Of a stretch of 32,014 nucleotides of DNA, positions 1 to 32,014 are shown one piece after another; position 1 is the first letter of the stretch; each line of letters opens with the position of its first letter. The notes beneath the pieces were generated by a model that worked only from the letters and a program-made list of their open reading frames with translations, was not told where the DNA came from and searched no databases. The position numbers and the translations under genes are program-made. This stretch comes from Rhodobacterales bacterium 32-67-9 (GTDB lineage Bacteria > Pseudomonadota > Alphaproteobacteria > Rhodobacterales > Rhodobacteraceae): assembly GCA_002280515.1 (NCBI GenBank), contig NCEA01000051.1:1-32014 (forward strand). The letters are read 5' to 3'.

Positions 1-92
1 CGCTTGCGAAGCACGGTCCTGCCGTGATCATCAACGCCATGCAACTGGAAAACGCGCTTCGCGATGTCGATGCCGATAACGGAAATGGTCAT
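1..92 (-). CDS. IS110-family transposase, N-terminal part (cut by window edge)
   Basis: Only the first 30 codons lie in the window; the gene continues off the left edge. The visible protein begins [19 protein letters not shown], the typical start of IS110-family (DEDD) transposases, with the first catalytic Asp in the GIDIAK motif at residue 9. A GGGAGAA ribosome binding site precedes the ATG. The element sits inside the tnpB gene of an IS66 element. Only about 65 bases separate this start from the break in tnpB, so the left end is short. By knowledge of the family, a short left end suggests the IS1111-like layout, in which the bridge RNA lies beyond the 3' end of the gene; that part is outside the window. 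Confidence 0.8.
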
Positions 93-156
93 GTTGTTCT
101 CCCTGTGAAACCAGACCTTCAGTCTGGCGCTGCGCCAAGGGAGGCGTCCATCCCAT
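1..156 (-). mobile_element. IS110-family element, left end, inserted in IS66
   Basis: The IS66 tnpB reading frame matches its family up to the codons for GVTDM and then loses all similarity at about position 156. From there to the transposase start the sequence is noncoding. It contains a CCAGACTGAAGGTCTGG inverted repeat at about 115-131, which could be a subterminal repeat. The exact boundary is inferred from where tnpB homology ends and could be off by several bases. Confidence 0.6.
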
Positions 157-213
157 CATGTCGGTCACCCCGGCCGCCAGCCAGACCCGCGTATTGGCTG
201 GAACCGGGATCAA
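157..213 (-). pseudogene. tnpB: IS66 TnpB (Orf2), truncated after about 19 codons
   Basis: The start [19 protein letters not shown] is the conserved N-terminus of the IS66 accessory protein TnpB (about 115 aa when whole). The ATG overlaps the tnpA stop codon (ATGA type), the usual IS66 layout. After the GVTDM motif the frame runs into unrelated sequence that belongs to the IS110-type insertion and stops at 31. The protein cannot be functional, so the IS66 copy is disabled unless the remainder lies beyond the IS110 element to the left. Confidence 0.8.
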
Positions 214-605
214 ACCGTCAGCCCCTGGATCAGGCGCGCCAGCGCCTCGGGATCATAGCTGCCGCTGATCCGCATCCGGTGCCCGCCCGCAAGTTCGATC
301 TCGATGTGGTTGTCGGCGGCGGGCACCGCCATCGGCGCCTTCGTCTCCGCGACGATCTCGACCGGCAGAAAGCGCGGTGCCTCCAACACGGCCGACGCCA
401 ACGCCGGGTCCGGCGCGTAACGGGGATCGCGCAGCCACTTGAAGATCAGGTTCGCGTTCACCGCGTAGCGCCGCGCCACCTGAGCCACGGAAACGCCCGG
501 CGCAGTCGTCTGGAAACAGATCGACCGCTTCTCCTCGTCCGTCCAAAGCCGCTTCGTCCGACGTGCCACGCCATCACCATAGTGTCCACTATCGATGGTG
601 GACAC
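210..605 (-). CDS. tnpA: IS66-family TnpA (Orf1) helix-turn-helix protein
   Basis: This 131-aa protein is one of the two small accessory proteins of IS66 elements. Residues about 14-60 ([12 protein letters not shown] ... [21 protein letters not shown]) form the DNA-binding helix-turn-helix. The C-terminus ([15 protein letters not shown]) is the conserved beta-rich tail seen in IS66 Orf1. The start chosen is a GTG at 605 with GAGAGG six bases upstream. A later GTG at about residue 13 (VARRTKR) is possible. The start lies inside an 11-bp inverted repeat (579-608). The gene looks intact, but its partner tnpB is broken. Confidence 0.85.
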
Positions 606-608
606 TAT
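579..608. repeat. Perfect 11-bp inverted repeat over the tnpA start
   Basis: Arms ATAGTGTCCAC (579-589) and GTGGACACTAT (598-608) are exact reverse complements with an 8-base loop that contains ATCGAT. On the minus-strand transcript the hairpin would hold the tnpA GTG start, so it could limit transposase translation. The sequence is seen directly; the regulatory role is inference. Confidence 0.6.
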
Positions 609-752
609 CCGCCTCTCTCACCACGCGGCAGGGCGGTCAGCCCGGACGCTTACCCAGGTAGTTGAACGGTCCCAAAGTTGGGGGCAACGTCAACCTCATT
701 GTGGAAACGAGAAGTGTCTTGAGTTGGTCTGTCTATCCTTGATCCAAGGGAA

Positions 753-1733
753 TTAGTCTCCAGTGGCCGGGGCGGTCGCTGCTGTCTTTCCAGAAAAAAG
801 GCGCCCAACGGCAAAGCTTTGCACGCGGCCTGCATCATCGCGCGTGAGGAACAACGCGTCGAGCCCTGCTTGCCGCGCAAGGCGCCCGCCCGCATTGACG
901 CCCATCACCATTAGCGCCGTCGCCCAGGCATCGGACTCCGCGCAGGTGGGCGCGAGGACAGTGACGGATGCGGGTGAAGTCAGAAGCGGCGCGCCGCGCG
1001 CCGGGTCCATCGTGTGCGACAGATTGCGGCCGTTGACCGTGACCCAGTGACGATAATCGCCCGAGGTCGCCACCGCCGCATCCTGCAAGGACAGGATGGA
1101 ATGGGGCGCACGGCGGTCGCGGTCTGGCGCCTCGACCGCGATGGTCCAGAGGGTGCCGTCTGGGCGCGGACCCATGGCGCGCATTTCGCCGTCGATGCCG
1201 ACCAGTGCATTGCGGATGCCGTGGTCCTGCATCACTTCGGCCAGACGATCCACGCCATGGCCTTTGGCGATGCCGTTCAGGTCCAGCGAGACGGGCGCAG
1301 TTTTGCGCAGCCTGTTACCGTCCAGCTCCAGAACGTCATGGGCCGGGCGGTGCGACGCCTCCATCGCGACGCGGATGGCCTGCGGATCAGCGGCGGCGGG
1401 GCCAAAGCCCCAACCGCTCACCGCGTCGCCCATCCCGACGTCGAAGGCCCCGCCCGAGGCGCGGCCGATCGCCAACCCCAGTTCCAGCACGCGCGCCAGA
1501 TCGGGGGGGATGTCCCGCCATTCCCCCACCGGTGCCGCGTTCAGGCGCATCACGTCGCTGCCCGGCTTCCAGATGGACATCTGCGCATCCACCACGTCCA
1601 CCGCCACCTGAAGGGCGGCGCGCACAGGAGCGGGGTCGAAGCCGGGGTCGGCAAAGAACAGCGCGGTCCAGCGGGTGCCCATGGTCGGCCCGTTCAACGC
1701 GTGGCGGACAAAGTCAGTAGACATCTTCGACAT
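753..1733 (-). CDS. apbE: FAD:protein FMN transferase (ApbE family)
   Basis: ApbE-family enzymes split FAD and attach FMN covalently to a Thr or Ser in extracytoplasmic redox proteins. Visible motifs are MGT at 18-20, MSIW at 52-55, DLNGIAKGHGVDRLA at 151-165, SGDYRHW at 224-230, SHTMDP at 239-244 and ESDAWATALMVMG at 266-278, in the family order and at about its usual length (326 aa). The start overlaps the end of the upstream flavoreductase gene by 20 bases; GGGGAG four bases upstream supports the ATG at 1733, though an ATG at 1724 also exists. No signal peptide or lipobox is visible, which is odd for an enzyme with an apparently exported substrate. The likely target is the neighbouring DUF2271 protein. 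Confidence 0.9.
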   Translation of the reverse strand: MSKMSTDFVRHALNGPTMGTRWTALFFADPGFDPAPVRAALQVAVDVVDAQMSIWKPGSDVMRLNAAPVGEWRDIPPDLARVLELGLAIGRASGGAFDVGMGDAVSGWGFGPAAADPQAIRVAMEASHRPAHDVLELDGNRLRKTAPVSLDLNGIAKGHGVDRLAEVMQDHGIRNALVGIDGEMRAMGPRPDGTLWTIAVEAPDRDRRAPHSILSLQDAAVATSGDYRHWVTVNGRNLSHTMDPARGAPLLTSPASVTVLAPTCAESDAWATALMVMGVNAGGRLARQAGLDALFLTRDDAGRVQSFAVGRLFSGKTAATAPATGD

Positions 1734-3921
1734 AGCGCTCCCCGGCCTTGAGCATCGCGGGCGTCAGATTCATGGGTGCCAGGATATCCTCCAAGGCCCG
1801 GCCCACGCCTTGCGCCATGTCACGCCCGCCGCAGACCATGACCTTTGCGCCCTGGCGGATCGCCTCGGCCACCCGCGCCGCATCGGCTCGCAGCGCATCC
1901 TGCACATAATGCGGCCGCGCCCCGCGCGAGATGGCAGTGGAGAGGCCCGTCAGCCGTCCCTGCGACCGCCACGCCGCCAGATCGTCGCCATAAAGAAAAT
2001 CGCTGTCCGGATGGCGCATCCCGAAGAACAGGTGGACCGGGCGGCGGCGGGAATTGGCGCGGATAATTCCGGCCAGCGGCCCGATCCCGGTGCCCGCTCC
2101 GATCAGGATCAGAGGCGTCCGGCCCCGCCCGGCGTGAAAGCCGGGATTGCGGCGCAAGAAGGCCTGCACGCAGTCGCCCGGCTCCAGCGCCAGAAGATGG
2201 CCGGAACAAAGCCCGCCGGGTTGTTTCTTCACCACAATCTCGACAAAGCCATCGCATGCACCCGAGGCCAGTGAGTAGAACCGGGGCACGGCAGATCCTT
2301 CGGGCAAGATGCCCATGAGGTCGCCTGCCTGAAACCGCGCGAAGCCCCGGCCCTTCAGTCGTGCCCAGAGCGACGCCCGCGGCAGAGCAAAGCGTAGGAT
2401 CGCCGTCGGGGCCCGCACTGCCTCACCATAATCTCGGCGCGAGATGAGGGTCAGGATGTCGGCGGCGGGGCGGGCTGGCTGGTGATCAAGCTCGAGTGTC
2501 CGCCCAAGGGCCTGCCCCAATGCCCGCCCCCAACGCGCGAAGTCCTGCGGCGACTGGCGGTCCACAGTGTCCAGGGGCAACAGAGTGGCCCAGCCCTTGG
2601 CACGGGCGGCCGCGTCCACCTCCGCTGCAAAGGCGCAGAAAGCCGGAAAGCTGCGGTCACCAAAGCCCAGAACGGCCAAGGGTGCGACGGGAGCCGTCGT
2701 CGTGCGCGCAAGCCGGTCAAGAAACTCCTTGGCCGAGTCAGGGGCCGCGCCTTCGCCATAGGTGGCGGCCAGGATCAGGAACCGTTCCGCGCGGGAGTGG
2801 CGGGCCGGGTCGAATGCCGACATCGGCGCGACGTGCACGGCCTGCCCGGCATCCCGAAGGGCACGCGCGAGCGTCGCGGCAAAACCCCAGGTGCTACCGC
2901 CTTCCGAGCCGACGAGGATCACCGTCTGCGCGCGGCCGGCCGGGGCGTTGTCGCGCAGCCGCGGCCGACCCCGCCGACCGGCGATCCAGATCAAGGCGCC
3001 TGTCACGCCCATGACCGGGACGCTCAGCGCGATCAAGCCAAGGATCAGCCCAAGCGCCGCCGCACCTTGTCCGGTGTGCAGCATGTAGATGGTTTCCGAC
3101 ACCCGCTGCCATGGCGAGAGGTCAGCCCAGGTCAGCATCTCGCCCGTGCCCTGATCGATCAGGCCCGTGCCCATATCGGTGGACAGGGTGAACATGTCCT
3201 GCGGATCGCCTTCGTAGGGAAAGCTGAGTTTGCGGAAGCTCTTGACCGGCACAACTCTCAACGCGGCCATCCGCTCCAGCGGGAACTCCATCTGCCCGCT
3301 GACCGCAGCAGGATCGGCCGGGCGTGCCGCGCCATCGGGCAGAAGGTCGAAGGTTGAGGCCGTCATCCACAGCGCCGTCGTTGCCGAGAGAGCAAGGCCG
3401 AGCACAGCAATGCGCGCCAGTTCCACATCCAGCCGTCCGGCCAGTGGCCCGCGCAACCGCGCAAACCAGCGCCGCCAGCCGCCGGTGCGCCGCGCGACCA
3501 GAGCGGCGCCAGACAGGGTCAGCACCAGCAAAGCGGCAGCTCCCGCGGTCATGACCAGCCGCCCGGCATCGTCGAGAAACAGCGACCGGTGCAGGTTGGT
3601 GAGCCAGCGTTCCGCCGGGTTCGGGTCGGCCGAGCCGACATCTGCGCCTGTCGCGGGGTCGATCACGGCGGAACCCGGCGCTCCGCCCTCGAACCACCAG
3701 GCGGTGATCTTGCCCGATGGCGCGCGGCGGATTTCCTCGAGCCCCGGATGCGTGGCGGCAACGCGGGCGGCCAGATCCGCCACGCTTTGCCCTGCCACGA
3801 GCTGCGGTGCGGCCAGACGTTCGGCCGCCGGAAACACCGACAGCGCCACACCGCTGAGCGCGAGGACGATCACGATGACGAGGGCGATCAGCCCCGGCCA
3901 ACGGTGAAGCGCGCGGATCAT
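1714..3921 (-). CDS. PepSY-membrane / flavodoxin / FNR fusion flavoreductase
   Basis: This 735-aa fusion should carry electrons from cytoplasmic NAD(P)H across the inner membrane. Order of parts: TM about 9-30, PepSY-type periplasmic region about 35-118, TMs about 122-143 and 168-190, a second PepSY-like region about 213-268, TM about 286-314, flavodoxin-like domain about 332-470 (VGSEGGSTWG and ATYGEGAAPDS phosphate-binding loops), and a ferredoxin-reductase module about 490-735. The last has the FAD motif RFYSLAS at 547-553, the nucleotide loop GAGTGIGPLAG at 608-618 and CGGRDMAQGV at 697-706. The chain ends in Tyr, as in reductases whose terminal aromatic stacks on FAD. The gene lies 12 bases after the DUF2271 gene and overlaps apbE, so they are probably co-translated. 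Electron direction is inferred. Confidence 0.88.
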   Translation of the reverse strand: MIRALHRWPGLIALVIVIVLALSGVALSVFPAAERLAAPQLVAGQSVADLAARVAATHPGLEEIRRAPSGKITAWWFEGGAPGSAVIDPATGADVGSADPNPAERWLTNLHRSLFLDDAGRLVMTAGAAALLVLTLSGAALVARRTGGWRRWFARLRGPLAGRLDVELARIAVLGLALSATTALWMTASTFDLLPDGAARPADPAAVSGQMEFPLERMAALRVVPVKSFRKLSFPYEGDPQDMFTLSTDMGTGLIDQGTGEMLTWADLSPWQRVSETIYMLHTGQGAAALGLILGLIALSVPVMGVTGALIWIAGRRGRPRLRDNAPAGRAQTVILVGSEGGSTWGFAATLARALRDAGQAVHVAPMSAFDPARHSRAERFLILAATYGEGAAPDSAKEFLDRLARTTTAPVAPLAVLGFGDRSFPAFCAFAAEVDAAARAKGWATLLPLDTVDRQSPQDFARWGRALGQALGRTLELDHQPARPAADILTLISRRDYGEAVRAPTAILRFALPRASLWARLKGRGFARFQAGDLMGILPEGSAVPRFYSLASGACDGFVEIVVKKQPGGLCSGHLLALEPGDCVQAFLRRNPGFHAGRGRTPLILIGAGTGIGPLAGIIRANSRRRPVHLFFGMRHPDSDFLYGDDLAAWRSQGRLTGLSTAISRGARPHYVQDALRADAARVAEAIRQGAKVMVCGGRDMAQGVGRALEDILAPMNLTPAMLKAGERYVEDVY

Positions 3922-3933
3922 TGGTCGACCCCT

Positions 3934-4401
3934 TTACTGATAAGTGAAGCTGGCGATGTAGCGGCGTCCCGGAACGGAAGTGCCGGCACCAGCGGCGGTC
4001 AGCGGCACCGCGATCTCGTTCGGGCTGTCGCGCATGTCCTCGACCGCGGCGTCGATATGCAGGGTGTAGCCCGCATCGAACAGCGCATCGGCCAAGTCGA
4101 GCGTGATCTTCAGCGTCCGGCCGGCGCCGACGCTGGCGCCGGTGATGCCGTTGATCTGCGCCGGGTCGCCGCCGGTGGCAGCGTACCAGTCGCGTAGGTG
4201 CTCGTAGTATTTCGACTTGCCGCCCGCCATCCACAGGCTGCCGACATAGGCGCCTGAGGCATCGGTGACGTAAAGCGCCAGATAGGCACCATCACCGCCA
4301 TAGCTGTTCATCGTGGTGGTCAGCACCACGGGCCGGGCCATCGCCAACCCCGGCAGGGTCAGCGCGGTGGTCAGGGCAAGGGTCGCGAGAAGGGGTTTCA
4401 T
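3934..4401 (-). CDS. Exported DUF2271 protein, probable flavinylation substrate
   Basis: This 155-aa protein starts with a signal peptide (MKPLLATLALTTALTLPGLAMA, cleavage near residue 22). The mature part matches DUF2271 proteins, which family knowledge places beside PepSY reductases and ApbE. Residues 84-90 read NGITGAS, close to the ApbE target pattern Dxx(S/T)GA(S/T); FMN would attach to Thr87 by analogy, with Asn in place of the common Asp. The start has an AGGAACCCCT-type Shine-Dalgarno. Operon: secreted poly-Asp protein upstream, flavoreductase and apbE downstream. The likely role is a periplasmic one-subunit flavin electron carrier. Family recognition is fairly sure; the modified residue is inference. 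Confidence 0.85.
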   Translation of the reverse strand: MKPLLATLALTTALTLPGLAMARPVVLTTTMNSYGGDGAYLALYVTDASGAYVGSLWMAGGKSKYYEHLRDWYAATGGDPAQINGITGASVGAGRTLKITLDLADALFDAGYTLHIDAAVEDMRDSPNEIAVPLTAAGAGTSVPGRRYIASFTYQ

Positions 4402-4459
4402 AGGGGTTCCTTTCGGTGAAGGGTGGCGCCCCGCAGGACGGAGGGCGCGACAGCCGGGA

Positions 4460-4852
<393 letters not shown>

Positions 4853-4896
4853 GGCTCGGTCTCCTTGGATCTGATGCTGCCAAGGTGCGCTCCGGA

Positions 4897-4922
4897 CCTG
4901 AGCGATTCCTGACGCTGTCCTG
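4897..4922. promoter_or_regulatory. Three CCTG (CAGG) half-sites phased at 11 bp
   Basis: CCTG occurs at 4897, 4908 and 4919, exactly one helical turn apart, just inside the shared box at 4927-4948 and upstream of the poly-Asp gene. OmpR-family regulators typically bind direct repeats with this spacing. The phasing is seen; the assignment to the regulator encoded at 6124 is inference. Confidence 0.45.
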
Positions 4923-4926
4923 CTTT

Positions 4927-4948
4927 CTGCTTCAGCTTGGCGTCAGGA
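4927..4948 (-). promoter_or_regulatory. Putative response-regulator box (copy B)
   Basis: Plus strand reads CTGCTTCAGC-N5-GTCAGGA. The same 17 defined bases with the same 5-base gap recur at 6052-6073. TCAG is repeated with 11-bp spacing inside the box, as for OmpR-type regulators. It ends 75 bases upstream of the poly-Asp protein ATG. Confidence 0.6.
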
Positions 4949-4980
4949 AGAAAAAGGCCCCGCCGGGACAGGGCGAGGCC
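4945..4980 (-). terminator. Rho-independent terminator after cytochrome b gene
   Basis: On the minus strand GGCCTCGCC (4980-4972) and GGCGGGGCC (4964-4956) form a nine-base stem with one mismatch, followed by TTTTTCTTCC. It lies 40 bases past the cytochrome b stop and separates that operon from the poly-Asp/DUF2271 operon. Its T-tract abuts regulatory box B. Confidence 0.8.
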
Positions 4981-5019
4981 GGTCGGACCACGAGGGACAG
5001 GCGTGGCCAGGGAACAGGG

Positions 5020-5670
5020 TCAGGCGATGTCGCCGGGTTCGGGTGCGCGCTTGTCGCCGGTGATCATGGCGCGGGCGAGGTTCTCGCGGTGGCGGATCGA
5101 GGCGAGGACGACACCGCCGACATGCGCTGCCACCATGAGCAGCATCAGGTTGGCCAAGGTCTCGTGCACCTCCTTGAGCGGACCTTCGACCTCGCGTCCC
5201 TCGCCGTATTCATCACCATCGTCATCCGCCCATGCGGGGGTCACGATCTGCGGCAAGGCGGGCAGCATCGCCACGCGGTCGGGTTCCGCCATCAACCAGC
5301 CGGTGAAGGCCGTGCCCGACAGCGTCAGCAAGAGCGCCACGATCATCGCCGCCCCGGCCGGATTGTGACCGAGGTAACGGCGTTCTCCCCCGCGCAACAT
5401 GGAACCGAGATAGGCGAGCGTCGCGCCCGGGCCTTTCACGAATTGCGCAAAGCGCGCGTAGCGGCTGCCTGCAAAGCCCCAGATCAACCGGAAAGCCGCA
5501 AGGCCCGCGACGGTGTATCCCGTGAGCTCATGAACGGGCTGCACCTCGTCGGCCGTCAGCCATGCGGTCGCGAAGGCGGCCACCAGGCCCCAGTGGAAGA
5601 CGCGCACCAATGGGTCCCAGACGCGCAGGGTCGCGGCGCCCGTCACCTGTGCGGAGACATGGTCAGTCAT
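5020..5670 (-). CDS. Cytochrome b561-type diheme membrane protein
   Basis: A 216-aa integral membrane cytochrome with four hydrophobic segments (about 24-40, 50-68, 105-127, 168-192). Candidate heme ligands are His26 (FHWG), His47 (HELTGY), His169 and His183 (HETLANLM ... AAHVGG), the pattern of cytochrome b/b6-domain proteins of the Ni/Fe-hydrogenase cytochrome b type. A long acidic periplasmic loop (AWADDDGDEYGEG) precedes the last helix. The ATG at 5670 was chosen because the family N-terminus (RVWDPLVRVFHW) follows directly and it overlaps the upstream PepSY gene by eight bases. It probably exchanges electrons between the quinone pool and the periplasmic PepSY/flavin proteins. Confidence 0.88.
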   Translation of the reverse strand: MTDHVSAQVTGAATLRVWDPLVRVFHWGLVAAFATAWLTADEVQPVHELTGYTVAGLAAFRLIWGFAGSRYARFAQFVKGPGATLAYLGSMLRGGERRYLGHNPAGAAMIVALLLTLSGTAFTGWLMAEPDRVAMLPALPQIVTPAWADDDGDEYGEGREVEGPLKEVHETLANLMLLMVAAHVGGVVLASIRHRENLARAMITGDKRAPEPGDIA

Positions 5671-5971
5671 TTTCCTGTCTTTCGCGTTCGCGACCCTGGT
5701 CGTCATCCTTGAATTCGAACTCGACGATCTGGAGCGTCCCGGGATGCAGCTTGACCTCGATCGTGCGGCTTTCGGCGTCGCGACCGTTGATTTCATAGCA
5801 GCCGTCGTCGATCCGGATGCGGCGAACCTCCCAGCCCTGCGCAATGGCGAACTGGCTCACGGCTTCCCGCGGTTTCCAGTCGGCCATCGGAACAAAGCAA
5901 TCATCGTCCGCAAAGGCGGCCCCGGAAGGAAGGGCTGCCAGAAAGGCAAGAATTGTCAGGGTCTTTCGCAT
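5663..5971 (-). CDS. Small exported PepSY-domain protein
   Basis: 102 aa with a signal peptide (MRKTLTILAFLAALPSGAAFA) and a mature region of about 80 residues that matches the single-domain PepSY_2 type: CFVPMADWKPREAVSQFA, then GWEVRRIRIDDGCYEI and a final strand EVKLHPGTLQIVEFEF. Two Cys may form a disulfide. A GTG at 5980 would add three residues, but the GGAG located eight bases before the ATG at 5971 favours the latter. First gene of a two-gene operon with cytochrome b; the regulator at 6124 is divergent. Such pairs are known beside two-component systems; the molecular role is not established. Confidence 0.85.
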   Translation of the reverse strand: MRKTLTILAFLAALPSGAAFADDDCFVPMADWKPREAVSQFAIAQGWEVRRIRIDDGCYEINGRDAESRTIEVKLHPGTLQIVEFEFKDDDQGRERERQEND

Positions 5972-6051
5972 GGGCCACACTCCGGGTTACGGCCAGTCTG
6001 GATGATGTAATGCGCGCCGAAGCTGACGGCAGCCTTAAGCCGGCTGATGGC

Positions 6052-6073
6052 CTGCTTCAGCCTGATGTCAGGA
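6052..6073. promoter_or_regulatory. Putative response-regulator box (copy A)
   Basis: CTGCTTCAGC-N5-GTCAGGA, matching copy B at 4927-4948. It lies 81 bases upstream of the PepSY ATG (5971) in the same orientation relative to that operon as copy B has to the poly-Asp gene, and 51 bases upstream of the response-regulator ATG (6124). It could therefore serve both divergent promoters, including autoregulation. Related TGA-containing half-sites occur nearby (GCTGA at 6022 and 6043). Confidence 0.6.
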
Positions 6074-6123
6074 GAGAGGGTCATAACGATGCCAAGACGG
6101 GTCCCAGAGGACGGCAAGAGACC

Positions 6124-6783
6124 ATGCGCATACTGCTGATCGAGGACGACATGGTTCTGGGCGCGGCCGTGCGCGATCAGATCGCCGCCGATGGCCATTC
6201 GGTCGACTGGGTCCAGCGCCTTGATGCTGCCGGGGATGCCATGGCAAGCACGGGTTTCGATCTCTTGCTGCTGGACCTGATGCTGCCCGATGGCAGGGGT
6301 ATCCCATTCCTTCGCCGCCTGCGGGCAAAGGGCGATGTGACACCCGTTATCATTTTGACCGCGCTCGACCAGATCAGCGACAGGATCGAGGGGTTGAACG
6401 CGGGTGCCGACGACTACCTCGTGAAACCCTTTGACCTCGCCGAGCTGTCCGCCCGGATCGGGTCGGTCGCGCGGCGCTATGCGGGCAACCCCAACCCCAT
6501 CGTCACGCACGGGCCGCTGGAGATCGACCTTGCCGCCCGCAGCATCCACCGTGACGGCCGCCCCGTCGCCCTGACCGCCCGCGAATGGGCGCTGTTCGCG
6601 GCCTTTCTGTCGCGGCCCGGCCAGCTTCTGTCCAAGGCCCAGCTCGAGGACAAGCTCTATGCCTTCGGGGCCGAGATCGAGAGCAACACGATCGAGGTGC
6701 ATGTCAGCCGACTGAGGAAAAAGCTGGGCACCGGAGTGATCGAGACCGAGCGCGGTCTAGGCTACCGTCTGGGCCGGGCATGA
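6124..6783 (+). CDS. OmpR-family response regulator
   Basis: 219 aa: a receiver domain (1-112) with the acidic pocket EDD at 7-9, phospho-acceptor Asp51 (LLLLDLMLPDG), the Thr switch in ILTALD and Lys in the LVKPFDLAEL motif; then an OmpR/PhoB winged helix (125-219). The ATG at 6124 is chosen because the domain starts there (MRILLIEDD); longer in-frame extensions show no homology. The stop overlaps the kinase ATG (ATGA). Direct-repeat boxes upstream of both neighbouring operons suggest it controls the PepSY/cytochrome/flavin genes and itself. Its kinase partner carries a frameshift, so its input may be altered. Confidence 0.92.
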   Translation: MRILLIEDDMVLGAAVRDQIAADGHSVDWVQRLDAAGDAMASTGFDLLLLDLMLPDGRGIPFLRRLRAKGDVTPVIILTALDQISDRIEGLNAGADDYLVKPFDLAELSARIGSVARRYAGNPNPIVTHGPLEIDLAARSIHRDGRPVALTAREWALFAAFLSRPGQLLSKAQLEDKLYAFGAEIESNTIEVHVSRLRKKLGTGVIETERGLGYRLGRA

Positions 6784-8109
6784 GGGCGCCGCGCAGCCTT
6801 CAGGGCCGCCTAGGGCTGTGGCTGGGTGTGGCCCTCACGGTGCTCTGGGTTGCGGCGGCCAGCGTGACGGCGCTGATCGCGCGTGGCGAGATCGAGGAGG
6901 TCTTCGATTCGGCGCTGCAGGAAACTGCGCAGCGCATCCTGCCGCTGGCGGTCGTCGATATCCTGAACCGCGAGGAGGCCGGGATCAGCCAGCGCCTGGC
7001 CGCAATCCGGGAACACGACGAGTTCTTGACCTACATCGTGCGCGACGACGAAGGGCGCATCCTGCTGCGATCCCATGCCGCTGATCCCGCTGACTTTCCT
7101 GCCTGGGAAGGGATCGGGCTCCACCAGACCGCAACGCACCGACTTTACAGCGACGAGGCCGTGCAAGGCACGATCCGGATCACCGTGGCCGAACCTCTGG
7201 ATCATCGCGCCAGCGTCGCGCGCGAGATCCAGATGGGCCTTGGCCTGCCGCTCCTGATCGTGCTGCCCGTGGCGCTCCTGGCCATCGCGCTGGCCCTCCG
7301 CGTCAGCCTTGCACCCTTGCGCCATTTCCGCGTCCGGCTGTCGGCCCGGGCTGAGTCCGGTCACTAGCGCCGATCTGCCGACCGAAATCGCGCCCCTTGC
7401 CGACACGATGAACAGCCTTCTTTCGCGGTTGGATGCGGCCTTCTTGGCCGAACGCAGCTTTGCCGCCAATGCCGCACATGAACTGCGAACCCCGCTCGCC
7501 GGTGCCATCGCACAGGCACAACGGCTCCAGGCCGAGACGCGGGACGCCGATGCAAAGGCCCGTGCGGCCGAGATCGAGGCCACGCTGAAGCGCCTGACGC
7601 GCGTTGCGGAACGCCTGTTGCAACTGGCGCGGGCCGAGGGCGGACGGCTGCGGCGCGACGTGGCGGCCGACCTTCGTCCCGTGGCTCGGCTGATCGTCGG
7701 CGACCTTGCGCGCATCGCTGGATCGGGACGCATCCGCCTGACCCTTCCGGACAGCGCGGTCATGTCGGATCTGGACCCGGATTCTTTTGCGATCCTGATG
7801 CGTAACCTGATTGAGAATGCCTTGCTGTACAGTCGCGCGGATAGCCCCGTCGAGGTATCCCTTGCGAATGACGGAACGCTGGTCGTCGCCAATGACGGCC
7901 CTGTTGTCCCTGCAGACGACCTTGCCCGCCTGACGCAACCATTCGAGCGAGCGCGGTCCGATGGCACAGGCAGCGGTCTCGGGCTGGCAATTGTGAGATC
8001 CATCGCAGAACGGACTGGAAGCAGTTTCGAGATTCGATCCCCCAGAGCACCCGGCGCATCAGGCTTTGAAGCGAGGTTCCATGTGAAGGACACGAAGGCG
8101 GTCGAGTAA
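6780..8109 (+). pseudogene. Sensor histidine kinase, split by a frameshift
   Basis: The first frame (6780-7367) has a TM at about 12-35, a periplasmic sensor region and a second TM ([18 protein letters not shown]), then ends at a TAG shortly after the HAMP start (SLAPLRHFR). The kinase core continues in the +1 frame from about 7350: [24 protein letters not shown], phospho-His motif [13 protein letters not shown]-box ([13 protein letters not shown]) and G-box (GSGLGLAIV), ending at 8109. Homology switches frame between about 7345 and 7365, around TCGGCCCGGGCTGAG. The join also looks a few residues short relative to normal HAMP linkers, which suggests a small deletion. This is either a real loss-of-function mutation or a sequencing error; all kinase motifs are otherwise intact. 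Confidence 0.85.
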
Positions 8110-8749
8110 GGCGAACTTCGCGGGAATGAATCTGTTCCCGCTGCATCTGATCAACAAAGCTCGTTACGGCCATTTCCGTTTGCAGCGTTTCGCTTCTGAA
8201 ATCCGTCTCGAGGGATACCCCCGCGTCGCCGAAGGCTTCAGCGGCGACAATCGCGCCTGTGCTGAGAAAGAGTCGGGGCTACGGGAACTGTGTGGCGGCA
8301 GGCAGATCTGCAGTGATCTCGTGCTCGAGCACGGTGCTGCAGACCTCGTCCATCATGGACACACCGACCGGACTGCTTTTCGGCGGGGTGGCGATCAACA
8401 GGGTCGACATTCCGCCGATGGCTATGAAGTAATAAGCCCTCATGTCAGTCAGACTGAGAGCGCCGGTGCCGTTGATGTCCGAGACCAATGTCTTGGTCGA
8501 TCCCATCCGACGGTCGAAGCCGCTCCTGATGCAGAGCGTACTTAAAGGCCGCTTTCCGCCCACACCGATGGTGGTGGCGACCCAGCTGCGGCGGTAACAG
8601 TTCGGTCAAGGCCGAAGCGAGCGTCCGCAATCAGTTTTTATTCGCGAAAACAATCGTTTGAGAGCTGCCCTTAGGGGTGGTATTTTGCGTTTTTCCCGGC
8701 GGGAAGCGTAGCGCAATACTCTAACCAAAATCGGGTACGATTCCGGGGG
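8110..8749. other. Gene-poor 640-bp stretch between two kinase genes
   Basis: No recognisable gene. Just after the kinase stop, GCGGGAA (8120-8126) and TTCCCGC (8135-8141) form a 7-bp hairpin without a T-run, a possible weak terminator. A minus-strand open frame at 8279-8563 could code about 94 aa with one hydrophobic stretch (RAYYFIAIGGMSTLLIA), but I recognise no family and its start has no clear ribosome site. It may be a decayed gene. The 8630-8749 part is AT-richer and holds no gene. Confidence 0.4.
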
Positions 8750-10141
8750 TCACATCACTAGCTTGCTCCGTCTACCGTCGAAAGGTATGCGAATTTCGAC
8801 CGCCGCGCCACTGGTGGGTTCGGCAACGCGTGCTGTCCCGCCATGAGCCTCTGCGACTTTCCTCACGATCGCCAGGCCAAGCCCGCACCCCCCCGACGCA
8901 TCGCCGCTCATTCGGAAGAACCGGTCGAAAACCCGGTCGCGCAAGTCTTCGGGAATGCCTTGTCCTGAATCCACCACCCGGATCACCACGGCGTCGTCGT
9001 CGAACGCCAACTCCAGTCCGACGTCGCCCCCGTCGGGGCAACCATAGCGGCTGGCATTGTCCAGCATGTTTTCGATTGCCTCCGACAACATGACCGGATC
9101 GCCCGAAATCGGGCATTCGTCGCCGGACAGCTTGAAGGACACAGAAACGTTGCGCCGCAGTTCCCGTTCCGCAAACCGCTTCGCCAGATCTTCCGCCAGC
9201 GCCCGGATGTCCACGGCTTGCCATTTGTCCGAGGTTTCGCGTCCACGGGCCTTTTCCATCGACAGAAGCTGTTGCGTCAGGCGACCGGTTCGCCGCGCGG
9301 TCTCGGCAAGCTCCACCACACGGCTACGAAGGTCCTCCTCGCTCGGCGCGGTCGTGGCTGCCTCGGCCTGCGCCTGTATCGCAGCGATCGGATTCCGCAG
9401 TTGATGCGCCGCGTCGGAGATGAAGGCGTCGCGCACTGCGAAGGCATCCGATAGCCTCGCGAAAAGCGAGTTCATTGCACCGACGAGGTTTCGGACCTCC
9501 TTGGGAACCACGCGCCTGATGGGACCGAGATCATCGGGCGACCGCAGGGCAACGGCCTCGCGCAGCTGCAAGAGCGGCCTGAGACCGAGGTTGATCCCGA
9601 ACCAGACCAGCAAGGCTGCCGCACCGATAACTGTGGTCATCAAGACGATCGACTGCACCAGAAGCTCCAGGCTCAGGGCGTCGCGCTGGTTGACGGTCTG
9701 CCAGACGTCGACCGTGACCCAGCCCCCGAATTGTGGCTCAGCAATGAATTCGCGCAGCGTCACCACGCGCACCGGTTTTCCCAGGCTCACAGCATCATAG
9801 AAGAAGGGGATGCCGGACAAGACGTCGGCCCCATCCGGCCGCGGCGGTGGATCCGAGTATCCGGTTACGAAACGCCCCTCCGGACCCTCGATGCGGTAGT
9901 AGACCGGATCGCCCAGCGCGTTGGTCAGTGAGTCGAGCAGCTGCTCGGTCAGCAGATCACCCTCACTGAGGACAACGTCGCGGGAAATCGTCAACGCAAC
10001 TGCCAGCAATGTATTGTCGTAAAGACGCTGCGACGTCCGTTCGGCCATGACATAGCGCGCCACGGCCGCGAGACCTGCAACAAAGACCAAGGGCATGATG
10101 ATCAGGACGAACAGTCGGCTGCGCAGAGCCCAGCCGTTCAT
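8750..10141 (-). CDS. tctE: TctE-like sensor histidine kinase
   Basis: 463 aa. TM1 about 8-28, periplasmic domain about 30-160, TM2 about 163-186, HAMP-like linker, dimerisation/phosphotransfer motif FISDAAHQLRNPIAAIQ with His246, N-box (SEAIENMLDNASRYG), G1 (VVDSGQGIP) and G2 (GGCGLGLAIV). The HQLRNP form of the H-box and the partner TctD next to TctC/TctA genes match the tricarboxylate-transport regulator TctE. The ATG at 10141 overlaps the tctD stop (ATGA); no homology extends upstream of it. Expected role: sense an external tri- or dicarboxylate and phosphorylate TctD. Confidence 0.9.
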   Translation of the reverse strand: MNGWALRSRLFVLIIMPLVFVAGLAAVARYVMAERTSQRLYDNTLLAVALTISRDVVLSEGDLLTEQLLDSLTNALGDPVYYRIEGPEGRFVTGYSDPPPRPDGADVLSGIPFFYDAVSLGKPVRVVTLREFIAEPQFGGWVTVDVWQTVNQRDALSLELLVQSIVLMTTVIGAAALLVWFGINLGLRPLLQLREAVALRSPDDLGPIRRVVPKEVRNLVGAMNSLFARLSDAFAVRDAFISDAAHQLRNPIAAIQAQAEAATTAPSEEDLRSRVVELAETARRTGRLTQQLLSMEKARGRETSDKWQAVDIRALAEDLAKRFAERELRRNVSVSFKLSGDECPISGDPVMLSEAIENMLDNASRYGCPDGGDVGLELAFDDDAVVIRVVDSGQGIPEDLRDRVFDRFFRMSGDASGGCGLGLAIVRKVAEAHGGTARVAEPTSGAAVEIRIPFDGRRSKLVM

Positions 10142-10809
10142 TTGGCATCGTCGTCCAGAAGATATCCCAATCCACGCGCCGTACGGATCGTGACACCTGT
10201 CCCGGTCAGCTTGCGCCGCAATCTCGATACCAGCAGTTCGACGGCGTTTGCCTCCACCTCGGATCCGACGCCGTAAAGTGCGTCGGAAATGCGGTCCTTC
10301 GAGACGATCCTGCCGCTGTGGTCCACGAGACATTCGAAGAGCGAAAGCTCCCTCCTTGGCAAGTCGATCGCTCCGTCGGGGCCAGTCACGGTCCGCGCGA
10401 TGCGGTCAAAGCGCAACCGGCCGATGTCCTGCACACCCGTCTGGATATTCGACCTGCGTCGGGACAGCGCCCGGATCCGCGCGGTCAACTCGGCCATTTC
10501 AAACGGTTTGACGAGGTAGTCATCGGCACCTGCATCCAGCCCCTCCACCCGGTCATCAAGCTCGGCGCGGGCAGTAAGCATGATTACGGGAATCGTGCCG
10601 CCACGTTTGCGTAGCGCGCGCACGATTTCGAAACCGCTGAGGCCGGGAAGGTTGACATCTAGGATTGCAATGTCTGCGCCCTCGGCTTCAAGAAACCGGC
10701 TCGCTTCGGCACCGTCCGACAGCCAGTCCACGGCATGGCCTTGATCGCGCAAGGAATTCTCGATCCCTTTCGCCAGCCCCTCATTGTCTTCGACAAGGAC
10801 GATCCGCAT
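10138..10809 (-). CDS. tctD: TctD-like response regulator (OmpR family)
   Basis: 223 aa: receiver with acidic residues at 7-8 (VEDN), phospho-acceptor Asp51 (AILDVNLPG), Thr switch (MLTAR) and Lys in LVKPFEMAEL; winged-helix DNA-binding domain about 125-222 with the ending VTIRTARGLGYLL. It is divergent from tctC with a 176-base gap, so it probably activates the transporter and the downstream catabolic genes. It is translationally coupled to the kinase gene. Confidence 0.92.
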   Translation of the reverse strand: MRIVLVEDNEGLAKGIENSLRDQGHAVDWLSDGAEASRFLEAEGADIAILDVNLPGLSGFEIVRALRKRGGTIPVIMLTARAELDDRVEGLDAGADDYLVKPFEMAELTARIRALSRRRSNIQTGVQDIGRLRFDRIARTVTGPDGAIDLPRRELSLFECLVDHSGRIVSKDRISDALYGVGSEVEANAVELLVSRLRRKLTGTGVTIRTARGLGYLLDDDAK

Positions 10810-10863
10810 TGCTCAGCCCGACAGGTTCCGGACAGGATGCACGCTTATTGTGCAAGATATCAA

Positions 10864-10893
10864 GCCGCCCGAGCGTGAGGACTCTCGGACGGC
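10864..10893. repeat. 10-bp imperfect inverted repeat in the tctD/tctC gap
   Basis: GCCGCCCGAG (10864-10873) and CTCGGACGGC (10884-10893) pair with one mismatch across a 10-base loop. There is no T-run. It may be an operator or a leader hairpin; the function is unknown. Confidence 0.4.
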
Positions 10894-10924
10894 GGGTGTC
10901 TGGGAGGAGCCGGGAAGAAGCGAT

Positions 10925-10938
10925 CGTCGTTGACGACG
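10925..10938. promoter_or_regulatory. Palindrome CGTCGT-TG-ACGACG upstream of tctC
   Basis: A perfect 6-bp-arm palindrome 48 bases upstream of the tctC ATG, in the divergent tctD/tctC control region. It is a candidate operator. Which protein binds it cannot be told from the sequence; TctD or catabolite control are possibilities. Confidence 0.35.
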
Positions 10939-10985
10939 TTCGTCCCGCTATTCCGAATATGAAATCGGTTAGGGGAGGAACCCAC

Positions 10986-12095
10986 ATGACAGGACTATTC
11001 ACGACAACGCGTCGGGGCGCCATTGGCATGGCGCTTGGCGCGGTGGCGGCATTCGGGCTTGCCGGCCCGGCCGCGGCAGAAGTTTCGTTCGAAGGCAAGA
11101 CCATAGAATGGATCATTCCCTTCTCCGCCGGCGGCGGGTCGGACACCTGGGCGCGCTTCAACGGGCCGCTCCTGGGCAAATACCTTCCTGGCAACCCGAC
11201 TGTCGTGGTCGTGAACGAGCCCGGCGGCGGTTCGACCAAGGGCACCAATCTTTTTGCTGCCCGCGCCAAACCCGACGGGTTGACCATCCTCGGCACGTCC
11301 GGCTCCACGCAGTTCCCCTATCTCTTGGGCGATCCCCGCGTGCGCTATGAATATGCGGATTGGAAGATCGCGATGGCCGCGCCGACCGGCGGTGTTGCCT
11401 ATACCTCGCCCTCGACCGGGGTAACCGGCCCGGAGGACATCGCCAAGCTGGCCGGTCAGAAGCTCATCTACGCGAGCCAGGGTGCGACCTCGCTCGACCT
11501 CGTCCCGCTTCTTGGATTCAAGATGATGGGCCTCGACGTCCAGCATGTCTTCGGCTTCAAGGGCCGCGGCGACGGCCGTCTAGCCTTCGAGCGGGGCGAG
11601 ACCAACATCGACTACCAGACCTCTTCTGCCTATATCAAGAACGTGCAGCCACTGGTCGATGCCGGCACGGCAGTTCCGCTCTTCAGCTGGGGCGTTCTGG
11701 ACGATGACGGCAAGTTGGTCCGCGACCCGACCTTCCCCGACCTTCCGCATTTCGGCGAAGCCTATGAGATGATGACCGGCAAGGCGCCCGAAGGCCCGGA
11801 CTACGACGCCTACTTCGCCTTCTTCACGGCCGGCTTCCCGGCGCAGAAGATGGTGTTCCTGCCCAAGGACACGCCGCAAGAGATTGTTGATGCCTATCAG
11901 GCCGCGTTCGAAGCAATGAAGAACGACCCTGAGTATCAGGCAAACAAGGAGGCCGTGCTCGGCACCTACGAGCAGGTGACCGGCAAAGCGGCCGACGCGC
12001 TCTTCAAGAAGGGCACGACGATCACGCCGGAGCTGCGCAAGCAGGTCGTGGAGATGCTGGCCGCCGATTACGGCGTCAAGCTGGGTGAAAAATAG
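10986..12095 (+). CDS. tctC: Tripartite tricarboxylate transporter substrate-binding protein
   Basis: 369 aa. The signal peptide (about 1-31) has a twin arginine (TTTRRGAIGMAL) and an AAA-E cleavage site, so Tat or Sec export is possible. The mature part begins KTIEWIIPFSAGGGSDTWAR, the typical Bug/TctC start with the ligand-binding loop (PFSAGGGSD). The conserved GGGSTKGTN and later YASQGATS strands are also present. GGGGAGGA seven to eight bases upstream is a strong ribosome site that fixes the ATG at 10986. It delivers a carboxylate from the periplasm to the TctAB membrane part. It is followed by an intercistronic hairpin. Confidence 0.92.
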   Translation: MTGLFTTTRRGAIGMALGAVAAFGLAGPAAAEVSFEGKTIEWIIPFSAGGGSDTWARFNGPLLGKYLPGNPTVVVVNEPGGGSTKGTNLFAARAKPDGLTILGTSGSTQFPYLLGDPRVRYEYADWKIAMAAPTGGVAYTSPSTGVTGPEDIAKLAGQKLIYASQGATSLDLVPLLGFKMMGLDVQHVFGFKGRGDGRLAFERGETNIDYQTSSAYIKNVQPLVDAGTAVPLFSWGVLDDDGKLVRDPTFPDLPHFGEAYEMMTGKAPEGPDYDAYFAFFTAGFPAQKMVFLPKDTPQEIVDAYQAAFEAMKNDPEYQANKEAVLGTYEQVTGKAADALFKKGTTITPELRKQVVEMLAADYGVKLGEK

Positions 12096-12132
12096 GTCTG
12101 CACGGTTCGGCCGGTAAGTCCGAAGCAACCTG

Positions 12133-12164
12133 TGCGGCCCGCTGCAACGCGTGAGCGGGCCGCA
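12133..12164 (+). terminator. Strong hairpin between tctC and tctAB
   Basis: GCGGCCCGCT (12134-12143) and AGCGGGCCGC (12154-12163) form a perfect 10-bp stem, extended by a T-A pair, with a 10-base loop. No T-run follows, so full termination is unlikely. A hairpin placed here commonly stabilises the binding-protein mRNA or lowers membrane-subunit expression; that role is inferred. Confidence 0.6.
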
Positions 12165-12235
12165 TAACTCTCACCTTCCATTCCCCATGCCCACATCGCC
12201 CGAAGCATTGCTGCGCCGGGCCGGAGGATCCCGCC

Positions 12236-14215
12236 ATGATGGACACTCTGCTAACCGCGCTGGTCACGCTCTTCACGTTTCAGCACTTGGCCTACTTGCT
12301 GCTCGGCGTGTCCGTGGGGCTGGTTATCGGCGTCATTCCCGGTCTCGGCGGTATCGCCGGTCTCTCGCTGCTGGTGCCGTTCCTCTACGGCATGGACCCG
12401 ATCTCGGCGCTCGGGATGCTTATCGGCCTTGTCGCGGTGATCCCGACCTCCGACACGTTCTCGTCGGTTCTGATGGGGATACCGGGGTCGAGCGCCAGCC
12501 AGGCCACCGTGCTTGACGGCTTTCCGATGGCCAAGCAGGGTCAGGCCGCGCGGGCATTGTCGGCGGCATTCATCTCTTCGCTTTTCGGCGGCGTAGTTGG
12601 CGCTGTCGTCCTTACCGGGTTCGTGCTGATCGCGCGGCCCCTGATCCTCCTCTTCGGATCGGCCGAGCTTTTCATGCTCGCGCTCTTCGGCCTCTCGATG
12701 GTTGCCGTGCTGGCGGGCCGAAGCCTGCCCAAAGGCCTTGCGGCCTGTGCCGTCGGCCTCCTGATCGGGTCGATCGGCGCTGCTCCCGCGACCGGAGAGT
12801 TCCGCATGATCTTTGGCACCGAATACCTCTATGACGGCATCCCGCTGGTCATCATCGGTCTGGGACTATTTGCCATTCCGGAAATCTCCGACCTTCTGCG
12901 CAAGAACAGTTCGATCGCCGAGGGCAATGTGCTGGGATCCGGCTGGGGCCTTGGGTTTCTCGACTGGTGGCGAAACATTTTCTTGTCGATCCGCTGCGCA
13001 GGCATTGGCTGCATGATAGGCGCGATCCCCGGGCTTGGGGGTTCGGTTGTAGACTGGATCGCCTATGGCCACGCGGTGCAGACCGCCAAGGACACGTCGA
13101 AATTCGGCAAGGGCGATCCACGCGGCGTCGTCGCACCCGAGAGCGCCAACAACGCGATGCAGGGTGGGGCTCTGCTGCCGACGATGCTCTTCGGCATTCC
13201 CGGTTCCGGGTCCATGGCGGTGTTCCTGGGCGGCATGGTCCTGATCGGGATCGAGCCCGGACCGTCGATGGTCGGACCCGACCTCAATATTACATATTCG
13301 ATCATCTGGTCGCTGGCCCTTGCGAACATCATGGGCGCGGGCATCTGCCTGGCGTTGGCGCAACCGATCTCGCGCCTGACCTCGATCCCGTTCCAGTTGC
13401 TCGCGCCCTGTATGATCGCGCTGATCTGCTTCGCCGCCTTCCAGGCGACGCGCGATCTCTCCGACCTCGTCGCGCTTCTCGCCATCGGCCTTGTCGGCAT
13501 CCTGATGAAGCGCTTCGGCTGGCCGCGCCCCGCCCTGCTCATCGGCTACGTTCTGGCGCCGCAGGCCGAGACGTTCTTCTACCAGGCGCTTCAGTTCAAC
13601 GGCTGGAGCTTCCTGATCCGGCCGGGCGTGCTGATCATAGCTGTGCTGACCCTGGCCTCGATCTATTTCGGGTTGAAGAACCGGGTCGACGACACGGGCC
13701 CCACGGGCGACGCCGTCGTGACCTCGCATACCAGCCGCAATGTCCAGATCGCATTCGCCCTCGCGATGATGGCGTTCTTCGGGATGGCGCTCTGGGATGC
13801 GTCGGGTCAAAGCTTCCTCGGCGCGGTCTTCCCTCTTGGGGTTGGTGTCGTCGGGGTTGTCTTCGGTTTTATCCTCCTGATGCATCTCTGGCGTGGCCAC
13901 GAGGATCATCCGGCGTTCTTCGACTATGAGATCGTCGGCGATCATGTCGGCAACGAAGGCAACAGCTGGTTCTGGACCGGCCCCGCCTGGATCGCTGCGC
14001 TGGTCGCGGCAACTGCCTTGGTCGGCTTTTACATCGCGATGATCGTCTTCTTTGTCGCCTTCCTGCGACTTCGCGCGAACGCATCATGGACAAAGACCGT
14101 TGTGATGACGGCTTGTGCGGCGGGCTTCATCCTTGGTCTCGCTTACATGCTTAGCCTGAACTTCCCGTCCGGCTGGCTGCAAAGCGCCTATGACCTCCCC
14201 TGGCCGATCCGTTGA
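12236..14215 (+). CDS. TctA-TctB fusion, tripartite tricarboxylate transporter
   Basis: 659 aa, about 150 longer than TctA. Residues 1 to about 495 are TctA, with the repeated signature GVIPGLGG at about 32-39 and GAIPGLGG in the second half (near residue 262), plus ESANNAMQGGALLPTMLFGIPGS. After a hydrophilic linker (about 480-502), residues 502-659 carry further membrane helices (RNVQIAFALAMMAFFG ... and a last helix pair ending SGWLQSAYD) that look like the small TctB subunit. TctB is normally a separate gene, and none is found nearby. GGAGGA at 12223-12228 supports the start. It imports the acid captured by TctC with a proton or sodium gradient. Confidence 0.9.
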   Translation: MMDTLLTALVTLFTFQHLAYLLLGVSVGLVIGVIPGLGGIAGLSLLVPFLYGMDPISALGMLIGLVAVIPTSDTFSSVLMGIPGSSASQATVLDGFPMAKQGQAARALSAAFISSLFGGVVGAVVLTGFVLIARPLILLFGSAELFMLALFGLSMVAVLAGRSLPKGLAACAVGLLIGSIGAAPATGEFRMIFGTEYLYDGIPLVIIGLGLFAIPEISDLLRKNSSIAEGNVLGSGWGLGFLDWWRNIFLSIRCAGIGCMIGAIPGLGGSVVDWIAYGHAVQTAKDTSKFGKGDPRGVVAPESANNAMQGGALLPTMLFGIPGSGSMAVFLGGMVLIGIEPGPSMVGPDLNITYSIIWSLALANIMGAGICLALAQPISRLTSIPFQLLAPCMIALICFAAFQATRDLSDLVALLAIGLVGILMKRFGWPRPALLIGYVLAPQAETFFYQALQFNGWSFLIRPGVLIIAVLTLASIYFGLKNRVDDTGPTGDAVVTSHTSRNVQIAFALAMMAFFGMALWDASGQSFLGAVFPLGVGVVGVVFGFILLMHLWRGHEDHPAFFDYEIVGDHVGNEGNSWFWTGPAWIAALVAATALVGFYIAMIVFFVAFLRLRANASWTKTVVMTACAAGFILGLAYMLSLNFPSGWLQSAYDLPWPIR

Positions 14216-14225
14216 GGAAAAAGAG

Positions 14226-15317
14226 ATGACGCAGACCGCAATCCCCTTCCTCTTCCTGCGCGGCGGCACGTCGCGCGGGCCCTACTTCAACCGCGCCGAT
14301 TTGCCCGAAGAGCGCGGGACACTGGCCGAGGTGCTGCTGTCGGTTCTTGGCTCCGGCCACCCGCTCAACATCGACGGCATCGGCGGCGGCGCGGCGGTGA
14401 CGACCAAGGTCGCGATGCTGTCGCGTTCCGCCGATCCTGACGCGGATGTCGATTATTTCTTCGCGCAGGTCTCGGTCGAGGACCGGACGGTGGACTTCAA
14501 ACCAACCTGCGGCAATATCCTGTCCGGCGTCGGTCCTGCGGCGCTGGAGATGGGACTGGTCAAGGCCACCGGGGACAAGACGCGCATTCGGGTGTTGTCG
14601 GTGAACACCGGCGCGCGCATCGAAGCGGTGGTGGAGACGCCCGGCGGCAAGGTCCGTTATGAAGGGTCCGCCGCAATCGACGGCGTGCCGGGGACGGCCG
14701 CGCCGATCTACCTGAACTTCATGGACGTCGTCGGCTCCAGCACCGGTGCCCTGCTGCCGACCGGGTCGGTCCGTGACCTGATCGACGGCATCGAGGTCAC
14801 CTGCATGGATGTCGCCATGCCGATGGTTATCGCCCGTGCTGCCGATTTCGGGTTGACCGGCCATGAGACCGCCGCCGAGCTCGACGCCAACCGCGATTTC
14901 TACGCGCGGATGGAACCGATCCGCATCGAGGCAGGCAAGCGCATGGGCATGGGCGATGTCTCGGGCTCCGTCACGCCGAAATTCGGGTTGCTGGCGGAAC
15001 CGCGCGCTGGCGGGACCGTTGCCGCGCGCTACTTCATGCCCAAGAACTGCCATCCGACGATGGCGGTGACGGGGTCGCAATGCCTCGCCTCCTGTGTGCT
15101 GACGCCGGGGACGGTCGCCGAGGGCCTGTTCACGCCGCCACAAGGCGTTCCGGCGCTGGTGGTGATTGAACATCCCTCCGGTACGATCGACGTGACGGTC
15201 GATTATGAAAACCGCCCGGACGGCTTTCAACTGCGATCCGCGGGCTTGCTGCGCACGGCCAGATTGCTTGCGCGTGGCGAGGTGTTCGTGCCCGCCCGTG
15301 TCTGGAAAGGGCTTTAA
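14226..15317 (+). CDS. PrpF / 4-oxalomesaconate tautomerase-like isomerase
   Basis: 363 aa. Motifs: LRGGTSRGPYF at 11-21, IDGIGGG at 49-55 with Lys61 (TTKVAML), and FKPTCGNILSGVGP with Cys95, the residues that in PrpF-type enzymes move the proton during double-bond migration. A second conserved block, GDVSGSVTPKFGLLA, follows. GalD of this family acts on 4-oxalomesaconate and PrpF on 2-methylaconitate; no gallate or methylcitrate genes are present here. With tricarboxylate transporter and TcuAB around it, a cis/trans-aconitate or substituted-aconitate isomerase is the best guess. The start at 14226 has GAGG/AAGAG upstream and lies 10 bases after tctAB. Confidence 0.85.
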   Translation: MTQTAIPFLFLRGGTSRGPYFNRADLPEERGTLAEVLLSVLGSGHPLNIDGIGGGAAVTTKVAMLSRSADPDADVDYFFAQVSVEDRTVDFKPTCGNILSGVGPAALEMGLVKATGDKTRIRVLSVNTGARIEAVVETPGGKVRYEGSAAIDGVPGTAAPIYLNFMDVVGSSTGALLPTGSVRDLIDGIEVTCMDVAMPMVIARAADFGLTGHETAAELDANRDFYARMEPIRIEAGKRMGMGDVSGSVTPKFGLLAEPRAGGTVAARYFMPKNCHPTMAVTGSQCLASCVLTPGTVAEGLFTPPQGVPALVVIEHPSGTIDVTVDYENRPDGFQLRSAGLLRTARLLARGEVFVPARVWKGL

Positions 15318-15336
15318 TCAACGAGCAGATCGCGAT

Positions 15337-15354
15337 AGTATACTATGGTATACA
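15337..15354. promoter_or_regulatory. GTAT-N8-ATAC operator (site 1) with -10-like TATACT
   Basis: AGTAT-N8-ATACA, matching the site upstream of gntR (17639-17656). GTATAC arms are repeated on both sides of TATG. TATACT at 15339-15344 resembles a -10 element, so binding would block a promoter for the 71-aa gene and the dehydrogenase. Regulation by the GntR protein encoded at 17687 is inference from the shared motif. Confidence 0.55.
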
Positions 15355-15368
15355 ACAAAGAGGCCAAG

Positions 15369-15584
15369 ATGAGTACGGACATCTCCGAATGTATCACGCT
15401 CGCCAAAGCCGAGCTTCAGGTGGCGAAACAGAAGATCGCGGCAGAGCTCTCTGACTACCCGACGCCGGTCGCCGGATGCGATGCCCAGTTCAACCATCTG
15501 CTCGCACAACGCCACAGGGTGAATGCCGCGCTGGAAGCTTTGGCAGCGGCCCCTCATGTACCAACGCCCCGGCAACCTGAATGA
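15369..15584 (+). CDS. Small hypothetical protein (71 aa)
   Basis: The protein MSTDISECITLAKAELQVAK... is largely helical by appearance, hydrophilic, with no membrane segment and no family I recognise. The ATG at 15369 is preceded by AAAGAGG five bases upstream, whereas an earlier in-frame ATG at 15345 lies inside the operator and lacks a ribosome site. The stop overlaps the next gene's ATG (ATGA), so it is translationally coupled to the hydroxyacid dehydrogenase. Coupling, ribosome site and operator make a real gene likely. Its role could be an accessory to the dehydrogenase, but this is a guess. Confidence 0.6.
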   Translation: MSTDISECITLAKAELQVAKQKIAAELSDYPTPVAGCDAQFNHLLAQRHRVNAALEALAAAPHVPTPRQPE

Positions 15585-16555
15585 GGATTCATATTCTCGA
15601 CGACTGGTTCGACACGCTGCGCCACCTGCCCTCCTTCGCGCGGCTCGACGGCCATGAGGTGACAGTGTGGACAGACCATGTCACCGATGAAGGCGCGTTG
15701 TCCGACCGCCTGAAGAACGCCGAGGCCCTGGTCCTCTTTCGCGAGCGGACCGCCGTCACCGCGGGACTGCTGGAGAAACTGCCGAACCTGCGACTCATCT
15801 CGCAGCGCAGTGTTTACCCGCACGTTGATGTTCCGGCCTGCACCGCGAACGGCGTGCTCTTGTGCTCGAACATGCATTCCGACACCCCGTCCCATGCCGC
15901 CGCCGAGTTGACCTGGGGGCTGATCCTTGCCGCGATGCGGCAAATTCCGCAGCAGATGGCCAGCTTGCGCGCCGGGCACTGGCAGATGGGGGTCGGCAAG
16001 ACGTTGCGGGGGCGGATGCTCGGGCTCTATGGCTATGGCCGCATCGCCCGGGAGGTCGCGGGATATGCGCGGGCGTTCGGAATGGACGTGCTCTGGTGGG
16101 CGTCAGAGGACGGGCGCTCAAGAGCGTTGGCCGATGGCGAGCCCGTGGCCGAAAGCCGCGAGAGGTTCTTTTCGGCGTCCGATGTGGTCAGCCTGCATGT
16201 CCGCCTGAAACCGGCGACACGCGGCATCATTGGGGCTGCCGATTTCGCGGCGATGCGCCCGGGGGCAGTCTTCGTGAACACCTCGCGGGCGGGCCTCGTC
16301 CAGCCCGGGGCGCTTCTGGAGGCGTTGAACGCCGGACGGCCCGGCATGGCCGCGCTAGACGTGTTCGATACCGAACCGTTGGTCGATCCCGACGACCCGC
16401 TCGTCTCGCACCCCAATGTCATTGCCACGCCCCATATCGGCTATGTGACCGAGGATGAACTGGAGCTTCAGTTCGCCGACATCTATGACCAGATCAACGC
16501 CTACGCGGCAGGCGCACCGATACACATGATCAATCCCGAGGTCTGGAAGGGCTAG
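15581..16555 (+). CDS. D-2-hydroxyacid dehydrogenase family protein
   Basis: 324 aa NAD(P)-dependent oxidoreductase for a D-2-hydroxy acid/2-oxo acid pair. The nucleotide-binding motif GLYGYGRIA is at about 147-155. The catalytic set is seen in order: Arg in SLHVRLKPATRG, Glu in VFDTEPLVDP and His in ATPHIGY. Length is standard. The stop codon lies within a CTAG shared with the stop of the convergent AbrB-type gene. It likely acts on a hydroxy acid made in this pathway; the true substrate cannot be told. Confidence 0.88.
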   Translation: MRIHILDDWFDTLRHLPSFARLDGHEVTVWTDHVTDEGALSDRLKNAEALVLFRERTAVTAGLLEKLPNLRLISQRSVYPHVDVPACTANGVLLCSNMHSDTPSHAAAELTWGLILAAMRQIPQQMASLRAGHWQMGVGKTLRGRMLGLYGYGRIAREVAGYARAFGMDVLWWASEDGRSRALADGEPVAESRERFFSASDVVSLHVRLKPATRGIIGAADFAAMRPGAVFVNTSRAGLVQPGALLEALNAGRPGMAALDVFDTEPLVDPDDPLVSHPNVIATPHIGYVTEDELELQFADIYDQINAYAAGAPIHMINPEVWKG

Positions 16556-17595
16556 TCCTTCCGTACCCCGAGCAGCCGCGCGGCAATCGGCGCGCCGGTG
16601 ATGACCAGGATGATCCGGGTCAGGTGGTGGGTGATGACAAAGCCGAGGTCGGCGCCCGCAACGATGGCAAGCACCGTCATCTCGGCTTGCCCGCCGGGCG
16701 CATAGGCCAGGAACGCCTCGACGGGTGCGGCGAGCCCGGCGAGTGTCACGATCTCGGTGAAGGCGGCGGCGAGCATGGCCAGAAGGAGGATGAAGGCAAC
16801 GCCTGAAACAACGACCTGCCGAAGCTCGCGCAGGGTCACGCCGACGTAGTAGACGCCGATCCCCATGCCGATGAAGAACTGCGCGGCGAGGATCGCCTCT
16901 TTCGGCGGGCGGATGTGGATCCATCCGGCAAGCGAGAACACCGCCGCCACGATCATCGGCCCGAGAATCGAAGCACCGAAGAGCCCGACGCGCTCGCCCC
17001 CCTTCCAGCCGACAAGAGCCGCGACCGTCATCAGCGCAAGTTCCTTCAGCGGGATCGTCGCCGCCGGGGAACCGATCGGGTTGGTCAGGCTGACGCCATA
17101 AAGCTGGGTCAACAGGACGGGGGCGATGGTGACGATGATCAGGACCCGGGTGGCATGGACCAGCGACAGGGTGCGGACATTGCCACCCGCCGCCTCGCCA
17201 AAGATGACCATGTCCTGCAACCCGCCCGGCATCGCGGAATAGAACGACGTCACCGGATCGAAGCCGCAAATGCGGTTGAAGAACGGGACGCCAATCAGGG
17301 CGATCAGAACGATATAGACCGGAATAAGCGCCACCGACGCCGCCATCAGCGGCAATTGGTGCAGAAGCGCCGGCGTGATCGAGGCGCCAACGGCGACGCC
17401 AAGAATCGTCCGCGCGGCGACAGAAATCTGACCGAGCCCCTTCAGCGGGGCGCCGATCAGGGCGGCGATCAGACAGGCGGCCATCGGCCCGAAAAGAAAG
17501 GGCAGCGGCAGCCCCGCAAGCACGAAGGTTGTCGTGCCCAACGCTGCCAACGCCACGGTCATGATGCGCGACGGAAGTCGCTGGAGCGGGTTCAT
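16552..17595 (-). CDS. AbrB-duplication family membrane protein
   Basis: 347 aa, very hydrophobic, about ten membrane segments in two similar halves (LPLPFLFGPMAACLIAAL in the first half and a related LFGASILGPMIVAA in the second). This is the AbrB/YkrP family (often labelled ammonia monooxygenase or AbrB regulator), thought to be transport-related and unrelated to the DNA-binding AbrB. The ATG at 17595 has AGGGA upstream and begins the homology. It is divergent from gntR across a region with the operator repeats, so it is likely under GntR control and may export or import an intermediate. Confidence 0.82.
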   Translation of the reverse strand: MNPLQRLPSRIMTVALAALGTTTFVLAGLPLPFLFGPMAACLIAALIGAPLKGLGQISVAARTILGVAVGASITPALLHQLPLMAASVALIPVYIVLIALIGVPFFNRICGFDPVTSFYSAMPGGLQDMVIFGEAAGGNVRTLSLVHATRVLIIVTIAPVLLTQLYGVSLTNPIGSPAATIPLKELALMTVAALVGWKGGERVGLFGASILGPMIVAAVFSLAGWIHIRPPKEAILAAQFFIGMGIGVYYVGVTLRELRQVVVSGVAFILLLAMLAAAFTEIVTLAGLAAPVEAFLAYAPGGQAEMTVLAIVAGADLGFVITHHLTRIILVITGAPIAARLLGVRKD

Positions 17596-17617
17596 CTCGG
17601 TCCCTTCCCGTTCGAGC

Positions 17618-17646
17618 TTGACGTGTCCTGCATCCCTTTGTATGCA
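17618..17646 (+). promoter_or_regulatory. Putative gntR promoter
   Basis: TTGACG at 17618-17623, 17-base spacer, TATGCA at 17641-17646. The -10 overlaps operator site 2, which fits autoregulation. Consensus match only; no transcription data. Confidence 0.4.
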
Positions 17647-17665
17647 ATTGGATACATAATGACAA
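17637..17665 (-). promoter_or_regulatory. Putative promoter of the AbrB-family gene
   Basis: Read on the minus strand: TTGTCA (17665-17660), 17-base spacer, TACAAA (17642-17637). The operator GTAT-N8-ATAC lies almost wholly within this promoter, so repressor binding would exclude RNA polymerase. Prediction by consensus. Confidence 0.4.
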
Positions 17666-17675
17666 GCGATGTATC
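17639..17675. promoter_or_regulatory. GntR operator region (site 2), three half-sites
   Basis: TGTAT (17639-17643), N8, ATACA (17652-17656) matches site 1. The right half is part of GATACAT (17651-17657), which is an exact inverted repeat of ATGTATC at 17669-17675. Two overlapping operators therefore share a central half-site, between the divergent AbrB-family and gntR genes. Confidence 0.6.
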
Positions 17676-17686
17676 GCGAGGCTGAT

Positions 17687-18361
17687 ATGACCGACGCTCC
17701 CGAAATCGAGGATGGCCCGCAGGGCAACAGCGCGTATCGCCGCTTGCTGGAAGAGATCGGTAGCGGCGACCTTCTTCCCGGTGCGCGGCTGCGCGAAACC
17801 GAACTGGCGGAACGGTTCGGGATCAGTCGCACGCCCGTCCGCGAAGCGATTCGCCAGCTGGAGTCCGATGGACTCGTCGCCCACATGCCACGTCAGGGCG
17901 CCACGATCCGGGTGCTCGACTACACAGAGGTGATGGAACTCTACGAAATGCGTGCCGTGCTGGAAGGCACCGCCGCCCGCCTTGCCGCCCGGGCCGCGTC
18001 CGATCTGGAGCTTGATGAGCTTGCCGCGCTGAACGACGAACTCGCCAAGGCGCGCGACGTGCGCTCGGCCTACGAGCTCAATCGCCAGTTCCACATGACC
18101 CTGCTCGACGCCGCGAAGAATCGCTATCTGATCAAATCGGTGAACGCGCTGCAAAAGACGTTGCTGATCATTGGAACGTCAACGCTTGCCGAGGCGGATC
18201 GGGCAAAGCAGGCGTTCAAGGAACACGCCGACCTGCTGGTGGCGCTGAAGGCCCGCGATGGGACGCGGGCCGAGGCGTTGATGCGGGCGCATATCGAGGC
18301 GGCGCACCGGGTTCGGCTCAAGGCCATGCGCGGCCGTGAACGCCCCATCGACGCGATCTAG
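17687..18361 (+). CDS. GntR-family (FCD) transcriptional regulator
   Basis: 224 aa: winged helix-turn-helix at about 15-80 (LRETELAERFGISRTPVREAIRQLESDGLV) and an all-helical FCD ligand domain at about 85-215, with the usual metal/ligand His positions (RQFHMTLLDAA, EHADLLVAL, HIEAAHR). The ATG at 17687 is chosen because GCGAGG lies a few bases upstream and the ATG at 17669 sits inside an operator arm without a ribosome site. FCD regulators commonly bind organic acids as effectors; here a tricarboxylate pathway intermediate is likely. tcuA follows 15 bases downstream, so it may be co-transcribed. Confidence 0.92.
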   Translation: MTDAPEIEDGPQGNSAYRRLLEEIGSGDLLPGARLRETELAERFGISRTPVREAIRQLESDGLVAHMPRQGATIRVLDYTEVMELYEMRAVLEGTAARLAARAASDLELDELAALNDELAKARDVRSAYELNRQFHMTLLDAAKNRYLIKSVNALQKTLLIIGTSTLAEADRAKQAFKEHADLLVALKARDGTRAEALMRAHIEAAHRVRLKAMRGRERPIDAI

Positions 18362-18376
18362 GAAGCGGAACAGCAC

Positions 18377-19762
18377 ATGAACTCAGGTTCCCTGAATGGC
18401 CCTTGGGATATCGTCATCGTTGGCGGCGGCAACGCGGCCCTTTGCGCCGCGATTACAGCCGCAGAAGCTGGCGCGCGCGCCCTGATCCTCGAATCCGCGC
18501 CCAAACCCTACCGCGGCGGTAACAGCCGCCACACGCGCAACTTCCGCTGCATGCATCAAGGCCCGCTTTCGGTGCTGACCGACAGCTACGGCGAGGACGA
18601 GTATTTCGACGACCTGATGCTGGTCACCAAGGGCAAGACCGACGAGCCGTTGGCGCGTCTCGCGATCCGGTCTTCCGAGGACTGCCTGCCGTGGATGGAG
18701 GCGCATGGCGTACGGTTCCAGCCGTCTCTCTCCGGCACGCTGTCGCTTTCGCGGACCAACGCCTTTTTCCTCGGCGGCGGCAAGGCGCTGGTGAACGCTT
18801 ACTATAACACCGCCGAGGATCTGGGTGTCACCGTCGCCTATGATGCCGAGGTGACGCACATGCATCTCGAGGGCGACCAGTTCACGCATCTTGAGGCGCG
18901 GATTGTCCGCATCGAGGCGCGCGCGGCGGTTCTGGCCTCGGGCGGGTTCCAGTCGAACCTCGAATGGCTCACCCGTGCCTGGGGGCCGGCGGCGGCGAAT
19001 TTCCTGATCCGGGGAACGCCCTACAACCGGGGCGTCGTGCTGCGCGACATGCTCGACCAGGGCTGCGAGAGCGTCGGCGATCCGACCCAGTGCCACGCCG
19101 TCGCCATCGACGGGCGCGCCCCGAAATTCGACGGCGGCATTGTCACCCGGCTGGACTGCGTGCCCTTCTCCATCGTCGTCAACCGCGACGCGGAGCGGTT
19201 CTATGACGAAGGCGAGGATGTCTGGCCCAAGCGCTACGCGATCTGGGGGCGGCTGGTCGCCGGTCAGCCCGGCCAGGTCGGCTATGCGATCATCGACGCC
19301 AAGTCCATCGACCTCTTCATGCCGTCGGTCTTTCCGCCGAACCGTGCCGACACGATCGAGGAGCTGGGTGCGCAGATGGGTCTCGACGGGGCGAGGCTTG
19401 CCGCAACCGTCGCCGGTTTCAACGCCGCCTGCCGCCCGGGCAGCTTCCATCCGACCGAACTGGACGGCCTGTCGACCGATGGGCTTGCCCCGGCAAAGTC
19501 AAATTGGGCACGGCCGCTCGATACACCGCCCTATTACGGCTACCAGCTGCGCCCCGGCGTGACCTTCACCTATCTCGGGCTCAAGGTCTCGGACCGTGCG
19601 CAGGTGCATACCGCCCGAGGCCCGGTCAGGAACCTCTGGGCGGCGGGGGAGATCATGGCGGGCTCTATCCTCGGCCAGGGCTATCTCGCCGGGTTCGGCA
19701 TGACCATCGGAACCGTCTTCGGACGTATCGCGGGCCGGGAGGCCGCAGCCCATGTCAACTGA
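18377..19762 (+). CDS. tcuA: FAD-dependent tricarballylate dehydrogenase
   Basis: 461 aa flavoprotein of the succinate dehydrogenase/fumarate reductase family. N-terminal FAD site VGGGNAAL at 15-22 with the acidic residue ending the second strand (Glu39), then the RGGNSRHTRNFR loop near residue 46 that is typical for TcuA. The C-terminal FAD segment is NLWAAGEIMAGSILGQGYLAGFGMTIGTVFG. In Salmonella, TcuA oxidises tricarballylate to cis-aconitate and passes electrons to TcuB; the overlapping tcuB gene here supports the same role. A related tricarboxylic acid as substrate cannot be excluded. Confidence 0.9.
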   Translation: MNSGSLNGPWDIVIVGGGNAALCAAITAAEAGARALILESAPKPYRGGNSRHTRNFRCMHQGPLSVLTDSYGEDEYFDDLMLVTKGKTDEPLARLAIRSSEDCLPWMEAHGVRFQPSLSGTLSLSRTNAFFLGGGKALVNAYYNTAEDLGVTVAYDAEVTHMHLEGDQFTHLEARIVRIEARAAVLASGGFQSNLEWLTRAWGPAAANFLIRGTPYNRGVVLRDMLDQGCESVGDPTQCHAVAIDGRAPKFDGGIVTRLDCVPFSIVVNRDAERFYDEGEDVWPKRYAIWGRLVAGQPGQVGYAIIDAKSIDLFMPSVFPPNRADTIEELGAQMGLDGARLAATVAGFNAACRPGSFHPTELDGLSTDGLAPAKSNWARPLDTPPYYGYQLRPGVTFTYLGLKVSDRAQVHTARGPVRNLWAAGEIMAGSILGQGYLAGFGMTIGTVFGRIAGREAAAHVN

Positions 19763-20816
19763 CCTCATCGCAGAAGCCCGCCGTCAGACCGAGATCTGCA
19801 ATGCCTGCCGCTACTGCGAAGGCTTCTGCTCGGTCTTCCCGGCCCTCACGCGCAACAAGGTCTTTGCGGATGGCGACATCACGCACCTCGCGAACCTCTG
19901 CCACAACTGCCGGGGTTGCTACTATTCCTGCCAGTATACCGAACCACACGAGTTCGCGCTGAACTTCCCCGCCGCGCTCGCCGAGGTGCGGCAGGAAAGC
20001 TGGGAACGGCACGCCTGGCCGCGCCCGCTCGCCCGGCTCTTCCATGAAAGTGGCGTGGCCATCGCGGCGGTTCTGGTCGCGGGCCTCGCCTTCCTCTTCG
20101 GGATGCTTCAGACCTTGCGCCCCGAAAGCGGGGCCGGTTTCTACGCCTATCTCGCACACGGGGCGCTGGTCACACTGTTCCTGCCCGCTTTCCTTCTGCC
20201 GCTCGCCTCGGTTGCGATCAGTCTGAGGTCCTATTGGCGCGAGATCGGTGGCGGGCGGCTTGGCTGGCGCGACATTCGCGGCGCTGCCGCCTCGGCGGCG
20301 CGGTTGAAGAACCTCGACGGCGGGCAGGGTCAGGGCTGCAACTTTGAACGGGCGGATCGCTATTCCGACCGGCGCCGCTGGTTCCATCAGGCGGTCATGT
20401 ACGGCTTCCTTCTGTGCTTCGCCGCGACGAGCGCCGGCACGGTGCTGCACTACGTGGTCGCCATGCCCGCGCCCTACGGGCCATTCAGCCTGCCGAAATT
20501 GCTGGGCGTGCCGGGCGGCATCCTGCTGACCGTCGGCTGCGCGGGCCTCGCATGGCTCAAGACCAAGGCCGATCCCGCGCTCGGCGCGGCCCGCGTCTGG
20601 GGCGGCGAGATGGCCTTTGTCGCGCTGCTCGGCGCCACCGGGGCGACCGGCCTCGCGCTCTATGCCGCGACCGGCACTGCTGCGGTTCCGGCCCTCCTGG
20701 CGATCCATCTCGGATGCGTGCTGGCCTTCTTCCTGCTCTTGCCCTTCACCAAGATGATCCACGGCTTCTACCGCTTCGCGACCCTCGTGGTAGAAGAGCA
20801 GAAACGTCGTGCCTAG
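19752..20816 (+). CDS. tcuB: Tricarballylate utilisation membrane iron-sulfur protein
   Basis: 354 aa. The N-terminal part has two four-Cys motifs for [4Fe-4S] clusters: Cys16, 19, 22, 26 (CNACRYCEGFC) and Cys50, 53, 56, 60 (CHNCRGCYYSC), followed by the conserved QYTEPHEFALN. Membrane helices follow (about 98-118, 130-155, 210-235, 245-265, 285-305, 312-335) with several His as possible heme ligands. TcuB reoxidises the FADH2 of TcuA and passes electrons to the quinone pool. The ATG overlaps the tcuA end by 11 bases, which fits stoichiometric production. Confidence 0.9.
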   Translation: MSTDLIAEARRQTEICNACRYCEGFCSVFPALTRNKVFADGDITHLANLCHNCRGCYYSCQYTEPHEFALNFPAALAEVRQESWERHAWPRPLARLFHESGVAIAAVLVAGLAFLFGMLQTLRPESGAGFYAYLAHGALVTLFLPAFLLPLASVAISLRSYWREIGGGRLGWRDIRGAAASAARLKNLDGGQGQGCNFERADRYSDRRRWFHQAVMYGFLLCFAATSAGTVLHYVVAMPAPYGPFSLPKLLGVPGGILLTVGCAGLAWLKTKADPALGAARVWGGEMAFVALLGATGATGLALYAATGTAAVPALLAIHLGCVLAFFLLLPFTKMIHGFYRFATLVVEEQKRRA

Positions 20817-20846
20817 TCCCCCAAACCCCGAACAGCGAGACCCGAA

Positions 20847-21926
20847 ATGAAAGTCGCCTTCATGCCCGGAGACGGGATCGGCCCCGAGATCTCTGCCGCG
20901 GCCCGGTTGGTTCTGGATGCCGCCGACCGCCTCTTCGGCCTCGGCTTCAGCTATTCCGAGATCGAGATCGGGTTCGACGCCCTGAAAAAATACGGCTCGA
21001 CCCTGCCGGAGGACTCGTTTGCCAAGGCACGGGACGCCGATGCGCTGATCCTCGGGCCCGTCTCGCACCTGGACTATCCGCCCCGCGATCAGGGCGGTCT
21101 GAACCCCTCGGGCGAGCTTCGCAAGCGTCTCGACCTCTATGCGAACATCCGGCCGGCGGCGACACGGAAGGGATTGACGTCCGCAACCGGCGCCGAATTC
21201 GACCTGGTGATCTACCGGGAGAACACCGAGGGTTTCTATGCAGATCGCTGCATGCACAGCGGGAGCGGCGAAGTGCAGGTGACGGCCGATGTAGCAATAT
21301 CCATGCGGCGCATCACACGCCACGCATCGGTGCGGATCGCCGAAGCGGCCTTTGCAGGGGCGATGCAGCGGCGCAGGAAGGTGACCGCGGTGCACAAGCA
21401 AAACGTGCTCAAGGTTACTGACGGGCTATTCCTGTCCTGCTGCCGGGAAGTTGCGGCGCGGCACCCCGAGGTCGCCTACGACGAGCTTCTCATCGACGCG
21501 GCCTGCGCGCATTTCGTGCGCCGCCCGGGATCCTTCGACGTGGTCTGCACGACCAACATGTTCGGCGATATCCTGTCGGACCTCGCGTCAGAGCTCTCGG
21601 GAAGCCTCGGCCTCGCCGCTTCGCTCAATGCGGGTGACGGGGTTGCCATGGCCCAGGCCCAGCACGGCTCGGCCCCGGACATCGCCGGGAAAGGCGTCGC
21701 CAACCCCGCTTCTCTGATCGGATCGAGTGGGATGCTTCTGGAATGGCTGGGTGCACAGCGTCAGCGCGCGGATCTGGCCAATGCCGGACGAGCGGTCCTG
21801 AATGCTCTGGACTCGACCGTCGCCAACCCTTCCACACGAACCCGCGATCTAGGCGGAGACCTCGATACGCTTGGCTTTGCCCAAGCCGTGGCTGACGGCT
21901 TGCGAAAGCTGCCACGGTCTGTCTGA
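20847..21926 (+). CDS. Isocitrate/isopropylmalate dehydrogenase family protein
   Basis: 359 aa beta-decarboxylating dehydrogenase. Seen: MPGDGIGPEI at 6-15, substrate region NPSGELRKRLDLYANIRP, catalytic Tyr in YRENTEGFYADR, catalytic Lys in VHKQNVLK, metal-binding Asp in LIDAACAHF and FGDILSDLASELSG, and the NAD-type HGSAPDIAGKGVANP motif. The substrate segment lacks the SxN pattern of isocitrate dehydrogenase, so the substrate is probably another malate- or isocitrate-like acid. It lies 30 bases after tcuB and is the last gene of this run before IS debris. Confidence 0.88.
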   Translation: MKVAFMPGDGIGPEISAAARLVLDAADRLFGLGFSYSEIEIGFDALKKYGSTLPEDSFAKARDADALILGPVSHLDYPPRDQGGLNPSGELRKRLDLYANIRPAATRKGLTSATGAEFDLVIYRENTEGFYADRCMHSGSGEVQVTADVAISMRRITRHASVRIAEAAFAGAMQRRRKVTAVHKQNVLKVTDGLFLSCCREVAARHPEVAYDELLIDAACAHFVRRPGSFDVVCTTNMFGDILSDLASELSGSLGLAASLNAGDGVAMAQAQHGSAPDIAGKGVANPASLIGSSGMLLEWLGAQRQRADLANAGRAVLNALDSTVANPSTRTRDLGGDLDTLGFAQAVADGLRKLPRSV

Positions 21927-22045
21927 CCAGGCTGCGAAAACATCGAGGAGCGGCAATTCAATGTGCCGCCGCCGCACTCAAGCATGCCTGACCGGCAAGA
22001 CCCGCGATCTACCCTCCGCATCCAGTGCAACGAAAATGAAGGCCG
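21927..22045. other. Spacer between dehydrogenase gene and IS3 relic
   Basis: About 120 bases with no gene or clear terminator after the dehydrogenase stop. It probably marks where the IS3 relic or a deletion removed the original downstream sequence. Confidence 0.4.
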
Positions 22046-22357
22046 CTTCGATCAGAGGCGGGCATCAAGCTTTCGGTGGGCAGCGTCGGCGACAGCCGTG
22101 ACAACGCACTCGCCGAGACGATCAAGGGCCCGTTCAAAGCCGAGGTCATCCACCGTCGCGGCCCGTGGCGCAGCTTCGGGGGCGTCGAATATGCCACCCT
22201 CGAATCGGTCGATTGGTTCAACAAACGCCGCCTGCTGGAATCCATCGGAAACATCCGGCCGGCAGTGGCCGAAGCGAGTTACCACGCTGCTCAGGAAACG
22301 TAGTCTCAAGCTGTGCAACAAACCGAAATCAGCCTCAGGAAACCCCGACGCGGTTCG
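22046..22357 (+). pseudogene. IS3-family transposase OrfB, C-terminal remnant
   Basis: From about 22046 one frame reads EAGIKLSVGSVGDSRDNALAETIKG, then KAEVIHRRGPWRSF ... LESVDWFNKRRLLESIGNIRPA, ending at TAG 22303. This is the C-terminal fifth of an IS3-family DDE transposase, containing the region of the last catalytic Glu (ALAET). No matching N-terminal half exists upstream. The right flank (about 22327-22357, CAGCCTCAGGAAACCCCGACG) resembles the terminal inverted repeat of such elements. Inactive relic. Confidence 0.8.
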
Positions 22358-22413
22358 GGCCGGTGGCTAAGCGGTCATCATCGTCGTGCAGAGCTGCCGC
22401 TGACCAATGCATC

Positions 22414-22446
22414 TTGATGCTTGAACATCAATACTGATATTTGATA
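22414..22446. promoter_or_regulatory. TTGAT inverted repeats upstream of the XRE gene
   Basis: TTGATG (22414-22419) and CATCAA (22426-22431) form a perfect inverted repeat with a 6-base gap. A third half-site TTGATA is at 22441-22446. They lie 53-85 bases upstream of the regulator start in a short AT-rich patch, which suggests an operator for the XRE protein itself. TTGAAC (22421) with ATACAT (22444) at a 17-base spacing could be the promoter they cover. Confidence 0.5.
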
Positions 22447-22498
22447 CATCTAAACCGATGCGATGCGCTACAGATGGCGCAGTCGATCCGGAATCACG

Positions 22499-22795
22499 AT
22501 GATCACAGGTCCACAGGTCAGGGCTGCGCGAATGCTTCTGGGAGTTGACCAGAAGCGGCTTGCGGAGCTTGCCGGCGTGTCCGTGCCGACGATCCAGCGG
22601 ATGGAGGCGAAGGCCGGCACCGTGGGCGGGGCGGTCGAGAGCCTGACAAGGGTGGTCGAGGCCATCGAGCGCGCCGGTGTCGAACTCATCGCCGAGGGCG
22701 CCGAAAGCCGTGGCGTCGGCCGTGGTGTCCGACTCCTCCAGCCGGCTGAAGGCCGGCGCGGCGACGCCGGTGAACCGACCGGAGGCGCGGAATGA
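22499..22795 (+). CDS. XRE-family helix-turn-helix regulator
   Basis: 98 aa. A Cro/CI-type helix-turn-helix covers about residues 3-60 (ITGPQVRAARMLLGVDQKRLAELAGVSVPTIQRMEAK). The C-terminal tail (about 70-98) is Gly/Ala/Arg-rich and likely disordered. The ATG at 22499 directly begins the domain; an earlier in-frame ATG at 22463 adds 12 unconserved residues. The stop overlaps the hyfB-like ATG (ATGA), so regulator and membrane complex are translationally coupled. Upstream TTGAT repeats suggest autoregulation. The signal sensed is unknown. Confidence 0.82.
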   Translation: MITGPQVRAARMLLGVDQKRLAELAGVSVPTIQRMEAKAGTVGGAVESLTRVVEAIERAGVELIAEGAESRGVGRGVRLLQPAEGRRGDAGEPTGGAE

Positions 22796-24795
22796 TCCTG
22801 GCGGCGGTCGCATGCGTCGGACTGCTGTTCGCCCTGTCGCTGGCTGCCGCATTGTCGCCGGGCGTCGCCCGGGCGTCCTTTCTGGTCTACGGCGCGAGTG
22901 CGGCACTATGTATCGCGCTCGGCATCGTGGGGTTCGTGTCGCTGGCGTTCCCGGTCGGATCGGCGGAGATGACCTTGCCGATCGGCCTGCCCTGGCTTGG
23001 GACACATCTCAGGATCGACGCGCTTGCGGCGCTGTTTCTTCTCTTGCTGGGCACCGGTGGTGCCGCGGCCAGCGTCTATGCGATCGGCTATGGCCGGCAC
23101 GAGGCCGAGCCGCAGCGGACGCTGCCCTTCTATCCGGGGTTCCTCGGGGCGATGGCCGTGGTGCTGATCGCCGACGACGCCTTCACCTTTCTTCTCTCGT
23201 GGGAGGTGATGTCGCTCCTGTCCTGGGCGCTGGTGCTGACCCATCATCGCGGCGAAGATGCGCGGCGGGCGAGCTATATCTACCTGATGATGGCGGGGTG
23301 CGGCACTATGGCGCTGCTTCTGGCGTTCGGCCTCATGGCCGGGGCGGAGGGCGGCTATGGTTTCGCCGCGATACGAGCCAACGGGCACAGCCCCGCACTT
23401 GCGGCGGCGGTTCTGGCGCTGATGCTTCTGGGTACCGGGTCCAAGGCGGGGTTGATGCCCGTGCACGTCTGGCTGCCGGTCGCCCACCCGGCGGCGCCGA
23501 GCCATGTCTCGGCCCTGATGAGCGGGGTGATGACCAAGGTCGCGGTCTACGGGTTCGTCCGCGTGGCCTTCGATCTTCTGGGGCCGCTGCCGTGGTGGAT
23601 CAGCCCTGTGGTGATCGTGGCCGGGGCAGGGACCGCGGTGATGGGGATCCTTTTCGCGATCCTCGACACTGACAGCAAGAGGGTGCTGGCCTGGTCGACG
23701 ATCGAGAATGTCGGGGTTATCTTTGCGGCCCTCGGCCTTGCCCTCGCCTTCCGGGCAAGCGGGATGCCGGGGCTCGCGGCTCTGGCGATGACCGCGGCGC
23801 TGGTGCACGCGATGAACCACATGCTGTTCAAGAGCCTCCTGTTCATGGTGGCCGGTGCCGTGCTGGTCGCGACGGGAAAGCGCGAACTCGACGCGCTTGG
23901 CGGTCTTATTCACCGGATGCCGGTTACCGCGGTCCTCGCGCTGATCGGGGTTACGGCGATTGCGGCGTTGCCACCGCTGAACGGCTTCGTGTCCGAATGG
24001 CTGCTGTTCCAGTCGGTGCTGCAAAGCCCGCAGCTTCCGCAACCGGGGCTTCAGTTCCTCGTCCCGGCGGCGGGTGGCATTCTGGCGCTGACCGCCGCGC
24101 TGGCCGCAGCCGCGTTCGTGCGGTTCTACGGCGTCATCTTTCTCGGCCGGCCACGTGAGGATGCGGCAGCCAATGCCGTAGAGGCGGACCGCTGGCTGCT
24201 GGGCGCGATGGCCGGGTTGGCGATCCTGTGCGTCCTGGCCGGCGTGCTGCCCGGGTTCCTGATTGACCTTGTCGGCCCGGCGGTCGAGATCGCGACCGGG
24301 GCGCAGATCGCGCCGCAGGGCGGAAATGCATGGCTCACCTTGGTGCCCCTGCCAGAGGTGAAAAGCAGCTACAGCGGTTTCCTCGTGATGATCTTTGTCG
24401 CGATCTCCGGTGGCGGCACCGCCTGGATCGTGCACCGCGTCGCCTCGCGCGGCCTGCGCCGCGGGCCGGCCTGGGACTGTGGCTTCCCGAACGCCGAACC
24501 GAATACCCAGTATGGGGCCGGCAGTTTCGCGCAACCGATCCGCCGGGCGTTCGGCCCGGTCTTTGCCGCGCGGGAAACCGTGGTGATGCCGCCCCCCGGC
24601 GATCTCTCCCCGGCCCGGCACGAGGTGGAGACAGCCGACCTCTCCTGGCGGCATCTCTACGAGCCGATCCTTGGCGCCGTCGATGCTGTGACGACGCGTG
24701 CCAACGACATGCAGTTTCTCACCATCCGGCGCTACCTGAGCCTGGTTTTCGGCACGCTGATCCTGCTTCTCGTCGGGCTTGCGATATGGAACTGA
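22792..24795 (+). CDS. HyfB-like proton-conducting antiporter subunit
   Basis: 667 aa, with many membrane helices (about 16), of the NuoL/MrpA/HyfB family. Key residues visible are Glu in the LLSWEVMSLLSWALV helix and Lys in KAGLMPVHVWLPVAHPAAPSHVSALMSGVMTKVAVYG, the proton-path residues of the family. The C-terminal extension (NAEPNTQYGAGSFAQPIRRAFGPVF) is typical for hydrogenase-4 component B. It is the first gene of the Hyf-like complex and overlaps the next gene by 10 bases. Confidence 0.9.
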   Translation: MILAAVACVGLLFALSLAAALSPGVARASFLVYGASAALCIALGIVGFVSLAFPVGSAEMTLPIGLPWLGTHLRIDALAALFLLLLGTGGAAASVYAIGYGRHEAEPQRTLPFYPGFLGAMAVVLIADDAFTFLLSWEVMSLLSWALVLTHHRGEDARRASYIYLMMAGCGTMALLLAFGLMAGAEGGYGFAAIRANGHSPALAAAVLALMLLGTGSKAGLMPVHVWLPVAHPAAPSHVSALMSGVMTKVAVYGFVRVAFDLLGPLPWWISPVVIVAGAGTAVMGILFAILDTDSKRVLAWSTIENVGVIFAALGLALAFRASGMPGLAALAMTAALVHAMNHMLFKSLLFMVAGAVLVATGKRELDALGGLIHRMPVTAVLALIGVTAIAALPPLNGFVSEWLLFQSVLQSPQLPQPGLQFLVPAAGGILALTAALAAAAFVRFYGVIFLGRPREDAAANAVEADRWLLGAMAGLAILCVLAGVLPGFLIDLVGPAVEIATGAQIAPQGGNAWLTLVPLPEVKSSYSGFLVMIFVAISGGGTAWIVHRVASRGLRRGPAWDCGFPNAEPNTQYGAGSFAQPIRRAFGPVFAARETVVMPPPGDLSPARHEVETADLSWRHLYEPILGAVDAVTTRANDMQFLTIRRYLSLVFGTLILLLVGLAIWN

Positions 24796-25742
24796 TCGGT
24801 AACCTGGTCCTTCAGGCACTCCAGATGATCGTTGTTCTGGCGCTGGCGCCGGGGCTGACCGGGTTCGTGCGGAAGGTAAAGGCACGGCTGACCCGTCGGC
24901 AGGGGGCACCGGTCCTGCAACCCTACAGGGACCTCTGGCGGCTCTTGCAGAAAGAGGTGGTGCTGGCTGAGAACGCCTCCTGGCTCTTCCGGGTCTCGCC
25001 CTACATGATCTTCGCCGCAACCTGGGTGGCGGCAGCTCTGGTGCCGACCTTTGCCATCGGGCTTCAGTTCAGCTGGACCGCCGACCTCATTGCCATTGTC
25101 GCGCTGCTCGGCAGCGCGCGGTTCTTCCTGGCGCTGGCCGGGATGGACGTGGGCACCAGCTTTGGCGGCATCGGCGCCTCGCGCGAGATGATGATCGGCG
25201 CCTTTGCGGAACCGGCAATGCTTCTGATGGTCTTTACCGTCGCGCTGGTCGCCGGCTCCACGCAACTGTCGAACGTTGCGGCCTACCTTCAGTCGGACGC
25301 GGTTGGCATCCGGGTCTCGCTGGGCATGGCCTTGGTCGCGCTGGTGATCGTGGCCTTGGCCGAAAACGCACGCATCCCGGTGGACAACCCTGCCACCCAT
25401 CTGGAACTGACAATGGTGCACGAGGCGATGGTGCTGGAATATTCCGGCCGCCATCTGGCGATGATCGAACTCGCCGCGATGCTGAAGCTCCTGCTCTACA
25501 TGGCGCTCATCGGGGCCATCTTCGTACCGTTCGGCATCCATGCGGCCGGCGACGGCATCGTCGGGCTGCTGAAAGGCGTCGTCTATTTCCTCATCAAGCT
25601 GGCGGCGAGCGCTGTCCTTCTCGCGACATTCGAGACGTCCATCGCCAAGATGCGCGTCTTCCGGGTGCCGGACTTCCTTGGTGCCGCCCTGATGCTGGGA
25701 CTTCTGGGGACCCTGCTGCTTTTCGTGTCGCGGAGCCTGTGA
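24786..25742 (+). CDS. HyfC/NuoH-like membrane anchor subunit
   Basis: 318 aa, about eight membrane helices, related to formate hydrogenlyase subunit 4 (HycD/HyfC) and complex I subunit NuoH. Conserved features are RRQGAPVLQPYRDLWRLLQKE near residues 37-56, the GTSFGGIGASREMM loop, ENARIPVDNPATHLELTMVHEAMVLEYSG with its charged quinone-chamber residues, and a final helix. The ATG at 24786 is chosen because homology starts there and it overlaps the hyfB-like stop. It would link the soluble arm to the proton-pumping subunits. Confidence 0.9.
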   Translation: MELIGNLVLQALQMIVVLALAPGLTGFVRKVKARLTRRQGAPVLQPYRDLWRLLQKEVVLAENASWLFRVSPYMIFAATWVAAALVPTFAIGLQFSWTADLIAIVALLGSARFFLALAGMDVGTSFGGIGASREMMIGAFAEPAMLLMVFTVALVAGSTQLSNVAAYLQSDAVGIRVSLGMALVALVIVALAENARIPVDNPATHLELTMVHEAMVLEYSGRHLAMIELAAMLKLLLYMALIGAIFVPFGIHAAGDGIVGLLKGVVYFLIKLAASAVLLATFETSIAKMRVFRVPDFLGAALMLGLLGTLLLFVSRSL

Positions 25743-26410
25743 TGCAGACCTACGCTTTCGATATTTCGCATCTTCTGGCCGGCAGCCTGGTTCTGGTCAG
25801 CTTCATGATGATCTATCAGGACCGGCTTTACGCGCTGCTCAACACATTCGCGCTTCAGGCGGTTCTGCTGGCAGCGGCGGTGGCGTGGCAGGCCTTCATT
25901 CAGGGGGCGAGCCACCTTTACGCGTCCGCCGCGATCGCCCTGGTCTTCAAGGCGATCATCGTGCCCTGGGCCCTGCACCGGCTGGTCCAGCGCCTCGGTA
26001 TCCAGCGCGAGGTCGAGACGGTCGCCGGAGTCGTGCCGACCATGCTGGCGGGGATGGGGCTCGTCGCGTTGTCGATCCTTCTGATGCTGGAACTGACCAC
26101 GACGACCGAAAGCGCGCTCGCGCGCGAGGATCTGGCCTTTGCCCTGTCGGTGATCCTGCTCGGGATGCTGATGATGGTGACCCGGCGCAACGCGGTATCA
26201 CAGGTCGTCGGCTTCATGTCGCTGGAAAACGGGCTGATCCTTGCCGCCGCGGGGGCGGAGGGCATGCCCTTCGTCGTCGAGATCTCGGTGGCCTTTTCGG
26301 TTCTCATAGCCATGATCGTGATCGGCGTCTTCCTGTTCCGCATCCGTGAACGCTTCGACTCGGTCGATATCGAGGCCATGGAGCAGTACCGGGGAGAACG
26401 CCGTTCATGA
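25742..26410 (+). CDS. HyfE-like membrane subunit
   Basis: 222 aa with about six to seven hydrophobic helices, matching hydrogenase-4 component E (its C-terminal half resembles NuoK/MrpC). Typical parts: FKAIIVPWALHRLVQRLGI, TTTESALAREDLAFALSVILLGMLMMVTRRNAVSQVVGFMSLENGL. The ATG overlaps the hyfC-like stop (TGATG); a GTG one codon earlier is possible. It is part of the same operon. Confidence 0.87.
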   Translation: MQTYAFDISHLLAGSLVLVSFMMIYQDRLYALLNTFALQAVLLAAAVAWQAFIQGASHLYASAAIALVFKAIIVPWALHRLVQRLGIQREVETVAGVVPTMLAGMGLVALSILLMLELTTTTESALAREDLAFALSVILLGMLMMVTRRNAVSQVVGFMSLENGLILAAAGAEGMPFVVEISVAFSVLIAMIVIGVFLFRIRERFDSVDIEAMEQYRGERRS

Positions 26411-27849
26411 CGTTCGACTCCCTCTCGCTGGTCCTTGTCCTGCCGATCTTCGCAGCCGCGATGCTTGCCCTGATTCCGGGCTACCGCGTCGGCGCCTGGA
26501 TCAACGTCTCGGCGAGCTTTCTGACCTTCCTGAGCGCCGCGTCGCTTTTCGTGGTCGAGCGCCCGGCGCCGGGCAGCTACCTTCACGTGGACGACCTCAA
26601 CATCGTCTTCATCGTGCTCAACACATTCGTCGGCACGACGGCGGCATTCTTCTCGGCCAGCTACATCGGGCACGAGCTGGAGACCGGCCGGGTGACGAGG
26701 GCGACCCTCCGGTTCTACCACGCCATGTTCCAGGTCATGATGTTCGGCATGAACCTGGCGCTGGTGTCCAACAATGTCGGCCTGATGTGGGTCGCGGTCG
26801 AACTTGCCACGCTGTCGACCGTGCTGATGGTCGGTCTTTACCGCACGCATGCGGCACTCGAGGCCGCCTGGAAATACTTCATCCTCGGCTCTGTCGGGAT
26901 TGCACTGGCACTGTTCGGCACCATCCTCATCTACATGTCCGCGCAACCCGTTCTGGGCGAGGGCCTGCCGTCGATGGTCTGGACCAACCTCATCGCCTCG
27001 GCCCCGCAACTCGACGCGCGCATGCTGAATGTGGCGTTCGTCTTTCTGATCGTTGGCTATGGCACCAAGGTCGGCCTTGTGCCGTTCCACGCCTGGTTGC
27101 CGGACGCCCATGCCGAGGGGCCGACGCCGATTTCGGCGGTGCTGTCGGGGCTTTTGCTGAATGTCGCGCTCTACGCCGTGCTGCGCTTCAAGATGCTGAT
27201 GACGGCGAATGCCGCCGCCGTCGCGCCGGGGCCGCTGATGATCGGGCTCGGCCTCCTCTCGGTCGTCTTTGCGGCGGCGATGCTCTACCGGCGGCGCGAC
27301 GTCAAGCGCCTCTTCGCCTATTCCTCGATCGAGCACATGGGCATCATCGTCTTTGCCTTCGGCATGGGCGGGCCGCTGGCGAATTTCGCGGGCCTCCTGC
27401 ACATGGTGATGCACAGCCTGACCAAGTCGGCGATCTTCTTTGCCCTCGGCAGCGTCGCGCAGATCAAGGGCACCCAGCAACTGGCGGAAATTCGCGGCCT
27501 CACGCAGAGCCATCCGGCGCTGGGCTGGGGCCTTGTGCTCGCGATCCTGTCGATCGCCGGGATGCCTCCCTCGGGCGTCTTCATGAGCGAGTTTCTCGTC
27601 GTGACGACCAGCTTCTCGCGCCTCCCGCTGCTTGCCGTCGTGCTGGTATTGGGTCTCGTGCTGGCGTTCGGGGCGCTCCTGCTGCGGCTGACCGGCGTCG
27701 CCTTCGGCGAACCCAAAGGTCAGGACGCGCCGATGCATGGATCGCTGCTGCCGCTTTGGCTGCACCTTGCCCTGGTGCTGCTGATCGGCCTGCACATGCC
27801 GGGGCCGATGGTCGCCTGGTTCCGCGCCGTTGCGGCGCTGTTGGGATGA
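26407..27849 (+). CDS. HyfF-like proton-conducting antiporter subunit
   Basis: 480 aa, about 14 helices, of the NuoN/NuoM/MrpD-like family. Glu132 in MWVAVELATLSTVLMVG and the Lys of YGTKVGLVPFHAWLPDAHAEGPTPISAVLSG are the conserved proton-path residues; a later helix contains the SSIEHMGII and HSLTKSAIFFALG motifs. This second antiporter-like subunit gives the complex two candidate ion channels. It overlaps the hyfE-like gene by four bases (ATGA). Confidence 0.9.
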   Translation: MTFDSLSLVLVLPIFAAAMLALIPGYRVGAWINVSASFLTFLSAASLFVVERPAPGSYLHVDDLNIVFIVLNTFVGTTAAFFSASYIGHELETGRVTRATLRFYHAMFQVMMFGMNLALVSNNVGLMWVAVELATLSTVLMVGLYRTHAALEAAWKYFILGSVGIALALFGTILIYMSAQPVLGEGLPSMVWTNLIASAPQLDARMLNVAFVFLIVGYGTKVGLVPFHAWLPDAHAEGPTPISAVLSGLLLNVALYAVLRFKMLMTANAAAVAPGPLMIGLGLLSVVFAAAMLYRRRDVKRLFAYSSIEHMGIIVFAFGMGGPLANFAGLLHMVMHSLTKSAIFFALGSVAQIKGTQQLAEIRGLTQSHPALGWGLVLAILSIAGMPPSGVFMSEFLVVTTSFSRLPLLAVVLVLGLVLAFGALLLRLTGVAFGEPKGQDAPMHGSLLPLWLHLALVLLIGLHMPGPMVAWFRAVAALLG

Positions 27850-27856
27850 GGCTGCG

Positions 27857-29368
27857 ATGAGCGAGGCACCCGAACTCATCTGGATGCGGTCGCGGGACTT
27901 CCGCATCGGCGCATTTCCGGCCACCGTGGTGACGGAGGCGGGCTGGGCCGCGCTCGCCCGGCGACTGGCCGAGGGCAGCCTGACGCTTCTCAGCCTCTGG
28001 GCCGAGGACGGCGGAACGGCCATGGCGCTGCACGACCCGGCCGCACGCCGCGTCGCGGTGGCCCGGGTCAAGGCGCGCAAGGGTACGGTCCCCTCTGTCG
28101 CACGTCTCCATCCGGCGGCCCAACGGCTTGAACGGGCGGCCGCAGATCTGACCGGGATCGGTCTGACGGACGCCCCGGACACCAGACCCTGGCTGGATCA
28201 CGGCCGCTGGCAGATCGCCCATCCGCTGAACAAGGGCGAACCGCATCCCGGTCAGGCTCCCTACGCTTTCCTGCCGGTCGAGGGGGAAAGCCTGCATCAG
28301 GTGCCGGTGGGTCCGGTCCATGCCGGGATCATCGAGCCCGGCCATTTCCGCTTCACCGCACAGGGTGAAACCGTGGTGCGGCTCGAAGCGCGGCTCGGCT
28401 ATGTCCACAAGGGGATCGACCGGCTTATGCAGGGCGCCGACCTCTCGCGCGGGGCCGAGCTTGCCGGGCGCACCTCGGGCGACAGCACGGTGGCCTTCGC
28501 CTGGGCCTTCGCACAGGCCGCGGAGGCCGCGCTTGGCATCGCGATCCCGCCCCGGGCCTTCCGCCTGCGCGCGCTCATGGCCGAGCTTGAGCGGCTCGCC
28601 AACCATCTCGGCGATATCGGCGCGATCTGCAACGACGCCGCCTTCGCGATGATGCTGGCCCAGACCAGCGTCCTGCGCGAAGATGTCCTGCGCGCCGCGA
28701 AATCGGTGTTCGGCCACCGGTTCATGCGCGACCGGATCGTACCGGGCGGGGTCACGGTAGACCTCGACGCCGCCGGTGAGCGCCGCTTGCGCGATCTTCT
28801 GAGCCTTATTCGCGACCGGTTTCCCCGGCTTGTCGAGCTTTACGACGACACCGCGTCGCTTCTTGACCGCACCGTCGGCACCGGACGGCTCGATCCCGCA
28901 CTTGCGGCGCGTTTTGGGGCCGGCGGTTACGTCGGTCGCGCCTCGGGGCGCGATTTCGACGCACGGCGGGACTTGCGCTATGCGCCTTACGACATGCTGC
29001 GCATCGAGGTTCCCGTTCTGCACGACGGCGACGTGAACGCCCGCGTCCTGGTGCGCGTCCGCGAAGTGGAACAGAGTTGCGCCCTCATCACCCAGATCCT
29101 CAACGAGATGCCGGAGGGCCCGCTCCAGGTCGCGCCCGAAACGCCGGGCGAACCGCGCGAGGGGCTGGGGCTGGTCGAGGGGTTTCGCGGCGATATACTC
29201 GTGTGGCTGTCGCTTGACGCAGCCGCGCGGATCACCCGCTGCCACATGCGCGACCCATCCTGGTTCCAATGGCCGCTGCTGGAGGCCGCGATCGAAGGCA
29301 ATATCATCGCCGACTTCCCGCTCTGCAACAAATCCTTCAACTGCTCGTATTCCGGGCCCGACCTCTGA
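27857..29368 (+). CDS. HyfG/NuoCD-like large subunit lacking the [NiFe] ligands
   Basis: 503 aa. The N-terminal 1-150 is NuoC-like and 160-503 is NuoD/HycE-like. Where [NiFe] large subunits have RxCGxC, this protein reads RTSGDS (205-210). Where they end with DPCxxC, it reads SFNCSYSG (493-500). With only one Cys at the C-terminal site and none at the first, a nickel-iron centre cannot be held. Fold-defining motifs stay (YVHKGIDRLMQG, ELERLANHLGDIGAI, RDPSWFQWPLLEAAIEGN). By known classes this places the cluster with energy-converting-hydrogenase-related (Ehr) complexes. The ATG at 27857 starts the family N-terminus, with GAGG upstream. Confidence 0.9.
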   Translation: MSEAPELIWMRSRDFRIGAFPATVVTEAGWAALARRLAEGSLTLLSLWAEDGGTAMALHDPAARRVAVARVKARKGTVPSVARLHPAAQRLERAAADLTGIGLTDAPDTRPWLDHGRWQIAHPLNKGEPHPGQAPYAFLPVEGESLHQVPVGPVHAGIIEPGHFRFTAQGETVVRLEARLGYVHKGIDRLMQGADLSRGAELAGRTSGDSTVAFAWAFAQAAEAALGIAIPPRAFRLRALMAELERLANHLGDIGAICNDAAFAMMLAQTSVLREDVLRAAKSVFGHRFMRDRIVPGGVTVDLDAAGERRLRDLLSLIRDRFPRLVELYDDTASLLDRTVGTGRLDPALAARFGAGGYVGRASGRDFDARRDLRYAPYDMLRIEVPVLHDGDVNARVLVRVREVEQSCALITQILNEMPEGPLQVAPETPGEPREGLGLVEGFRGDILVWLSLDAAARITRCHMRDPSWFQWPLLEAAIEGNIIADFPLCNKSFNCSYSGPDL

Positions 29369-29376
29369 GGTCAATG

Positions 29377-29910
29377 ATGCGCAGGTTCATATTCGAAGGT
29401 CTGATGCGGCGCCCGCTGACCGAACCGGCGCCGATGCCGGAGGATCCCGCGATCGAGGAGCTTGGGGCGGCCCTTGCGGCGCGCGCCCGTGCCCGCCTTG
29501 GCCGCAGCCTCTCGATCCGCATGGTCGATGCCGGCTCCTGCAACGGGTGCGAGCTTGAGATCCACGCACTCTCGACCCCCTATTACGACCTCGAGCGCTT
29601 CGGCCTGCATTTCGTCGCCTCGCCCCGCCATGCCGATGTGCTGATGGTCACGGGCCCGGTGACCCACAACATGGCCGAGGCGCTGCGCCGCACCTATGAC
29701 GCCACCCCCGCGCCGAAATGGGTGGTCGCGGTCGGCGACTGCGCCCGCGATGGTGGCTGCTTTGCCGGGAGCTATGCCGTTTCGGGCGGTGTCGCGGCAA
29801 TCGTCCCCGTCGATCTCCACATCCCGGGCTGCCCGCCGGAGCCGGTTGACCTGCTGAAAGGCCTCATGGCGCTTCTGGATCTGACCAGTCAGAGCGGCCG
29901 GCGCGGCTGA
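29377..29910 (+). CDS. HyfI/NuoB-like iron-sulfur subunit
   Basis: About 177 aa. The Cys motifs of the membrane-proximal [4Fe-4S] cluster are kept: SCNGCELE (CxxC near residues 54-57), GDCARDGGCF and IPGCPPEP. So unlike the large subunit, its cofactor site looks intact. The ATG at 29377 has GAGG six bases upstream; an adjacent ATG at 29374 is only three bases away. It is the last gene of the complex. No HyfA- or HyfH-like ferredoxin subunit is seen before or after, so the electron input partner is unknown. Confidence 0.9.
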   Translation: MRRFIFEGLMRRPLTEPAPMPEDPAIEELGAALAARARARLGRSLSIRMVDAGSCNGCELEIHALSTPYYDLERFGLHFVASPRHADVLMVTGPVTHNMAEALRRTYDATPAPKWVVAVGDCARDGGCFAGSYAVSGGVAAIVPVDLHIPGCPPEPVDLLKGLMALLDLTSQSGRRG

Positions 29911-30094
29911 TCCAAGCGCACTTCGAGCCGTCCGCCGGGCACGCGAACCGGCAAAGCCGCGCATTCGCGGATTTGTCACGGTCGGCAAATACTCGTCGAA
30001 ACGGTATCGAATGGCGCCTGACAGCCTTGCAAGGCGAATGTCGAATCCGATGACCCGACTCAGGCAAATACGAATCGTTTCCTCTTAATTAATT

Positions 30095-30137
30095 ATCGCA
30101 ATGGTTGTATCGGCTAATTGAATAAATCGCCATGGTT
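30095..30137 (+). repeat. Direct repeat ATCGC(A/C)ATGGTT, 31 bp apart
   Basis: ATCGCAATGGTT at 30095-30106 and ATCGCCATGGTT at 30126-30137 differ at one base; similarity continues for a few bases. The 31-bp spacing is three helical turns, which fits a pair of regulator sites on one face of the DNA. Confidence 0.45.
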
Positions 30138-30381
30138 TTTATTTTGTGCGCCGTCGCGATGAATCGGCGATGGTGAGAAGATTACGCACTGATCTGATAT
30201 TCCATGAATTTCCCCGGCTGCGGACAATCCGGCGCAACATGACATTTGTCAAATCTGTTGCAAAAAGGATTTTCTGGTAGATCATTATCCCGTTGGCTGT
30301 TCGGGTTCCGCGGACAGCCGGCTGCCATTGTCCTTATTGGCAATGTTTGGGAGGGGTTGCTGACGGACTTGATCCGCTTTT

Positions 30382-30411
30382 CCGGTGCGCCATTGGGACA
30401 TGGCGCACCGG
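30382..30411. repeat. Perfect 11-bp inverted repeat upstream of the adhesin gene
   Basis: CCGGTGCGCCA (30382-30392) and TGGCGCACCGG (30401-30411) with an 8-base loop, and no T-run on either side. It is 97 bases before the adhesin ATG and could be an operator or a leader RNA hairpin. Confidence 0.55.
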
Positions 30412-30507
30412 TAATACCATGAATGAATTTCCTTTCGAGTTGCGCTCGCCATTTTAGCGGGCGTTGCTTAAGCGGGTTTTTCGTCGGCGTTTACGGGAGC
30501 CACGTAA

Positions 30508-32014
30508 ATGACGAACTATTCTATCGATTTCTCTTCGGGTGATCCGGTTGCCTATAATGCCAACGGCATTCCCCTCCCCGGCGATTTCACAGGCCTTCCC
30601 GCAGCAGGTGTGGCAAACGCACCGATCGACGGAAGCGCGTTGATTGACGGCGCCAATCAGGGTTCACGGGTGGAATCGCTTGCGCCCGACGATCTGGCGC
30701 TTGGCCAGATCACGCCTTTCCTTTTCGAGATTTCAGCGACCTCGGGCACCCAGAATTCCGATGGAGGTCTGACCTTCACGGCAGGCTGGAGCACGACCAC
30801 CACGAATGGCGCGGATTTCGGCTATGACGAGGCCTTTGGCGTCTACACGGCGTTCATCGACTATTCCGATCCGGCCAACGCCAATCTCAGCGGCAACGAG
30901 GAACTGGTCTTCTCCTGGACCTACGATGCCATGTCGGACCAGATCATCGGGACGTTCACGGTCACCGGGCTTGAGGCCGGTGAAACGCTCGTCGTTGAGT
31001 CCTGGCTGGTTCTCGATTCCGTCTTTCCGACCGGCTCGACTGGGAACGTTCAGTCCGCGCTTCTCACCGCGGCGGATCTCGACGGTGCGAATATCTCGAG
31101 CGGTAACCAGACCGTTCCCCTCAATCAGGTCAAGGATTTCGAAGACGCGGACGCCAATCTTCAGATCACCAAGACAGATCTCATCGACCCGGTTCATCCC
31201 GGTGATCTTCTGACTTACGAGATCACCGTGACCAACAATGGCCCTGCGGTCGCCAACATGGTGACCGTGACCGACGATCTCGATCCCTACACGACCTATG
31301 TGTCCGATACTGGCGGGGGGATCCTCGACGACAACGGCACGCCGGGCGACCCGAGCGACGACACCGTCTCCTGGGACCTCGGCGCGCTGAATGTCGGCCA
31401 ATCGGTTACCTTCCAGGTCACCGTGCTGGTCAATGACGATGCCCCGACAGCGGGCACGACCGACCTCAACAACCTGGTCACAGTCTCGGCCCTCACGGAC
31501 GATCCCGATCTGACGGACAACACCGCGAACGAACCTACGGATGTGCAATCCTTCAATCCCGCGTTCACCGTGACCAAGACGGCCGACGTTGCCAATGCGG
31601 ATGTGGGTGACGTGATCACCTACACGATCGCGATCACCAATACCGGCGATCAGGCGCTGACCAATGCGGTGATCACTGACCCCCTCGTGACCAACCTGAG
31701 CTTCGCCGGTGGGACGTTGAATGGCGACCTCGTCCTCGATGTGGGCGAGACGCATTACTACACCGGCACCTATACCGTGGGCCAGTCCGACATCGACGCC
31801 AACGGTATCGACGCGAACGGCGCCGCGGACGGCGACGGCGACATCGACAATACGGTGACGGTCAGCTTCGACCAGGTCGGCCCGGTGAGTGCGAGTGAGG
31901 AAGTGGGTGTGATCACCAACCCCGGGATCCAGATCGTGAAGACCGGGAAGGTCTACGACGGGGATGGCAACGCTGACGCTGACAACCAGGTGGACAGTGC
32001 GACGGACGAGGTGC
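30508..32014 (+). CDS. Large DUF11-type repeat surface/secreted protein, 5' part
   Basis: An uninterrupted frame of 502 codons runs off the window. It starts MTNYSIDFSSGDPVAYNANG, with GGGAG about eight bases upstream. No N-terminal signal peptide is visible, which fits type I secretion with a C-terminal signal, not seen here. An N-terminal domain of about 210 residues (unknown type) is followed by DUF11-like beta repeats: LQITKTDLIDPVHPGDLLTY, then FTVTKTADVANADVGDVITY, then IQIVKTGKVYDGDGNADADN. Asp/Asn/Gly-rich loops (DANGIDANGAADGDGDIDN) look calcium-binding. Likely an adhesin or surface-layer-associated protein. The family call is good; the role is inference. Confidence 0.8.
   Translation, partial: MTNYSIDFSSGDPVAYNANGIPLPGDFTGLPAAGVANAPIDGSALIDGANQGSRVESLAPDDLALGQITPFLFEISATSGTQNSDGGLTFTAGWSTTTTNGADFGYDEAFGVYTAFIDYSDPANANLSGNEELVFSWTYDAMSDQIIGTFTVTGLEAGETLVVESWLVLDSVFPTGSTGNVQSALLTAADLDGANISSGNQTVPLNQVKDFEDADANLQITKTDLIDPVHPGDLLTYEITVTNNGPAVANMVTVTDDLDPYTTYVSDTGGGILDDNGTPGDPSDDTVSWDLGALNVGQSVTFQVTVLVNDDAPTAGTTDLNNLVTVSALTDDPDLTDNTANEPTDVQSFNPAFTVTKTADVANADVGDVITYTIAITNTGDQALTNAVITDPLVTNLSFAGGTLNGDLVLDVGETHYYTGTYTVGQSDIDANGIDANGAADGDGDIDNTVTVSFDQVGPVSASEEVGVITNPGIQIVKTGKVYDGDGNADADNQVDSATDEV

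Follow-up and report, generated by a model that had tools for sequence, protein, structure and literature searches.

An altered PmrA/BqsR-type box in convergent pairs, predicted to control a flavinylated PepSY system in a Rhodobacterales genome

Gene content of the locus

The window, that is, the whole stretch of 32 014 nucleotides analysed here (Rhodobacterales bacterium 32-67-9, contig NCEA01000051.1), carries two minus-strand operons beside a plus-strand two-component gene pair (Table 1). In the operon furthest from the pair, operon A, an ApbE gene lies together with genes for a DUF2271 protein and a PepSY_TM membrane protein, which is the gene content of a flavinylation cluster. DUF2271 proteins are reported to be flavinylated by ApbE at [ST]GA[ST] (PMC8238504), and TGAS was present in the DUF2271 protein of all 80 loci compared below. 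The first gene of operon A encoded either a poly-Asp or a PepSY protein in loci L061-L140, with a common C-terminal tail of the type NPAPAGTVAPPxNGLFGNGAPP; a strict expression for this tail matched 58 of 75 first genes, and close variants were seen by eye in 16 of the other 17.

The second operon begins with a small PepSY_2 gene that adjoins the regulator gene, as in PepSY two-component loci. In 12 of 13 orthologous loci no more than 150 bp separated the PepSY match from the regulator; in the thirteenth (L043) the distance was 2.3 kb. A PHROGs search gave no match for the poly-Asp and PepSY proteins. PepSY_2 was absent from the 14 control genomes, so no well-known genome could serve as a yardstick. 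The genome itself holds a second PepSY_2 gene (G000:C14:20176-20394), on a contig without the composite element described below. Just downstream of ApbE, a gene for a transposase-type HTH protein (PF01527; 213-605, minus strand) is consistent with a mobile border, and at 8750-15317 a second two-component pair beside TctC/TctA-type transporter and PrpF genes apparently forms a separate organic-acid uptake locus.

Table 1. Genes and sequence elements of the locus, by position in the window
Feature	Position	Strand	Remarks
ApbE flavin transferase	753..1733	-	PF02424
PepSY_TM membrane domain fused to flavodoxin and FAD/NAD reductase domains	1714..3921	-	PF03929, PF00258, PF00175
DUF2271 protein with TGAS, of the published ApbE flavinylation motif type	3934..4401	-	PF10029
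Poly-Asp protein, first gene of operon A	4460..4852	-	Signal peptide by eye; no Pfam family match
Inverted second site of composite, CTGAGCGATTCCTGAC on plus strand, GTCAG-N6-CTCAG on minus strand	4898..4913	+	16 bp from first site
Direct-repeat site CTGACGCCAAGCTGAAG	4930..4946	-	Faces poly-Asp/DUF2271 operon; core of copy A
Terminator-like hairpin, then T-run	4956..4980	-	By eye; ends cytochrome b operon just before composite
Cytochrome b561-type membrane protein	5020..5670	-	PF01292
Small PepSY_2 protein	5663..5971	-	PF13670; signal peptide by eye
Direct-repeat site CTGACGGCAGCCTTAAG	6023..6039	+	Faces response-regulator gene
Direct-repeat site CTGACATCAGGCTGAAG	6055..6071	-	Faces PepSY/cytochrome b operon; core of copy B; forms a convergent pair with 6023-6039 at 15 bp
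Response regulator, receiver and winged-helix output	6124..6783	+	PF00072, PF00486; BasR/PmrA closest by sequence among solved structures
Sensor kinase gene, N-terminal part	6780..7367	+	2CSK_N; frame ends early
Sensor kinase gene, HisKA and HATPase part, another frame	7309..8109	+	Open as one frame in relatives

Structure of the composite element

A first-pass annotation of this DNA had described a 22-bp box, CTGCTTCAGC-N5-GTCAGGA, in two copies of the same orientation upstream of the two minus-strand operons. A scan of the window found both exact on the plus strand, at 4927-4948 (copy A) and 6052-6073 (copy B), as the only matches at up to three mismatches, against 0.04 expected and with two matches in none of 100 shuffles. 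The distances of 75 and 81 bases to the operons proved accurate (starts ATG 4852 and ATG 5971), as did the TCAG repeat at 11 bp inside the box. Three CCTG units in 11-bp steps had been placed by copy B and lie instead beside copy A (4897, 4908 and 4919), where two of them belong to an inverted site.

As a unit, the box is real and rare but incomplete. Read on the minus strand, as became visible from the promoters of relatives, it is a direct repeat CTGAC-N6-CTGAAG with an 11-bp step, and a third copy of this motif on the opposite strand (6023-6039) points to the response-regulator gene. The motif is part of a four-half-site array, or composite, made up of two half-sites, a gap of 15-16 bp and two inverted half-sites, which form a convergent pair; each promoter region holds one. 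The divergent region has a single composite shared by the regulator and PepSY genes, each arm facing the gene on its far side. Three promoters are thereby provided with a composite, those of poly-Asp-DUF2271-PepSY_TM reductase-ApbE, of PepSY-cytochrome b561 and of the regulator and kinase. In the window, distances from site to start codon are 77, 83 and 84 bp. The 11-bp direct repeat is the spacing of OmpR/PhoB-type tandem half-sites and was found with the N6 spacer only. In the promoter sets of relatives, the PmrA/BqsR half-site letters CTTAAG/TTAAG were absent as a consensus, which read CTGAC...CTGAAG; the window half-site at 6034-6039 reads CTTAAG where the consensus has CTGAAG.

In the genome as a whole (3.72 Mb), the search for the box at up to three mismatches gave 29 matches, two exact and 27 at exactly three mismatches; the latter were taken as background because a reversed control pattern also gave 27 in the same genome. 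CTGAC-N6-CTKAAG had six exact matches, three of them at these promoters, and the full composite occurred only at 4898-4946 and 6023-6071. The box is not a chance occurrence. A wider regulon based on the other three CTGAC-N6-CTKAAG matches was rejected, as none lies within a composite. The single motif CTGAC-N6-CTGAAG was likewise discarded as a co-occurrence marker across 61 genomes (relatives and own) for being too noisy, with eight matches in one genome (G002) that has no close ortholog.

Conservation across relatives

Loci were fetched by DUF2271 similarity from titled records and 80 of 276 were kept; these are mostly from Rhodobacteraceae, with some from Rhizobiales genera and Thalassospira. 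Regulator and PepSY counts are based on those 72 loci that also held a regulator, oriented as expected and with at least 70 % identity. The motif search in related genomes that had been proposed at the outset found the box conserved upstream of orthologous operons, namely no more than 700 bp upstream of DUF2271 in 75 of 80 loci, facing the regulator in 64 of 72 and facing PepSY in 51 of 72, the last site being missing in 21. This agrees with the suggestion that one candidate regulon joins both minus-strand units, and adds the regulator/kinase operon to it. Ten other spacer lengths (2-5 and 7-12) gave no match at any of the three promoters in the 80-locus set. Among 200 shuffled half-site controls, means were 0.01, 0.16 and 0.00 and maxima 1, 31 and 0 at the DUF2271, regulator and PepSY promoters respectively; the maximum of 31 came from a single shuffle, which presumably struck another conserved stretch of the regulator promoter. 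In the first set of 60 relatives, 13 regulator orthologs had at least 72 % identity, and the regulator-facing site was exact in ten of these and one letter off in three.

The 80-locus set is redundant and partly overlaps the first set (L062/G020, L078/G005). Redundancy reduction took the 76 operon A promoters (window included) to 34 at <80 % identity and the 73 divergent regions to 35, and the half-sites ranked among the most conserved columns of both reduced sets. Of the 34 operon A promoters, 30 had a start codon 76-78 bp beyond the first site. Under a stricter cut, all 26 operon A promoters had the inverted arm at one and the same gap. On the regulator side, 26 of 30 had it at this gap or a single base further, as did 11 of 13 on the PepSY side, and the remainder lacked the exact letters. 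Because loci are redundant and some cassettes have apparently been horizontally transferred, the locus counts and the Fisher test given below are not independent.

Downstream of the composite, operon A promoters carry a CCAGATTG block, a -10-like consensus, followed by a Shine-Dalgarno sequence; the window deviates from this block, and the -10 is weakly conserved at the divergent promoters. The consensus of relatives shows a similar G+C-rich block and T-run at the position of the terminator-like hairpin.

Co-occurrence of composite and regulator

The composite was present in 47 of 295 family genomes and a control pattern in none, and the regulator (E at most 1e-70) was present in 63 of the same genomes. 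Both occurred in 46, the regulator only in 17, the composite only in one and neither in 231 (Fisher p 2.4e-38, not corrected for relatedness), so that a regulator ortholog accompanied 46 of 47 genomes with the composite compared with 17 of 248 without. Together with conservation at three promoters, this supports the initial reading of the OmpR-type pattern as the probable site of this regulator. The composite also followed regulator identity, being found in 35 of 38 genomes at 80 % or above, 11 of 17 at 70-79 % and none of eight below 70 %.

The exact composite was absent from 17 of the 63 regulator genomes, including three at 85 % identity. At sequence level, 14 of these 17 were examined (G108 and G328 were left out), and 12 had a convergent pair at a 32-33 bp offset with up to two mismatches (regulator 61-85 % identical), such as CTGAAGCCTTCCTGAAG with CTGAAGCGAAGCTGAAG in G141; in G027 (L051) the pair was present with one mismatch. 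Two sites lay at a 48 bp offset instead in G155, and no pair at up to two mismatches was found in G135 or for the second regulator copy in G095.

Across the 47 genomes there were 79 distinct composite places (one in 17 genomes, two in 28 and three in two), 73 of them within 5 kb of a regulator ortholog. In G323, the contig that carries operon A and its composite is not the one with the regulator, and its end is at least 16 kb away from them; in G296 the two composite places lie 30 kb from the regulator. Conservation at such unlinked targets goes beyond what linkage alone would explain. For G128 and G139, which are draft assemblies, the outlying places may stem from split loci. In the one genome with a composite and no regulator ortholog at the E cut-off (G175), the surrounding ORFs matched no module protein, and we infer a relic.

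Regulator and sensor kinase

The protein at 6124 has the PF00072 receiver and PF00486 winged-helix output of the OmpR/PhoB family, as the first-pass annotation had held. Its best NCBIfam matches, PmrA and QseB, were both below the cut-off (200.8 of 330 and 185.5 of 345 bits). The recognition-helix core SNTIEVH[VIL]SRLRKKLG was found in 70 of 71 orthologs, the remaining one falling outside the search expression. In the alignment to BasR/PmrA, Asn188 was kept and Asn196 replaced by Arg, an exchange also seen in distant paralogs; we assume that the PhoB counterpart of Asn196 is Arg201. PmrA is reported to contact bases through Asn188 and Asn196 (PMC4660055), and Arg201 of PhoB to bond guanine, Asn196 being compared with its PhoB counterpart in the same source (PMC3973317). 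We infer that an Arg at the Asn196 position suits a half-site with G in third place, CTGA instead of CTTA. A half-site that moves from CTTA to CTGA while the recognition helix replaces Asn by Arg would be a clear example of cis-trans co-evolution for a box of OmpR type.

A frameshift, which could be either a true mutation or an assembly error, splits the kinase gene of this genome as assembled (6780-8109). Among relatives, a single open frame of at least 400 residues was present in 70 of 71, and the 71st (L106) is interrupted by a contig end. The BqsS kinase carries an RExxE motif, and REHDE, which is of this type, occurs in the letters of the window kinase; it was dropped as evidence on iron, not being conserved in 13 aligned relatives.

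Alternative explanations

It is very likely, given its conservation and distribution, that the OmpR-family regulator at 6124 has the composite as its operator and controls all three promoters through it; for the narrower claim that this regulator binds the element, the same patterns leave little doubt. An operator that belongs to a different regulator, either another OmpR-family protein or an iron/redox repressor, with the two-component genes merely a target, could draw on the many paralogs (30 matches in the own genome), the parts of the recognition helix shared by distant paralogs (L023, L024, L033) and the one genome in which a composite stands without an ortholog that passes the cut-off. 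It is nevertheless improbable, as the composite tracks the 6124-type regulator, sits at the regulator's own promoter and has half-sites that relax in more diverged orthologs. That the repeat arose by chance, or that one promoter was duplicated locally, is extremely improbable despite the mere 1.1 kb between the two composites of the window, since spacers and flanks differ between promoters and the element is conserved across relatives while the control pattern was never matched. The arms of the divergent region are complementary (CTGAC/GTCAG, CTGAAG/CTTCAG), as in an RNA hairpin of a leader or attenuator, but the spacers were complementary at 2.00 of 6 positions compared with a shuffle mean of 2.12, a value reached by 821 of 1000 shuffles (20 distinct pairs), and the hairpin was rejected on this ground. 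A hairpin is made highly improbable also by the operon A arms, which are out of register for pairing, by the inferred -10, which comes only downstream of the element, and by the invariant step of 11 bp, the mark of a helical turn.

Either direction of regulation is compatible with the sequence. Since the inferred -35 region is overlapped by the inner arm, a repressor bound there could block polymerase until the signal arrives. However, BqsR is reported to activate with its lowest half-site on the -35 in one studied promoter (PMC4682146), PmrA is reported to induce its targets, and no good -35 hexamer for unaided transcription was seen by eye, so that repression appears rather unlikely. Because the inner arm at operon A covers the -35 region and no such hexamer was seen there, the regulator is likely to be an activator.

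Comparison with known systems

The findings support a box of PmrA/BqsR type whose half-site is altered and which occurs in convergent pairs; its predicted target is a flavinylated PepSY system. PmrA/BasR of Klebsiella and Salmonella, the nearest solved relative of the regulator, likewise uses head-to-tail hexamers 5 bp apart with an 11-bp step. Its half-site is CTTAAG/CTTAAT, whereas here it is CTGA(A/C)G, with Arg in place of Asn196, two boxes in convergent pairing and different targets. For BqsR of Pseudomonas aeruginosa, a TTAAG-N6-TTAAG box and one promoter with four half-sites are reported (PMC4682146). The likeness to BqsRS (CarSR) thus covers the tandem box at N6, the four-half-site promoter and, as reported, PepSY genes adjoining the two-component genes; the half-site letters differ, the RExxE motif is not a conserved feature here, and no DUF2271/ApbE/cytochrome b unit is described for BqsRS in the text compared. 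The kinase BqsS is reported to be an Fe2+ sensor (PMC12666569).

In DbfQRS of Vibrio cholerae, a small exported PepSY gene also lies beside the regulator and kinase genes; the PepSY protein DbfQ is reported to act on its kinase, autoregulation to be positive, and PepSY genes to be over 60-fold enriched near two-component genes (PMC12714742). Here, in contrast, the PepSY and regulator genes point in opposite directions, cytochrome b561 comes next after PepSY, and the predicted targets concern periplasmic electron transfer rather than biofilm. Flavinylated PepSY/DUF2271 systems are widespread, with 3220 clusters in a published survey that reports control by Fur, including Fur repression of the PepSY-like clusters of Shewanella and Caulobacter (PMC8238504), whereas a two-component operator is predicted here. 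The clusters of that survey (Meheust et al. 2021) share ApbE, DUF2271 with [ST]GA[ST] and PepSY_TM with an NAD-binding domain, as described there; the present locus differs in its poly-Asp/PepSY first gene and in having no DUF4198 match among the operon products. The reported SHP/diheme cytochrome c/cytochrome b clusters resemble the locus in a membrane cytochrome b beside kinase and regulator genes, a divergent promoter and a small periplasmic accessory protein (Orf1 there); membership was rejected, as neither SHP nor diheme cytochrome c was found in the nine products scanned (756-8106). A search of open-licence papers for this combination of genes and operator found no description of the operator.

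Proposed mechanism

The locus is probably a dedicated, self-activating PmrA/BqsR-type two-component regulon comprising the flavinylated PepSY/DUF2271/ApbE unit and the PepSY/cytochrome b561 unit. The phosphorylated regulator would bind as head-to-tail dimers, one per arm and two per composite. At operon A the inner arm ends about 10 bp upstream of the conserved -10-like block and would thereby cover the -35 region. Activation of the regulator's own promoter would create a positive feedback loop, and both electron-transfer operons would be switched on together, the divergent composite firing in both directions. A compact operator and its regulator would thus tie the flavinylated system and the PepSY/cytochrome b561 unit to one sensor, providing a handle for finding the signal.

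By analogy with DbfQ in another species, the small PepSY protein could modulate the kinase and so give feedback, a prospect that appears evenly balanced. Judging from other species, the signal may be a periplasmic metal ion or redox state, and the output may reduce a periplasmic acceptor, e.g. ferric iron, via flavinylated DUF2271. The PepSY protein UipA reportedly binds uranium and iron. PepSY proteins are also reported to bind lanthanides (PMC11845868), and a metal signal is plausible given these binding properties; related PepSY loci elsewhere are described as Fur-regulated and iron-linked (PMC8238504 among the sources). On these analogies, iron or another metal might equally well be or not be the signal or substrate. 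More tentatively still, the locus might represent an undescribed class of PepSY two-component system in Alphaproteobacteria, with about two to three promoters and two dimers on a convergent four-half-site operator firing both ways, dedicated to an inner-membrane flavin/heme electron exporter, and with PepSY and poly-Asp proteins feeding metal status to the kinase.

Distribution of the cassette and further sites

In a genome of another family, a regulator of 40 % identity is preceded, at a distance of about 120 bp, by an exact CTGAC-N6-CTGAAG (G050:C1:3413248-3413264). The box type may therefore be older than the module, although this single site could also be due to chance. Extra motif copies were seen upstream of operon A's own site in six relatives (L043 5516, L044 8322, L066 8816, L082 8995, L100 8782, L122 8708) and may mark further regulon members. 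Closely similar cassettes occurred in different genera (L081-L084, L110-L136), for example Haematobacter, Roseibium, Pannonibacter and Thioclava, each 94 % in DUF2271, which suggests that the whole predicted regulon has been horizontally transferred.
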